DNA of 64,000 bases, taken from Bacteroidetes bacterium HGW-Bacteroidetes-10. Lineage in GTDB: Bacteria; Bacteroidota; Bacteroidia; Bacteroidales; UBA932. The notes under the pieces were generated by a model that was not told where the DNA came from, did not search any database, and saw only the letters and a program-made list of their open reading frames with translations. Positions 1 through 64,000 of this stretch are shown here, piece by piece (position 1 is the first letter of the stretch; each line of letters starts with the position of its first letter). The stretch is taken from assembly GCA_002842695.1 (NCBI GenBank), contig PHDT01000002.1:1-64000 (forward strand), in the 5' to 3' direction. The translations under genes were made by a program, and so were the position numbers.

Positions 1-86
1 TAACAATGCTGAAAATAACGATTTCAAAGAACTTTTGTATAACCAACAACTGTCCTTAAATTTTTAGTGGACAGTCATGATAACCC

Positions 87-992
87 TTAATGAGTAAATA
101 TCCGATTATCTATTGACTGAAAGAATTTCATTGCCTGGGCTCTGGCCATTGGAATCGTACCCTTGTAATTAGACCTCCGGAGTCTGGCCGGCTTGTAATT
201 ATCAATTTTGTCAGTAATGCCGAAGTGATTAAACACTGCCTGTAGAGTGTTGTTGTACGTGTCACACAGCAAATGATTCTCCCAGGCAATTGCAATGACA
301 GAGGCTACTTTTGAAATATACAAGGAACCCTTCTGTGTGTTGAGATAGTTAAGATATTGGTAAATTCTAGAAATACTTTGACCATTATATTCACTAATAA
401 AGTAATTTGAGAACTCAAAAGAATCATTTCCGGGAGCTTTGTAGATTCCGGAATCTTCCCTCAAGATACAGTCTCTTCTTTTATCATCACATAACAATGA
501 GAATGTCATTACTTCCCTTTTCGCCATCTCCTTGTCAATTGTTGAATTCATCCTGGAGGAGTAAACTGCAGCCCATTTATATATTTCCGTGCGGAAATCA
601 CTTAATGATGCAATAAAGTCTGTACTTGAGAACTTGATGCCCTTAAATTCTTCAATCGTCTGCATTGTCTGGACCAAATGGTTAAGGTGAAGTTTAGGCT
701 GAATGAGGTCCAATGCCAGGGCAAAATCGTTCTGCTCAATTATGAATCTATAAAGCTCCTCAAAGGTCCGGGAAGAGAGCTGAACATTCACATTTTCACC
801 ATATCCATAATGTTGAGGTTTCAGATAAAAGTTAGAGATCTCTTTATCCTGATCTTCCCACTTCTCTATTAATATCACTTTTTGGGTTATATATAAGTTG
901 CAAAGGTCGTAGCAAGTTGCTACGACCTTATACAACCTGAAAACCACATTAAAAAGGTGCCAGGCATCAACTTTAGACAGACCCTCCTCCAC
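87..992 (-). CDS. hypothetical protein (accessory region)
   Basis: 301-aa ORF, no antisense competitor of similar length; no family recognised. Confidence 0.55.
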   Translation of the reverse strand: MEEGLSKVDAWHLFNVVFRLYKVVATCYDLCNLYITQKVILIEKWEDQDKEISNFYLKPQHYGYGENVNVQLSSRTFEELYRFIIEQNDFALALDLIQPKLHLNHLVQTMQTIEEFKGIKFSSTDFIASLSDFRTEIYKWAAVYSSRMNSTIDKEMAKREVMTFSLLCDDKRRDCILREDSGIYKAPGNDSFEFSNYFISEYNGQSISRIYQYLNYLNTQKGSLYISKVASVIAIAWENHLLCDTYNNTLQAVFNHFGITDKIDNYKPARLRRSNYKGTIPMARAQAMKFFQSIDNRIFTH

Positions 993-1059
993 TACGACTT
1001 AAATGTTTGAATTACGACTTTTATAAAGCCATTTTGCACATCAAAATTCATAGTAAGGA

Positions 1060-1326
1060 TTACTGAATAAAATTGATTGCACTCCATACATCTACAATAT
1101 TTTGCTTTGCCAATGCCTCATAATTACCTTTATGCTTTTCTCCCCAACATAAGGCAACAAAATATTGTAAAAGGAACTTCTTTTCGGGAGAAAGTTTCTC
1201 ATACTCTCCCTCTACAATCAAAACCGGATTATTCCCCCCCTCTTTTGAGATAGCATCACAGATAGAGGTAACAATTGAGTCAATGAGCTCCTCAGCCCAA
1301 TCAAAAAAATAAGTATTCTCTCCCAT
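1060..1326 (-). CDS. small hypothetical protein
   Basis: 88-aa ORF with balanced amino-acid composition, same strand as neighbours. Confidence 0.45.
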   Translation of the reverse strand: MGENTYFFDWAEELIDSIVTSICDAISKEGGNNPVLIVEGEYEKLSPEKKFLLQYFVALCWGEKHKGNYEALAKQNIVDVWSAINFIQ

Positions 1327-1727
1327 AGCTTTATATTTTAAAGTTCGAACAAATATAAATTAGTTCATCACTCAGAAAAATAAAATGGGGTGAAATAACT
1401 CATTGAATAAGAAAGATTTTACGAATTTAGAATTAAGAAGAAATCAAATTTTAAAAATAAACTTTTTACAAATTTTTCAAAAATGGTTTTATTTGAAGAA
1501 TTGAGAATAGTTATAGATTTTTTGAGGGGTGTATGCCTTTTCGAAAATTTCAATTAATTCTAGATTTACAGGCATCTTCAGTAATCTGGTGGGGCTGCTG
1601 GTAATATTGACTAATATGTGCCGTACAAGAAAGACATTTATTGTTTTTTAATATTTAGTCATTTAATATATTTTTTTTATCATCAAGTTGCTTCGGCTAG
1701 AGTTAATCAGATTATCCAACTTTTCCA

Positions 1728-3368
1728 CTACTGTTCATTAGAATTACTAATATTAATATTTAGTACGTCTGACCCAATTTTGGTAATACCTTGTTGGCTG
1801 CTGGCGTTTTTCTGAGTGACCCTGCTTGTCAATTGGTGATTGGTGTCTAAAGCAGGCATTTTAGAATTTATAAATTTTATTTCATTGTCGAAAACGCCTG
1901 TATCTAAAATTGCTTTGCATAACATTTCAATTACTGGTATAGAAACGCTGTTGCCCACTAATTTCATCCACCTAGCTCTGTTTAAGGGTAAAATATAATC
2001 TTTTGGAAAACCTTGAATCATACAGGCTTCTTCTTTTGTAATTCTTCTGTAATTTTCTTTTTTATAAATCTTTTCAATGAATTGCTTTTTATGATCAGCT
2101 TCGTTTTTCGCATTGATAATTTTTGTAGTTACAAAATCGTTTGTGTCACTTGCAACAAGAGTTGGAAAAATGTTTGAAGTTGGTAAAAACACTCTGTTTA
2201 TTCCATAAAGACCTGTACTAATTTTCGTGTTTTTAAAATCGTACCTTTCTTCTTTGATTGTCAAAATGCCTTGCTCAATAAGTGGAAGAATTGATTTGGT
2301 AATAGAAATTTTTCTGACTTTTAAATCTCTATTCATTTTTAATTTATCTATTACTAAAACATCGTTTTCAGATAGACTTAATAAAAGGTTTTCTTCTTCC
2401 GAAATTTCTTTAATTTTAGATTTGTTGATATTAAATGAATAATATTCTTTCTTTAAAATTTTTAGCGCAACCAATTCTTCTAGTTCATTTTCTGTTATGG
2501 TTTTGTCTAACCCTTGGAAATGTTCTAAAGACAAAGGATTTCCGTCTAAATCACCATAAGCACTTTTTCGTCTGTTTTTGAGTAATAAATAACAGATTTT
2601 CTTTTGTCTTTCAGTTGTATCTAAAATATCCCAAGAATGAATGGTTGTATGTCCATTTCGTAAGTCATTGAAAAGGAAATAATCGTTCAACCCATTGCTG
2701 GTTGATAAACTCATACTTTTTGGGGTAATGGATTCACCAAATAAATCTCTTGGCATTTCATTATCTGTTTCAATAAATTTTCCAATGAAGTCAGATAAAA
2801 TGTCTGCCAACTTTATCTTTTGTTCAATTGGTTTTGGGATTTTAAATTTGTCTGCAAATTTTTTATCTCGAAAGCCAATAATATAAATTCTAATTCTATT
2901 TTGAGGGACACCATAGTCGAATGAATTTAAAACATAGTAATTAGCAAAATAACCTGCTTCTTTTATTCTATCTAAAATGTAAATTAATGCTTTTTTATTT
3001 CTTGGGTCAACCAACCCTTTTACGTTTTCAAAAATAAATGCATCTGGTTTAGATTGATTTAAAAGAAATATAGTGTCATTCCAAAGTTGCCCTCTGTCAT
3101 CATCAAAACCTAAATTTCTTCCAGCTATTGACCAACTTTGACAAGGAACACCTGCCGTCAAGATATTATGTTTCGGCAATTCCTTAATTTTAGTAATATC
3201 TCCTAAATTTTTTTCGATAGATTCGTTTGAGTTTGCACAATAAGCAGTTACAGCATCTTTACTGATTTCGCTAAAATGTAAACACTCTCCACCGTTTTTT
3301 TCGAGTGCGATTCTGAAACCACCAATACCTGAAAACAGATCAATAAATGTAAATTTTGCTTTTTCCAT
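1728..3368 (-). CDS. DNA (cytosine-5-)-methyltransferase of a type II R-M system
   Basis: m5C MTase motifs: FIDLFSGIGGF (I), GVPCQSWSIAG (IV, PCQ), FENVKGL (VI, ENV), QNRIRIYIIG (VIII), LVGNSVSIPV (X). Confidence 0.95.
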   Translation of the reverse strand: MEKAKFTFIDLFSGIGGFRIALEKNGGECLHFSEISKDAVTAYCANSNESIEKNLGDITKIKELPKHNILTAGVPCQSWSIAGRNLGFDDDRGQLWNDTIFLLNQSKPDAFIFENVKGLVDPRNKKALIYILDRIKEAGYFANYYVLNSFDYGVPQNRIRIYIIGFRDKKFADKFKIPKPIEQKIKLADILSDFIGKFIETDNEMPRDLFGESITPKSMSLSTSNGLNDYFLFNDLRNGHTTIHSWDILDTTERQKKICYLLLKNRRKSAYGDLDGNPLSLEHFQGLDKTITENELEELVALKILKKEYYSFNINKSKIKEISEEENLLLSLSENDVLVIDKLKMNRDLKVRKISITKSILPLIEQGILTIKEERYDFKNTKISTGLYGINRVFLPTSNIFPTLVASDTNDFVTTKIINAKNEADHKKQFIEKIYKKENYRRITKEEACMIQGFPKDYILPLNRARWMKLVGNSVSIPVIEMLCKAILDTGVFDNEIKFINSKMPALDTNHQLTSRVTQKNASSQQGITKIGSDVLNINISNSNEQ

Positions 3369-3373
3369 GTTTC

Positions 3374-4210
3374 CTATTTAAGTGGTGATTCATCAAAGTT
3401 TTGTGGTGGGTCAATTTCTAAAAACTCTTTGTAAATGCGTTCTCTATATCCTTTTCCGAGTTTGTTTACTTCGGAAATAAAAGTTTTATAAGTTCCTTCT
3501 CCACCAATCAAATCCCAAAACTCGTTTCCAATTAATACAGATTCGTCTTCGTGCATATTGAACCAGCGCATTGGAAAAGTCCACTTATAGTCCTTTTTCT
3601 TTCCATAAGGATTGTAAGCAAGTGCATAATAAGCATAGTCTACTTGCTTTGGATTCATTGCCAAAAGTTTCAACATTTTTTCTTTGCTTACTTTTGTTTG
3701 GTCACTATTTGGTAACGGTGCTTTGATTTCAAACGCATATTTCGTGTTAGTTTCCTTGTTATAAATGAAAATATCACATGTTACACTGACAGGGATAGGT
3801 TTTCCTCCACCTTTAAGTATGTAGTCTAGTTCTTCTTTCCAATTTGGTTTTACTCTCAGTTGGCCTTTTGGATTATGCTCAAGTCTGTTTAAAACTTCTT
3901 GAATTCGTCTTAAACTTTCACTTCCAACTGTTCCATATATGCTATGTCCTAATGAGCAATTTCCGTGTGCTTCAATTGCAACAACTTGTGCTAATTTTTC
4001 CCAAACACCACCAAATGGTGTTACAAATCTTCTCTCAAAATGTGAACCTTTGAAAATTTCGTCAGGTACTAATGCTGCATAAAGTGGTTTTGAAGAATGG
4101 TGTGCTTCTTTTATAAATGGGTCGTTTATGAGTACATTATTCATTACCCTGTCCATCATAGTAGAAACTACTGTTTTTATGGCTTCTGCAACTCGCTTTT
4201 CCTTACTCAT
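3374..4210 (-). CDS. type II restriction endonuclease, TdeIII-like
   Basis: Adjacent to MTase (5-nt gap); PDEIFKGSHFERRFVTPFG, RRIQEVLNRLEH and PD-(D/E)xK-like CDIFIYNKETNTKYAFEIKAPLPNSDQTK resemble the TdeIII family. Confidence 0.75.
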   Translation of the reverse strand: MSKEKRVAEAIKTVVSTMMDRVMNNVLINDPFIKEAHHSSKPLYAALVPDEIFKGSHFERRFVTPFGGVWEKLAQVVAIEAHGNCSLGHSIYGTVGSESLRRIQEVLNRLEHNPKGQLRVKPNWKEELDYILKGGGKPIPVSVTCDIFIYNKETNTKYAFEIKAPLPNSDQTKVSKEKMLKLLAMNPKQVDYAYYALAYNPYGKKKDYKWTFPMRWFNMHEDESVLIGNEFWDLIGGEGTYKTFISEVNKLGKGYRERIYKEFLEIDPPQNFDESPLK

Positions 4211-4464
4211 ATTTTATCTATTTTTCAATCTACAAATTTACAAAAATTATCTAGGAGTTTTTGGATTAATGATATATTTGGAATCTCGCTATGCATGTAG
4301 GCAACTTGTTCATATGTGTATAAAAGTTAAGTTTAGCTCCTAAAATATTGCTGGCTAACCAAACCTTTGTGAGGGTTTATTATTGTGGTATAGATTTAAT
4401 TATTTTTATTTCTTCACAGTCCATTTTTATCCTGAACTGGCAAGGCAAACTGTATAACTAAATC

Positions 4465-4800
4465 ACAGGCATATTTAATAAATAGTTAAACTTCTCTTTC
4501 AAATAACTAAAAACACAGATTTGAGTCAGTCATACTCACTCCGCTCCACAAGCTCCGCTCCATTCGAATCACTGACTCAACTTCCACTAATAGATTGTTA
4601 TCTTCTATTACGCCCACACTATATTTTTGACAGCATACTCTTTACTCTCCAGAATTAACTAGCGGTATTGGCATCGCTTAGGAACTGGTAAAATAAAACA
4701 CACGCTAGTTATGAGGCTTTATCTGGCAAAAAATAATCATATTCCACATATTCTTTTTCTAAGTCCTTTTCCTTGCATGTGACCATTTCCCCTAATCTCA
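4465..4800. repeat. left copy of degenerate ~300-bp direct repeat (core 36 bp identical, 4541-4576)
   Basis: ccgctccacaagctccgctccattcgaatcactgac is identical to 11250-11285; flanking sequence aligns with gaps on both sides. Confidence 0.7.
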
Positions 4801-5281
4801 GTTAATAGTTCATGCTCCGCTTTATATTGTCTCTTTGATTATTAGCAGAAGGAATCAGCATTTATATTTTCCCAGTTGTTACCTATTCTGAGCATAATTC
4901 TTCATTCAATTATATATTCACAGGAAGAAACCGGAAAACAATAACATTAGAAGACTATATAGCTATCTGCATCTTTTGTTTATATCTTCTTTCTTGTCCG
5001 GGATAGACAAGAAAACATGAAAAGGTAAAACTTCAGAGAAATATAATTTTAAGTGAAATGAAAGCCGCAAATAAAGTACCTAAATAACGCTACTAGGGAT
5101 TGACTGCCAGCATTGGCCTATAAAATATTAAATATAAAACTACAAAACTGAAAATGTTGATAAGTTCATAGCGCAACTGTTTGTTCTGCAATTAAACATG
5201 GACTTCAAGTCGGGAGGTAAATGCCATTTGAATGCATTATATCGGCGTATGTATTTATTTGATTATCATTAGTTCTAAACA

Positions 5282-8200
5282 TTACCGTTTTAATTCCCAT
5301 TTTTGAAAATCATTTTCCAGAAATTCAAATTTCTTCTCAAATAAACTTGCAAGGCGAGCATTTGCTGTAGCAAAGAAAATCTGTCTTTCTTCCTTTAAAA
5401 TAAAAAAACGTAAATAATCAAGGAAGGAAAGTGCATTTAGATCATCAATATGTGACATTGGGTCGTCAAAAATCATAAGGTTAGGGCCATTCTTCAATTG
5501 CCTGTTCAAGCTGATAAAGATAGATAATGCAAGGGCTGCTCGCTGCCCTGTGCTTATTTCATTAACCTTATGCCATTTATCATTATCCTTAATCAAAAAA
5601 AGTTGCTTATCTTGAAATACTAGCGATTTGAACTCTCTAGGTGAGTGGATAGTTTTAAAAACATCAACTATTTCTTTCAAATTATTCTCAAAGAAACTAT
5701 CTAATTGCTCAGTTCCATCGGACTGCCTGAGTGATTGGAGGGCTTCAAAACCCTCTTTAATCCTTTTAAATTTTTCGATGTTATTATCCAAAAAAGTCTG
5801 TGATTGAAGTTTTAGTCTTTTTGCTTGATTTAATTCGTATTGATTTTTTTGCTCCGCTTTAAGAGATGCTAGGTTTTTTTGCAAAACCGATAAACGGAGG
5901 TCAATTTCTGAAACTTGTTCGTCAATTTGTACTTCAATCACTTGGATAAGTTGATTAAAATAGTATTCAATATCGGTAATACTTCGTTTTTCTCTGACAA
6001 GAATGGAAATTAGTTCATCCAAAGTATAGGATTTGTCCTCCTCGAGCCCTATTGATTTTTTAAAATTAGCATTAAGTTTAAATTTTATTTCTTGTATTAT
6101 ATCAAGCTGTTCTTTAAGTTGAACATTCTTGGAATTTAACTCTGCAAACTTGTCCTCAAATAATTTCTTATTATCAAACGCCAATATAAATTCCGGCCCT
6201 ATGTCCGTAATAAGTTTATTACTAATATAAGAGAATTCATCTTCTGTAATGTTAAAGGACTCGATAGTTTGTTGGAAAGCCTCATACTCCTGCTTTCTCT
6301 TATTGAAATTACTTTCTTCTTCTTTGAACTTCGAAATATCCTGAACGATTTTAGCAAGCGTTATGTCATTGAAATCGCTGATAAAAGTATTTTCATAAAC
6401 AGCCATAATCGTTGACAGATCATTCAGAATCATCGTAAACTTCGCTACTTTCTCTTTTGCTGCCTGCTGTTTTTGATGAAGCTCATCTATTTTATCCTGG
6501 TTTTTCTTGGAATTGCTTAGAATTACTTCTTTAATTCTTTTTTGCAAATCCAAATGTTCAAATGGTGATTGACACAAGGGGCATGAATCGGCATCAGGAG
6601 ACAGTGTTAAGTATTCTTTTCCTAATAGTTTTATTTCATTAATTACCTTTTCTGTATTACTTAAATGTGAAAGTAGGTTTTTCAATTCTGTTTCCGAATT
6701 ATCCAGTTCAGATTTGGCTGCGGCCAGATTAGCCCGGTTCCTAGCTATGACTTTGTTAATATCTTCTTCCGTGGAGTAAGTCTGAATAGCTACACTTCCA
6801 AGCCCCCTGTTCATTGTCTTTATCCTTCGTAAGGTTCCTTCAATGTCCAATTTTCGTTTATTAAAACCTTTTACCTCAAATAGCCTCGGGTCCGTAAAGT
6901 ATTTATTAACTGATTCCAGAAGGCTAGCTTTAGTAGCAATCGAATTTATCGACTGTTCAAGCTTGGAAATGTCTTTAGCTATTATCTCAAGGTTTTCTTT
7001 ATACTCATTAAAAGAAATTTCCTTTTGAGAAAGTTCCGTTTTAGCTTTCTCCAATTCTTTCAGATTGGCAAAGGAAGGTATTTTTGATGTCAAGATTTTT
7101 TCAGTCAGTGCTTTTACCTGGTTAATCAACGACTCTGTTTCTCCAGAGATTTTTTCAGGATTGAGGTCTTTATTTTTAAAGTGCAATGCTTTAATATTGT
7201 CTGCAATAATTCTACTTAGAGCATTGAGTGTTTCTGATTTGTCTAACCTTAATATTAGCTGATCAGCATTTTTAATTGTTTCCCTTGCTTCAAGTATGTC
7301 CTTGTTTAACGAGTTATAGTATGGCTTTATCCTGTCGTAAAAACCGTTAATCCTTTCTGAAATATAATTGAATTCAGTTCCAAGGATAATATTGGAAAGT
7401 GCTTGTTTTACCTCATCTTCACTATTACTCTTGGCAAGTTCATTTGCTGCATCCGTATTAAAGAAATTGAATCGATTAAAAGAAGTATAGATGTAATTGT
7501 CTTTTGCATAATTGTTACTGTACCAGTAAGCATCACGTAGCCTGTATTTTGAATTATCATTGGGCGTACAATACTCTGTCAACCGTGAATTATTTATTAT
7601 TGCTTCAATACAATTGTCTGGTTCTTTATTATCTGAATTTCTATACGTTCTTCCACAGGCCACTAATTCGAGTGCTTCAAGCAAACATGTCTTGCCAACG
7701 CCGTTTATTCCTTTAAATAGGTTAACCTTACCAAAGTGGAAAACTCGGGGTTCTTTAGGGTGTTCTCGGTAAGTATTTTTCAACGTTATCTGATTGATAA
7801 AATTTATCTTCATGTTGTCCTTCGCATCGCTGGTGGACTCTATACTAGTATTTATATTTGTCTGGTTGTTGATAAACCGTTCAACTGCTTCTGTGTATTT
7901 AGCTTTTGAATACACTTCCTGGAGATCCACTTTTTTGAGTGTTTCTTTCAGCTGCAAAACAATGTTGGATGACACTACCGTATCGGATTTATCCAGTCTG
8001 AAAAAATCCTCGAATTGAGACTCTGTAAAAACATATTTTCGAGCATACTTATCATTACGTTCAATTTTCTCCTTGGCTTCCGGATTAACTGTGTCCTGAA
8101 GGAGTAAAAGGTAAAGGTTCCATTGAAGATTTCCAGTATGATTATAATATTCATCTGCCAGCAGTTTTTCCTGGTATTCATTAAATGTTTCAACGCAAAC

Positions 8201-8344
8201 CTCGCCACTTAAATCTAGGTAATAAATACCCGCCTGTTTTCCAGATATTTTCAATTCTCCCCTGTACAAATCCGTCTTTTCTGATATTGGATTTATATCA
8301 GGGAAGATATTCCTGGCTAGATCAATTATTTTTTCTTTATCCAT
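5282..8344 (-). CDS. SMC/Rad50/RecN-like ATPase with zinc-hook motif and N-terminal accessory domain
   Basis: Walker A GINGVGKTCLLEAL; signature STGQRAALALSIF; Walker B NLMIFDDPMSHID; coiled coil with central CPLCQSPF. Confidence 0.88.
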   Translation of the reverse strand: MDKEKIIDLARNIFPDINPISEKTDLYRGELKISGKQAGIYYLDLSGEVCVETFNEYQEKLLADEYYNHTGNLQWNLYLLLLQDTVNPEAKEKIERNDKYARKYVFTESQFEDFFRLDKSDTVVSSNIVLQLKETLKKVDLQEVYSKAKYTEAVERFINNQTNINTSIESTSDAKDNMKINFINQITLKNTYREHPKEPRVFHFGKVNLFKGINGVGKTCLLEALELVACGRTYRNSDNKEPDNCIEAIINNSRLTEYCTPNDNSKYRLRDAYWYSNNYAKDNYIYTSFNRFNFFNTDAANELAKSNSEDEVKQALSNIILGTEFNYISERINGFYDRIKPYYNSLNKDILEARETIKNADQLILRLDKSETLNALSRIIADNIKALHFKNKDLNPEKISGETESLINQVKALTEKILTSKIPSFANLKELEKAKTELSQKEISFNEYKENLEIIAKDISKLEQSINSIATKASLLESVNKYFTDPRLFEVKGFNKRKLDIEGTLRRIKTMNRGLGSVAIQTYSTEEDINKVIARNRANLAAAKSELDNSETELKNLLSHLSNTEKVINEIKLLGKEYLTLSPDADSCPLCQSPFEHLDLQKRIKEVILSNSKKNQDKIDELHQKQQAAKEKVAKFTMILNDLSTIMAVYENTFISDFNDITLAKIVQDISKFKEEESNFNKRKQEYEAFQQTIESFNITEDEFSYISNKLITDIGPEFILAFDNKKLFEDKFAELNSKNVQLKEQLDIIQEIKFKLNANFKKSIGLEEDKSYTLDELISILVREKRSITDIEYYFNQLIQVIEVQIDEQVSEIDLRLSVLQKNLASLKAEQKNQYELNQAKRLKLQSQTFLDNNIEKFKRIKEGFEALQSLRQSDGTEQLDSFFENNLKEIVDVFKTIHSPREFKSLVFQDKQLFLIKDNDKWHKVNEISTGQRAALALSIFISLNRQLKNGPNLMIFDDPMSHIDDLNALSFLDYLRFFILKEERQIFFATANARLASLFEKKFEFLENDFQKWELKR

Positions 8345-8351
8345 GAGTTTA

Positions 8352-10094
8352 TTATTTCAAAAATGTGGGACCTTCAAAATCGCTAGTTACAGCTATATTT
8401 CCGGCATTAAGGTCATATTTAGATAAAATGGTATTGCCGCGTTTATAAAAAACAACAACCCGCCTCTTATGGTTATTATCCTTGTCAAACATCGCTTGTA
8501 AAAAATCAAATGTTTTCTCAATTACTCCATCCGGCATAGTACCTATAAAACAAATAGTCGCAATTCGCCTTTCCCCAGTAATGGTCAGGACATTGAATTT
8601 GTAGTTATCTGCATTTGAATCTGCATTATATCCAATAACAAGCTCATCTGTTTTCAAATCTGCGATACTATCAGGATATACATCTTTATCTGGAAGTACA
8701 TAATCGTTTAATACAGCTATTGTGTCAATATAATTGGATCGTTGCGCAAGGCTATCGGGGTATGTATCTTCCGTAAACGTGATACGGCGGTTCACCTCTG
8801 AATCTTCATTAATCTTTATGGAAAATATATTAGGAATGTTACTCCAGGTACTCCCTAACTCCTTATCTATTTTTCCGGATGTCAGACAGACAAGCTTTTC
8901 CTTTTCTAGAATGCAATTTTGATGGGTAATCAAAAAATTACATGTACATCCGACCCCTGTCAAATAGTTAACATGTTGATCAGAAATTTCATTAGGTAGC
9001 GTTTCAATGGCATTTCGAGCAGCATTAAAATCACAAGTTTCAAGAAGCTCCGGCCCTTCGCGCCGAATTTGCTGATTCAATGCATATATAATATCAACAG
9101 GAGGTATCGCCACATGAAAAACAGTAGGAGTGCTATTTAATAAGAACGCATGTTTTTTTATTCCATAAAAGAAGTAATACATGCCACGCATGTGATTTTT
9201 CTTTATCCTGGCCGGAGATAAATCTATTTCTTCAGATTGAATGTAAAACCCGCTTCTAGAGGTTTTATACTTCATAAAATCAGCGTCACCTATTTTTGAC
9301 TTGTTGTTCCAGTTTAGCGAGATAATCTCTTTTTTTGAAAACCGAAATACAAATTTTCTAAAGTCAGTAAAATTTTGGTGAGTAGGATCAGGATTAAGTT
9401 GAGGATTATAAATAAGGAAAGGACAATCTATCCATCCTTGAATAGCTTGTTGATTTTGTTGCATGGCTTCGGGAAAGTTCATGGCCTCCGAGCAAATGAG
9501 GGAAAAAAATGAAATCGAATCCGGGCAGTTCCTCAAAATATAAATCTGATTTCCCTGGATTAGATTGTCTCTCTCTACAATCCCTCCGCCCCATATTCCC
9601 ATGTGAATAGTCTTAAACTGTAATAAAACTATTAGCTTCTCATGGCCGCAATGTATTCCTCGGAATAAATAAATCAAAGGATCAACATAATTGTGTTGAT
9701 TTTCAAGAACGGAGGTATCAAAGTGAACATAAATATTTTCTGTATTGTGGTTAGTCTGCAGGGCTTTCAACTGTTGTTTGGTCATTGACTCACAACCGAT
9801 TGCCCACAGTTTTTCAGCCGCTGGCCATTTATGAGGATGGCTGATTATATCTTCAATTACTATTAATGGACATGAGTATTCAGGAGTAAGTGTCAGGTCA
9901 CACCTGGTCAACCGTGACTTTTCAAAAAACAGTTCAAATTCAGTATTAACATTATTGCGGTTACCGATTCGAGTATTGTCAGCGTAAATCAATCCTTCAT
10001 GCTGGTACAAGAGAACGGAGTGACGTTGGGAAATTCGTCTTAGTATTGATAAATCTATTTTGATTTCAAGATCGCCGATTGGTAAAAAATTCAT
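8352..10094 (-). CDS. nitrilase-superfamily-like protein, operonic partner of the ATPase
   Basis: 580 aa; candidate Glu (DLTLTPEYSCP), Lys (LLQFKTIHMG) and Cys (FSLICSEAMNFPEAM) in nitrilase order; 7-nt gap to the ATPase gene. Confidence 0.6.
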   Translation of the reverse strand: MNFLPIGDLEIKIDLSILRRISQRHSVLLYQHEGLIYADNTRIGNRNNVNTEFELFFEKSRLTRCDLTLTPEYSCPLIVIEDIISHPHKWPAAEKLWAIGCESMTKQQLKALQTNHNTENIYVHFDTSVLENQHNYVDPLIYLFRGIHCGHEKLIVLLQFKTIHMGIWGGGIVERDNLIQGNQIYILRNCPDSISFFSLICSEAMNFPEAMQQNQQAIQGWIDCPFLIYNPQLNPDPTHQNFTDFRKFVFRFSKKEIISLNWNNKSKIGDADFMKYKTSRSGFYIQSEEIDLSPARIKKNHMRGMYYFFYGIKKHAFLLNSTPTVFHVAIPPVDIIYALNQQIRREGPELLETCDFNAARNAIETLPNEISDQHVNYLTGVGCTCNFLITHQNCILEKEKLVCLTSGKIDKELGSTWSNIPNIFSIKINEDSEVNRRITFTEDTYPDSLAQRSNYIDTIAVLNDYVLPDKDVYPDSIADLKTDELVIGYNADSNADNYKFNVLTITGERRIATICFIGTMPDGVIEKTFDFLQAMFDKDNNHKRRVVVFYKRGNTILSKYDLNAGNIAVTSDFEGPTFLK

Positions 10095-10205
10095 TTATTG
10101 AAGCTATAATTTTAGGTGATATTTTGAATTCGTGAGTTTTTTAAAAAAATTACCGCCAAAGTTCGTGAGTATGCTCAGTGTCAGATCCATTCTGCATAAT
10201 AGCAG

Positions 10206-11021
10206 TTAGCAACATGTATCAATTACACCAATTTCATAATTTAAATCGTTTTCGATAGGTACAATTTTAACTTCTATGCCATTGTGATAAATAGTCCATG
10301 CTGGATTCACTCCATCCTTGACAGTACCATTTTTATCTTCTTTCCCTTTATTCCAAACGGAAATAATCCATCTGTTGTTTTGAGATAGAAATATCCTTTT
10401 GAGCTTCATTTCAAAACGTGTCATTCTATCATGTATTGGGTTAAGTATTATTTGGACATCATTTGGTATCGCTTTCCTTAAACAATAAGTATCTTCAACC
10501 TTTTTTGCCTCTTTAGAGTACTTGACACCATTTGTTTCACCGCATATCAATGATATTGAGTTTCCAAAAATTCGCATTGGCACTTCATTTTCGACAAAGT
10601 TTCGTATGTCTTCATTGCTTAATGTTATTAGAGACCAAAATTTTTGTTGATATTTATACTCAATCCATTTATTGGTTTTATGGTCTAGATGGTAAGCATA
10701 GTTTGCTATTGACTTATAATTGTTTGTTTCATCAAATTGAAACTTCTCAAACATCACTAGATTGATATTTTTAAGGTTTGTTAAATATCTTTTAATCGAA
10801 AAGCCTTGTCTAGACCGAAACGAATAAAGAGAGAAGAGTATTACGTCACACCCCGCTCGATCAAATATGCCTAAAAGCTTTTCTAAATTATCAGAAAAGT
10901 CGTAATGACTGTTAAATTCACATCGGTAATCCCTGCTTACAATTCCAACCTTTGAAATTTTCAACTTTGGTTGAATTCCTCTATCATCAAATTCGTTTTG
11001 TTCTGCACGGTTATTATTCAT
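10206..11021 (-). CDS. second nitrilase-like protein, possibly degenerate
   Basis: 271 aa; ISLICGETN Cys-like motif and VQIILNPIHDRMTRFEMKLKRIFLSQNNRWIISVWNKG C-terminal region; expected Glu position reads DVILFSLYSF. Confidence 0.5.
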   Translation of the reverse strand: MNNNRAEQNEFDDRGIQPKLKISKVGIVSRDYRCEFNSHYDFSDNLEKLLGIFDRAGCDVILFSLYSFRSRQGFSIKRYLTNLKNINLVMFEKFQFDETNNYKSIANYAYHLDHKTNKWIEYKYQQKFWSLITLSNEDIRNFVENEVPMRIFGNSISLICGETNGVKYSKEAKKVEDTYCLRKAIPNDVQIILNPIHDRMTRFEMKLKRIFLSQNNRWIISVWNKGKEDKNGTVKDGVNPAWTIYHNGIEVKIVPIENDLNYEIGVIDTCC

Positions 11022-11164
11022 TTACTGTTACCCATATATTATTTTGCTAACTTGGATATATATTCGATTGTTTAAACACACTTAATTGTCGAGGAATAGT
11101 TTACATTAATATTTATTCTTCTCACTCTATCAGTATTCGAAACTTACAGAGTAGACTTATTATA

Positions 11165-11520
11165 TTTAAACCATTGGTAAATTTAATAAAAAATGATTAA
11201 ACTTCTTCCTAAAAGACAAAAACTCAGAGTTGTGTCAGTCATTCTCATTCCGCTCCACAAGCTCCGCTCCATTCGAATCACTGACCTAACTTTTACTTCC
11301 GCTAAGAGATTGTCATCTTCCATTCCGCTTACGCATTCGCTCTCGCTCCATTTCAGATAACAAACTCTTTACGCTCCAGGATTAAATCGGTATTCGCTTC
11401 GCTCATGATATGGATAGAAATGAATACACGCCGGGTTAGGGGAATTCATCAATAAAATGAATCGAATTCCACAACTTACTTCACAGTTCTTCCTCCTGGC
11501 GTGTCCATTTCTATCCATCT
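11165..11520. repeat. right copy of degenerate ~300-bp direct repeat (core 11250-11285)
   Basis: 36-bp exact match to 4541-4576 within a longer gapped alignment. Confidence 0.7.
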
Positions 11521-11925
11521 CTTTTTGATATTCGGGCTTCGCTTCGCACATCCCTCAATTAGGCCGCCCCTATTTAACATAATCTGAGCCTTAATTGTAT
11601 TTTCTCAGTTCCGCCGGCTCCACTTCTAAACACAATTCAGATTATGTGTAAATATGGGCGTCCACCCTCTGTGAAAATATGATAAAATCCGCAGGCTTTA
11701 GGCCTGCTCCCCATTTTCTCATATTTTCCAGAGGAGAGAAGAGCGGCTTCGCCGCACCGGTTTCACAGCCTCCGGCTGATTTAAAATGTTGCTCCCTCAT
11801 GTCCGCTACCTTAATAAACTGCCCCCGCTACGCTTCGGGGCAGTATCCTTTTCAAAATATCAGAGAAACCCTGATTTCAGTATAACGAAGGGGAGTTCGC
11901 CAGCGAACACCCCTTTCATATTTCT
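11400..11925. repeat. series of long imperfect inverted repeats (hairpin-rich non-coding tract)
   Basis: atggatagaaatgaatacacgcc/ggcgtgtccatttctatccat; cgcccctatttaacataatctga/tcagattatgtgtaaatatgggcg; cctctgtgaaaatatga/tcatattttccagagg; ctgcccccgctacgcttcggggcag. Confidence 0.7.
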
Positions 11926-11959
11926 ATCTGTCTTCTTCATGATAATCCTTCATTAAGTC

Positions 11960-12640
11960 ATTTTAAACCACCTCTGTGCCGGCTATGCCACCACAGAAGA
12001 GAGAGAGGTATGTTTTAAAGCTGCTTCGCAGCGATTCTCAAGAATATTCATGAACGTGGAAATGTTCCACTTCGTATCCCTCCGATTTACGCTCCAGCCA
12101 CTTCGTTGCTTCCGCGACCTTCGGGCTACTCAGCTCCACATATCCAAATACGTCAACAAACATTTGACACGTTTAAACCTCCACTGCACCGGCTGTACCG
12201 TCACAGAGGAGAGAGCGGTATAATTCTTTCGCTGCTTCGCAGCTGTGTGCATTAATATCAATATGTCTGGAAATGTTTCGCTCCGTATCCCTCCGTGTGC
12301 GCTCCATTCACTTCGCTACTTCCGCGACCTCCAGGATACTTTGCTCTACATCTCCAAATACTTCAACATACATTTGACATGTATAAACCTCCACAGTACC
12401 GGCTGCGCCGGCACAGAGGAGAGAGAGGTAGATTTCTTATGCTGCTTCGCAGCTGTGAGTATTAATATCGATAAGTCTGGAAATGTTCCGCATTGTATCC
12501 CTCCGGTGACCGCTCCAGCCACTTCATGGCTTCCGCGACCTTCGGTATCCAACACTTCACATATCCAAATACTCAAAATCAATTCAAACACGTTTAAACC
12601 TCCACTATGCCGGCTACGCCGTCACAGAGGAGAGGATTGT
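11960..12640. repeat. tandem repeat, ~210/211-bp unit, three full copies plus a partial fourth
   Basis: Unit starts near 11961, 12171, 12381, 12592 (tttaaacctccac...ccggct...gtcacagaggaga...gctgcttcgcagc...ggaaatgtt...tatccctccg...cttccgcgacct...catatccaaata). Confidence 0.85.
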
Positions 12641-12784
12641 ATGGCTATGCCGGGTTTTCCATTCCACTGCGTTTCTTTCCTAACCCCGCATACGCCATGA
12701 AGTAAAAGCGAGAGAGTTCCTTTCGCTCCGCTTCTGTCACTCACTCGCTTTCTGAATAATAAAAATAAAAAGTCTGCAAAAATA

Positions 12785-12925
12785 GGCCCCAGGCTGGGCC
12801 TTATAAAGGCCTTTCAGCCCTTCGGGTTCGCTCGATAAAAATCTCCACTCAAAGTTCGCTGACGCTCACTCTGAGTAGTATTTTTATCGGTTCAGCCTTG
12901 ACAATTCCCAGCCTGGGACCTGAGA
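12785..12925. repeat. large imperfect palindrome (~140 bp)
   Basis: aggccccaggctggg...cgataaaaat...actca pairs with ...tgagtagtatttttatcg...cccagcctgggacct. Confidence 0.75.
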
Positions 12926-13108
12926 AAGCAGTCCTTTTTCTTTTTTCTTTCTTTTTTTTCGGTTTTTTCTCTTTTTTTCTTTTTCCGAAATATTAACATA
13001 GCGGTTCAGGTGCATCAATCTATTATCCTTTAAGTGTTTGATTTCTTACCTTTGTAAAAAGATATAAACACTATTTGTGTTTAAGACTTGTAACTTGTAC
13101 CTCTAACC

Positions 13109-13828
13109 ATGCCATTGTATCAACCAAATATCAAGTTTTCGGACTGCTGGTCTTCAGTGGGCAATATCACTTATTATCACCGCCACAAAAAGTGTTACTG
13201 GCGGACCAAGCCGGCTCCTCAGTTCCCTGGGACAATGAAACAGATGGATCATCAGGCTGTGCACCTCCGGGCGCTTGCATCATGGAGGAGCTTGTCTCAC
13301 CATGTACAATTGGAATGGGCGGATTATGCAAAAGTGGTGACAGCTCACCGGCCACCATTCTTAAATGAGAATCATATCAGCGGATACAATCTGTTTGTGT
13401 CGGCTTACCATGGTTTTGCTACCCTAGGGAATGAACATATTCCGACACCGGCAAGATTTCAAGAGTTTCCTCAATTTGATGCTACTTTTATTTCTGCAGA
13501 GATTGTTGGAGGATCTGATTTATTAATTCAGTTCTCGTTGTCTGTTTCCGGCACCGATAATCCTTTAAGGTACAGGACTCTCGGAAAGATTCAGTTGGTG
13601 GCTCCGGGCAGAGGTTGTCATCCGGGGAAGATGCTTAATTTTCTGTCCGCTGAGGTGCAGTCTGTGCCTCAAAAGCCTAGAGTCATAAGTTTTACCATAC
13701 CTAATTACTGGGATGTTTGGAGCCTGGACCTACCGGCTTATACATTGCATTTTCGATATCTTCTGTTAGATACTTTGAACGGTTATAGGAATTTGCATAA
13801 AAGCTTATCTTGCTCATTTTCTTTGTAG
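13109..13828 (+). CDS. DUF6266-like hypothetical protein, divergent paralog 1
   Basis: Shares W..YAK/W..LA, HISGYNLFVSA..F and proline-rich motifs with the 13912 and 15821 products. Confidence 0.6.
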   Translation: MPLYQPNIKFSDCWSSVGNITYYHRHKKCYWRTKPAPQFPGTMKQMDHQAVHLRALASWRSLSHHVQLEWADYAKVVTAHRPPFLNENHISGYNLFVSAYHGFATLGNEHIPTPARFQEFPQFDATFISAEIVGGSDLLIQFSLSVSGTDNPLRYRTLGKIQLVAPGRGCHPGKMLNFLSAEVQSVPQKPRVISFTIPNYWDVWSLDLPAYTLHFRYLLLDTLNGYRNLHKSLSCSFSL

Positions 13829-13911
13829 AAATAATTTTACCTATACTAATACTTTATATAAACATCTTATATTTGCAATAGAATAATTAGTTATGATTAA
13901 ACTATTGCCAT

Positions 13912-14979
13912 ATGAAGATACTTCCATCAGTTGCTTTTAACGACTTTTCCGGCTCAGCCGGTCAGGTCACTGCTCGAAAAGTTGGGGATAAAACCTACCT
14001 TTCTACACGGACTAAACATTCCAGAAAAACAACACCATCTCAGGCTTCAATACGTTGCCGATTCGGAAATACAAACATTGGTTACTCGAAGCTTACAGAG
14101 GGGCAGCGCTTAGGCTGGAGTTATTTGGCCAGTAGTCTTGGTGAATATGCAACCTCTACAGGTAATACGACGATAACTGGTCATAATCTTTTTGTGTCCA
14201 TTAACACTTTCCGTTCGATTTGTGGTAAACCTATAACTCGTTCTGCTCCTGCTCAACTATTACCATCTCGATATATTAATGTTGGTGATATTTGGCTTAC
14301 CCCTGAACACGTCATTTTTGCAAACGTTGCACTCATAGAGGGGACTGATGACGTGGTCCTTTTTGAGATGTATGCGGCTAAAAGTCCTGCGGAAACAAAT
14401 GGATGGGATAAAACGTCAATTGTTGCGGTGGTTGCTTCAACAGACTGGGGCGAAGTTGACCTTACTAAAGCATATTTGGAGAAATTCGGTATTCCTATAA
14501 AAATTGGGCAACGTATTTATATCAAAGTATGCAAATTAAACTCGGAGTGTGGTTATGTAAAGTGGTTTTCTATGCATGGTTATTTTGCCAGTGAGAGATC
14601 TACTCTACACCAAAGACTCTATATACCTCGTGCAAAAATTAAAATGGAGATGATTAATCCAATCACTCAGAATTACGAGTGTGATGCAATTGATTATGAA
14701 ATATCTCCAGGTCCGAAAATTACTTCAAATAACATTACTGTAAGATCCTTGCAAGATTTCCTGGTAACATGCGATTTCCTCCACAACGGGCTTACTGATG
14801 CATTTGATTTTGAGCGCTCATATCAATATTCTAGATCACCTGCCGAAAGAAATTTTTTTATTCAATGCATGGAAGTTAAGGTATACAATAACAGTACTAA
14901 AAAAATTAGTCTTTATTGTTTTGCCGGAGTATATACAAAGCATTTTGAAACATTTGGAACCTACTTTATAACAAATTAA
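13912..14979 (+). CDS. DUF6266-like hypothetical protein, paralog 2
   Basis: N-terminus MKILPSVAFNDFSGSAGQVTARKVGDKTYLSTR parallels MKYTPSIAFEEFAGSAKGVTAAKSRGRKYIRNR of 15821. Confidence 0.7.
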   Translation: MKILPSVAFNDFSGSAGQVTARKVGDKTYLSTRTKHSRKTTPSQASIRCRFGNTNIGYSKLTEGQRLGWSYLASSLGEYATSTGNTTITGHNLFVSINTFRSICGKPITRSAPAQLLPSRYINVGDIWLTPEHVIFANVALIEGTDDVVLFEMYAAKSPAETNGWDKTSIVAVVASTDWGEVDLTKAYLEKFGIPIKIGQRIYIKVCKLNSECGYVKWFSMHGYFASERSTLHQRLYIPRAKIKMEMINPITQNYECDAIDYEISPGPKITSNNITVRSLQDFLVTCDFLHNGLTDAFDFERSYQYSRSPAERNFFIQCMEVKVYNNSTKKISLYCFAGVYTKHFETFGTYFITN

Positions 14980-14991
14980 TGACTGACTATT

Positions 14992-15708
14992 ATGATAACG
15001 CTTGAGCTTAATAATTTCGGAAGTGGCAGTGTGATATTTAAGAATTATCAGAGTCCCGGCCTCTGTGTCTTAAATGGTAAAATCACTGTTGACCCCACTA
15101 ATGCGGCATACATCGCAGCAAACAGATTAGAATTTGACCTGCCTGCAGGATTTGCCATGCCAAGAAGTGCAATCTCCTCAGCAATTCTTTTCTCAAATCA
15201 TAGCAAATATCATTATGGTACCGTTTTGAAATGCTGGATTGAGAATAGCAAACTTTGCATAGAGAAGCTCACAGCATGGGACGCTCTGGGCAACTATGTC
15301 ATTTATATAAATTCAGCTTTTGTTACCAGGGGTTACCGTGGGACATTCACACAGACTCCAACAAAACCTTTGACAATTATCAACAGCTATGGGATATTTA
15401 GTTTTAATCGATACTGCTATGTTGAAACAGAATATTTTGTATTCTTAATGGCCACTTTCAATGATTTTCCTGAATATAACTTCATTGGCACAGGGCCATT
15501 TACCCTGGAACTAGGTGGTTTTGCATCTGATGTTAATGTGGAAATTCCATTAATTGTCAATCCAACATCTACTACTTCAGGACAGATAGGCTCAATGCTT
15601 ACTTTCGGCTCTTTAGCAAATAGAAAATTAACATTCAGCTATCCAACAAGTGCACTCAATATGGGTGGTAAATCTTCATTTTTTAACTTTTTTGCTGTTC
15701 GTGGTTAG
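14992..15708 (+). CDS. hypothetical protein of phage-like block
   Basis: 238-aa ORF 12 nt after the preceding gene; beta-rich composition. Confidence 0.6.
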   Translation: MITLELNNFGSGSVIFKNYQSPGLCVLNGKITVDPTNAAYIAANRLEFDLPAGFAMPRSAISSAILFSNHSKYHYGTVLKCWIENSKLCIEKLTAWDALGNYVIYINSAFVTRGYRGTFTQTPTKPLTIINSYGIFSFNRYCYVETEYFVFLMATFNDFPEYNFIGTGPFTLELGGFASDVNVEIPLIVNPTSTTSGQIGSMLTFGSLANRKLTFSYPTSALNMGGKSSFFNFFAVRG

Positions 15709-15820
15709 CTTGATTTTATATAAAGTATTACTTTAAATAGAGTTATTTAATTACTTAATATTTTGTATTATAAAATAATTTATATATTTGTATATAATTA
15801 ACCCTTAATCCAAAACTATT

Positions 15821-16510
15821 ATGAAGTACACTCCTTCAATTGCCTTTGAAGAATTTGCGGGTTCAGCAAAGGGCGTGACCGCTGCAAAAAGCCGTGGTCG
15901 CAAATACATCCGTAACAGGGGCTATAGCAGCTCCTCAGCATCATCAACTTACCAGGGAGATGTCAAAACAATCTTTCTGCAGCTAACTAAGGGCTATAAA
16001 ACCCTTACATCAGAACAGATTGCTGCCTGGAATACTCTTGCTCAAACACAGGAAGGCAGATCAGTCCTCGGTTCCAAATCAAAAATCTCCGGATTCAACC
16101 TGTACCTGAGGTTAAATTACTGGGTTGTATCATGTGGCGGTGCCGCTCTCGTTAATCCACCGGCATTGGCAGGAGTGGAATCACCATCAGCGGCTACCCT
16201 TGCTCTTAGCTCCACTGCCTTTACCCTCACTCTCGCCAGCATTCCTGCAGATATTACCAATCTGAAACTGATTGTCAAGGCTTCGGCTCCTCAGTCAAGA
16301 GGAATCAGCGATGCATACTCTAAAGCTTCAGTATTTTCAACTCCTCAAACTCCTGTTACAACCGCAATCGCTCTCAAAGCGGATTACGACTTGAAATACG
16401 GAGCTCCCAACGAAGCCTCTTCAAAGGTATTTGTAAAATGGTTTTATGTAAATACCGTTACCGGAGAGAGATCGGGAGAGATGATTGCACTGGCCACACT
16501 GACCGAATAG
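15821..16510 (+). CDS. DUF6266-like hypothetical protein, paralog 3
   Basis: SIAFEEFAGSAKGVTAAKSRGRKYIRNR ... LTSEQIAAWNTLAQ ... ISGFNLYLRLN pattern. Confidence 0.75.
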   Translation: MKYTPSIAFEEFAGSAKGVTAAKSRGRKYIRNRGYSSSSASSTYQGDVKTIFLQLTKGYKTLTSEQIAAWNTLAQTQEGRSVLGSKSKISGFNLYLRLNYWVVSCGGAALVNPPALAGVESPSAATLALSSTAFTLTLASIPADITNLKLIVKASAPQSRGISDAYSKASVFSTPQTPVTTAIALKADYDLKYGAPNEASSKVFVKWFYVNTVTGERSGEMIALATLTE

Positions 16511-16547
16511 CAGTAGGGGGCCGGCAACAAACTTAGTTCCAAATAAC

Positions 16548-16593
16548 CCTGAACTCCCTGGCTTGTAATTTTACGACTCAGGGAGTTTTTTTT
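16548..16593 (+). terminator. rho-independent terminator
   Basis: aactccctg ... cagggagtttttttt. Confidence 0.75.
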
Positions 16594-16606
16594 AATCTAA
16601 TGCAAA

Positions 16607-16987
16607 ATGACACTAGAATTAATCATCCAACTAATTGAAGTATTGCTTGGCACCGGTGGGGTTGTTGCTCTGTTTTTAATCATTGAGAAGAAAACAGCTG
16701 CCCAGCTGGCAAACACCGAAAAAGCCAATGAGCAATGGCAACTTATCGTTGCTCAAAAGGAGCGCGATTTTTTGGCCCTGAATCAAAAGTATGAAGCAGC
16801 TACGGAGAAGATTGATAAACTCTACGATATCAACACGGACTTAAGGAATCAGCTTGATGTGGCTAATACAAATTTTGCCGTATGCCAGCTGATGCGCTGC
16901 AATGTAATTCAGTGCACTAACCGGTTGCCCCCGCTGAGCAGTAATGAAACTGTAAAGGATCCACATGAAAGGAGGAACGAGCAATGA
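16607..16987 (+). CDS. small membrane protein, holin-like
   Basis: N-terminal TM (LIEVLLGTGGVVALFLI) then charged coiled coil; directly upstream of endolysin-like gene, 4-nt overlap. Confidence 0.55.
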   Translation: MTLELIIQLIEVLLGTGGVVALFLIIEKKTAAQLANTEKANEQWQLIVAQKERDFLALNQKYEAATEKIDKLYDINTDLRNQLDVANTNFAVCQLMRCNVIQCTNRLPPLSSNETVKDPHERRNEQ

Positions 16988-17421
16988 GAACGCCAATATC
17001 AAAAGATTTCTGTTACGAGGAGTTTGAAGCGAGTATAAAAGCTGAGGAGCTGAAGATTGATAATTCCATACCTTCCAAAAGAATAAGATTTGCAATCAGG
17101 CTCCTGGTATTAAACCTGCTGCAACCACTGAGGGATAAAGTTCAGCGTCCGCTTATTCTGACCAGCGGTTATAGATCACCGGCATTAAACAAGGCTGTGG
17201 GAGGTGTTAAGGAGTCTCAACATATGAAAGGAGAGGCTGCCGATATCTCATGTAAAGATGCCATGCAGGTGTTGTTGCTTGGTCAGATAATAATGAGATT
17301 TTCGATACCATTTGATCAGATGATTCTCCATGAGAATTTCATACACCTCTCATTTAAGGCCAAAGGCCGGCAGAGGCATCAGATTATATATGACAAGTCA
17401 TACAAGGAGGCAAAACTATGA
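16984..17421 (+). CDS. peptidase M15A-type endolysin (D-Ala-D-Ala carboxypeptidase-like)
   Basis: LTSGYRSPALNKAVGGVKESQHMKGEAADI ... ILHENFIHLSF, the M15 zinc-ligand pattern. Confidence 0.9.
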   Translation: MRTPISKDFCYEEFEASIKAEELKIDNSIPSKRIRFAIRLLVLNLLQPLRDKVQRPLILTSGYRSPALNKAVGGVKESQHMKGEAADISCKDAMQVLLLGQIIMRFSIPFDQMILHENFIHLSFKAKGRQRHQIIYDKSYKEAKL

Positions 17422-17942
17422 TTACTGTAGACCAAATAAAGAGATATGCCCGGATTGCCGGAATTTTAACAATCTCGATACTGGCAATAATCGGCATCAC
17501 AAGCATTAGTAAATGCAAAAGAACTATCAGCAACGATTCAAAGATCATTGTTCAGCTGGACACACTTTACATTTATGACACCATCCGGATAGAAAAACCG
17601 GTTCCCAAAATAATCAAGAAGATTGACACATTCCTGGTTCAGACAAGAGATACAATCCGGATTAAAGACACCCTTTATCTGGCCCTTCCCAGGGAGCAGA
17701 AAACCTACAAAGACAAAAATTACCAGGCATGGATATCCGGATATCGCCCGGAGCTTGACAGCATTCATATATTCCGGAACACACAGCAAATAATCACCTC
17801 AACAACTATCCAAGCCAAACGGAAATATCGAGGGTGGGGGATAGGTATTCAAGCCGGCTATGGCTTTACACTTCATTCAAATATTATCAAGCCTTCAAGT
17901 TATATTGGAATAGGTGTAAGTTATAACATACTAACATTTTAG
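17418..17942 (+). CDS. membrane-anchored spanin-like/DUF6808-like protein
   Basis: N-terminal TM, periplasmic coiled segment, C-terminal beta segment; overlaps endolysin stop by 4 nt. Confidence 0.5.
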   Translation: MITVDQIKRYARIAGILTISILAIIGITSISKCKRTISNDSKIIVQLDTLYIYDTIRIEKPVPKIIKKIDTFLVQTRDTIRIKDTLYLALPREQKTYKDKNYQAWISGYRPELDSIHIFRNTQQIITSTTIQAKRKYRGWGIGIQAGYGFTLHSNIIKPSSYIGIGVSYNILTF

Positions 17943-17960
17943 AAAATGAAAATAATTTTC

Positions 17961-18043
17961 TATATTTGAGATATCTATGACGAAAGTCAGACGACAAACC
18001 TTAAGCAATTAAAGCGTTGAATAGAAATATTCAGCGCTTTTTT
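17961..18043 (+). ncRNA. candidate small transcript (promoter-like box to terminator)
   Basis: TATATTTG box at 17961-17968 and terminator aagcgttgaatagaaatattcagcgctttttt ~50 nt downstream, no ORF. Confidence 0.3.
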
Positions 18044-18091
18044 AGTTTGGTATTTACTTGAGGATTTTGAAAGACTGAATATCCGAAGAAC

Positions 18092-18120
18092 AAAAAAAGC
18101 TACCCGAGGGTAGCTTTTAA
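18092..18120. terminator. bidirectional rho-independent terminator
   Basis: aaaaaagctaccc gag ggtagctttttaaaaa. Confidence 0.8.
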
Positions 18121-18125
18121 AAAAA

Positions 18126-18155
18126 GTGGCAGGGGGGGATTCGAACCCTGGGGCC
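18126..18155 (-). other. tRNA 3'-end fragment (candidate att remnant)
   Basis: Reverse complement ggccccagggttcgaatcccccccctgccac-like T-arm/acceptor end with TTCGAAT loop; no 5' tRNA body follows. Confidence 0.6.
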
Positions 18156-18508
18156 TTTATCATAATATTTGGTTACACTTGCTTAAATTATGCGAACTTT
18201 TTTTCGGCCTGCCGCTAAAGCCCCTACCGCCTCTATTATAGTTTTTTTCATACTTGTAGTCTCCTTTTTCAACATATTTTTTATTGATAACGCTCCCAGA
18301 TATAACTGGAAGTATGTTGGCATTGGAAATCCAAGCGCGCACGATATTAAGCTTGTGATTATGACGAAGCAAATAATCAAAACAAAAATAATAATTATAG
18401 GATAACGTTAATAAAATAAATGGAAATTTAATTTTTCCACTTTCCGCTGTTAATTATTTTAGATAATCTACAATTGCGGACGCAGCGCGGACGTATAATA
18501 AAAAACAA

Positions 18509-18546
18509 AAAACCAAAATACTGAATTTCAATATTTTGGTTTTTAT
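18509..18546 (-). terminator. terminator downstream of tRNA-Leu
   Basis: aaaaccaaaatactgaatttcaatattttggttttt inverted repeat. Confidence 0.65.
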
Positions 18547-18548
18547 CT

Positions 18549-18636
18549 TGGTGCCCAGAACAGGACTCGAACCTGCACAACCTTACGGTCACTGGTCCCT
18601 GAAACCAGCGCGTCTACCAATTTCGCCATCTGGGCA
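18549..18636 (-). tRNA. tRNA-Leu (anticodon CAG), CCA encoded
   Basis: Reverse complement TGCCCAGATGGCGAAATTGGTAGACGCGCTGGTTTCAGGGACCAGTGACCGTAAGGTTGTGCAGGTTCGAGTCCTGTTCTGGGCACCA; acceptor, D, anticodon (CTGGT-TTCAGGG-ACCAG), variable and T arms present. Confidence 0.96.
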
Positions 18637-18822
18637 GATGTGCGCTTTTTGCAGAAGCGGAGTGCAAAAATAAATAAAATTCCCAAAAGAGAAAATATTA
18701 TTTGCTAAATATTCCAGCACTTGGAGAACTCTGCCAGAGTTAAAAGGTTCCGGGCTGCACCCGGCGGGAGTTAGCCTTCGGCAAAGGTTTTTCAAGTTTG
18801 CATACCTAAGGTCATTCTTTCA

Positions 18823-18937
18823 GACCCGTATGGCTGTAACTATTTGTATGTCTGTGTGTAGCACTTTGTCCCCGCGGATGATCCGCGGGGACAAAGTAGC
18901 TTTCTCTGATTTACAGCGTGTTGCAGCCGTACGGGTC
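18823..18937. repeat. 115-bp concentric dyad element with perfect 35-bp core palindrome (18863-18897)
   Basis: actttgtccccgcggat-g-atccgcggggacaaagt core; outer arms gacccgtatggctgtaac / gttgcagccgtacgggtc centred on the same base (18880). Confidence 0.9.
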
Positions 18938-19018
18938 GTTAACTGGAATCTTATGAAGCTGTTTACTGATCTGGGTTTGGTGAAATAATTACTGACGGAG
19001 TTTTGTCCATAAAAACTA

Positions 19019-19143
19019 ACATGTCAGCCTAATTTACAATTGACAGATTATGTGCAATATAGCAACTTAAATATTTGAAATTTTACAGAATTAGAAATCG
19101 CAATCGCCAGATTTTATGAACAATGTAATTTAGGCTGACATGT
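19019..19143. repeat. 125-bp MITE-like element with 20-bp terminal inverted repeats
   Basis: acatgtcagcctaatttaca ... tgtaatttaggctgacatgt, one mismatch. Confidence 0.6.
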
Positions 19144-19259
19144 GTCTTTTAGCTCCTCGTTAAACCATTCATCAATAAATGAGTCCAAGATGTGCAACAT
19201 TTTATGTTGCAGTTCGTTTTATAACTATTAACGAGATATTCTAACCATAATTTATTTAT

Positions 19260-22200
19260 ATGAAAAAACTAAATCTGATTCTCTCTGCATTCATTCTGTT
19301 TGCAGCAGGGATTTTCGTTGCTCAGCCTTCGTTTGCGGCGGCGGGCCAGGATGCAAGACTCCTGAGATTTCCGGACATTCATGGTGACCAGATAGTATTC
19401 TCCTATGCAGGAGATATCTACACCGTAAGTACAAATGGCGGGACTGCCCGCCGCCTGACATCAAACATCGGCTACGAGATGTTCCCTAAATTCTCTCCGG
19501 ACGGCAAAATGATTGCCTTCACCGGACAGTTTGACGGAAACACAGAGGTCTATGTAATTCCTGCGGAAGGCGGAGAACCTAAACGCCTAACTCATACAGC
19601 CACGCTTGGAAGAGACGATGTTGGCGACCGTATGGGGCCAAACAATATTGTTATGGACTGGACACCTGACGGAAAGAAGATTCTTTACAGAACCAGAACA
19701 TATACATTCAATGATTTTACCGGTCAGCTTATGACTGTTTCAGTTGAGGGTGGCCTTTCTGAGAAGGTTCCGCTTAAAAACGGAGGCTTTGCAAACTACT
19801 CTCCTGATGGAAAGAAACTTGCATACAACTACATATTCAGAGAGTTCCGCACATGGAAAAGATATCAGGGCGGAATGGCAGACGATATCCGCATTTTTGA
19901 TTTCGACACGAAGAGATCTGAGAAAATTACAGATAATGTTAATCAGGATGTATTCCCAATGTGGTCACCTGACGGCAAAAAGGTTTATTACATCTCAGAC
20001 AGGGACAGCTATATGAACCTCTATGAATACGATGTAACAGCAAAGAGTACCAGTCAGCTTACTAACTACAAAGAGTATGACATCAAGTTTCCGGCAGCCG
20101 GTCAGAGTGCTATCGTTTACGAAAATGGCGGATACATCTACAAATACGATATGGCTACCAAAAAGGCAGCGAAGGTATCTGTCAGCATAAGCAATGATTT
20201 CCCATATTCTCGTCCTGAATGGAAAAATCTTTCAAGAAGTATTCGCTCAATTTCTGTATCTCCAAACGGAGAGAGGCTTCTGGGTATTGCAAGGGGAGAC
20301 ATCTTCTCAATCCCTGCAAAAAACGGAATCACTTACAACATATCCAATTCGTCGTCTGCCAATGAAAAGAGCGCAGACTGGGCACCGGACGGAAACGGAT
20401 ATGCATATGTTTCAGATAAGGATGGTGAGTTCAATATCTGGTATGCAGATGCAAAAGGTAAGGAGAGAAGGCTCACAAATGTTAAGACCCATATTCTGGG
20501 ATTTGAATGGTCACCAGATGCAAAAAGTATTGCATGGAGCGAGAAGATGAACACTCTTAATATTTTGGATGTTGCAACTGGCAAGAACACTGTGGTTGAG
20601 CAGTCAGAAATAAGCCCTATGAATGACTACAGCTGGTCACCAGACAGCCGTTACATAGTATTCACCCGTCCTATGAAGGGGATGAATGTAATTGTGATGT
20701 ACGATACCAAAGATAAAGTAAAGACTCAGATTACAGACGAGTGGTACAACTCAGGCGGAGCAAATTTCAGCAAAGACGGAAAACACCTGGTGTTCACATC
20801 TGCACGCACATTCAATCCTACATACGGACAGACAGAGTGGAACCATGTTTATACAAACATGAATAAGATTTACATCCTTCCGCTCACCAAAGATGCAGAG
20901 ATTCCTTTTGCTCCAAAGAATGACACCGTGGCTGTTGTTAAGGCCGATTCACCTTCTGCACCAAAGGCGGCTACTGCTGATGCAAAGAAACCTGCAGCAG
21001 CAACCTCTTCGGCCCCAGCCAAAAAAGAGATTGTATACAATTTTGATAATATCTCAGCAAGAATCATTGAACTTCCTGTTGAGGCGGGGTTCTACGGCAG
21101 TCTTCATATGATTGGCAACAATGTATATTATGGTTCACGCCGCGGAATGTTTATGTATGACACAGAGAGCAAAAAGGAGACAGACCTTAAGGCAAATCTT
21201 ATCTTCTCTGCAGGATACAAAAAGGCCCTGGCAATTGTTGGTCCTCAGATGCAGGTTATAGATGTTCCAAAAGGACCTGTAACAATATCAAAGGCAATTG
21301 ACCTTACCGGAGTTAAAAAGCTTGTTAACTACCGCGAGGAGTGGATGCAGATCTACAAAGAGAGCTGGAGACAGATGCGCGACTATTTCTATGCAAAGAA
21401 TATGCATGGTGTAGACTGGAACAAGGTTCTTACCCGCTACGAACAACTCATACCTTACGTGAACCACCGCTCAGACCTTACCTATATCATTGGTGAGATG
21501 ATTGGTGAACTTAATGTAGGCCACGCCTACTCACAAAACGGAGAGCATCCTGAGGCTGCAAGAGTTTCAATGGGACTTCTTGGTGCAGAATTTTCAAAGG
21601 ATAAATCGGGATTTTTTAAGGTTGAAAAGGTTATTGCCGGAGCAAACTGGAGCAAGGAGACCCGCTCGCCACTTACAATGCCTGGAGTTGAAGTTAAAGA
21701 GGGAGAGTACATCATCTCAATAAACGGGCAATCTGTTAAGGATAGCCAGGATATTTTCGAACACCTAATTGGTACAGCAGGAAGCATAGTTGAGATGGAA
21801 GTTAATGCAAAACCTGCATTTGACGGAGCAAGAACAGTGCTCGTTGAACCCATTGCAGACGAGTCGGGACTTCGCTACTTCAGCTGGGTTGAAGAGAATA
21901 CCCGCAAGGTTGCAGAGGCAACCAACGGAGAGGTGGGTTATATCCACATCCCGGATATGGGAGTACCCGGACTTAACGAGTTTGTGAAGCACTACTATCC
22001 TCAGCTTACCAAAAAGGCCCTTATCATTGACGACAGGGGCAACGGAGGCGGAAACGTTTCACCTATGATTATTGAGAGACTTCAGAGAACAATAACATAC
22101 TTCTCGATGCACACAAATCAGAAAGAGGGAGATCTCAATCCTGTAGGTACATTCCAGGGACCAAAAGTGCTCCTTATTAATGAGTATTCGGCATCAGACG

Positions 22201-22544
22201 GTGACCTCTTCCCTTACAGATTCAAGTTTAACAAGCTTGGAACCGTTATCGGACGCAGAACATGGGGCGGAGTCGTAGGCTACAGCGGAACAGTTCCTGT
22301 TGTTGACGGAGGCTCAATTGTTACCCCTTCATATGCTCCATTTGCAGCAGACGGAAGCGGATTCATCATCGAGGGTACCGGCGTAACTCCGGATATTGAC
22401 CTTGCAAACGACCCATACAAAGAGTTCAATGGCGAAGATGAACAACTCAATAAAGCCATCGAAACCATCAAGCTCCAGATTAAAGATTACAAATACAAAT
22501 CACCTGCTATCCCTGCATGGCCAGATAAAAGCCCTAAGAAATAG
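19260..22544 (+). CDS. S41 family peptidase, tricorn protease homolog (secreted)
   Basis: Signal peptide; WD40-like PD40 repeats (SPDGKKxxY); PDZ-like region; S41 catalytic core (RGNGGGNVS, YSASDGDLFPY). Confidence 0.93.
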   Translation: MKKLNLILSAFILFAAGIFVAQPSFAAAGQDARLLRFPDIHGDQIVFSYAGDIYTVSTNGGTARRLTSNIGYEMFPKFSPDGKMIAFTGQFDGNTEVYVIPAEGGEPKRLTHTATLGRDDVGDRMGPNNIVMDWTPDGKKILYRTRTYTFNDFTGQLMTVSVEGGLSEKVPLKNGGFANYSPDGKKLAYNYIFREFRTWKRYQGGMADDIRIFDFDTKRSEKITDNVNQDVFPMWSPDGKKVYYISDRDSYMNLYEYDVTAKSTSQLTNYKEYDIKFPAAGQSAIVYENGGYIYKYDMATKKAAKVSVSISNDFPYSRPEWKNLSRSIRSISVSPNGERLLGIARGDIFSIPAKNGITYNISNSSSANEKSADWAPDGNGYAYVSDKDGEFNIWYADAKGKERRLTNVKTHILGFEWSPDAKSIAWSEKMNTLNILDVATGKNTVVEQSEISPMNDYSWSPDSRYIVFTRPMKGMNVIVMYDTKDKVKTQITDEWYNSGGANFSKDGKHLVFTSARTFNPTYGQTEWNHVYTNMNKIYILPLTKDAEIPFAPKNDTVAVVKADSPSAPKAATADAKKPAAATSSAPAKKEIVYNFDNISARIIELPVEAGFYGSLHMIGNNVYYGSRRGMFMYDTESKKETDLKANLIFSAGYKKALAIVGPQMQVIDVPKGPVTISKAIDLTGVKKLVNYREEWMQIYKESWRQMRDYFYAKNMHGVDWNKVLTRYEQLIPYVNHRSDLTYIIGEMIGELNVGHAYSQNGEHPEAARVSMGLLGAEFSKDKSGFFKVEKVIAGANWSKETRSPLTMPGVEVKEGEYIISINGQSVKDSQDIFEHLIGTAGSIVEMEVNAKPAFDGARTVLVEPIADESGLRYFSWVEENTRKVAEATNGEVGYIHIPDMGVPGLNEFVKHYYPQLTKKALIIDDRGNGGGNVSPMIIERLQRTITYFSMHTNQKEGDLNPVGTFQGPKVLLINEYSASDGDLFPYRFKFNKLGTVIGRRTWGGVVGYSGTVPVVDGGSIVTPSYAPFAADGSGFIIEGTGVTPDIDLANDPYKEFNGEDEQLNKAIETIKLQIKDYKYKSPAIPAWPDKSPKK

Positions 22545-22601
22545 TCAGGATGAAATACTGCAACTGCGAATTGTTTAACTAACCCCAATTTTCTATTGCA
22601 C

Positions 22602-22636
22602 AAGGAGCTGCCAAAACTGGCAGCTCCTTTTTTTTT
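22602..22636 (+). terminator. rho-independent terminator
   Basis: aaggagctgccaaaactggcagctccttttttttt. Confidence 0.9.
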
Positions 22637-22707
22637 ACAAAACCTCTGAGGTAAACACTCGCTCGGCATTAAAATTGTGGCATTCAGGAATATAAATCTC
22701 GAAGATT

Positions 22708-23994
22708 ATGAAAAAGCATCTCCTTGTTTTGATTTTGACCATTTCTGCAGGTCAGCTCTTTGCGCAGTACGATGTTAATCAGCTTTATACAAGGCTGCAA
22801 AAAGGGGAGGGGAGAGAGGTGGCTGAGCAGCTTGCCCCTGTGATAAAGGACTCTCTCTTCAATGACAGTGAGATACTGATGCTTCTGGGAGATGCATACA
22901 AGAGTCAGTTTGAACATAAAAAGGCACTGGAGATCTACAGGCGGGTTCTTAAAACAGCTCCTGAGAACAAAAGAGCAATGGAATCGGCATCGGATATGTA
23001 TTCTGTTCTGGGTGAGTCAGGAAGTGCAAGACGGCTTCTTGAAAACCTGAGTGCAATTGATTCAGCAAACATCAGAATTATGATGAAACTGGCCCAGACC
23101 TGCCAGTCAATGCAGGAGAACAGGGCTGCAATTAATCTCTACAGACGCTTAATGAAAAAGGGTGAGTCCGGATACAATACTGTCAAATCACTTGCAGATT
23201 GTTACTGGGTAATGGGAATAAGGGACAGTGCCGAGGTTTTCTACAAGGTTGCAGATTTTATAAATGGTAAAAGCCTTGTTACTAAATTGAACCTTAGTCA
23301 GATTGCATATATCAATAAGGATATGAGCTCGGCAAAAATTTATGCATTAAGAGGTTCAGATCTCGACACTACATATCTGCCGCTTAGAAAACAGCTGGGA
23401 ATGGTCCAGTTCAGGCTGGATGAATATAAAAATGCCGCAAAACACTTTGACTACCTTCTTTCAAAAGGCGATTCAACTGCGCTTAAGTTTGCAGGCTCAA
23501 GCAATTTTTTCCTCGGTGAGTTTAACAAATCGATTCCACTCCTCAGGGCTGCTCTCAAAAGAGACTCGGCAGACACAGAGACACTATTCTATCTGGGATC
23601 CTCGCTTAGCCATAACGGAGAGTCTGAGGAGGCTGTTGAGATATTTAACCAGATTCTGAAGATGCTTCAACCGGATTCGGTTCTGCTGTACAAGCTGCAC
23701 AACCAGCTTGGCATTGCCTATTCAGAGATGAACAAACTACAGGAGTCTTACGACAATTTTTCTGTAGCATACAGGCTAAATCCATCCGACAACAAGCTGC
23801 TCTTTCAGATGGCTATGGTAAGAGGCGGTTTCAAGGATAAAGGCAGCCTGAATGAGGCGAAAAGTCTTCTTGAGCAGTATCTAAAGGCTCTTTTGCCCAA
23901 AGGCACACTTCTCTCAGCAGAGGAGGTTGTTCTCAGGGAGAGGGCAAAAATGTATATCGAAAGAATTAAAGAGGATCTCTTTATGATTGAGTGA
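22708..23994 (+). CDS. TPR-repeat protein, secreted/periplasmic
   Basis: Signal peptide, repeated TPR motifs. Confidence 0.85.
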   Translation: MKKHLLVLILTISAGQLFAQYDVNQLYTRLQKGEGREVAEQLAPVIKDSLFNDSEILMLLGDAYKSQFEHKKALEIYRRVLKTAPENKRAMESASDMYSVLGESGSARRLLENLSAIDSANIRIMMKLAQTCQSMQENRAAINLYRRLMKKGESGYNTVKSLADCYWVMGIRDSAEVFYKVADFINGKSLVTKLNLSQIAYINKDMSSAKIYALRGSDLDTTYLPLRKQLGMVQFRLDEYKNAAKHFDYLLSKGDSTALKFAGSSNFFLGEFNKSIPLLRAALKRDSADTETLFYLGSSLSHNGESEEAVEIFNQILKMLQPDSVLLYKLHNQLGIAYSEMNKLQESYDNFSVAYRLNPSDNKLLFQMAMVRGGFKDKGSLNEAKSLLEQYLKALLPKGTLLSAEEVVLRERAKMYIERIKEDLFMIE

Positions 23995-25327
23995 CCTTTG
24001 CTATTATGTGTCTGAGTGGGAAAATTATCCTCTTAAGAATACTTATGTCGTTTGTGATAATCTCCGCCTGACCTGTCATCTCCTGATTGCATGGGATTTC
24101 GATATTAAATCCTGTGAGCAGTTTTTTCGGAAAAGAGATCGTTACAACATAGACATTTTTATTATCGATAATAGCAGGAACTTCAGAAATCTGCTCAACT
24201 GTTTCGCGAAGCATTCCATATTCCAGGTATGGATAATTGTCTACCTTAATGTTGACTCTCTGACCAATTTTCACTTTCCCGGCTCCGTTAAGCGGAAGGA
24301 ATATTTTTCCAAATATTTTTGTCTCCCCGGCAGGAATAACTGTTGCCACCACATCACCGGTATGGATATTCTGATTCTCTTTCCAGTACTGAGAAAGGGA
24401 GATCCTTCCCTCAACCGGACTCACAAGCAGAAACTGCTGCTCCCAGGATGAAATTGTAGCTTTCAAAGTTTCAAGATTGCCCTTAAGGTTTCGCTGATAC
24501 TCCTGTAAGTTCCGTGAGCGCTCCTGCTCCAGGTCAAATATCATCTGCTCTGCCTGCTGAATTGAAATCTGCAGGGTGTTCATTGAATTTGAGAGATTTT
24601 CATACTCCTGAAAAACGCCCAGCAATGTGCCGCGGCTCCTCTCAAGATCAGCAGGAGAGATAACCTTCTGACTAAACAGGAGAGAGTCTCTCTCGAAGTT
24701 GCGCCTTGTAAGCATCTTCTGCTCTTCTGCCATTTTCAGCTTTCTCGCTGCAGAGGCAACCTGGTTTTTCTGATACCCAATCTGACTGCGGATTTTCTCT
24801 ATCTTCCTCATATGATAATCATTCTGAAGAAATGTATAGAGTTCAGATAGTGTAGCCGTGAGAGAAACAAAGTCGTTCTGCATCTCTCCAACCTCCAGTC
24901 TGCCCGGAATCGTGATTTTTTTCAAAAAAAAAGCGTCTGAATTTACAGACGTTGCGACATAAGAGAGTGAGTCGCATAACTCTTTGAGTACCTTGTAGTC
25001 TTCATATCTTGCAGGATTCTCAATAACCGCAAGAAGCTGGTTTTTCTTTACATTCTGATTGTCCCTTACAAGAAAAGAGGTCATCCTGCCGTTGCTGCGG
25101 GAGACGATTCTCACAGGCATGTTCTCAGAATTTATTATAATAGGTGCAGTGATCTTGTCTGGATATTTGAAAATAACGCTACCTGCTATCAAAAGGAGCA
25201 GGATTAGGGTAATGACAGATATTCCCCAGCGGATAATCCAGCGAGGCGGACGACGAAGTATATCGTTAACTTCGTCTGAGCGCAGTTCAATTTTTGGCTG
25301 TTCCTTATTAATGTCTCTAGTTGTCAT
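23981..25327 (-). CDS. HlyD-family membrane fusion protein
   Basis: Single N-terminal TM, long coiled coil, lipoyl-like LLVSPVEGRISLSQYWKENQNIHTGDVVATV; next to C39 ABC exporter. Confidence 0.9.
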   Translation of the reverse strand: MTTRDINKEQPKIELRSDEVNDILRRPPRWIIRWGISVITLILLLLIAGSVIFKYPDKITAPIIINSENMPVRIVSRSNGRMTSFLVRDNQNVKKNQLLAVIENPARYEDYKVLKELCDSLSYVATSVNSDAFFLKKITIPGRLEVGEMQNDFVSLTATLSELYTFLQNDYHMRKIEKIRSQIGYQKNQVASAARKLKMAEEQKMLTRRNFERDSLLFSQKVISPADLERSRGTLLGVFQEYENLSNSMNTLQISIQQAEQMIFDLEQERSRNLQEYQRNLKGNLETLKATISSWEQQFLLVSPVEGRISLSQYWKENQNIHTGDVVATVIPAGETKIFGKIFLPLNGAGKVKIGQRVNIKVDNYPYLEYGMLRETVEQISEVPAIIDNKNVYVVTISFPKKLLTGFNIEIPCNQEMTGQAEIITNDISILKRIIFPLRHIIAKVTQS

Positions 25328-25343
25328 TGAATCTGTTTATCCG

Positions 25344-27542
25344 TCAGTTTCCAAGTTCCAGCTGGTTTTTAACCAGTTTGTAATACTCTCCTCTTTTCTC
25401 AGTGAGCTCGATATGAGTTCCCTGCTCAATAATTCGACCTCTGTCAAGTACAACAATGTTGTCTGCATTCCTTACGGTGCTCAGCCTGTGAGCCACAACC
25501 ACAACCGTTCTCCCTTTCGAGAAATCAGTCAGGTTTTCCATAATGGCCTTTTCATTGTTGGCATCAAGTGAATTGGTCGCTTCGTCAAAGAACAGAAACT
25601 GAGGGTCCTTATACACTGCCCTTGCGATAAGTATTCTCTGTTTCTGGCCTTGACTGATGCCATAACCCTCTTGTCCGATTTTAGTATTATAGGTAAGAGG
25701 CAAATTTTCAATAAAGATATTAATATTTGCTATGGAAACAGCTTTATGAAGCGCCTCCTTATCTATAATTTCGGCCCCGGGGGCTATGTTATTTGCTATT
25801 GTATCTGAAAAAATAAACCCTTCCTGCATAACAACTCCGCACTCCTTCCTCCACTCGCTCATGCTATACGAGCTGAGGGGAGTGTTTCCAATCTCTATCC
25901 TCCCCATCAGAGGCTGATAGAAACCAAGCAAAAGCTTTATCAGAGTTGTTTTTCCGCTTCCGCTTGCTCCAACGATTGCCGTTGTTTTGCCGAAGGGTAT
26001 TTCAAGATTTATCTGATTCAGAACTGTTGGCGATCCCGCCCCTTCGTACTTGAATGATAAATCAGTTATGCGGATTCCTGTCTCATGAGGGATCTCCCTT
26101 ATCAGAGGCAATTCGGAATCATCTTCATCCTTTTTGGTATGAATTTCTGAAAGTCTTTCCAGACTTATCTTTGCATCCTGAGTCTGCTGTATAAATCCAA
26201 TTATCAAATTGATAGGGGAGTTTAGCTGCCCAATGATGTACTGCACAGAGAGCATCATACCCAGAGTAAGGTCACCTGCAATAACGGCATTGGCCGCAAG
26301 GAAAGTGACAACAATATTTTTGAGCTGATTGATGAGAGTTCCGCCCGCCTCCTGGTACTGTCCAAGTGCAAGGCCCTTGAGACTCAAATTAAACAATCTG
26401 GCTTGAATTCGTTCCCACTCCCATCTCTTCTGCCTTTCACAAGAGTTCAGCTTAATCTCCTGCATTCCGGTAATTAGCTGAATAAGTGAGCTTTGATTGG
26501 CTGCATTCTGGGCAAAGGTTCTGTGGTCCAGCTCTCTTCTCTTTTTCATGAAAAGCTTTACCCAAACAATGTAGAGAGCAGAAGCCCCAAAGAACACCAG
26601 GAATATAGTCAGGTTATAAAACAAAAGAACCGCTCCAAACACAAGAATATTCACCAGTGAAAAAAGAATATTCAGTGAGGAGCCGGTAAGAAAAGTCTGG
26701 ATGCGTTTGTGATCGCTTATCCTTTGAAGCAGGTCTCCCGTGGTCTTTGTATCAAAAAATCCAATAGGGAGCTTCATGAGCTTGATCAGAAAATCGGATA
26801 TGAGGGAGATATTAACCCTCGTTCCCAAGTGGAGCAAAATCCACCCCCGGATGAATTCCACAAGAACCATCCCAATTGTTAGTGCCAGCTGAGCCAGTAA
26901 GACCAGCCAGATGAACCTTATGTTCTGAGTTCCAATTCCAATATCCACAATGCTTTGTGTCAGGAAAGGAAGAATGAGCTGAAGCAGGGATCCTGCGATC
27001 AGCCCTATTATCAGCTGAGAAATTAGTTGTTTGTACGGTTTAACGTACGAAAGAAGAAAGCTGAACCGGTTTCTGTTAACAACTTCACCGGGTGCCAGCC
27101 TGAATTCGGGCGTGGGTTCCAGGAGCAGGGCGGCTCCGAGTTCCTTACCTCTTGAGATGGTACTAATCCATCCGTTCTTAAATTCGTTCTCCGAAAAATG
27201 GTTTAATCCTGCAACCGGGTCGGCTATGAGCACTCTCCTGTTTTTACCTTTACCTTTAAAACCGTAAACCACAATAAAATGGTTCTGGTTCCAGTGTATG
27301 ATGCATGGCAGTGTAGATTGCATCAAATCTTCAAAGGTAATCTTAACGCCTGAACTTCTGAGACCTATGCTCTCCGCCGCCTGGCTTATTCCGAGCATGG
27401 AAACTCCCAGACGCGAAAACTCGCTTCTTTTTCTCAGCGTTTCCAGTGAATAGTGCTTGCCATAATGCATCGCAACCATTCGCAAGCATGTTGGACCGCA
27501 GTCCATGGCGTCATGCTGGTAGTAGAACGGGAATGATTTCAT
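25344..27542 (-). CDS. peptidase-containing ABC transporter (PCAT; C39 + ABC exporter)
   Basis: C39 motif HDAMDCGPTCLRMVAMHYGKHYS; Walker A GASGSGKTTLIKLLLG; signature YGISQGQKQRI; Walker B LFFDEATNSLD. Confidence 0.95.
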   Translation of the reverse strand: MKSFPFYYQHDAMDCGPTCLRMVAMHYGKHYSLETLRKRSEFSRLGVSMLGISQAAESIGLRSSGVKITFEDLMQSTLPCIIHWNQNHFIVVYGFKGKGKNRRVLIADPVAGLNHFSENEFKNGWISTISRGKELGAALLLEPTPEFRLAPGEVVNRNRFSFLLSYVKPYKQLISQLIIGLIAGSLLQLILPFLTQSIVDIGIGTQNIRFIWLVLLAQLALTIGMVLVEFIRGWILLHLGTRVNISLISDFLIKLMKLPIGFFDTKTTGDLLQRISDHKRIQTFLTGSSLNILFSLVNILVFGAVLLFYNLTIFLVFFGASALYIVWVKLFMKKRRELDHRTFAQNAANQSSLIQLITGMQEIKLNSCERQKRWEWERIQARLFNLSLKGLALGQYQEAGGTLINQLKNIVVTFLAANAVIAGDLTLGMMLSVQYIIGQLNSPINLIIGFIQQTQDAKISLERLSEIHTKKDEDDSELPLIREIPHETGIRITDLSFKYEGAGSPTVLNQINLEIPFGKTTAIVGASGSGKTTLIKLLLGFYQPLMGRIEIGNTPLSSYSMSEWRKECGVVMQEGFIFSDTIANNIAPGAEIIDKEALHKAVSIANINIFIENLPLTYNTKIGQEGYGISQGQKQRILIARAVYKDPQFLFFDEATNSLDANNEKAIMENLTDFSKGRTVVVVAHRLSTVRNADNIVVLDRGRIIEQGTHIELTEKRGEYYKLVKNQLELGN

Positions 27543-27561
27543 GCATTAATTAGATTCTGAA

Positions 27562-27687
27562 TTAATTACCATCTCCAACGATTACGACAGTTACATTACC
27601 ATCTTTGTCAACATAAACTTCATAGCGATATCCACCGTTAAGTTGAGCCATCTCCTCAGGAGTCATTACTTTTTCATTTGTTTCCAT
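27562..27687 (-). CDS. double-glycine leader precursor peptide (41 aa), probable PCAT substrate
   Basis: Translated by hand: METNEKVMTPEEMAQLNGG-YRYEVYVDKDGNVTVVIVGDGN*; GG site, 19 nt upstream of the PCAT gene, same strand; below the ORF-track length cutoff. Confidence 0.85.
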   Translation of the reverse strand: METNEKVMTPEEMAQLNGGYRYEVYVDKDGNVTVVIVGDGN

Positions 27688-27782
27688 AGCATCTGTTATT
27701 TTTTACAAATATGGGGTGTGAAATCGCCGAAATCCTTTCGTGTTACTTACTATTTACTTATTTTTACCTTAATTTTTAAGCT

Positions 27783-29117
27783 ATGATACGCAAAGCGCTG
27801 ATTCTCTCCATTGTAGTCATTTTTTCTCTTTTGGTAGTCCAGAGTGTCTGGCTATATAAAGTTATCGTAAATGAAAGAGCAGATTTTCGATCAAAAAGTG
27901 AAGTTGCATTAAGTTCTTCTTTAACTCATGAGCTAGACTCAAGAATCAGCAGAAGCTTTATCAAAAAAAATGTAAATTTTCAGTATAGTAATGTACAAAA
28001 TTCTAAAGCTGGTGCTTCGGATAAAAAAATTGTAATAAATGAAAATAATTCATCCATCAAGGTTACAATGGAGCAAGTTTTTCAAGATTTGCTTAAAAAT
28101 CAAATTCCTCTAAATCTTGATTCGCTGTCATTCTATTTTACAAAAGAATTAATTGCCAACAAAAACAAAGCTAATTATATCCTGACCTTATCAGATGAAG
28201 ACAAAGAATCATCTCTAGAAGTTAACAATGTAAAATCATTACTTTTTCAGAATTACTCCTCTTTTGTGCTGGATATCCCTCTCAACGCCTCCAAGTCAAT
28301 GAGCCTTTCTGCAAAGATATACTACCCGCTCTTTGTTTACAAGGGCGATTTCATGATTATCGGGTTTGCCTCATTTATATTGCTAATCTTTATTGTATTT
28401 GCAATTGTGCTGCAATTCAGGATGTTGTCAAGTCAGATTTCACTGGCAACTCTTAAGGAGAACCTTACCAGCTTCTTTACACATGAGCTGCGATCTCCAC
28501 TGCAGTCGGCGCTTTCGTCACTTGAGATGGCAGAGATGTACAGCGACAAGGCAGAGGTTAACAGTTTTCTTGAGATGTCAAGAAATAAAGTGATGTATAT
28601 CAACAGGCTTATAGAGAAACTTCTTGATATCAATAAACTTGAGAAGAATAAGGTCAATCTTCAGAAAGAGACATTCCCCCTTATTGAGGCTGTAACTCCT
28701 TACCTTAACCAATACTTCAGCAGAAAAGATAAGGATATTGAGATTGAAACTGTATTCGATTCTTCACTTGAGATAACAGGTGACAGAATACATATAACCA
28801 ATGCACTGGGCAATCTTATCGAAAATGCGGTTAAATATTCGGGAGAAAATGTTCATATCAAAATTGATGCAGAGTTAAATTCACAATATTTGTCTATAAT
28901 TGTAGAAGATAACGGAATCGGTATCCCGGAAGCAGATCAGAAAAAGATCTTTGAAAGGTTCTACAGGGTTCGCTCAGTGGAACATTCACATAAGGGAAAA
29001 GGGTTCGGTTTGGGACTCAACTATGTAAAATGGGTAGCCTTGTCACACAAGGGCGATGTACGTGTAGAGAGTAAAATGGGTGTGGGAAGCAAATTTATTT
29101 TATCAGTTAAAAGCTAA
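27783..29117 (+). CDS. sensor histidine kinase
   Basis: Two TMs with periplasmic domain; H-box FFTHELRSPLQ; N-box NLIENAVKYS; G boxes DNGIGIPE, GFGLGLNYV. Confidence 0.93.
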   Translation: MIRKALILSIVVIFSLLVVQSVWLYKVIVNERADFRSKSEVALSSSLTHELDSRISRSFIKKNVNFQYSNVQNSKAGASDKKIVINENNSSIKVTMEQVFQDLLKNQIPLNLDSLSFYFTKELIANKNKANYILTLSDEDKESSLEVNNVKSLLFQNYSSFVLDIPLNASKSMSLSAKIYYPLFVYKGDFMIIGFASFILLIFIVFAIVLQFRMLSSQISLATLKENLTSFFTHELRSPLQSALSSLEMAEMYSDKAEVNSFLEMSRNKVMYINRLIEKLLDINKLEKNKVNLQKETFPLIEAVTPYLNQYFSRKDKDIEIETVFDSSLEITGDRIHITNALGNLIENAVKYSGENVHIKIDAELNSQYLSIIVEDNGIGIPEADQKKIFERFYRVRSVEHSHKGKGFGLGLNYVKWVALSHKGDVRVESKMGVGSKFILSVKS

Positions 29118-29785
29118 TGAAAAGAAGAATTCTAATAGCCGAGGACGAAAGGGAATTTGGACAGATAATGTACCAGTTCCTGACTTTCAACGGATATGAT
29201 GTAAGGTATACAGACAATGGTCAGTCTGCATACGAGCAGTTTCTTATGTTTAAGCCGGAGCTCATGCTTTTCGATGTTAACATGCCTGAGATTGATGGTT
29301 TTAATCTGGCTAAGATTATCCGAAAATCTAGTACAGTTCAGATAATTTTCATTACCTCATTATCAGATGAAGACAGCGTTATAACCGGACTTGGACTCGG
29401 TAACTGCGACTACCTGCGCAAACCTTTCGGTCTCAAGGAACTTCAGTTAAGAATTGCCAGGGCGTTCCAGCTGATTGATGCCGCCAGAGGTACTGTTGTG
29501 CCGGAGAATGATTACTATCTTATGGAAAAGTGCTGTATCAAGAAGGACGACAAGCTTATTCCCCTCACAAAAAATGAGAACAAGCTTCTTAAGGTTCTCT
29601 TTGAAAATGAAAACAAGATATGCCCTGTTGATGAAATTATCATCAAAATCTGGGGCGACCATAATATTGACAATATGAACAACCTCGATGTGCTTGTTCA
29701 TAAAACCCGCAAGAAACTTGAGGGTACACCTCTAATTATTGAGAATATCCGGGGTATTGGTTATTCTATTATCTGCGAGGCTTGA
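29117..29785 (+). CDS. OmpR-family response regulator
   Basis: Receiver (EDE, LFDVNMPEIDG, TS, KPF) plus winged-helix C-terminus (DVLVHKTRKKLEG...IENIRGIGYSI). Confidence 0.94.
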   Translation: MKRRILIAEDEREFGQIMYQFLTFNGYDVRYTDNGQSAYEQFLMFKPELMLFDVNMPEIDGFNLAKIIRKSSTVQIIFITSLSDEDSVITGLGLGNCDYLRKPFGLKELQLRIARAFQLIDAARGTVVPENDYYLMEKCCIKKDDKLIPLTKNENKLLKVLFENENKICPVDEIIIKIWGDHNIDNMNNLDVLVHKTRKKLEGTPLIIENIRGIGYSIICEA

Positions 29786-29824
29786 TTTTTGTTATCTTTA
29801 GAACGGCAAATAACTGAAAATGTG

Positions 29825-31000
29825 ATGAAGAAGATTCTTAAAGGCTTGCTGCCTTTTACTTTCATAATATTGGTATCCATATTCTCTTCCTGTGAGAAAT
29901 TTGGGATTGGTGAAGAGTATAACAGGGTAGTGCTGCTTTATCTTGCAGCCAATAACAATCTGAGCGGATATGCAGAAGACAATATCGATGCCCTTAAGGA
30001 TGGTTATCTTCCGGGTGAGAAGGATCTTGATATAATGCTTGTATACAAACATATTTCCGGTTCAAATCCGGAACTGATTCGTCTGTACAGAGATAATGCA
30101 GGAAATGCGGTAGAGGATGTTGTCGCCGTCTATCCCGATCAGAATTCAGCTACTCCTGATGTTCTTAAAGGTGTTCTCAATAAAATGAAATCAATTTTCC
30201 CGGCCGATGATTACGGGCTTATTCTGTGGTCGCACGCCACAGGATGGCTTCCGGAAGGTTATTACAGCAGGACAAAGACTCCCGGAGTTTTCTTTGAAGA
30301 TCCATATGCAGACATTGTAAAGACTTTTGGTGAGGACCGAGGCACAGAGATGGAAGTTACAGAGCTGAGAGATGCAATCCCGTATGAATTTGAGTTTATC
30401 ATTTTTGATTGCTGCTTCATGGGTGGGATTGAAACTGCATACGAGTTAAGAAACAAGGCAGAGTATATCGTTGCCTCGCCAACAGAAATTCTGGCTACGG
30501 GATTTCCTTACGACAAGGTAATCAGACCTATGTTTGAGTACGAAGCAGACCTTTCTGAGGTTTGCAATATTTTTTATAATCACTATAAAGCGCAGGGGCC
30601 GGCAGAGCCAACAATTTACAACTCTGCAACAATTGCACTTTATGACACAGATCATCTCGAAGAATTAGCTTCAGTTTGCAGACAGATTTTTGAAGGGAAC
30701 AGAGATAAAATTGCCGCTCTGGACAGATATTCTGTTCAGCCATACTTCAGGTTTAATAAGGATTACTTCTTTGACCTTGAACATTTCGTTTCAAAAATTG
30801 CAACTCCGCTTCAGCTTACAAACTTCAGGGAGAAGCTTTCTGATGTTGTAATTTCTAAATGGAGCACCCCGGAGTTTCTGGGAATTCCAATAGTCAACTA
30901 CTCCGGATTGTCAGTATACATCCCGGAATCTGTAAACGGAGAGCTTGAGATTTTTTATAAAGGCTTCAGCTGGAATACAGATACAAAGTTGGTTAATTAA
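29825..31000 (+). CDS. clostripain (C11) family lipoprotein peptidase
   Basis: Lipobox IFSSC; LILWSHATGW (His) and IIFDCCFMGGIETAYEL (Cys) motifs; start moved to MKKILKG. Confidence 0.88.
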   Translation: MKKILKGLLPFTFIILVSIFSSCEKFGIGEEYNRVVLLYLAANNNLSGYAEDNIDALKDGYLPGEKDLDIMLVYKHISGSNPELIRLYRDNAGNAVEDVVAVYPDQNSATPDVLKGVLNKMKSIFPADDYGLILWSHATGWLPEGYYSRTKTPGVFFEDPYADIVKTFGEDRGTEMEVTELRDAIPYEFEFIIFDCCFMGGIETAYELRNKAEYIVASPTEILATGFPYDKVIRPMFEYEADLSEVCNIFYNHYKAQGPAEPTIYNSATIALYDTDHLEELASVCRQIFEGNRDKIAALDRYSVQPYFRFNKDYFFDLEHFVSKIATPLQLTNFREKLSDVVISKWSTPEFLGIPIVNYSGLSVYIPESVNGELEIFYKGFSWNTDTKLVN

Positions 31001-31018
31001 TAAAATTTCTTATCTTTG
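30989..31018 (+). promoter_or_regulatory. Bacteroidetes-type promoter upstream of rplY
   Basis: TTG-N19-TATCTTTG. Confidence 0.65.
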
Positions 31019-31120
31019 CGCTCCCCAAAAGGCCACGGGGCCGCTTTAAAAAAGTTCGCTTTTTTGGTGCGATGGGATCCGGAAACCCCGGATTGAGTAA
31101 CACATTTTAAACATTTTTTT

Positions 31121-31711
31121 ATGAAAACAATCAAGTTATCTGGTTCAGCCAGAGAAATTTCAAACAAACAGGCAGTTAAAACCCTCAGAAGGGAAGAGAG
31201 AGTACCATGCATTCTTTACGGAGAAGGCGTTGAGAACAACGTAATTTTCTCAGTAGATAAAAAAGAGCTTGGACAAATCATCTATACTCCAAATGCCTAT
31301 ATCATTGAACTGGATATTGACGGTAAAAATTACCTTGCCACTTTCCACATGGCACAATATCACCCTGTGACCGATGAGCCTCTTCACGTAGACTTCCTTG
31401 CAATTGCAAAAGGCAAACCTGTAACTATTGCAGTCCCTGTAGCAATCGTAGGAAATTCAGAAGGCGTTCGCCAGGGAGGTAAGCTTATGCAATCAACACG
31501 CAAGCTTAAAATCTCTGCCCAACTGGAAGATCTTCCTGATACACTTCCTGTTGATATCACAGAACTAAAGCTTGGCAAGACCATCGTAGCAGGTGACCTT
31601 CAGTACGACAAGATTCAGATGCTCACTTCTAAGAACACAATCATTTGCGCTGTTAAGATGACCCGTGCTGCTATCGGTGCTGCTGCCGCTGCTGCTGCCG
31701 CTAACAAATAG
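31121..31711 (+). CDS. rplY: 50S ribosomal protein L25/Ctc
   Basis: RVPCILYGEG, LATFHMAQYHPVTDEPLHVDFL; Ala-rich C-terminus. Confidence 0.93.
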   Translation: MKTIKLSGSAREISNKQAVKTLRREERVPCILYGEGVENNVIFSVDKKELGQIIYTPNAYIIELDIDGKNYLATFHMAQYHPVTDEPLHVDFLAIAKGKPVTIAVPVAIVGNSEGVRQGGKLMQSTRKLKISAQLEDLPDTLPVDITELKLGKTIVAGDLQYDKIQMLTSKNTIICAVKMTRAAIGAAAAAAAANK

Positions 31712-31726
31712 TAAATAATTACGGGC

Positions 31727-32290
31727 ATGAGTTTTTTAATAGTCGGTTTAGGAAATATCGGCATTGAATACGCAGATACCCGTCACAATATTGGCTTTAA
31801 TGTGTTGGATGTCCTTGCCGGGGCGTCCAACATTTCTTTTGAGAGCCGGCGACTGGGATCTGTGGCAGAATATCGATACAAGGGGAAGAGTTTTATTCTT
31901 CTCAAACCCTCTACTTTTATGAATCTGAGCGGGAAGGCAGTTAACTACTGGCTCCAGGCAGAAAAAATTTCTGTAGAGAATATGCTTGTTATAGTGGACG
32001 ACCTGGCTCTCCCCTTAGGTACTCTCAGGATGCGAAAGCAGGGAAGTGACGGAGGTCATAACGGACTTAAGGATATTGCCGCCACTCTGGGACATTCAAA
32101 TTATGCAAGGCTGAGAATTGGCATAGGCGACAATTTCGGGAACGGAGGTCAGATTGACTATGTTCTTGGCAAATGGAGCGAGAGGGAGAGGAAAGAGCTC
32201 CCCTTCATCTGCGACAAAGCAGCCGATGCAATCCGTTCGTTCGGTACAATTGGCGTAGATCGCACAATGAATGTTTTCAATACAAAGTAG
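31727..32290 (+). CDS. pth: aminoacyl-tRNA (peptidyl-tRNA) hydrolase
   Basis: VGLGNIGIEYADTRHNIGF; KPSTFMNLSG; GSDGGHNGLKDI. Confidence 0.95.
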   Translation: MSFLIVGLGNIGIEYADTRHNIGFNVLDVLAGASNISFESRRLGSVAEYRYKGKSFILLKPSTFMNLSGKAVNYWLQAEKISVENMLVIVDDLALPLGTLRMRKQGSDGGHNGLKDIAATLGHSNYARLRIGIGDNFGNGGQIDYVLGKWSERERKELPFICDKAADAIRSFGTIGVDRTMNVFNTK

Positions 32291-32310
32291 AATCATTAAT
32301 AACTGCAGTT

Positions 32311-32700
32311 ATGAGCCGTCTTGACAAGTTTCTATGGTCAATAAGGGTTTACAAAACCCGTTCAGAGGCTGCCGATGCATGTAAAAGCGGCAAGGTTAAG
32401 GTTAATGGTATTGAGGCAAAGTCCTCAAGAGAGGTAAAACCATCAGATACAGTATCTGTCAGAAAAAATATTGTAACCTATCAGTTCAGGGTTATTACTC
32501 CTGTTGATAAAAGACAGCCTGCAAGACTGGTGGAGGAGTATGTGCAGAACATTACTCCTCAGAGCGAACTGGATAAACTTAACGTTCCAAAGGAGAGTCT
32601 GCACATGTCAAGAGACAAAGGAACCGGCCGTCCTACAAAAAAGGACAGAAGGGAGATGGACGACCTTATGGATACACTTTGGTGGGAAGAGAACGATTAG
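32311..32700 (+). CDS. S4-domain RNA-binding protein (Hsp15-like)
   Basis: MSRLDKFLWSIRVYKTRSEAADACKSGKVKVNG; start moved from ORF-track start. Confidence 0.88.
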   Translation: MSRLDKFLWSIRVYKTRSEAADACKSGKVKVNGIEAKSSREVKPSDTVSVRKNIVTYQFRVITPVDKRQPARLVEEYVQNITPQSELDKLNVPKESLHMSRDKGTGRPTKKDRREMDDLMDTLWWEEND

Positions 32701-33687
32701 TTACTCTTCAATATAGGAATCCTTTTCTTTCCTTGGTTTTCCGGTGATTTCAAGAAGGCGGCACTCAGGTGACGCCTTTTCTAATGTATACTCACCAAGA
32801 TATGCAGGGACAACAACACACTCTCCCCTCATAATTCTTGCTTCTCCAGTTCCTCCTTTAACAATTGCCTCCCCCTCTATTGCATAGTAGATTATAAAGC
32901 TCAGAAAGTCTTCGCTCTCAAGCCTCTGTTTTCCTTTCAGGTCAACAATATCCACACGGAAAAATGTTGAATCTGTGAGAGTATATCTTCCACTCTCAGG
33001 GTCTGAGGCAGTAAATTCACCGTCGAAGAGATATACCGGACTCTTGATCTCAAGTTTGTTGTAATTGATACAGTCAATTGCCAGATCAAGGTGCATCTCT
33101 CTGGCTGTTTCCGGGTTGTGCTCCCTTCCCCAGTCGTAAATTCTGTAAGTAACATCTGAAACCTGCTGAATCTCGGCAACAGTAATACCTCCTTTTGCTG
33201 CATGAAGTGTACCTGGTTCTATAAAAATGAAATCACCCTTCTTTGGTGATATCACGTTCATGATTCCTTCCACTGTCTCATTCTGGCAATGTTCGTAAAA
33301 TTCTGCCGGAGCAATGTCTCTGTTAAGTCCAAGATAGACTTTGGCCTCAGGCTTTGCTTCCAGGATGTACCAGCATTCAGTTTTTCCATAAGAGTCATGT
33401 CTCTCCATGGCAACTTCGTCAGATGGATGAAGCTGAAGCGAGAGCGGTTCGTTTATCTGGAGTATCTTAATGAGCAGCGGAAAGAGGTTTCCGTATGACT
33501 CATAAATTGCATCCCCGGAAAATTCTCCTATATAGGCTTCAATTATTTCGTTTATGTTATTGTCTTTAAGGAATCCGTGTGCAGCCAGTGAGATGTCGCC
33601 TTCAACACCGCTTATCTGCCATACCTCTCCTCCCCACACTCTCTCTTTAAGAATAGGCTTGAATTTTATTGGATAAAGGTTTGTCAT
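32701..33687 (-). CDS. manA: type I mannose-6-phosphate isomerase
   Basis: PLSLQLHPSDEVA, GDFIFIEPGTLHA, class I PMI pattern. Confidence 0.88.
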   Translation of the reverse strand: MTNLYPIKFKPILKERVWGGEVWQISGVEGDISLAAHGFLKDNNINEIIEAYIGEFSGDAIYESYGNLFPLLIKILQINEPLSLQLHPSDEVAMERHDSYGKTECWYILEAKPEAKVYLGLNRDIAPAEFYEHCQNETVEGIMNVISPKKGDFIFIEPGTLHAAKGGITVAEIQQVSDVTYRIYDWGREHNPETAREMHLDLAIDCINYNKLEIKSPVYLFDGEFTASDPESGRYTLTDSTFFRVDIVDLKGKQRLESEDFLSFIIYYAIEGEAIVKGGTGEARIMRGECVVVPAYLGEYTLEKASPECRLLEITGKPRKEKDSYIEE

Positions 33688-34525
33688 AATGTCTGTTCAT
33701 TAAATAGATTACCCCTGCAGTATAAATTACAGAGGCAACAAAAATCAGGTAATAGAGATTTCCGGGTAATATTGATGAAAATGTGGCATCTGCAGCAATC
33801 CCCGGAAAGAAGGCTGTGATTACGAATGAAAAGCTGTTGTTGATAAAGTGGATGAAGATTACAGCCCAGATAGATCTGGTACGGTAGTAGATCCAGCCCA
33901 TCATGATTCCCATCAGAAAAGCAGGCACTGCCTGCCATGGATTCATGTGCATAATTGCAAACATTGCAGCAGACCACAGAATTGCTTTTGTTGGCGAATA
34001 GTGGGCAAGCAATCCTCTGAGAATTATCCCCCTGCAAAGAATCTCTTCAAGAAGAGGGGCGAAAATTGCAACGGAAATGAAGGCACTTACAGGGTACTCT
34101 TTCATCTGTTCAAAGAGTTGTTTCATAAAATCCGGAAGCCCCATCCATGATGAGAGAGGCTCGGTTGCAATATTGAAAGCAAAGACAAGAGGAAACAGCA
34201 GCGTAAAGCTCATAACTCCGCCCAGTTTACCGAATGACGGTTTGTTAAGCGGAGTCCTCTGCCTGTCAATATTCCCTGTTACATCTGCAATGTCTTTCTG
34301 GTTGGCAAGTTTGCTGTATATGTAAACTGCCGGAGGAATAAACAAAAACGGGTATATAAGAAGTTCCGGCCATCCGGAAACAGCTGGGAAAACAATTGTA
34401 ACAGCAGTGGTTGCAAGAACTGATACAACAGTACCCACAATTGCTGTGAGACCCAGTAATATCCAGCTCTGTCTGAGGTCCGGAAGGAAATAGTGCAGGT
34501 TTTTGAAAATCTGATGGATATTCAT
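33647..34525 (-). CDS. CPBP-family intramembrane glutamic endopeptidase
   Basis: APLLEEILCRGIILRGL, FAIMHMNPWQ, FIHFINNS. Confidence 0.9.
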   Translation of the reverse strand: MNIHQIFKNLHYFLPDLRQSWILLGLTAIVGTVVSVLATTAVTIVFPAVSGWPELLIYPFLFIPPAVYIYSKLANQKDIADVTGNIDRQRTPLNKPSFGKLGGVMSFTLLFPLVFAFNIATEPLSSWMGLPDFMKQLFEQMKEYPVSAFISVAIFAPLLEEILCRGIILRGLLAHYSPTKAILWSAAMFAIMHMNPWQAVPAFLMGIMMGWIYYRTRSIWAVIFIHFINNSFSFVITAFFPGIAADATFSSILPGNLYYLIFVASVIYTAGVIYLMNRHYDKPLSNKIQAYS

Positions 34526-34536
34526 AAACTTGCTAT

Positions 34537-35454
34537 TTAAAAAAGTGGAGAGGGATAGAGACCCTCTTGTGTAAGCTGAGCCAGATTCTCCACAACTCTC
34601 TCTCTGTCCTCTTTAAATGTAACTCCAAACCATTTGTCAGGTGTCTCAAGCACCTTGCAGGTTGCCTCCCCGGACGAAATCATCTTATTGACTACATATG
34701 GGATATAGAACTCACTTTTGAGATCACCCAGGTTCTTGTTCAAAAACTCGATGAATAGCTGGTCGCTTGATGTAAAGAGATCCGGTGTGAATCCCCACAT
34801 GTTCATAGACACGGGAGCAGTTTTATCAATTACAACTCTCTCTCCCTTTGAATTGTCACCCATTATCTGCTCTTTCCCCTCTTTCTTCTCCACCAGAACA
34901 TTGTGATGCTCTTCAACCCAGGTAAGCAAACCCTGTTCGTCAGATGAACAGATTCCCCGGGAAACCGAGCCGGACTCCGATAGGGTATTGTATGTCTGAA
35001 ATCCAACCATGCAATACTCTCCGCTTTTTCCGCTTACACCTCTGAGAAAATCTGCCAGTACTTCAAATGATTTCTGACCATAGTAATCATCGGCATTGAT
35101 AACTGCGAAGGGAGTATGTATTGCGTGAGCTGCCATCATTACGGCATGGCCTGTTCCCCATGGTTTGGTTCTTTCAGGATTGAGCCTGAAACCAACAGGA
35201 ATATTTTCGAGTTCCTGCTCAACAAAATTGAATTTTATTGCATTGCCGTAGCGGGAGCGGATACGCTCTTCAAACTCGGCATGGAAGTGTTTTCTTATTA
35301 CAAATACAACCTCGCCAAATCCCGCCCTGATTGCGTCGAATACGGAATAATCCATAATTGTTTCGCCATTGGGGCCAACTCCGTCCAGTTGTTTAAGTCC
35401 ACCATATCTGCTGCCCATCCCGGCGGCAAGTATTAAAAGTGTCGGTTTTATCAT
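34537..35454 (-). CDS. sugar nucleotidyltransferase family protein
   Basis: LLILAAGMGSRYGGLKQLDGVGPNGETIMDYS; INADDYYG. Confidence 0.9.
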   Translation of the reverse strand: MIKPTLLILAAGMGSRYGGLKQLDGVGPNGETIMDYSVFDAIRAGFGEVVFVIRKHFHAEFEERIRSRYGNAIKFNFVEQELENIPVGFRLNPERTKPWGTGHAVMMAAHAIHTPFAVINADDYYGQKSFEVLADFLRGVSGKSGEYCMVGFQTYNTLSESGSVSRGICSSDEQGLLTWVEEHHNVLVEKKEGKEQIMGDNSKGERVVIDKTAPVSMNMWGFTPDLFTSSDQLFIEFLNKNLGDLKSEFYIPYVVNKMISSGEATCKVLETPDKWFGVTFKEDRERVVENLAQLTQEGLYPSPLF

Positions 35455-35526
35455 AAATGATTGGTTTGAATCTAATTTTCACAAAAATAGTAAATTATTA
35501 TTTTTATTTTTGCAGTTCTAACTCAT

Positions 35527-35856
35527 TTGGTATTCATCTTTATGTGGAAAAAATTCACCGATTCTGCTTTCTGGAGAATTATCAAGAATAAATTTCTGAT
35601 AGTTACTCTTGCCTTTGTGGTTTGGATTACCTTTTTTGACAGTAATTCACTCATAAAGTGCTCACGCGTGGTATCCAGCATTAATAAGCAGGAGAAGGAG
35701 AAGAGATACTATAAAGACGAGATAAAGGCTACTGAAGAGAAACTTCTCGAGCTGAGTTCAAATAAGGACAGCCTTGAGAAATTTGCCAGAGAACAGTATA
35801 TTTTCCACAAGGACAGTGAAGATGTCTATATTGTGGTTAAGAAGAAAGCCGAATAA
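35527..35856 (+). CDS. FtsB/DivIC-like septum formation initiator
   Basis: N-terminal TM, coiled coil, LEKFAREQYIFHKDSEDVYIV. Confidence 0.85.
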   Translation: MVFIFMWKKFTDSAFWRIIKNKFLIVTLAFVVWITFFDSNSLIKCSRVVSSINKQEKEKRYYKDEIKATEEKLLELSSNKDSLEKFAREQYIFHKDSEDVYIVVKKKAE

Positions 35857-36535
35857 GGTCTCTCAGGTCTGAAGAGTCATAGGTTGGACCTCCGTCGCAC
35901 GGAATCTCTCTGTAGTTGTAGAAAAACTGGTCAATTCCAAAAATCATTGCTCCCTCAATATCGTTGGCAAAATCGTCGCCAACCATAAGTGCTTCGCTTT
36001 TAACTCCTCCAATGGCATTCAGTGCTCTTTTGAAAATTACAGGGCATGGCTTGTGAACTCCCTGCTCTTCTGAAATCAATACTGCATCAAAGTACTTGTC
36101 AATATCGGAATTCTTAAGCTTTCTGTGCTGAACCTCCCTGAATCCGTTTGTTATTACTGCCATTTTACAGCCCCTGCTGTGAAGCTCCTCGAGAACCTCT
36201 TTAGCATGAGGCATTAATATACGCTGATTTGGCATCTCTACAAGATACTCCTCACCAAAATCAGTTGCAAACTCCTGATTATCTATCCCATATTCAAGAA
36301 AGGTCATGTGAAAGCGGAGCCACCTCAAATCCTCCTTGGGAAGTTCTCCCTTCTCATATTTTGACCACAGGCTGTGGTTTATCTCTTCGTATTTTTTGAA
36401 AAAAACATGCTTATCCTCTATAGGGACATTATGCCTCTCAAGTAGTGTGAAGACATTGTTCTCTGCATTTGCATCAAAGTCCCAGAGTGTCCTGTCAAGA
36501 TCAAAAAGTATGTATTTATATTGCTTTCTTAGCAT
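35837..36535 (-). CDS. HAD-family hydrolase, YjjG-like nucleotidase
   Basis: ILFDLDRTLWDFDANAENN, VITNGF, KPCPVIFKRAL, MVGDDFANDI. Confidence 0.88.
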   Translation of the reverse strand: MLRKQYKYILFDLDRTLWDFDANAENNVFTLLERHNVPIEDKHVFFKKYEEINHSLWSKYEKGELPKEDLRWLRFHMTFLEYGIDNQEFATDFGEEYLVEMPNQRILMPHAKEVLEELHSRGCKMAVITNGFREVQHRKLKNSDIDKYFDAVLISEEQGVHKPCPVIFKRALNAIGGVKSEALMVGDDFANDIEGAMIFGIDQFFYNYREIPCDGGPTYDSSDLRDLIRLSS

Positions 36536-37815
36536 TATTTCGTGTAATAATCGATCATTTCGCCTATTGCTTTGGTGCATACCTCACAAAAACCCGGAGC
36601 AGTGTTGCTCTTCATTCTGCAATCAAGAGCAGGCCTGTAAATACCTTTAGTCATGTAGCCGCCTCCCTCAAAAACACCGGTGATACCTTTGTACATCTCA
36701 TCATTTGGAGTAGGCTGAGGAGTATTTGAATCTATCAGCTTTTTCCATTTTCTGTCAAAGTCCACAAGGGTTGTAAGGTTAGGTTCCCACGGCTCTGTTT
36801 TTAGATTGTAAAAATCTTCATATGCAACCTCCGAGGCGTAGTATTCATCTCCAAGTCCGGCAAAACTGTGGCCGAATTCATGCACGAAAACCTGTGATGC
36901 AGTTGAGTGGTCTGCCATGCTCAGCCCGTAGTAATTATATATACCTCCGCCACCGTATTTGTTTGTGTTAACAATAACATACATTGCGTCGCATGGTGAT
37001 TCCGAGGCCAGTGAAGAGACCTTTTTGTGGTCTGGTGCAGTAAGATATCTGTCAAGTCTGAAAGTGTAAAAATTGGACGCGGCCACAGTGTTCTTCCAGA
37101 TTCCCTGATGCGGTATGTCCGGGCCCGACTCTTGTGAAACCGACTCCAGTGCCCAGATGTTAAAATCACTTTTTCTTGATTTGTATGGCTCTGTTTCAAA
37201 CAGATATGAAACAAATCTTGTTGCATCCTTACGGAATTTATCCATCTCTTCTGCTGTGTAGCCCTCTGCAATAAACAAAAGGTCTACCTTTTTTGAAGGA
37301 TCACCGGAATAGTGGAGTGTATCTGTTTTAAAATGATTCTCTCTCTCTCGGTTTATAAGTTTGTCCTGAGGATCTATTTCAAAGGATGCAATCTGTATGA
37401 ATTTTCCGTCCTTCTTAACCCTTTCGGAGATTTTCACCATTACAACAGATTTTGGAAAGGGAATTCTGCATGAACCGGAAAAGGCCCTTGGAGTTTTTGC
37501 CGCCTCTGCGGTTGTTCTCCACTCCTGAAAAAGGTTGTTGAAACCAGATGAATATATGAGCTTGCCACTTTTTTCTACCACATCCAGCTTGTATTCCCCG
37601 TAATCGAAGGGTGCGACAAGGCTGATTTTGCTTCCGCTCCACCTGGGCTCCATTTTGAGTCCGTCGAGGAAAATATGCTGACTTTTGGAATCCCCTGCAA
37701 ACATCAGGTCAATCCTTAGCCTTTCGGGTGTAAAGTGGTCTTCATACTTAATATCCTGAGCATTCAGAGTATTTACTGCAAAAAGCAAAGCAAGCAGAAA
37801 AAGAGACTTTTTCAT
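36535..37815 (-). CDS. M64 (IgA peptidase-like) metallopeptidase, secreted
   Basis: Signal peptide; LLFIAEGYTAEEMDKF; FVHEFGHSFAGLGDEYY. Confidence 0.92.
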   Translation of the reverse strand: MKKSLFLLALLFAVNTLNAQDIKYEDHFTPERLRIDLMFAGDSKSQHIFLDGLKMEPRWSGSKISLVAPFDYGEYKLDVVEKSGKLIYSSGFNNLFQEWRTTAEAAKTPRAFSGSCRIPFPKSVVMVKISERVKKDGKFIQIASFEIDPQDKLINRERENHFKTDTLHYSGDPSKKVDLLFIAEGYTAEEMDKFRKDATRFVSYLFETEPYKSRKSDFNIWALESVSQESGPDIPHQGIWKNTVAASNFYTFRLDRYLTAPDHKKVSSLASESPCDAMYVIVNTNKYGGGGIYNYYGLSMADHSTASQVFVHEFGHSFAGLGDEYYASEVAYEDFYNLKTEPWEPNLTTLVDFDRKWKKLIDSNTPQPTPNDEMYKGITGVFEGGGYMTKGIYRPALDCRMKSNTAPGFCEVCTKAIGEMIDYYTK

Positions 37816-37839
37816 TGTATGTAAATGTTGAAATGGTTC

Positions 37840-39183
37840 TTAAATTCCTGTGTAGGTAAATGGAGTGATTTTGCGGAGCTCCTCCTTAATGGCATCTGAA
37901 ACATTCAGCCCGTCAATAAATTCAGCAATAGAACTGCTGTCAATTGGTCTGTTTGTTCTTGTCAGAGCCTTGAGTGCTTCGTATGGTTTTGGAAACCCTT
38001 CCCTGCGAAGTACAGTCTGGATACCCTCAGCAACAACAGCCCAGTTTGCCTCGAGATCTCTCTCAATTGCACTTTTGTTCAGGATGAGCTTGCCAAGTCC
38101 CTTCTCAATGGAGTTCAGGGATATGATTGTATGGGCTACGGGAACTCCTGCATTCCTGAGTACCGTTGAGTCAGTCAGGTCTCTCTGAAGTCTTGAAACA
38201 GGCAGTTTTGCAGCAAGATGTTCGTACAGTGCATTAGCAATACCAAGATTCCCCTCGGCATTTTCGAAATCTATCGGATTGACTTTGTGAGGCATTGCGC
38301 TTGACCCAATTTCTCCCTCTTTGATTTTCTGACGGAAGTACTCCATTGATATATATGTCCAGACATCACGGCAAAGATCAATCAGAATTGTGTTGATTCT
38401 TTTGAGGTTGTCGAACAGGGCTGCAAGATAATCGTAGTGCTCAATCTGGGTTGTTGGCCAGCTGCGCTTCAGCCCAAGTGTACCCTCCACAAATGAAACT
38501 GCAAACTTATTCCAGTTAATATTGGGATAGGCAACATAATGTGCATTGAAGTTCCCGGTTGCTCCGCCAAACTTAGCTGCAAACGGAACCTGCTCAAGCA
38601 TAGAAAGCTGCTCTCTTATTCTGGCAACAAAAACTTCAATCTCTTTACCTACTCTTGTGGGAGAGGCAGGCTGACCATGGGTCTTTGCGAGCATTGGAAT
38701 ATCTGCCCACTCTTTTGACATTGATGTAAGTATGTTGAGAACTCTTCCAAGTCTTGGAATATACTGATCTCTCACTGCCTCAAGAAGAGAAAGGGGAACA
38801 GAAGTATTATTGATGTCCTGAGATGTTAGTCCAAAGTGTACAAACTCGCTGTAGCCGCTCAGACCTGCAGCCTCCATCTTCTCCTTGATGAAATATTCAA
38901 CTGCTTTTACATCGTGATTTGTTGTTTTCTCAATCGCTTTTATACGAAGTGCCTCCTCCATCGAAAACGATGTGCAGATATTTCTAAGTTGCTCTTTATC
39001 TTTTCCTGTTACACCGGCAAGCTGGGGAAGAGGGATTTCGCAAAGGGCTATGAAATACTCAATCTCTACATAGATTCTGTATTTAATGAGTGCAAACTCG
39101 GAAAAATAGTCCGAAAGTTCACCAACCTGAGATGAGTATCTTCCATCGATTGGAGAGATTGATTTAAGGGCAAAATTCTGCAT
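37840..39183 (-). CDS. purB: adenylosuccinate lyase
   Basis: LKSISPIDGRYSSQ; TSQDINNTS; GSSAMPHKVNPIDFENAEGN. Confidence 0.96.
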   Translation of the reverse strand: MQNFALKSISPIDGRYSSQVGELSDYFSEFALIKYRIYVEIEYFIALCEIPLPQLAGVTGKDKEQLRNICTSFSMEEALRIKAIEKTTNHDVKAVEYFIKEKMEAAGLSGYSEFVHFGLTSQDINNTSVPLSLLEAVRDQYIPRLGRVLNILTSMSKEWADIPMLAKTHGQPASPTRVGKEIEVFVARIREQLSMLEQVPFAAKFGGATGNFNAHYVAYPNINWNKFAVSFVEGTLGLKRSWPTTQIEHYDYLAALFDNLKRINTILIDLCRDVWTYISMEYFRQKIKEGEIGSSAMPHKVNPIDFENAEGNLGIANALYEHLAAKLPVSRLQRDLTDSTVLRNAGVPVAHTIISLNSIEKGLGKLILNKSAIERDLEANWAVVAEGIQTVLRREGFPKPYEALKALTRTNRPIDSSSIAEFIDGLNVSDAIKEELRKITPFTYTGI

Positions 39184-39224
39184 ATGTTCACTGGATTTAG
39201 GCACCAAATTTAGTAATAATTTTT

Positions 39225-40061
39225 CTAACTGCTTTTTTGAATCTGGTTGTAGATCTTTATAATGTCCGCAGCCTCCTTCACATCGTGTACCCTGAGTATT
39301 GATGCCCCTTTGGTGAGTGCTATGTAATTTACTGCGCTGGTGGCATGAAGAACATCATCCGGATCTTTGCCAAGAAGTCTGTAAATCATACTTTTTCTTG
39401 AAACGCCTGCCAGCAGGGGATAGAACCCTTTGCCATCCCTTCGTTCAATCTTAAGGGAGTCAAGATTGTTCAGGAGAGTGTAGTTCTGATCCATATTCTT
39501 GGCAAAACCAAACCCCGGGTCAATGATTATGTTGCTTATTCCAATCTCTTCTGCTCTTTGAATGAAATCAAGAAAGTACTCTTTAACCTCCATTGTTACA
39601 TCATCATACTGGCAAAGAGACTGCATTGTTTCGGGTGTCCCTCTTTTGTGCATAGCAATGTATGTCAGTTCAAGCTTTGCAGCCATTGCAAGCATCCCGG
39701 GATCATCTTCACCGGCAGATATGTCATTAATTATAAAGTCCCCAACAAAATCAAATGCTCTTTCAACAATTGAAGACCTGAATGTGTCAATTGATATTTC
39801 GCTGGCAGGATAATCTCTGAGTACCCTTTTTAGAGCCGGTTTGAGCCGCTCCCACTCCTCTTCCTCAGATACGGAAACAGATCCCGGACGGGTTGAGCAT
39901 GCTCCCAGATCTATTATATCAGCCCCGTCTGCAAGCATTTTTTCATACCTTTCGCAGAACTGTGCATCAGATGTTACCCTGCTCTTTTCGTAGAAAGAAT
40001 CGGGGTTTAAATTTATAATCCCCATGACCAGGGGCCTGTCAATTTTGTCTATGGTTATCAT
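39225..40061 (-). CDS. folP: dihydropteroate synthase
   Basis: MGIINLNPDSFYEKSR; DLGACSTRPG; DPGFGFAKN. Confidence 0.95.
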   Translation of the reverse strand: MITIDKIDRPLVMGIINLNPDSFYEKSRVTSDAQFCERYEKMLADGADIIDLGACSTRPGSVSVSEEEEWERLKPALKRVLRDYPASEISIDTFRSSIVERAFDFVGDFIINDISAGEDDPGMLAMAAKLELTYIAMHKRGTPETMQSLCQYDDVTMEVKEYFLDFIQRAEEIGISNIIIDPGFGFAKNMDQNYTLLNNLDSLKIERRDGKGFYPLLAGVSRKSMIYRLLGKDPDDVLHATSAVNYIALTKGASILRVHDVKEAADIIKIYNQIQKSS

Positions 40062-40115
40062 TTTTGGCGGGATTTTGTCTAACTTTGTTTTCTGTCACAA
40101 ATATAGCTTATAATT

Positions 40116-40787
40116 ATGTTAATAGTGTTGGAAGGCTTGGATGGAGCCGGCAAGTCAACTCAGATTGCTCATTTGCAGAAGTATTTCGAGGATAGGGGAG
40201 TGGAGGTTAGATTTCTTCATTTTCCCCGTTATAATTCTCCTGTTTACGGCGATCTTATTGCCCGGTTTCTCAGAGGCGACCTGGGGGGTATTGATCAGGT
40301 TCATCCTCTTCTCATAGCTTTGTTATTTGCAGGTGACAGAGGTGATGCCGCAGCTCAGATACGCCAGTGGCTGGAAGCGGGATATTGTGTGATTCTTGAC
40401 CGCTATCTGTACTCCAACATTGCATTTCAGTGCGCGAAAGTAAAAGACCCTGCAGAGGCCGAAAGTCTCCGTAACTGGATCTTTGAAACCGAATACACGC
40501 ACTTTGCGATTCCCAGACCGGATCTCAATCTCTTCCTTGATGTTCCGCTTTCATTTGTTGATAAGAAACTCAGGGAGGGACGCAATGGCGACGACAGAGA
40601 CTATTTAAAAGGTAAAAACGATATTCACGAAGAGAGCATCCATTTTCAGGAGAGAGTAAGAGAGCGTTATCTTGCCGAATGCGGCAGGGATAAAGAATTT
40701 ATCCGCATTGATTGCTCTTCACCTGAGGGGGATATGTTGCCTCCGGATGAAATTTTCGCCAGAATACAAACAAATATCAAGTTATGA
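40116..40787 (+). CDS. tmk: thymidylate kinase
   Basis: VLEGLDGAGKSTQ; LDRYLYSNIAFQ. Confidence 0.93.
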   Translation: MLIVLEGLDGAGKSTQIAHLQKYFEDRGVEVRFLHFPRYNSPVYGDLIARFLRGDLGGIDQVHPLLIALLFAGDRGDAAAQIRQWLEAGYCVILDRYLYSNIAFQCAKVKDPAEAESLRNWIFETEYTHFAIPRPDLNLFLDVPLSFVDKKLREGRNGDDRDYLKGKNDIHEESIHFQERVRERYLAECGRDKEFIRIDCSSPEGDMLPPDEIFARIQTNIKL

Positions 40788-43126
40788 GTTTTCTCAGGGC
40801 AATTGCAAGAACTATAGCAGGACTCACATTTCTTTTTTCTGGATTTGTGAAGCTTGTCGATCCGGTAGGGGTTGGCCTCATTGTAGGGGAGTATTTCAAG
40901 ATTGCCGGAATTGAAGATATGCACAGGCTTGCCCTTTTTGCAGGATCTTTCATGGCCGGAGCAGAGATGCTGGTTGGTATTGCAATTCTCGTTGGCCTTA
41001 GGATGCGGTTTGCAATCAAGGTTTTGCTTGCTTTTGTCTCATTTTTCACCATCCTGACTCTAATGCTCGCCCTTTTTAATCCAATTCAGGATTGCGGCTG
41101 CTTTGGAGAGGTAATAAAACTTACAAACTGGGAGACATTCTATAAAAACATTCTCCTTCTTGTAATTGCACTCTTCCTTTTTTTCCAGAGAAGACGATTC
41201 GTACCAATTGCTCCGCGTATGTGGGAGATTGGGTTCCTTGGAGTATATGCAGCCCTGGTGGCATTTATAGGGATTTATTCCATAAGGCATCTTCCATTGG
41301 TAGACTTTACAGCTTTTCATACAGGTACAGATATTCCGGAGGAGCTGGCCAGAATCGGGAATCCTTCAGGTCCCGCTTTCGTAACTGAGCTTACCTATGA
41401 AAAGAGCGGGAAGAGAGAGGTTTTCACTCTGGAAAATTTACCCGACTCTACATGGACATTTGTTGACTCAAAAAGTGTTCCGGCAGGTAAGTTTCTGGTT
41501 AATACGTTTACAGACTTCGCGGTATCAGATAAGGATGGCAACTATGTCACAGACTCAATACTTTCTGCAGATAAGCTCTTCATAACAACAATTCCTTACC
41601 TGTACAGATTTAACGAGACACATTACAAAATGGTTTCCGGAATCCACGATTCAGTTGTGGCGACTGGAGCAGGCCATATTGTTTTATGCGGCTCTTCTCC
41701 TGCTCTTGTGGATAGTCTTATGAACAGATACGGACTTGATTGTGAGGTCTATTTTACTGACTTCAAGACATTAATAACAATGAACCGCTCAAACGGAGGC
41801 ACAATGTTAATGAACAAGGGAGTTGTTACTGCAAAATGGTCAAGAAGCGATTTCGAAAAGATAATTGCCTCTCAGGGAGGTGACGGAGTTGAAAAAATGC
41901 TGAAAGAGGATTCAGAGCTGCTTGCCGCAGAAAGACGCATTCGTGAACATCTTCTGGCAGAAATAACAGCTTTTGCAATTCTTGTTCTTATTGCTCTTAT
42001 GAGGTATGTGTGCAAATTTGCATATACTCACAGGATAATACCTGAAAAATCACTGGAAGAGGAGCAGACACTTATAGGAAGGGATATTATTAAAGAGAAT
42101 CTGAAAGATATGAGATGTAAGGTTGAGTGGAAAAAGGATATGAAGAGACTGAATACTCTGGGGCTGAAAATTTTCTGTGACTGGTATGCCAGTCCGGCTA
42201 ACGAGGAGGAACTTAAGGAGCTGTTGCTGTCCGGCGATTTCGCTCCAATGAGAAAACTTATTACAGGATCTGGCTCTAATCTGCTTTTTAACGGAGATTT
42301 TCAGGGGCTAATTATTCATCCCGATATGAAGGATATCAGAATATCAGGTGAGGATAAAAAGTATGTATACCTGAGAGTGGGAGCGGGCGTTGACTGGGAT
42401 TCTCTTGTAGAGTATGCAACTGACAGAGGATGGGGCGGGCTTGAAAACCTGTCACTTATACCTGGTTGTGTTGGTGCCTCTCCGGTTCAGAACATAGGAG
42501 CTTACGGAGCAGAAGCAAAAGATACCATAGAGAGCGTTGAATTTCTGGAGCTCGAAGGTGGTGAAAAAAGGATACTTCAGGCATCTGAATGTGATTTCGG
42601 ATATCGTGATTCGATATTTAAAAGAGAGCTTAAAGGGAAAGTTGTCATTACATATGTAACTTTTCGCCTTACCAAAATACCTGTTGTAAATATTGATTAC
42701 GCAGATGTTACGGCAGCTCTCTCTGCGCTCCCTTCTCCCTCTGTTGGAGATGTTAGAAAAGCGGTAATTGATATAAGGAAATCCAAGCTTCCGGATCCGG
42801 AAGTTGTAGGTAACGCCGGGAGCTTCTTTAAAAATCCGGTGGTTCCTCTGGAGCTGGCAAAGTCAATACAGGCGGAAAATCCTTCAATGAAAATTTACCC
42901 TGTTGACGACATTTCCTGCAAGGTCCCGGCTGCATGGCTCATCGAGCAGTGTGGCTTCAAGGGCACCCGAAAGGGAAATGTTGGCGTACATGACAAACAG
43001 GCACTGGTTCTGCTGGCCTATGACGGAGCAAAAGGCAGCGAACTTATTACCCTTTCGGACGAAATCCGCAGTGCTGTCAAAGAAAAATTCGGCATCGACA
43101 TCGAGCCGGAGGTAAATATTTTATAG
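40784..43126 (+). CDS. murB: DoxX/BT_3928-like membrane protein fused in frame to UDP-N-acetylenolpyruvoylglucosamine reductase (MurB)
   Basis: N-terminal ~440 aa polytopic DoxX-like; C-terminal from MRCKVEWKKDMKRLNTLGLKI (codon at 42110): GSGSNLLF, IPGCVGASPVQNIGAYG, NAGSFFKNP, AAWLIEQCGFKG. Confidence 0.9.
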   Translation: MSFLRAIARTIAGLTFLFSGFVKLVDPVGVGLIVGEYFKIAGIEDMHRLALFAGSFMAGAEMLVGIAILVGLRMRFAIKVLLAFVSFFTILTLMLALFNPIQDCGCFGEVIKLTNWETFYKNILLLVIALFLFFQRRRFVPIAPRMWEIGFLGVYAALVAFIGIYSIRHLPLVDFTAFHTGTDIPEELARIGNPSGPAFVTELTYEKSGKREVFTLENLPDSTWTFVDSKSVPAGKFLVNTFTDFAVSDKDGNYVTDSILSADKLFITTIPYLYRFNETHYKMVSGIHDSVVATGAGHIVLCGSSPALVDSLMNRYGLDCEVYFTDFKTLITMNRSNGGTMLMNKGVVTAKWSRSDFEKIIASQGGDGVEKMLKEDSELLAAERRIREHLLAEITAFAILVLIALMRYVCKFAYTHRIIPEKSLEEEQTLIGRDIIKENLKDMRCKVEWKKDMKRLNTLGLKIFCDWYASPANEEELKELLLSGDFAPMRKLITGSGSNLLFNGDFQGLIIHPDMKDIRISGEDKKYVYLRVGAGVDWDSLVEYATDRGWGGLENLSLIPGCVGASPVQNIGAYGAEAKDTIESVEFLELEGGEKRILQASECDFGYRDSIFKRELKGKVVITYVTFRLTKIPVVNIDYADVTAALSALPSPSVGDVRKAVIDIRKSKLPDPEVVGNAGSFFKNPVVPLELAKSIQAENPSMKIYPVDDISCKVPAAWLIEQCGFKGTRKGNVGVHDKQALVLLAYDGAKGSELITLSDEIRSAVKEKFGIDIEPEVNIL

Positions 43127-43190
43127 TGAAAATGTGATTAGTTTAACTGCGTTGTTTTCTGAAATAGTTCACATGAAGTACTATATAAAT

Positions 43191-43224
43191 AAAGAAGGCT
43201 GCCTGTTCAGGCAGCCTTCTTTTA
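43191..43224. terminator. bidirectional terminator between murB and infB
   Basis: aaagaaggctgcctgttcaggcagccttctttta. Confidence 0.9.
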
Positions 43225-43241
43225 AAAATGAATTACAGTAA

Positions 43242-46200
43242 TTAGAGCTTCCTCTTAATCTCAACAATTGTGTATGCCTCTACGAGGTCACCCACCTTAA
43301 TATCGTTGAATCCGTCAACGTTAAGTCCGCAGTCATAACCTGAAGCAACCTCCTTAACATCATCCTTGAAGCGTTTGAGCGAGCCAAGAGTTCCGGTATA
43401 AATAACGATACCATCTCTGATTACGCGCACTTTTGCACTTCTAATGAGCTTGCCCTCCTTAACCATACAGCCGGCAATTGTTCCAACCTTTGAGATTTTG
43501 AAGATTTCGCGAATCTCTGCTGTTGCAGTAATCTCCTCCTTCTCCTCAGGTGCAAGCATACCTTCGATACCACTCTTAACCTCGTTGATTGCATCGTAAA
43601 TTACGGAGTATAGACGAATCTCTATCTGCTCCTTCTCTGCAAGTCTTCGTGAGTTTGTGCTCGGACGTACCTGGAAGCCTATGATAATTGCATTAGATGC
43701 AGCTGCAAGCAATACGTCGCTTTCAGAAATTGCACCTACAGCCTTATGAATTACATTAACATGAATCTCTTCGTTTGAAAGTTTTATAAGTGAGTCAGAG
43801 AGTGCCTCGATTGAACCATCCACGTCACCCTTAACAATGATGTTAAGTTCCTGGAAGTTTCCAATAGCGATACGACGTCCAATCTCTTCGAGAGTAATGT
43901 GTTTCTGGGTTTTAAGACCCTGTATGCGAATCAGCTGTTCTCTCTTGTTTGCAATATCCTTTGCCTCTTTCTCATCATCCATTGCATTAAAAATCTCACC
44001 TGCAGCAGGTGCTCCGTTCAGACCAAGAATGGATACAGGTGTAGAAGGTCCTGCCTCTGTCACCTTTTGTCCCCTTTCGTTGAACATTGCCTTGATTTTA
44101 CCGTAATGGCTTCCGCTCAGGATATAGTCTCCCACTTTCATTGTTCCTGCATGTACAAGAACAGTTGCGAGATAACCACGTCCTTTGTCAAGTGAAGATT
44201 CAATCACTGTTCCGTTGGCATTCTTGTTTGGATTTGCCTTCAGGTCAAGAAGCTCAGATTCAAGAAGAATCTTTTCGAGCAGCTTGTCAACATTGAGACC
44301 TTGTTTTGCAGATATCTCCTGGCACTGGTATTTTCCACCCCAGTCCTCAACAAGCAGGTTCATGTTTGCAAGTTGTTCCCTGATTCTCTCTGCATTTGCT
44401 CCCGGCTTGTCAATCTTGTTGATTGCGAATATCATCGGTACACCTGCAGCCTGAGCGTGGTTGATAGCCTCGCGGGTTTGCGGCATTATGGCGTCGTCTG
44501 CTGCAATAATAATGATTGCAAGGTCAGTTACTTTAGCACCCCTGGCACGCATAGCAGTAAATGCTTCGTGACCCGGAGTGTCAAGGAATGTTATTCTTTG
44601 ACCGTCAGGTAACTTTACGTTGTAAGCTCCAATATGCTGAGTGATACCACCAGCCTCACCGGCGATTACATTTGCCTTTCTGATATAGTCAAGAAGTGAT
44701 GTCTTACCGTGGTCAACGTGCCCCATGACAGTAACGATAGGAGGTCTTGACATTAGATTCTCCTGTGTATCTTCTTCAACATGGATTGCTCCCTGAATAT
44801 CTGCAGTTACAAATTCAACAGTATAGCCAAACTCTTCTGCAACGAGAACCATTGCCTCTGCGTCAAGTCTCTGGTTTATTGAAACCATAAGTCCCAGGTT
44901 CATACATGCCTCAATAACTTTCGTTACAGGAACGTCCATCATAATTGAAAGATCGTTTACAGTAACAAATTCAGTTACCTGCAGTGTTGATGAATTTTGT
45001 TCCATCAGCTCCTGCTCATCCATCATCTTCTGGCTGGCAATATCTCTTTTGTCACGACGGTACTTGGCACCTTTGGTTTTGCCTTTACCTTCGGTCATTC
45101 TTGCATAAGTCTCTTTGATCTGTTTCTGTACAGCATCCTCGTCAACCTCTGCTCTTACCGGTTTGAATCTGTCCTTCGATTTAACCAGCTGTTTGCTGTC
45201 ACCTTTGTGAACGACAGGTTTTGTTGCCGGTTTTGCAGTATGTTCTGCTGGTTTTACACCCTTACGGTCAGATCCTATCTCTTTTGTAACATCGACCTTT
45301 TCTTTGCCGCCTTTGTGAATTCTTTCACGCTTACCTTTATTAACTACTAATGGCTCGCTCTTTTTGCGGTCAAACTGAGAAAGGTCCATTGTGCCACTGA
45401 TTTTTGGACCGGCAAGTTTTTCAACTTTAGTTTCTATGTGCTCTATCACTACTGGAGTCTGTTGTTCCTGCACCGGCTCTTCCTTGGTCGCTTTAGCTTC
45501 AGTTTTCTCCTTTGCAGGTTTCTGATTGCTGCGGGCTGCTGGTTTCGGGTTATTGTTTTTATCAAGTTCAATTTTTCCGAGAATTTTCGGTTCCTCTATC
45601 TGAGGGACCTCAACAGCAACTTCTTCAACCTTTTCTTCAGGTTGTATTGCCGGAACTTCAACTGGCTTTTCAGCTTCAGCTGCAGGTTTTACTTCTGGCT
45701 CAACAACCGGGGCAGGAGTTGGCTCTTCTTTTTTAACTGGCTCTGCTGCAATTTCAGGAGCAGGAACCGGAGCAGGTGCAGGCGCAGGAGAAGGAGCTGG
45801 TGCCGGAGCAACTACTGGTTCAGTTTTGACCTCTGTTTTAACAGGGGCCGGAGCTTCAGGGGCATGCTGGGGAGCAGCCTGATGTACCGGTCTTCCTTGT
45901 CTGTCCAGATCAATCTTGCCAATTATTTTCGGTTGAGGTGGTTCACTAACAGAGGTTTTGATAAAGACCTCTCTTACATGTAATTCCTCTTCCTTCTCAT
46001 CGTGTTTACTCTGTTCGGCCTGATCAGTTATATCCTTTACCTTAATGGCAACTTTCTTGGACTGCTCTTTAATGAGCTGTTCCTTGCCAAACTCTTTCTT
46101 TATGAGAGCATAGACTTCCGGCGTCAGCTTTGTTATTGGTGTAAGGGTTAGATCAATTTTTTTTGCTTTAAGAAAATCCGACAAGGTCCCCAGCCCAATG

Positions 46201-46250
46201 TTGAACTCCTTCAGTACAATGTTTACTCTTATGTTTTCGCTTTCTGTCAT
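43242..46250 (-). CDS. infB: translation initiation factor IF-2
   Basis: [52 protein letters not shown]; Pro/Ala/Glu-rich N-terminus. Confidence 0.98.
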
Positions 46251-46267
46251 ATGTCTCCTCCTATTTT

Positions 46268-47506
46268 TTAGTTCGACTCCTCAAATTCTGAGCTCAATAT
46301 TTTCTTAACCTCCTGAACAGTCTCAATCTCGAGGTCTGCTCTGCGGGCGATTTCCGTATCCGGAATTGCAAGTACGCTCTTGGCGGTATCACATCCAATT
46401 GTGCGAAGGGCTTCAATTACCCAAATATCAATTTCGTCTGTGAACTCAGTAAGAAGCACGTCATCTTCATCTTCGTCAATTTCGCGGAATACTTCGATAT
46501 CCATACCAACCAGCTGTCCTGCAAGTTTAATGTTGCTGCCGCCTTTTCCAATTGCAAGTGAAACATCACTGGGATTAAGCGATACATAGATTTTCTGGGC
46601 AGGCTCGTTTATCTTAACAGAAGAGATCTTAGCAGGGCTGAGTGCTCTCTGAATAAGAAGCTGCATATTAGATGTCCAGTTGATAATATCAATGTTCTCG
46701 TTACGAAGCTCTTTTACTATACCGTGAATTCTCGATCCCTTAACACCCACACAGGCTCCTACAGGATCAATTCTCTCATCGTAAGACTCAACGGCAACCT
46801 TGGCTCTTTCGCCCGGTATTCTCACAATCTTCTTAATTGTTATAAGGCCGTCAAAAATCTCAGGTACCTCCTGTTCGAACAATCTTTCAAGAAACTCGTT
46901 AGCAGTTCTTGACAGAATGATTACAGGGTTGTTGTTTTTAAGGTCTACTCTTGCAACTACTGCTCTCACAGAGTCGCCCTTGCGGAAGAAGTCAGAAGGA
47001 ATCTGCTCTGTCTTAGGCAACAGTAATTCGTTTCCATCTTCGTCCATTATGAGGACCTCTTTTTTCCAAACCTGGTATACTTCACCCACAACAACCTCTC
47101 CGACTCTCTCTTTGTACTTGTTGTAAAGATTTGCCTTCTCTATGTCCATGATTCTTCCGGACAGATTCTGACGAAGGTTCAGTATTCCACGGCGGCCGAA
47201 TGCAGAAAGTTTTACCTCTTCCGGGTAAGACTCTCCAACTTCAAGCGAGTCGTCAATTTTCGACACCTCTTCAAGTGAAATTTGTGTAGTTGGATCTTCA
47301 ACAACTTCTACAACTTCGCGGTTTCTCCATATTTCGAAGTCACCCTTGTCGATGTTAATGATTATATCGAAGTTATCTGCAGTTCCGTACATCTTTATCA
47401 GCTGATTGCGGAATACATCCTCCAGTACGCTCATCATTGTCGGACGGTCGATATTCTTTAACTCTTTGAATTCAGCAAATGTGCTTATTAAGTTTAACCC
47501 TTCCAT
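46268..47506 (-). CDS. nusA: transcription termination/antitermination factor NusA
   Basis: S1 and KH regions: [50 protein letters not shown]. Confidence 0.97.
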
Positions 47507-47528
47507 ATTAGGTAAGTTCCTTTAAATA

Positions 47529-47996
47529 TTACTTGAAATGTATTATTGGCTTTGTACTTTTTATATCTTTCAGGAGAAAGTTTTCAGTTATTGTAATTTT
47601 CTCCTTTTTCTTCTTCCCTTCTACCTTCTCACTCTTTTCATGAGATAGTGAAATTTCTTCTTCGGTTGCGGCAGACAAAACACCTTTAAGCTTTCCGCCT
47701 GATCTCAGAACCAGCTCGACCTCTTTACCCATCCATTTCTGGTACTGACGGAATACTTTAAGAGGCTGATCAAGTCCGGCGGAGGTCACAGTAAGCGAGT
47801 AATCCTCAGCCTCTCTGTCAAAACCCTCCTCAATGAGTCTGTTAATATCTATACAATGATTAAGTTCGACAATTCCCATTGAATCAATCGTAACCTCAAT
47901 ATCATTGTCGCGGCTAATCTCAACTCCAACGAGGAACAGTGAGTTCTTCTCCAGGTAGTTTGCGATGTGTGCTGCAATTTTTTCGTTTGAAATCAT
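47529..47996 (-). CDS. rimP: ribosome maturation factor RimP
   Basis: EDYSLTVTSAGLDQPLKVFRQYQKWMGKEV; immediately upstream of nusA. Confidence 0.9.
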   Translation of the reverse strand: MISNEKIAAHIANYLEKNSLFLVGVEISRDNDIEVTIDSMGIVELNHCIDINRLIEEGFDREAEDYSLTVTSAGLDQPLKVFRQYQKWMGKEVELVLRSGGKLKGVLSAATEEEISLSHEKSEKVEGKKKKEKITITENFLLKDIKSTKPIIHFK

Positions 47997-48114
47997 ATGT
48001 AAATGTAATAAATAAGGGGACTGCCGTCCCCTTAAATCCTTTTCCCAAAATCCGCTGCAAATATAGGGATTATTTTTTTATTTTAAAAATATTTTTATTT
48101 AATACCTTTACTTT

Positions 48115-49338
48115 ATGATAACGCAGTATAAAATTATAAATGATCCGGTTCACGGATTTATCAATATACCTCAGGGCCTTATACTTGAGATCATTCAGCA
48201 TCCATATTTCCAGAGGCTGAAAGATATAAAGCAACTGGGACTTACAAATCTTGTATACCCCGGTGCCTGTCACTCCAGGCTAAATCATGCCCTGGGCGCG
48301 ATGCATCTCATGAAAGAGGCAATTAACTCACTTCGGTCAAAAGGGGTTTTTATCTCAGAAGATGATGAATTGCAGGCAATGGCTGCAATTCTCCTCCATG
48401 ATGTAGGACACGGCCCTTTCAGTCATGCACTTGAAAATAATATTCTGCAGGGAGTCTCTCATGAAGAGATTACTCTTGCACTTATGAGGGAGATGAATCG
48501 CCAGATGGGCGGGAGACTTGACGGAGCAATAGAGATATTTACTGGCACCCACAGACTTAAGTTTCTTCATCAGCTTGTTTCAAGCCAGCTGGATGTCGAC
48601 AGGCTAGATTACCTCAGACGAGACAGCTTCTTTTCAGGAGTTGCAGAGGGTATGATAGGACACGAAAGAATAATCAAGATGATGACTGTTCTTGACAACC
48701 ATCTTGTTATTGAGGAAAAGGGTATATATTCTGTGGAAAAATTTCTGATATCCAGGAGACTCATGTACTGGCAGGTTTATCTTCATAAAACTGTAGTAGC
48801 TGCCGAACAGTTGCTTATTGAGATATTGCGCAGGGCAAGAGAGCTGTCTGTGAATGAAGTGGAACTTCCGGGTTCTCCCTCTCTTCTCTTTTTCCTGAAA
48901 AATTCAATTGCAGCTTCATCTCTTTCCAGCAGAGATGTTCTGAATAAATTTACCGGTCTGGACGATACAGATGTCATGTCTGCAATTAAACAGTGGCAGT
49001 CGTCTGATGATAAAATCCTCTCATTATTGTGTAAGATGCTTACAGAGAGGAGACTGCCAAAAATTGTACTTTCTCCGGTTCCATTTGATGGCACAACTTT
49101 TGAGAACGTGATGAACGAAACTGCGGCAAGGGGAATGGAGAGGGAGTTACTTCCCTACTTCGTTAAGACTGGAGAGGTAGAAAATCGCGGCTATAACAGA
49201 GATGAAGAGGATATCAAGATTCTTTCCAAGGAGGGAGGAATCAGTGATATCTATATTATTTCGGATATGTTATCTGCCAGGGCATTTTCACAAATTACCA
49301 AGAAGTATTTTCTTTGCACGCCTAAAACAAACTATTAA
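48115..49338 (+). CDS. HD-domain phosphohydrolase (dNTPase-like)
   Basis: [55 protein letters not shown]. Confidence 0.92.
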
Positions 49339-49340
49339 AA

Positions 49341-50333
49341 ATGGAACTGTCTGCACAAACTATAGCGACCCATCTGAATGGCATTGTAATTGGAGATCCA
49401 GATACAAAGGTGAGTACCGTAGCTAGGATTGAACAGGGAAAGAGAGGTTCGCTCTGTTTTCTCGCTAATCCTAAATATGAAAATTATCTGTACACAACAA
49501 AAGCCTCAATTGTTCTGGTAAATAAAAGCCTGACTCCATCAAAGCCGGTTGAAGCGACAATGGTTCAGGTTGATGATGCTTATCAGGCTATTGCCTCTTT
49601 ACTGGAACTCTTCAACACGATGAAGGATTCAAAAAAGAGAGGCCGCTCCTGGAGAGCAAGTGTAGCGTGGAGTGCAAAACGAGGAAAAGGTGCATGGATT
49701 GGTGCCGGAGCTTCAGTTGGAAAGAAGAGTGTGATAGGAACCGGTGCTCAGATTCATCCCCAGGTTTTCATTGGAGATTATGTGTCAATAGGTGAGAACT
49801 CAGTAATATTTCCGGGAGTCAGAATCTATAACGGATGCAAGATTGGCAATAACTGTATAATTCATTCTAATGTTGTGATTGGCTCAGACGGATTTGGTTT
49901 TGCACCAACTCCGGACGGCAGTTATAAAAAAATTCCGCAGACAGGTAATGTAGTAATTGAAGATGATGTTGAAATTGGTTCAAATACAACAATCGACAGA
50001 GCCACAATGGGCTCAACAATTATTAGAAAGGGAGTTAAACTAGATAACTTAATTCAGATAGCCCATAATGTAGAAATTGGTGAGAACACAGTGATTGCTG
50101 CACTTGCAGGGGTTGCCGGATCTGCCAGAATTGGGAAAAATTGTCAGATAGGCGGACAGGTAGGAATTGCAGGGCACATCTCGATTGCAGACAATACAAA
50201 GATTGGTGCTCAGGCCGGGATAATGAGCTCTGTTAAGCGCGAAGGTGAGGTTCTTTTGGGCTCTCCAGCTATTGATGCCAGGGAGTTTATGAAGGCCTAT
50301 GCCATCTTCAAAAAATTACACAAACAACAATAA
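49341..50333 (+). CDS. lpxD: UDP-3-O-acylglucosamine N-acyltransferase
   Basis: Left-handed beta-helix hexapeptide repeats; [33 protein letters not shown]. Confidence 0.96.
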
Positions 50334-50372
50334 TTTACTATCTTTGCCAAGTTTTACACATTTGGAAACTAT

Positions 50373-51767
50373 ATGCAAATAAACCAACGTACTCTAAAAC
50401 AGTCTTATACATTCAAGGGCAAGGGATTGCACACAGGTCTGCAGGTAACAATGATTGTTACACCGGCAGAAGCAAATCACGGAATAAAATTCATGCGCAC
50501 AGACATTGAGGGCATGCCGGTTATGGATGCTGTGTCAGATTATGTCACATCAACTGCAAGAGGCACAACTATTGAACATGGCGCGATGAAGATATCAACA
50601 ATTGAGCATATCTTGTCTTCACTGCAGGGACTGGGAATAGATAACGCACTGATCAAACTTGATGCACCTGAAGCGCCAATACTTGACGGAAGCGCAAAAC
50701 CATATGTAGATGCCTTTCTGGCAGATGGTTTCGAAGAGCAGGACGCAGAAAGAATTTACTTCGAGGTAACTGAGAAAATTCATTACAGAGATCCAAAAAC
50801 AGGAGCGGAAATAACTATCCTCCCTGACGACAACTACTCAGTCGATCTGATGATAGATTTCAATTCCAAAGTTCTTGGGCACCAGTATGCAAGATTCAAC
50901 AGCGATTCAGATTATGCAACAGAAATTGCTCCTTGCCGTACATTTGTATTCTTCCATGAGATTGAACCTCTGTTCAGAAATAACCTCATCAAGGGGGGAG
51001 ACCTCAACAATGCAATTGTAATTGTCGAAAATCCTGTTCCGCAGGAGGAGCTTGACCATCTCGCAGAACTCTTTCATACAAACAAACTGGAAAGAGAGCC
51101 GGCAGGTTATCTTAACCACCTGGAACTCCGTTTTACTAACGAATGTGCAAGACACAAGCTGCTTGATGTTATTGGGGATTTTGCTCTTATTGGTTTCCCG
51201 CTTAAAGGAAAGATTATTGCAAATAAGTCCGGTCATCAGATTAACACTCATGTGGCCAAGATGATAAGGAAAATGGCAAAGGATAGATTTTCCAAGCCGG
51301 TAATTCCTCAATATGATCCAAATGCAGAGCCTGTTGTGGATATTAACGGAATCAAAAAACTGCTTCCTCACCGTCCGCCATTTCTCATGGTTGACCGAAT
51401 TATTGAAATGACTCCCGACACAGTTGTTGGAGTTAAAACAATAGGAGTTAACGAGGGCTTTTTTGCAGGACACTTTCCTGAAGAGCCTGTAATGCCAGGC
51501 GTTCTCATGATTGAAGCTATGGCTCAGGTAGGAGGAATACTGGTTTTGTCTGAACTTGATGAACCTGAAAAATATTCAACCTACTTTGCAAAGATTGACG
51601 GAGTAAAATTTAAGAGAAAAGTTGTACCGGGAGATGTACTGGTTATCAAACTCACACTAACTGCACCACTCAGAAGATCAATAGTATGTATGAGAGGAGA
51701 GGCCTTTGTTGGTAATACGCTTGTTTGTGAAGGCGACATGGTTGCTCAGGTTATTAAGAATAAATAG
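50373..51767 (+). CDS. lpxC/fabZ: bifunctional UDP-3-O-acyl-N-acetylglucosamine deacetylase / 3-hydroxyacyl-ACP dehydratase
   Basis: LpxC: HILSSLQGLGIDNA; FabZ: LLPHRPPFLMVDRI and GHFPEEPVMPGVLMIEAMAQ. Confidence 0.96.
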   Translation: MQINQRTLKQSYTFKGKGLHTGLQVTMIVTPAEANHGIKFMRTDIEGMPVMDAVSDYVTSTARGTTIEHGAMKISTIEHILSSLQGLGIDNALIKLDAPEAPILDGSAKPYVDAFLADGFEEQDAERIYFEVTEKIHYRDPKTGAEITILPDDNYSVDLMIDFNSKVLGHQYARFNSDSDYATEIAPCRTFVFFHEIEPLFRNNLIKGGDLNNAIVIVENPVPQEELDHLAELFHTNKLEREPAGYLNHLELRFTNECARHKLLDVIGDFALIGFPLKGKIIANKSGHQINTHVAKMIRKMAKDRFSKPVIPQYDPNAEPVVDINGIKKLLPHRPPFLMVDRIIEMTPDTVVGVKTIGVNEGFFAGHFPEEPVMPGVLMIEAMAQVGGILVLSELDEPEKYSTYFAKIDGVKFKRKVVPGDVLVIKLTLTAPLRRSIVCMRGEAFVGNTLVCEGDMVAQVIKNK

Positions 51768-51787
51768 AGAAAGAATTAACTACTTAT

Positions 51788-52573
51788 ATGAATTATATTC
51801 ATCCTAACGCAAAAATTGGCGCCAATGTTACAGTCGATCCATTCAGCTACATTGCAGAAAATGTAGAAATTGGGGAGGGGACTTGGATTGGCCCTAATGT
51901 AACAATACTGGACTATGTGAAAATAGGCAAGAATTGCAAAGTTTTTCCCGGTGCAGTAATTGGAGCAATTCCTCAAGATCTGAAGTATGCCGGAGAGTTA
52001 TCTTACGTCGAGATAGGAGACAACACAACCATTCGTGAATGCGCAACTATTAACAGAGGGACAGCTTTCAGCGGGAAAGCACTCACAAGAATTGGAAATA
52101 ATTGCATGATTATGTCATATGTCCATGTGGCACATGACTGTGAAATCGGTAATAATGTTATTCTGGTTAGCTATGTTGGCCTGGCGGGAGAGACTGTCGT
52201 TGACGACTTTGCAATTATTGGAGGGCACTCAGCTGCACACCAGTTTTCAAATGTAGGTGCTCATGCTATGATATCCGGAATGTCAAGTATTTTCAAAGAT
52301 GTACCTCCTTATGTACTTGCCGGCCACCGTCCGCTATCTTACTACAATCTTAATCTTGTAGGATTGCGCCGCAGAGGCTTTACAAACGAGCAGATTCAGC
52401 AAATCAGCGATATCTACAGAGTAATATACAGAAGCGGATTGAATGTATCCGATGCATGCGCGAAAATTGAGGCTGAATTTGAAGAGACAAACGAGAAAAG
52501 GACGATACTCGACTTTATCAAAAGGTCAAAAAGGGGAATTATTAAGAAAAGCGTAGACGAAATTGAAGAGTAA
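51788..52573 (+). CDS. lpxA: acyl-ACP--UDP-N-acetylglucosamine O-acyltransferase
   Basis: IHPNAKIGANVTVDPF; hexapeptide repeats; YVHVAHDCEIGNNVILVS; NLVGLRRRGF. Confidence 0.96.
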   Translation: MNYIHPNAKIGANVTVDPFSYIAENVEIGEGTWIGPNVTILDYVKIGKNCKVFPGAVIGAIPQDLKYAGELSYVEIGDNTTIRECATINRGTAFSGKALTRIGNNCMIMSYVHVAHDCEIGNNVILVSYVGLAGETVVDDFAIIGGHSAAHQFSNVGAHAMISGMSSIFKDVPPYVLAGHRPLSYYNLNLVGLRRRGFTNEQIQQISDIYRVIYRSGLNVSDACAKIEAEFEETNEKRTILDFIKRSKRGIIKKSVDEIEE

Positions 52574-53186
52574 TCTCTCACAGGCACTGCTTTCAAGCGC
52601 ATACCTTCCACCGGTTGAATACATGAGCGTGATTTACCGCGCGGAGAGCTCAAAGATTGAACAGTGTGAAAATTACCAGAAACAAAGTTACAGGAGCCGT
52701 TGTCACATATACAGTGCCAACGGCCCTTTGCCTTTAATTATACCCGTAGAGAGGGCAGGAACCCATTCGCTCCCTGTAAGAGAAATCCGGATTGATTATT
52801 CGCGAAAATGGCAGCAGCAGCACTGGAGAGCCATAGTATCTGCATACAGGATGTCTCCTTTTTTCGAGTACTACGAAGATGATTTTTCTCCATTCTATTT
52901 AAACGAAGAGCCTCTTCTGTTTGATTACAATCTTAAGCTGACAATGTTACTGGCAAATCTTCTGGGTATAAACCGGGATATTGAACTTACTTCTGTTTAT
53001 CAAAAGGAGTATGATGATTCAGTTTCAGATTTCAGGGAGATAATTCACCCAAAAAGGGAGAACCTGTCTGAAATGAAAAATGGGCAATACCATCAGGTAT
53101 TTGCCCATAAATCCGGGTTTATTTCAAACCTCTCTGCACTGGACCTGCTTTTTAATGAGGGTCCGGATGCACTATCATATCTCTAG
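52563..53186 (+). CDS. WbqC-family protein
   Basis: AYLPPVEYMS, NYQKQSYRSRCHIYSANGPLPLIIPV, HPKR. Confidence 0.88.
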   Translation: MKSNLSQALLSSAYLPPVEYMSVIYRAESSKIEQCENYQKQSYRSRCHIYSANGPLPLIIPVERAGTHSLPVREIRIDYSRKWQQQHWRAIVSAYRMSPFFEYYEDDFSPFYLNEEPLLFDYNLKLTMLLANLLGINRDIELTSVYQKEYDDSVSDFREIIHPKRENLSEMKNGQYHQVFAHKSGFISNLSALDLLFNEGPDALSYL

Positions 53187-54757
53187 AACCTGAATCCGAA
53201 TGTCATAAGCACTCTGAGACCTGATGCAGTGAATGTTCCTTCAGGAGATTCAATGCCTTGGTAATCTGCATAGAGTTTAACATCCTCAGTAGTTTTGAGT
53301 TTATGCTGAATTGCTAAATCACCAAAGAATCCCTTTTTACTGCTGAAACCGGCTCCGGCCGATATTATGTGATTGTGCTTGTTGCTGGCAGCGTTTGGAT
53401 TCTGATAGAAAGCATAGCCCGCTCTAAGTGCGAACAGTGGTACAGGTTTAATCTCCATCCCCATTCTGAAGTTCTTTGCAAATCTCAGATTATTGGACAT
53501 AATATTGTTTTCTGTACTGAATTCACCACTGACATTGTCCTCACTTGACAGTCTGGTCCAGTTGTATGCAACACCTTCGAAATCTGCGCTCAGGATGCCC
53601 ACTTTCCCCAAAACAAAGGCCAGGCCAGCTCCAACTTTCAGAGGAGAGATGAGGTTGTACGAGAATTCACCAATAGGAGAGAGAACGGTCTGAGAATAGC
53701 CATCACCAAAGTTTGAGGTAATTTTCTCTTCCCATTCATCTGTAATAGTCATGATTGTAGGAGTTGTAAATGTTGCTCCCAGTCTAAGACTCTTGGTGGG
53801 CAGGTATATCAGTCCAAGTTTGGCGTTTACACCAACACCCGATGTGTTCTGATTATAAATGTGTGTAAAACTGCTAAAATCTGACTGGAACTGAGCAGGA
53901 TCGGTTGTGCTTTCAGTATATTTCTGATAGTCTGAATAGCTTATTGACTGAATTCCAATATTGGCTCCAAGAAATAGTTTAGTGCCAACAGAACCTCCCA
54001 TGTTGATTATTATCTCTGACTGGCTTCCTGTTGTCTCCCTAATGAACTGCTGGTCTATGTTTCCTCCCATGACAATGTTGCCTCCTACAATATTTTCGGT
54101 AGCACCAATGTAATCCTTGTTTGAATCCGGCAGCAGGTCAAGCAGGTTTGTATTCCATGCAAGCACTGAGCGCCATGGCAATCCTGAAATGTTAAATGGA
54201 TATGTATCAGAAGGAGATGTAATATCAAGCTGAGTAGAGACAAAGCCTTCTGCTGCAGAAGCAACTGCACCCAGCCATGAAGACTGATTTGTGGTGCCTG
54301 TGGCAAACATCCTTGAATTGAAATTGTTCAGCTTGTTTATTGCAAATGCAATATTGAAAGAGCCGTTCCTCTTGTTTCTTTTGTAGGTATTAAAATTACC
54401 AACATAACCAAGAGATGATACTCCGGGTTTTGCCATGAACTCGTTGTTGATATCAGAGAGGTAATCTGTCTTGCTATTTACAAGATTCATGGATGGAGAA
54501 AAGGAGAACTCGGAATATTTGTAGATTCCGGAGCCGGCAGGATTAAGGCTGAGAGCTCCAATATCACCGCCCAGTGCAGTAAATGCATTGCCCATTGCAG
54601 CTGTTCTGGCAGTACCTTCATAGAAGGTTTGAGAAAATAGTGTCGCATTAGAGACATAGGGATTCTGGAAAAGATTCAGAGCGTCGTTGTTCCCTACCTG
54701 AGCCGAGGCTGCTATGGTACATAGAGCCGAGGCTATTATCAATAGACCTTTTTTCAT
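53183..54757 (-). CDS. OmpP1/FadL-like outer-membrane transport protein
   Basis: Signal peptide; TARTAAMGNAFTALGGDIGALSLNPAGSGIY; beta-barrel composition; terminal aromatic F. Confidence 0.87.
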   Translation of the reverse strand: MKKGLLIIASALCTIAASAQVGNNDALNLFQNPYVSNATLFSQTFYEGTARTAAMGNAFTALGGDIGALSLNPAGSGIYKYSEFSFSPSMNLVNSKTDYLSDINNEFMAKPGVSSLGYVGNFNTYKRNKRNGSFNIAFAINKLNNFNSRMFATGTTNQSSWLGAVASAAEGFVSTQLDITSPSDTYPFNISGLPWRSVLAWNTNLLDLLPDSNKDYIGATENIVGGNIVMGGNIDQQFIRETTGSQSEIIINMGGSVGTKLFLGANIGIQSISYSDYQKYTESTTDPAQFQSDFSSFTHIYNQNTSGVGVNAKLGLIYLPTKSLRLGATFTTPTIMTITDEWEEKITSNFGDGYSQTVLSPIGEFSYNLISPLKVGAGLAFVLGKVGILSADFEGVAYNWTRLSSEDNVSGEFSTENNIMSNNLRFAKNFRMGMEIKPVPLFALRAGYAFYQNPNAASNKHNHIISAGAGFSSKKGFFGDLAIQHKLKTTEDVKLYADYQGIESPEGTFTASGLRVLMTFGFRF

Positions 54758-54777
54758 TTTATTTGCAATAATTTAAG

Positions 54778-56091
54778 TTATCTTCTGTATGCAGATCCGC
54801 TTGAAGAGCTGCTTGAACTACTTGAACTGTTTGAACTGCTGGAGCTGCTTCCGGAACTAGATCCTGAAGAGGATCTCATAGGTGCCGACCCGGTATTCGA
54901 ACTGCTTCTTGTGTAAGAAGAGGAAGATCCTGATGTTGTAGAAGACCTGCCATAACTAGTTGATGACCTGGTTGTTCCCGATTCTCCACTTCTTCGGTAT
55001 GTAGTACTGTTGAAAGAGTTTCCACTATTCCTTGCTCCAACTGAGGAGTTTTGAACAGGAGTAGAACTTCTTCTGTATGTTGTTCCTGATGAACCTGAAT
55101 TTGATCTTACAGCAGAACTGTGGTTAGTACCTGTTGATGATCTCTTGTAGCTGCTTTGAGATGTTCCTGTTGTTCCGGCAGGTCTCATGCTCTGTCTTGT
55201 CTGAGATGTACCAGAATAGTTCATCTGGTCGTTCAAAGTACCTGTCCTCTCAGTTTTTCTGTACATGCTGTTGCTTGTACGGGTATCTCCCTGAGAATAT
55301 CTTCCGGCACTCACTCTTTCAACTGAACTTGTATTTCTGCCTGAACCACTTAACAGCTGACGCTCATCATATCTTGTTGACTCGTTTCCAAAGGCCTGTT
55401 TTCTCTTGCCGTTATAATATGATCTTCCGCCAAGATGACCGGAGTAATTTCCACCATAATTGCCTCCTGCATACCATGTTGGACCTCCCCAGTTTCCGTA
55501 CCAGCGATCATAATACATGTGAGTATACCATGGATTGTAAAAAGGAGAATAATAGTAGTCGAAGTAGTAGTCGTAGAAAGGATTCCAGCTATACGGCGAG
55601 TAGTATCCGCCATAAGCCCAGTTATGATAGAAAGCTCTGTCCCAGTATGAGCCATAGCTTCTGTATCTCCAGGGATTATATCCCCAGCCCCACCTGTCGA
55701 AGTAGTCATAACTATTTCTCCATTCATCTCTAATGTAAAGGTTTATGGTATAGTCAGGTGATTCAAACTTGCGCAGAATCTCTTCGTAGGACATTGTAGA
55801 GTCGAGAACAATAAATGTGTTTTCAGAGTCGATAGGAATATCTGCGACTCCGTTTTCATCAAAATAGATAATTTTGGCCTCTTCACCCTTGATGATTAAC
55901 TTTTCGGCATCTGCTGTTCTGGATTTAAGATCCTGGAGTTCTCGGTTTGTAGCAGTATTGAGAACTGTTGCTTTATCCGGATCAAGAGTGTAGATTGCAT
56001 CATCGTAACTTGATGATGTATATAGGTTTGCAGTACCACAAGAACTAATCGCCAAGCCGGCAATTAAAAGTGTATAGATCTTGTTTTTCAT
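54778..56091 (-). CDS. putative lipoprotein with Tyr/Trp-rich middle and Ser-rich low-complexity C-terminus
   Basis: Lipobox [34 protein letters not shown]; terminal [19 protein letters not shown]. Confidence 0.75.
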
Positions 56092-56186
56092 TTCACACCT
56101 CCGTGTTTTATAATTTTTTGTACTTTTGTGCCTTCATTGCAAATATACTCAAAAATCGTACCATATACAACAAACATAACAGTCAA

Positions 56187-57662
56187 ATGGCAAAAGAAAT
56201 AAGCAACAGAGAAGACAATTATTCACTTTGGTACAATAATCTTGTAATTAAGGCGGATCTTGCTGAAAATTCGGCAGTAAGAGGCTGTATGGTCATAAAA
56301 CCTTACGGTTATGCAATCTGGGAAAAGATGCAGGCTCAGCTGGACAAGATGTTCAAGGAGACGGGACACGTTAACGCATATTTCCCTCTTTTTATACCAA
56401 AATCTTTTCTAAGTAAGGAGGCAGAGCATGTAGAGGGGTTTGCCAAGGAGTGCGCAGTTGTAACACACCACAGACTGATGACCAATCCGGACGGTCCGGG
56501 TGTTGTTGTTGATCCGTCTGCAAAACTTGAAGAGGAGCTTATTGTAAGACCTACCTCAGAGACTATTATATGGAGTACATATAAGAACTGGATCAAATCA
56601 TACAGAGATCTTCCGATATTAATTAATCAGTGGGCAAATGTTGTAAGATGGGAGATGAGAACAAGACTCTTCCTGAGAACAGCAGAGTTTCTCTGGCAGG
56701 AGGGACACACAGCACACTCAACCAGACAGGAGGCTATTGAGGAGACAGAGAGAATGGTGCAGGTTTATGCAAAATTCGCAAGAGAGTTTATGGCTCTGCC
56801 TGTTATTGTAGGTGCCAAGTCAGAGAGCGAGCGATTTGCAGGAGCACTTGAGACATTGTGTATAGAAGCTCTTATGCAGGATGGCAAAGCTCTTCAGGCA
56901 GGAACATCTCACTTTCTGGGACAAAATTTTGCAAAGGCATTTGATGTTCAGTATCAAAGCAAGGAGGGTACACTGGAGTATGTATGGGCAACTTCATGGG
57001 GTGTTTCAACCAGACTAATGGGTGCTCTGGTTATGGCTCACAGCGACAATAACGGACTTGTTCTTCCTCCAAAACTCGCTCCAATTCATGTTGTCATGGT
57101 TCCGATATTCAAAACAGATGAGGAGAATGATATGATTGTCTCTAAGATGAAGGAGATTCAGTCTGAACTCAATAAACTGGGAATCACATCAAAAATTGAC
57201 AACAGGGACAATCTCCGTTCAGGCTTTAAGTTTGCAGAGTGGGAGCTTAAGGGTGTTCCTGTGAGAATTGCTATAGGGCCGAGAGATCTGGCAAACGGAA
57301 CTGTTGAACTTGCCAGAAGAGATACACTTACCAAGAGCGTAATGCCTGCAGATGGAATTGAAAAATATATTCAGACACTTCTTGACGAAATTCAGGAGAA
57401 CATTTACAACAAGGCATACAAGTTCAGAGAGGAGAGTACATATATTGTAAATGACTGGGATACATTCAAAACCAAAATTGAAGAGGGCGGATTCCTTTTG
57501 TGCCACTGGGACGGAACTGCAGAGACAGAGGAGAAGATCAAAGAGGAGACAAAAGCAACCATTCGCTGCATACCTCATGAGAATGTTATTGAAGAGGAGG
57601 GTAAATGCGTTTACTCAGGAAAACCATCCTCAAGAAGAGTTATTTTTGCCCGTGCATATTAA
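56187..57662 (+). CDS. proS: prolyl-tRNA synthetase
   Basis: [46 protein letters not shown]; class II motifs; [20 protein letters not shown]. Confidence 0.97.
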
Positions 57663-57705
57663 TTTTATATTTTTGAATATATCTAATCAGTAAAATTTTA
57701 AGAAA

Positions 57706-58407
57706 ATGGCATCAGATTTACCGTCCAGACAGCAGGACATTTTAGATGGTCTCAACCATAAATCCCGCACCAAAGTCCAGGTATTCAACCAGACAATGGA
57801 GGTATTCAACCAGTTAAAGGATGTTCTCAGCGAGATGAGTAACGACCTTAATGACCTTCTTGACAATAATAATGACAGAAGGGTGAGACTTGAATACAGA
57901 GACAGGGGAAAATTTGAGGCCGAACTGAAATTTGCCGACGACGTTCTGATATTCAGCATGCATTCAGATATTTTCCAGTTTGACAGAGAACACAGTATCT
58001 GGAAAACAGACTTTGTTACTGCCGATTCATCTAACGCATACTGCGGTGTGATCAATGTATACAATTTCCTTGCGGACTCTCTCAAATACAACAGAGAGGA
58101 GGACCTGGGATATTTAGTTGCCAGATTATTTATTAACAAGGAGAGATTTTTCCTGGCTGAGGGTAAGAGACAGCACTACAAATCTGTTGCAAGTTTCGGA
58201 AAGAAACAACTGACTCGTGAGACCCTTGTGTCTATTGTTGAGACAGCAGTTCTCTACACACTCTCTTTCGATTTACTGGTTCCGCCTTTTGACCTTGTTA
58301 AGGTTGCAAGTGTTGAACAGATTAACGATAAGATTGAGAGTGCCAAGCTTCAAACCGGTAAAAGGATGGGCTTTAAGTTCAATTCAGATGACGTTCTGGA
58401 AGATTAA
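57706..58407 (+). CDS. conserved hypothetical protein
   Basis: 233-aa ORF, good upstream spacing. Confidence 0.75.
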   Translation: MASDLPSRQQDILDGLNHKSRTKVQVFNQTMEVFNQLKDVLSEMSNDLNDLLDNNNDRRVRLEYRDRGKFEAELKFADDVLIFSMHSDIFQFDREHSIWKTDFVTADSSNAYCGVINVYNFLADSLKYNREEDLGYLVARLFINKERFFLAEGKRQHYKSVASFGKKQLTRETLVSIVETAVLYTLSFDLLVPPFDLVKVASVEQINDKIESAKLQTGKRMGFKFNSDDVLED

Positions 58408-58434
58408 TTCAATAAAATTCAAGCATTCCTTATT

Positions 58435-59424
58435 ATGAGAAAACTCTTTGTTCTTGCAGCAATATTGCTCCTGACTGCTACACCTTCAAGCCTCTTTTCA
58501 CAAAACGAGAACACTGCAAAGGAATTTAAGACTCTGAGTGCAAATCACAGACTGATTGTGGATATCGCAATGAATGTAAAGATACCACAGCCGGAAATTA
58601 AGGTCGTGCCTGAACCAAGCCATTGGAGCAGAGGGACTTTGTTGCAACTTGGTTTTTCTCAGATGTCACTTTCAAACTGGGCTGCAGGCGGGTACTCATC
58701 TGTGGCACTCAATGCATATGTAAATATGTTCAAGACATACGAGATTGAAGAGATGTTCTGGGAAAACAGACTTCAGCTTGCATGGGGTTTTATCAACTCG
58801 TTTGGAGACAAGTTCAAGAAGAGTGATGACAAGATAATTTTTGACAGTAAATACGGTTACAGGGCATGGAATAAGGTCTTTGCTTCGGCAGCATTCAACT
58901 TCCGGTCTCAGTTTACAAATTCATTTAACTATCCTGCAGCAGGAAAGGTACTTGTTTCAGGTCCATTCTCTCCTGCATACTTCTCATTTGGTATAGGACT
59001 TGACTATAAGCCGGCAAAGGTTATCTCAATAAACTTCTCTCCGCTTACCAGCAATCTGGTAATTGTTGCAAGAGAGGAGCTCAGGACAAAATATGGCAAC
59101 AGGATTGATCAGCCAGCAAAACTGGAGCTGGGAGCTCAGCTTAAGATTGATTATAAACAGCAGTTGTCAAAGAACCTGGCAGTTGCATCAAACCTGATTC
59201 TCTTCTCTGACTTCCTTAAGAATCCTCAGAATATTAAGGTAAACTGGGATCTTTTCATCGATGCAAAAATTAATAAGTACTTTTCTACCAACATACGAAC
59301 CAACCTGATATATGATGACAACATCCTCATAGCAGACAAAGACGGGGTTCTGGACAAAAGGGTACAGTTCAAGGAGATTTTATCTGTAGGATTCTCATAT
59401 ACATTCGGACAGTTCAAGAAATAA
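58435..59424 (+). CDS. DUF3078-like secreted/outer-membrane protein
   Basis: Signal peptide; WSRGTLLQLGFSQMSLSNWAAGGYSSVALNAYVN pattern; C-terminal beta-barrel-like region. Confidence 0.8.
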   Translation: MRKLFVLAAILLLTATPSSLFSQNENTAKEFKTLSANHRLIVDIAMNVKIPQPEIKVVPEPSHWSRGTLLQLGFSQMSLSNWAAGGYSSVALNAYVNMFKTYEIEEMFWENRLQLAWGFINSFGDKFKKSDDKIIFDSKYGYRAWNKVFASAAFNFRSQFTNSFNYPAAGKVLVSGPFSPAYFSFGIGLDYKPAKVISINFSPLTSNLVIVAREELRTKYGNRIDQPAKLELGAQLKIDYKQQLSKNLAVASNLILFSDFLKNPQNIKVNWDLFIDAKINKYFSTNIRTNLIYDDNILIADKDGVLDKRVQFKEILSVGFSYTFGQFKK

Positions 59425-59439
59425 TTTAATTTCAACACC

Positions 59440-60795
59440 ATGCTCAGGGAGAGGTTCAAAGAGAGTTTGCTCGCTCTTACCGGGAGAGGTTCTGATTCAG
59501 AGAGGGCTAAATGGCCGGCACTTCTGCTGGCTGTAAGCGGGGGCGTCGATTCGATGGCTCTGGCTCATCTTGTTCATTCAGTGGATTATCCTCGTTTTGC
59601 AGTGGCGAATGTGAATTTCTCCCTGAGAGGAGAGGAGAGTGATGCAGATCAGGCCCTGGTTGATAGGTGGTGCCTTGAAAGAGGAATAAAGTTTTTCAGC
59701 AGCAGGTTCGACACAAATAAATATTCAGAGGAGAGAGGTATCTCCACACAAATGGCTGCACGTGAATTGCGACTTGAGTGGTTCCGGGAAATAGCACAAA
59801 GTGAGGGATACAGTTATATAGTTATTGCCCACAACCTTAACGACAGGGCAGAGACTTTGATTCTCAACCTTCTCAGGGGAACCGGGATAAAAGGTCTCTC
59901 TGCAATTAGGGATATCAGCTCTCCGGCAGGAGATTCAGCTCCGGTTATCCGGCCTCTGCTTGGATTCTCAAGAGAGGAGATTGAAGAGTATGCAAAATCT
60001 GTGAATCTTCAGTACCGCCATGACAAAACCAACTTTGAGTCACACTATTCCAGAAACAGAGTAAGAAACGATGTTTTTCCTCATTTCCGGGAGATTAATT
60101 CACATTTTCTTAAAACACTGGAACGGAACATTGAACTCTTTTCCGAGACAGGTCAAATCATAGATGAGAGATTTGCAGATATTAAGAAGAGGATAGTTAA
60201 GTGTGAGACAGAAGAGGGGATAAAAAAAGTATCTGTAGACATAAATATGCTTAAAGCTTCAGGTCATGCAGGGTACTGGCTCTTTATGATTCTTGAGGAG
60301 TACGGCTTCAATGCATCTGTTGCCAGCGATGTATTTGAATCACTGGACAGTGAATCAGGAAAGCTCTTTGAATCGTCGGAATACAGAGTGCTGAAAGACA
60401 GAGATTACCTGATTATTATGCCTTTTAAGACCGGTTCTCTTTCTGAAAGTGACTTGTCATCCTCAGTTACAACCAGTGTTTATGACCTCTTTGAAGGATT
60501 CACCCCTGTACCTTCCGATTGCATATTCTATCTTGATGCAGATAAAACAGGCTATCCTGTCAGCTTCAGAAGGTGGAGGAGCGGAGACAGATTCCGCCCG
60601 CTGGGAATGAAAGGCTTTAAAAAGGTTAGCGACTACCTTACCGATAAAAAGAGAGACCTCTTTACCAAGGAGGAGAGAATGGTTGCGCTTTCGGAGTCAG
60701 GAGAGATTATCTGCCTTCTGGGAGAGAGAGTTGATGACCGTTATAAAATTACAGAGCAGACAAAAAGAGTACTGGAAATTAAGTTTCGCGTCTGA
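59440..60795 (+). CDS. tilS: tRNA(Ile)-lysidine synthetase
   Basis: LLAVSGGVDSMALAHL PP-loop; AHNLNDRAET; RWRSGDRFRPLGMKGFKKVSDYLTDKK. Confidence 0.95.
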   Translation: MLRERFKESLLALTGRGSDSERAKWPALLLAVSGGVDSMALAHLVHSVDYPRFAVANVNFSLRGEESDADQALVDRWCLERGIKFFSSRFDTNKYSEERGISTQMAARELRLEWFREIAQSEGYSYIVIAHNLNDRAETLILNLLRGTGIKGLSAIRDISSPAGDSAPVIRPLLGFSREEIEEYAKSVNLQYRHDKTNFESHYSRNRVRNDVFPHFREINSHFLKTLERNIELFSETGQIIDERFADIKKRIVKCETEEGIKKVSVDINMLKASGHAGYWLFMILEEYGFNASVASDVFESLDSESGKLFESSEYRVLKDRDYLIIMPFKTGSLSESDLSSSVTTSVYDLFEGFTPVPSDCIFYLDADKTGYPVSFRRWRSGDRFRPLGMKGFKKVSDYLTDKKRDLFTKEERMVALSESGEIICLLGERVDDRYKITEQTKRVLEIKFRV

Positions 60796-60822
60796 ATATT
60801 TTCTGTAAATCGTTTTAGAAAC

Positions 60823-60860
60823 AAAAAACACAAACTCAGATTGTCAGAGTTTGTGTTTTT
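60823..60860. terminator. terminator between tilS and sppA
   Basis: aaaaaacacaaactcagattgtcagagtttgtgttttt. Confidence 0.85.
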
Positions 60861-60905
60861 CATTTACTTTAAAATAAGATAATTAACAGTAATTGCGGCG
60901 CAGAG

Positions 60906-62669
60906 TTACCTTATCTCAACATTAAAAGGTATGCGTGCATAATTCTTGATTCCTGCCTCATTTTTAAGCGATGAGTATGCTCTTTCGAACAGGATTTCAG
61001 GATTCGCTGCAACTTTTGCACTTACGCTTGCCTCTGAGAGAGCCTCCATCAATCTGTCAAGTTGTGTTTTAATAACAGGGTACTCAACAATTCTGTACGA
61101 CTCAAGGCTGCCCATTGAAGCAGCGCTCGAAATCGCAGCAGCTATGCCGCCTCTTTCGTCTGCCAGACCCAGAGAGATAGCATCTGCTCCTGACCATATT
61201 CTGCCCTGTCCGGCAGAGTCAACCTTTTCTGCTGAAAGGGAGCGTCCCTTTGCAACAAGATTCACAAAGTCTGTATAGATTATCTCTACGGATTGTCTGA
61301 TAAATTCAACCTCTTCTGCGTCAAGAGCCCTGAAGCCGGACATAATGTCGCTGTGTTTATTGGTGTTTACCGCTGCAGTATTAACAGAGAGATGCTTGTT
61401 AAGTGTCTTTTGTGCATTTATTACCATGCTGAATACTCCAATGGATCCTGTGAGGGTTGTATTGTTGGTGATGATTTTATCTGCATTTGATGCAATCCAG
61501 TATCCTCCTGAGGCAGCATAGTCACCCATACTTACAACAACAGGCTTGCTATCTCTGAGCAGAGCAAGTTCGCGCTCAATAATCTCAGAACTCTGGGCAG
61601 AACCGCCCGGAGAGTTAATACGAAGAACAACTGCTTTTACAGTGCTGTCCTGACGTACCTTAGAGATAAGAGCTACAAAGTTGTCTGAGGCAATATTGTC
61701 GTCAGATTTGCCCATAATAATGTCGCCGTTTGCATAAACCACGGCAATCTTGTTCTTCTCTTTTAGGTTAAGTTTTTTAGTTGCTTTTGAGTAGTCAGAA
61801 GAGCTGATAAGTTTCAGATCTTTCTCCTTCTCTGCTCCAAAAAGGTGAACCAGTGTATCTGTAAGTTCATCCTTATACAGAAGGCCGTCAACAAGTCCGG
61901 ATTCAACTGCCTGCTTTGCTGTGCCAAGGCTTAACTTGTTTGCAAAGTCATTGATGCTCTCCTGAGGGATATTTCTTGAAGCAGAAATCTCTGCGGTCCA
62001 GGTTCCCCAAACAGCATCCAGATATGCCTGAAGCTGCTCCCTGTTTTCTGCGCTCATCTTGTTACTTATGAACTGCTCGGCGGCAGCTTTAAACTTACCA
62101 TGTCTGATAAGCTGAACTTCAACACCTACCTTGTCAAGAAGATCCTTGAAGAAAAGTGTATTCATGCTAAGACCGGTGAGTGTGGCTGTTCCTGCAGGGT
62201 TGAGATATACTTTGTCTGCAACAGAGGCAAGATAGTATGCTCCCTGCGAGTAGTTGTCGGCATAAGCAATTACAGGTTTTCCGCTTTCACGGAATTTAGC
62301 AAGTGCACCTCTTATCTCTTCCACATGTGTAGTGCCCGCATTGAGTTCGTTCAGATTCATATAAATGAATTTGATAGAAGGGTCTGAGGCTGCCTTCTCG
62401 ATAGTCTGAATAAAATCAAGAATGCCTGTGCTTTTTGAAGATATTGATGCCATTGGGTTTAATGCTGAGAATGGATCCTCAACAGACTGCTCGGTAATAG
62501 CAGATGAGAAGTTAAGTGCAAGAACTGCACTTGAGGGTACTACCGGAACCTTGCTGTCAGAGAATGTTGCAAGCGAGCCAATTATACCCATCAGGATAAA
62601 AATGCCAAGAACCATTGCCAGAAGTGAACCAACAAAAGTCCCCGCTACAATTTTCAGAAAATTTTTCAT
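60906..62669 (-). CDS. sppA: signal peptide peptidase SppA, 67K type
   Basis: RINSPGGSAQSSEIIEREL; SMGDYAASGGYWIAS; duplicated protease domains. Confidence 0.95.
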   Translation of the reverse strand: MKNFLKIVAGTFVGSLLAMVLGIFILMGIIGSLATFSDSKVPVVPSSAVLALNFSSAITEQSVEDPFSALNPMASISSKSTGILDFIQTIEKAASDPSIKFIYMNLNELNAGTTHVEEIRGALAKFRESGKPVIAYADNYSQGAYYLASVADKVYLNPAGTATLTGLSMNTLFFKDLLDKVGVEVQLIRHGKFKAAAEQFISNKMSAENREQLQAYLDAVWGTWTAEISASRNIPQESINDFANKLSLGTAKQAVESGLVDGLLYKDELTDTLVHLFGAEKEKDLKLISSSDYSKATKKLNLKEKNKIAVVYANGDIIMGKSDDNIASDNFVALISKVRQDSTVKAVVLRINSPGGSAQSSEIIERELALLRDSKPVVVSMGDYAASGGYWIASNADKIITNNTTLTGSIGVFSMVINAQKTLNKHLSVNTAAVNTNKHSDIMSGFRALDAEEVEFIRQSVEIIYTDFVNLVAKGRSLSAEKVDSAGQGRIWSGADAISLGLADERGGIAAAISSAASMGSLESYRIVEYPVIKTQLDRLMEALSEASVSAKVAANPEILFERAYSSLKNEAGIKNYARIPFNVEIR

Positions 62670-62766
62670 ATTGTATGTTGTATTATTTCAGGTGACCTCA
62701 CAAAATTAGTAATAAATGCTTAACTTTACACACCTGTAATGAATAATATCCCCCATTATTTAGACC

Positions 62767-64000
62767 ATGAAGAGATTTGCCCCACATTTACTTGCTCTGG
62801 CTCTCTTAATGATTGCCGTGCCTTCTGTTTATGCGCAGAAAATCAGGTTAACACTCACTCTTGACGAGGCTGTTAAAACTGCTCAGGATCAGTCTCCTTC
62901 TGCACTGGTAGCAAAGCATAATTTTCTTGCAAGTTACTGGCAATACAGAGCCTTTCGTGCTCAGTTGCTTCCCTCTCTCAATTTATCTGCCACTCTTGGC
63001 CAATACAACAGATCTCTTGTTCCACTTCAGAACTCAGAATCAGGGGAGATAAACTATGTTGCAAACAACAATCTCAAGAATAGTCTCTCTCTTTCAATTG
63101 ACCAGAACATTGCTCTTACCGGGGGCAGGATCTCTGTTTTTACGAGTTTGTACCGGCTGGACCAGTTTAATACGGAAAATCCGGCAACATACAACTCTCA
63201 GCCAATTAATATTACATATATTCAACCGCTTCGAACCTATAATACCTTAAGGTGGGACAAGGTAACAGAGCCTAAGAAATATGAGAGGGCCAAGCGCAGG
63301 TATCTCGAACAAATGGAAAATATTATTGTTAATGTAATACCTATGTTCTTTGATGTTCTGCAGGCACAGCAGCGACTGGCAATGTCAAGCAAGAACTATG
63401 AAAGTACAGTTTCATTGTACAAGCTTGCAAAAGAGAGGTTCGAGCAGAATCTGGTTTCCAAAAATGATCTTCTTCAGCTCGAGCTGAGAATGATAAATGA
63501 TAATTTGTCGATAAATGACCATAAGCTTACCCTGGACATGAGAATGCTCCGCCTTAAAACCTTTATGGGATATAACGAGAATGTAGAACTTGATCTTGTT
63601 TTACCTGCCTCGGGCCCCGGGATTACTCTTAATTTTGAAGATGTACTTGATAAGGCATACAAGAATTCTCCTTTTCTTCTTGACAATGAACTGGATGTTT
63701 TAAGCGCAACTCAGGAGGTAGAGAGGCAGAAGGCAAACAAGGGGCTTCAGGCAAATCTGAATGCTCAGTTTGGACTGACGCAGCAGGGTCATGAACTTGG
63801 AACTGCATATTCAAATCCAATGGACCAGCAGATATTAAGTTTAGGTCTGAGAATGCCAATAATGGACTGGGGGCTTGGAAAAGGCAGGGTTAAAATGGCA
63901 AAGTCAAGAGAGGAGCTTGTGAGGGCCCAGGTTGACCAGGAGATGAATGATTACAAACAGAATATCTTTATTAAAGTGATTCAGTTCAATAATCAGGTTA
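62767..64000 (+). CDS. TolC-family outer-membrane efflux protein (truncated by window end)
   Basis: Starts atgaagagatttgccccacat; translates MKRFAPHLLALALLMIAVPSVYAQKIRLTLTLDEAVKTAQDQSP..., open to window end. Confidence 0.85.
   Translation, partial: MKRFAPHLLALALLMIAVPSVYAQKIRLTLTLDEAVKTAQDQSPSALVAKHNFLASYWQYRAFRAQLLPSLNLSATLGQYNRSLVPLQNSESGEINYVANNNLKNSLSLSIDQNIALTGGRISVFTSLYRLDQFNTENPATYNSQPINITYIQPLRTYNTLRWDKVTEPKKYERAKRRYLEQMENIIVNVIPMFFDVLQAQQRLAMSSKNYESTVSLYKLAKERFEQNLVSKNDLLQLELRMINDNLSINDHKLTLDMRMLRLKTFMGYNENVELDLVLPASGPGITLNFEDVLDKAYKNSPFLLDNELDVLSATQEVERQKANKGLQANLNAQFGLTQQGHELGTAYSNPMDQQILSLGLRMPIMDWGLGKGRVKMAKSREELVRAQVDQEMNDYKQNIFIKVIQFNNQV

Follow-up and report, generated by a model that had tools for sequence, protein, structure and literature searches.

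A putative two-gene Lamassu-type module with a fused middle component and a divergent nitrilase in Bacteroidetes bacterium HGW-Bacteroidetes-10

Gene pair and genomic neighbourhood

The window, a stretch of 64,000 nucleotides from contig PHDT01000002.1 of Bacteroidetes bacterium HGW-Bacteroidetes-10, contains two neighbouring genes on the minus strand with a gap of 7 nt. The first ORF (8352..10094) encodes a nitrilase-like protein of 580 aa, the probable equivalent of the effector LmuA, and the second (5282..8344) encodes an SMC/Rad50-like ATPase of 1020 aa, which resembles LmuB and carries a fused N-terminal middle component. Two same-strand genes at this distance had already been described in a first-pass annotation, and all motifs named there were found.

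Downstream of the pair, a TdeIII-type restriction endonuclease (3374-4210, Pfam E 4.8e-71) and a C5 methyltransferase (1728-3368, E 7.6e-78) are encoded, which confirms the restriction-modification pair reported earlier. A gene for a 271-aa protein (P0003) lies 111 nt upstream. It was considered as a third component and rejected, because a homologue occurred in none of the loci with the pair; its single relative is located in a genus-mate, at a site without the pair. A search for the Bacteroidota-type promoter pattern revealed no site at the operon.

Domains and conserved residues of both proteins

The nitrilase Glu-Lys-Cys triad proposed for the 580-aa protein was borne out. E72 in the motif TPEY (9879..9881, minus strand, as for all features below), the predicted general base, K161 in QFKT (9612..9614), the predicted catalytic lysine, and C201 in LICS (9492..9494), the predicted nucleophile, were invariant in 20 of 20 homologues. 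The same applies to E174 (9573..9575), which was absent from the first-pass annotation. It sits between Lys and Cys, as does the second active-site Glu in nitrilases, and is predicted from this position to belong to the nitrilase tetrad.

The structural comparison also yielded the expected nitrilase fold. With the AlphaFold model of the protein (pLDDT 81.5, pTM 0.85), Foldseek detected 42 PDB matches at E ≤ 1e-3, without exception members of the nitrilase superfamily, and a nitrilase-superfamily protein of Campylobacter matched best (3.9e-6). The TM-scores by target were modest (up to 0.53); values of about 0.5 suggest that the nitrilase fold is right but divergent. Comparison of profiles with canonical nitrilases from related genomes gave a local match around the Glu motif (E 3.5e-4), and the extended profile alignment placed Glu, Lys and Cys of the family on the canonical nitrilase residues in the same order. 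The nitrilase core comprises approximately residues 1-335 (9090..10094), which form the high-confidence part of the model. Sequence searches in Pfam, NCBIfam, PADLOC and the PDB with the window protein gave no match, and PF00795 was touched weakly by two of the 20 family members (best E 0.0064). The conserved residues and the modelled fold mark the 580-aa protein as a divergent nitrilase. Substrates of this superfamily are diverse and include amides and carbamoyl compounds, and some members catalyze acyl transfer.

The C-terminal part of the protein (residues about 336-580; 8352..9089) also shows conserved positions and is presumed to be the region that docks to the ATPase. It did not match the Pfam families of ABC-three-component (ABC-3C) C-terminal domains (CTDs), while control effectors were recognized by CTD4 (2e-29) and CTD1 (6.7e-49). 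This conserved region may therefore represent an undescribed CTD of ABC-3C effectors, although these domains are variable and the comparison was made against the described Pfam families.

The 1020-aa protein showed its best defence match to the LmuB models of PADLOC (E 1.2e-23), which were also the top PADLOC matches for three homologues. The NCBIfam Rad50 model scored far worse (4.9e-7), as did related models. Profile matches among solved structures were Rad50 heads (E 2.3e-8), and BLAST searches with the single sequence against canonical LmuB proteins gave weak hits (E 2e-5 and 3e-13). Walker A, coiled coil, CxxC hook and N-terminal extension had all been noticed before and were found as described, with about 210 residues preceding Walker A. 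In the alignment of 35 pairs, including that of the window, the Walker A motif (here GINGVGKT, residues 212-219; 7688..7711), the CPxC of the predicted zinc hook (CPLC, residues 588-591, within SCPLCQS starting at 587; 6572..6583) and the signature S(T/S)GQR (here STGQR, residues 931-935; 5540..5554) were kept in 35 of 35 sequences. A reverse transcriptase domain was detected in neither protein by the Pfam, NCBIfam and PADLOC scans.

In the Walker B motif LMIFDD (residues 956-961, within LMIFDDP; 5462..5479), Asp replaces the catalytic Glu. Walker B is likewise kept in all 35 aligned pairs; the motif ends with DD in every bacterial member and with DE in the haloarchaeal members. A Glu-to-Gln change at the same position is reported for Lamassu (PMC10586767). 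Taken together, slowed ATP hydrolysis may be a shared trait of the Lamassu group.

The domain in front of Walker A had been recorded in the first-pass annotation and left unexplained there. Residues 1-186 (7787..8344), scanned alone, matched the Pfam family MComp1 (ABC-3C Middle Component 1, PF20289) at residues 60-115 with E 2.6e-9 and a score of 37.2 bits, above the curated cut-off of 27.3. The hint to this family came from a homologue; in the Pfam scan of the whole window protein MComp1 was missed and the N-terminal region remained blank. Matches to MComp1 were obtained for the N-terminal domains of 15 out of 19 homologues (E up to 1), and a six-frame search of the genome with MComp1 led to the same N-terminal site. 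Since the hhalign comparison of the middle-component profile with one canonical middle-component sequence was not significant, the assignment depends on the Pfam model.

In other operons the middle component is a protein of its own. A genome of the same class possesses separate genes for an LmuA-type effector (437 aa), MComp1 (231 aa) and LmuB (774 aa), and both there and on plasmids of Bacillus mycoides and Planococcus MComp1 is encoded between effector and LmuB. The separate plasmid gene is annotated as 'ABC-three component system middle component 1', and the effector of the B. mycoides operon is a trypsin-like protein with CTD4. From the MComp1 match and these canonical operons it follows, at the level of sequence comparison, that the 1020-aa protein is a middle-component::LmuB fusion.

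In the AlphaFold model of the N-terminal domain, roughly the first 110 residues were predicted with high confidence. Foldseek gave weak matches to proteins with a restriction-endonuclease fold (best 2p14, E 2.6e-3), and no Lamassu structure occurred among the matches. In the alignment of this domain a conserved D...(D/E)xK set was not found; W75 and L141 are the only invariant residues, and E95 comes close.

Distribution and co-conservation

The pair is intact at more than 30 other sites in bacteria and salt-loving archaea. Searches of plasmids revealed it in Polaromonas, where it adjoins a Hachiman system, as well as in the halophilic archaeon DL31, Natronorubrum and Natrarchaeobaculum (4 of 4 plasmid loci). 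Scanning 85,462 species genomes yielded 35 loci, among them the Natronorubrum plasmid already found. Most of them belong to Pseudomonadota, others to Bacteroidota and Halobacteria, and further loci lie in metagenome-assembled genomes labelled Phycisphaerae, Holophagae, Syntrophomonas and Desulfobacteraceae. At 34 of the 35 loci the ATPase gene, or its start where a contig ends or breaks, directly follows the nitrilase gene, mostly with a short overlap. The remaining locus retains only a remnant of about 100 aa, and at one locus (L029) the nitrilase gene is split.

A reverse search that used the middle-component domain alone and covered 398 genomes from the phylum of the window led to one further genome, in which the nitrilase gene is again present, 2 nt upstream. 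The divergences of the two proteins across 35 pairs were correlated with r 0.984 in a mirror-tree analysis, a value inflated by the shared descent of close relatives, and none of 2000 permutations was as high. Among 117 flanking ORFs, no third gene recurred in more than three loci, and those loci belong to related haloarchaea. By these computational results, the gene pairing is obligate. Co-conservation had been suggested as a check on the first-pass annotation, and the ATPase gene was indeed found directly downstream of the nitrilase gene at every usable locus in several bacterial phyla and haloarchaea.

The pair is also rare and patchy. Searches covering 299 genomes from the phylum and a sample of 150 from the family gave no match outside the window's own genome, and no match occurred in named phages. 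Neighbours at other loci comprise Hachiman, type I specificity subunits, methyltransferases, Mrr-type enzymes, other PADLOC families, integrases and transposases. Rarity, patchiness and such neighbours fit a defence module on mobile DNA, and together with the restriction-modification genes in the window they agree with the defence-island setting assumed before.

Classification, putative mechanism and significance

Most likely, the pair represents a compact two-gene variant of Lamassu (ABC-three-component) with a fused middle component and a nitrilase effector. It belongs with this superfamily because its ATPase is matched by the PADLOC LmuB models and contains the middle component. An effector gene with an enzymatic domain, which varies among these systems, is present in the same operon as well. 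The view that the pairing is part of no named system can thus not be upheld, while the notion of an SMC-like sensor combined with an effector is supported, with the sensing of DNA proposed by analogy to published Lamassu work. PADLOC 2.0 recognizes the ATPase as LmuB but misses the nitrilase protein, and therefore the variant itself is not captured.

In DefenseFinder, a 'Lamassu-Amidase' class exists. The nitrilase effector class is not new in outline, since a review names 'C-N hydrolase' among the Lamassu effector domains, following earlier comparative work (PMC10586767). These effectors belong to the same enzyme superfamily and may constitute the family of the window pair; there is a real chance that the primary ABC-3C source already lists this family. 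In the accessible literature, no description was found of a middle component fused to the ATPase, of a two-gene layout that includes it, or of the unmatched C-terminal domain.

Among known systems, the closest are ABC-3C systems with Middle Component 1 (e.g. that on the B. mycoides plasmid p362, L083, and L047), which share the LmuB-like SMC ATPase with its Walker motifs, MComp1, the order with the effector gene first and the ATPase gene last, and the location on plasmids or in defence islands. Their middle component is a separate protein, so that three genes are present, whereas in the window pair it is fused to the ATPase; moreover, the window effector is a nitrilase, and its C-terminal domain is without a match among the CTD families of Pfam. 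Lamassu type I (LmuA and LmuB) likewise consists of two genes for an effector and an SMC-like ATPase, but the window pair has a middle component as N-terminal fusion; this component is absent from some Lamassu systems (PMC10586767). DdmABC of Vibrio cholerae also combines an SMC-like sensor with an effector, but is encoded by three genes, with a Cap4 nuclease as effector and a small third protein, the DUF6521 middle protein (PMC12409362). DRT1 shares with the pair a nitrilase as abortive-infection effector and the same type of catalytic residues; its sensor, in contrast, is a reverse transcriptase located on the same polypeptide, and SMC ATPase and middle component are missing.

On this basis, we propose with a probability of roughly two thirds that the pair is a member of the ABC-3C/Lamassu group in which DNA triggers the release of a nitrilase that arrests the infected cell. 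The fusion protein would dimerize via its ATPase heads and the zinc hook and keep the nitrilase protein inactive through the C-terminal domain of the latter. Aberrant DNA, such as ends, hairpins or replication structures of phages or plasmids, would act as trigger and cause an ATP-dependent rearrangement of the fusion protein, whereby the nitrilase is freed. Free subunits would then assemble to the oligomer needed for activity, and Cys201, together with Glu72, Lys161 and Glu174, would attack a C-N bond by hydrolysis, the target being an essential small molecule or a protein side chain. Growth would stop before the invader spreads. The proposed release and subsequent assembly is modelled on two published systems. 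In activated Lamassu, LmuA is set free and assembles into a homo-tetramer (PMC12409362). Nitrilases typically require homo-oligomerization for activity, and in DRT1 the nitrilase domain serves as an abortive-infection effector, with an activity that depends on tetrameric assembly (PMC13275509).

A module of this family could also protect without abortive infection, if the nitrilase, rather than killing by depletion of a metabolite, alters one particular protein or synthesizes or degrades a signalling molecule. The many substrates of the superfamily leave room for this; the substrate cannot be read from the sequence, and the authors of the DRT1 study likewise leave it open (PMC13275509). For Lamassu-type systems, however, abortive infection is the assumed or demonstrated mode of action (PMC10586767, PMC12409362), and this variant of the proposal appears rather unlikely. 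The coiled coil with its CxxC hook and the profile matches to Rad50 heads would suit a Rad50/SbcC-like pair for DNA repair or chromosome maintenance with an unusual partner. Such a role is quite improbable in view of the much better score of LmuB over the Rad50 model, the ABC-3C middle component fused to the ATPase, a partner that is a C-N hydrolase and not a nuclease, and the patchy spread with plasmids and mobile neighbours.

Still less probable is that the N-terminal domain is the actual effector, a nuclease, and the nitrilase an accessory. The weak restriction-endonuclease-type matches point in this direction, but a conserved D...(D/E)xK set does not exist in this domain, while the nitrilase residues never vary. 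That both genes are chance neighbours or form a loose operon without joint function can practically be dismissed. The same two genes occur in the same order in other phyla and in archaea, with near-zero spacing at all usable loci and matched divergence, and no point in favour of chance was found.

A more far-reaching interpretation is held only tentatively and at somewhat less than even odds: the pair would be an uncharacterized two-gene branch of Lamassu that has spread over both bacteria and haloarchaea. This branch would combine the fused middle component with a new docking domain on the effector, and its nitrilase would arrest infected cells by hydrolysing an essential C-N bonded molecule. 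According to the DRT1 authors, nitrilases were without precedent in antiphage defence (PMC13275509). With a nitrilase linked to a second, unrelated sensor, the substrate question would become testable in parallel with DRT1. Because middle component and ATPase are naturally fused, the pair hints at which Lamassu subunits are in contact, and a system of two proteins is a simpler object for structural work. For genome annotation it is of importance that PADLOC 2.0, a common defence annotator, overlooks the nitrilase effector. If the more far-reaching interpretation is true, hydrolysis of an essential C-N bonded molecule would be a chemistry almost without precedent in immunity.

P0003 and the DNA upstream of the module

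Upstream of the pair of nitrilase-like effector and SMC ATPase lies the ORF of a 271-aa orphan gene, P0003 (window 10206-11021, minus strand). When read by eye, its motif order is nitrilase-like (ISLICGET, IILNP, ISVWN), with a leucine at the expected position of the catalytic glutamate; in a profile comparison, the nitrilase resemblance was not significant (E 0.095). One relative (56%; L081:2283-3155) was identified in a genus-mate, where it sits among other genes.

The DNA that separates P0003 from the following ORF (window 11040-12240) contains no credible gene over more than 1 kb, and words resembling GCTTCGC and CTCCG were seen by eye to recur there. Further upstream of the module, a run of small genes was found on the plus strand (window 13109-17942), most of which lack a Pfam match; one codes for an M15 peptidase and another for a DUF6808 protein. 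This stretch may be derived from a phage or another element.

A split nitrilase gene, a decayed locus and a pair under a Bacteroidetes label

In a Syntrophomonas MAG, the nitrilase gene is present as two ORFs of 216 and 337 aa (L029:2812-4500), followed by an intact ATPase; a frameshift or a sequencing error is a possible cause of the split. In Pseudoduganella, all that is left of the nitrilase gene is a stretch of about 100 aa (L038:5968-6270), which is 85% identical to the nitrilase gene of Pseudomonas donghuensis and has no ATPase nearby. This locus is decayed.

The pair on contig JAFDZY010000062.1 (locus L016) belongs to a MAG labelled Bacteroidetes. It is about 40% identical to Polaromonas, and pairs of Betaproteobacteria closely resemble it, the explanation being either a recent transfer or a mis-binned contig.

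A three-gene comparator

Plasmid p362 of Bacillus mycoides carries an ABC-3C operon (L083:385-5459) of three genes, whose effector is trypsin-like with CTD4. This operon is a canonical yardstick, useful beside the fused form, in which middle component 1 and the ATPase share one chain.
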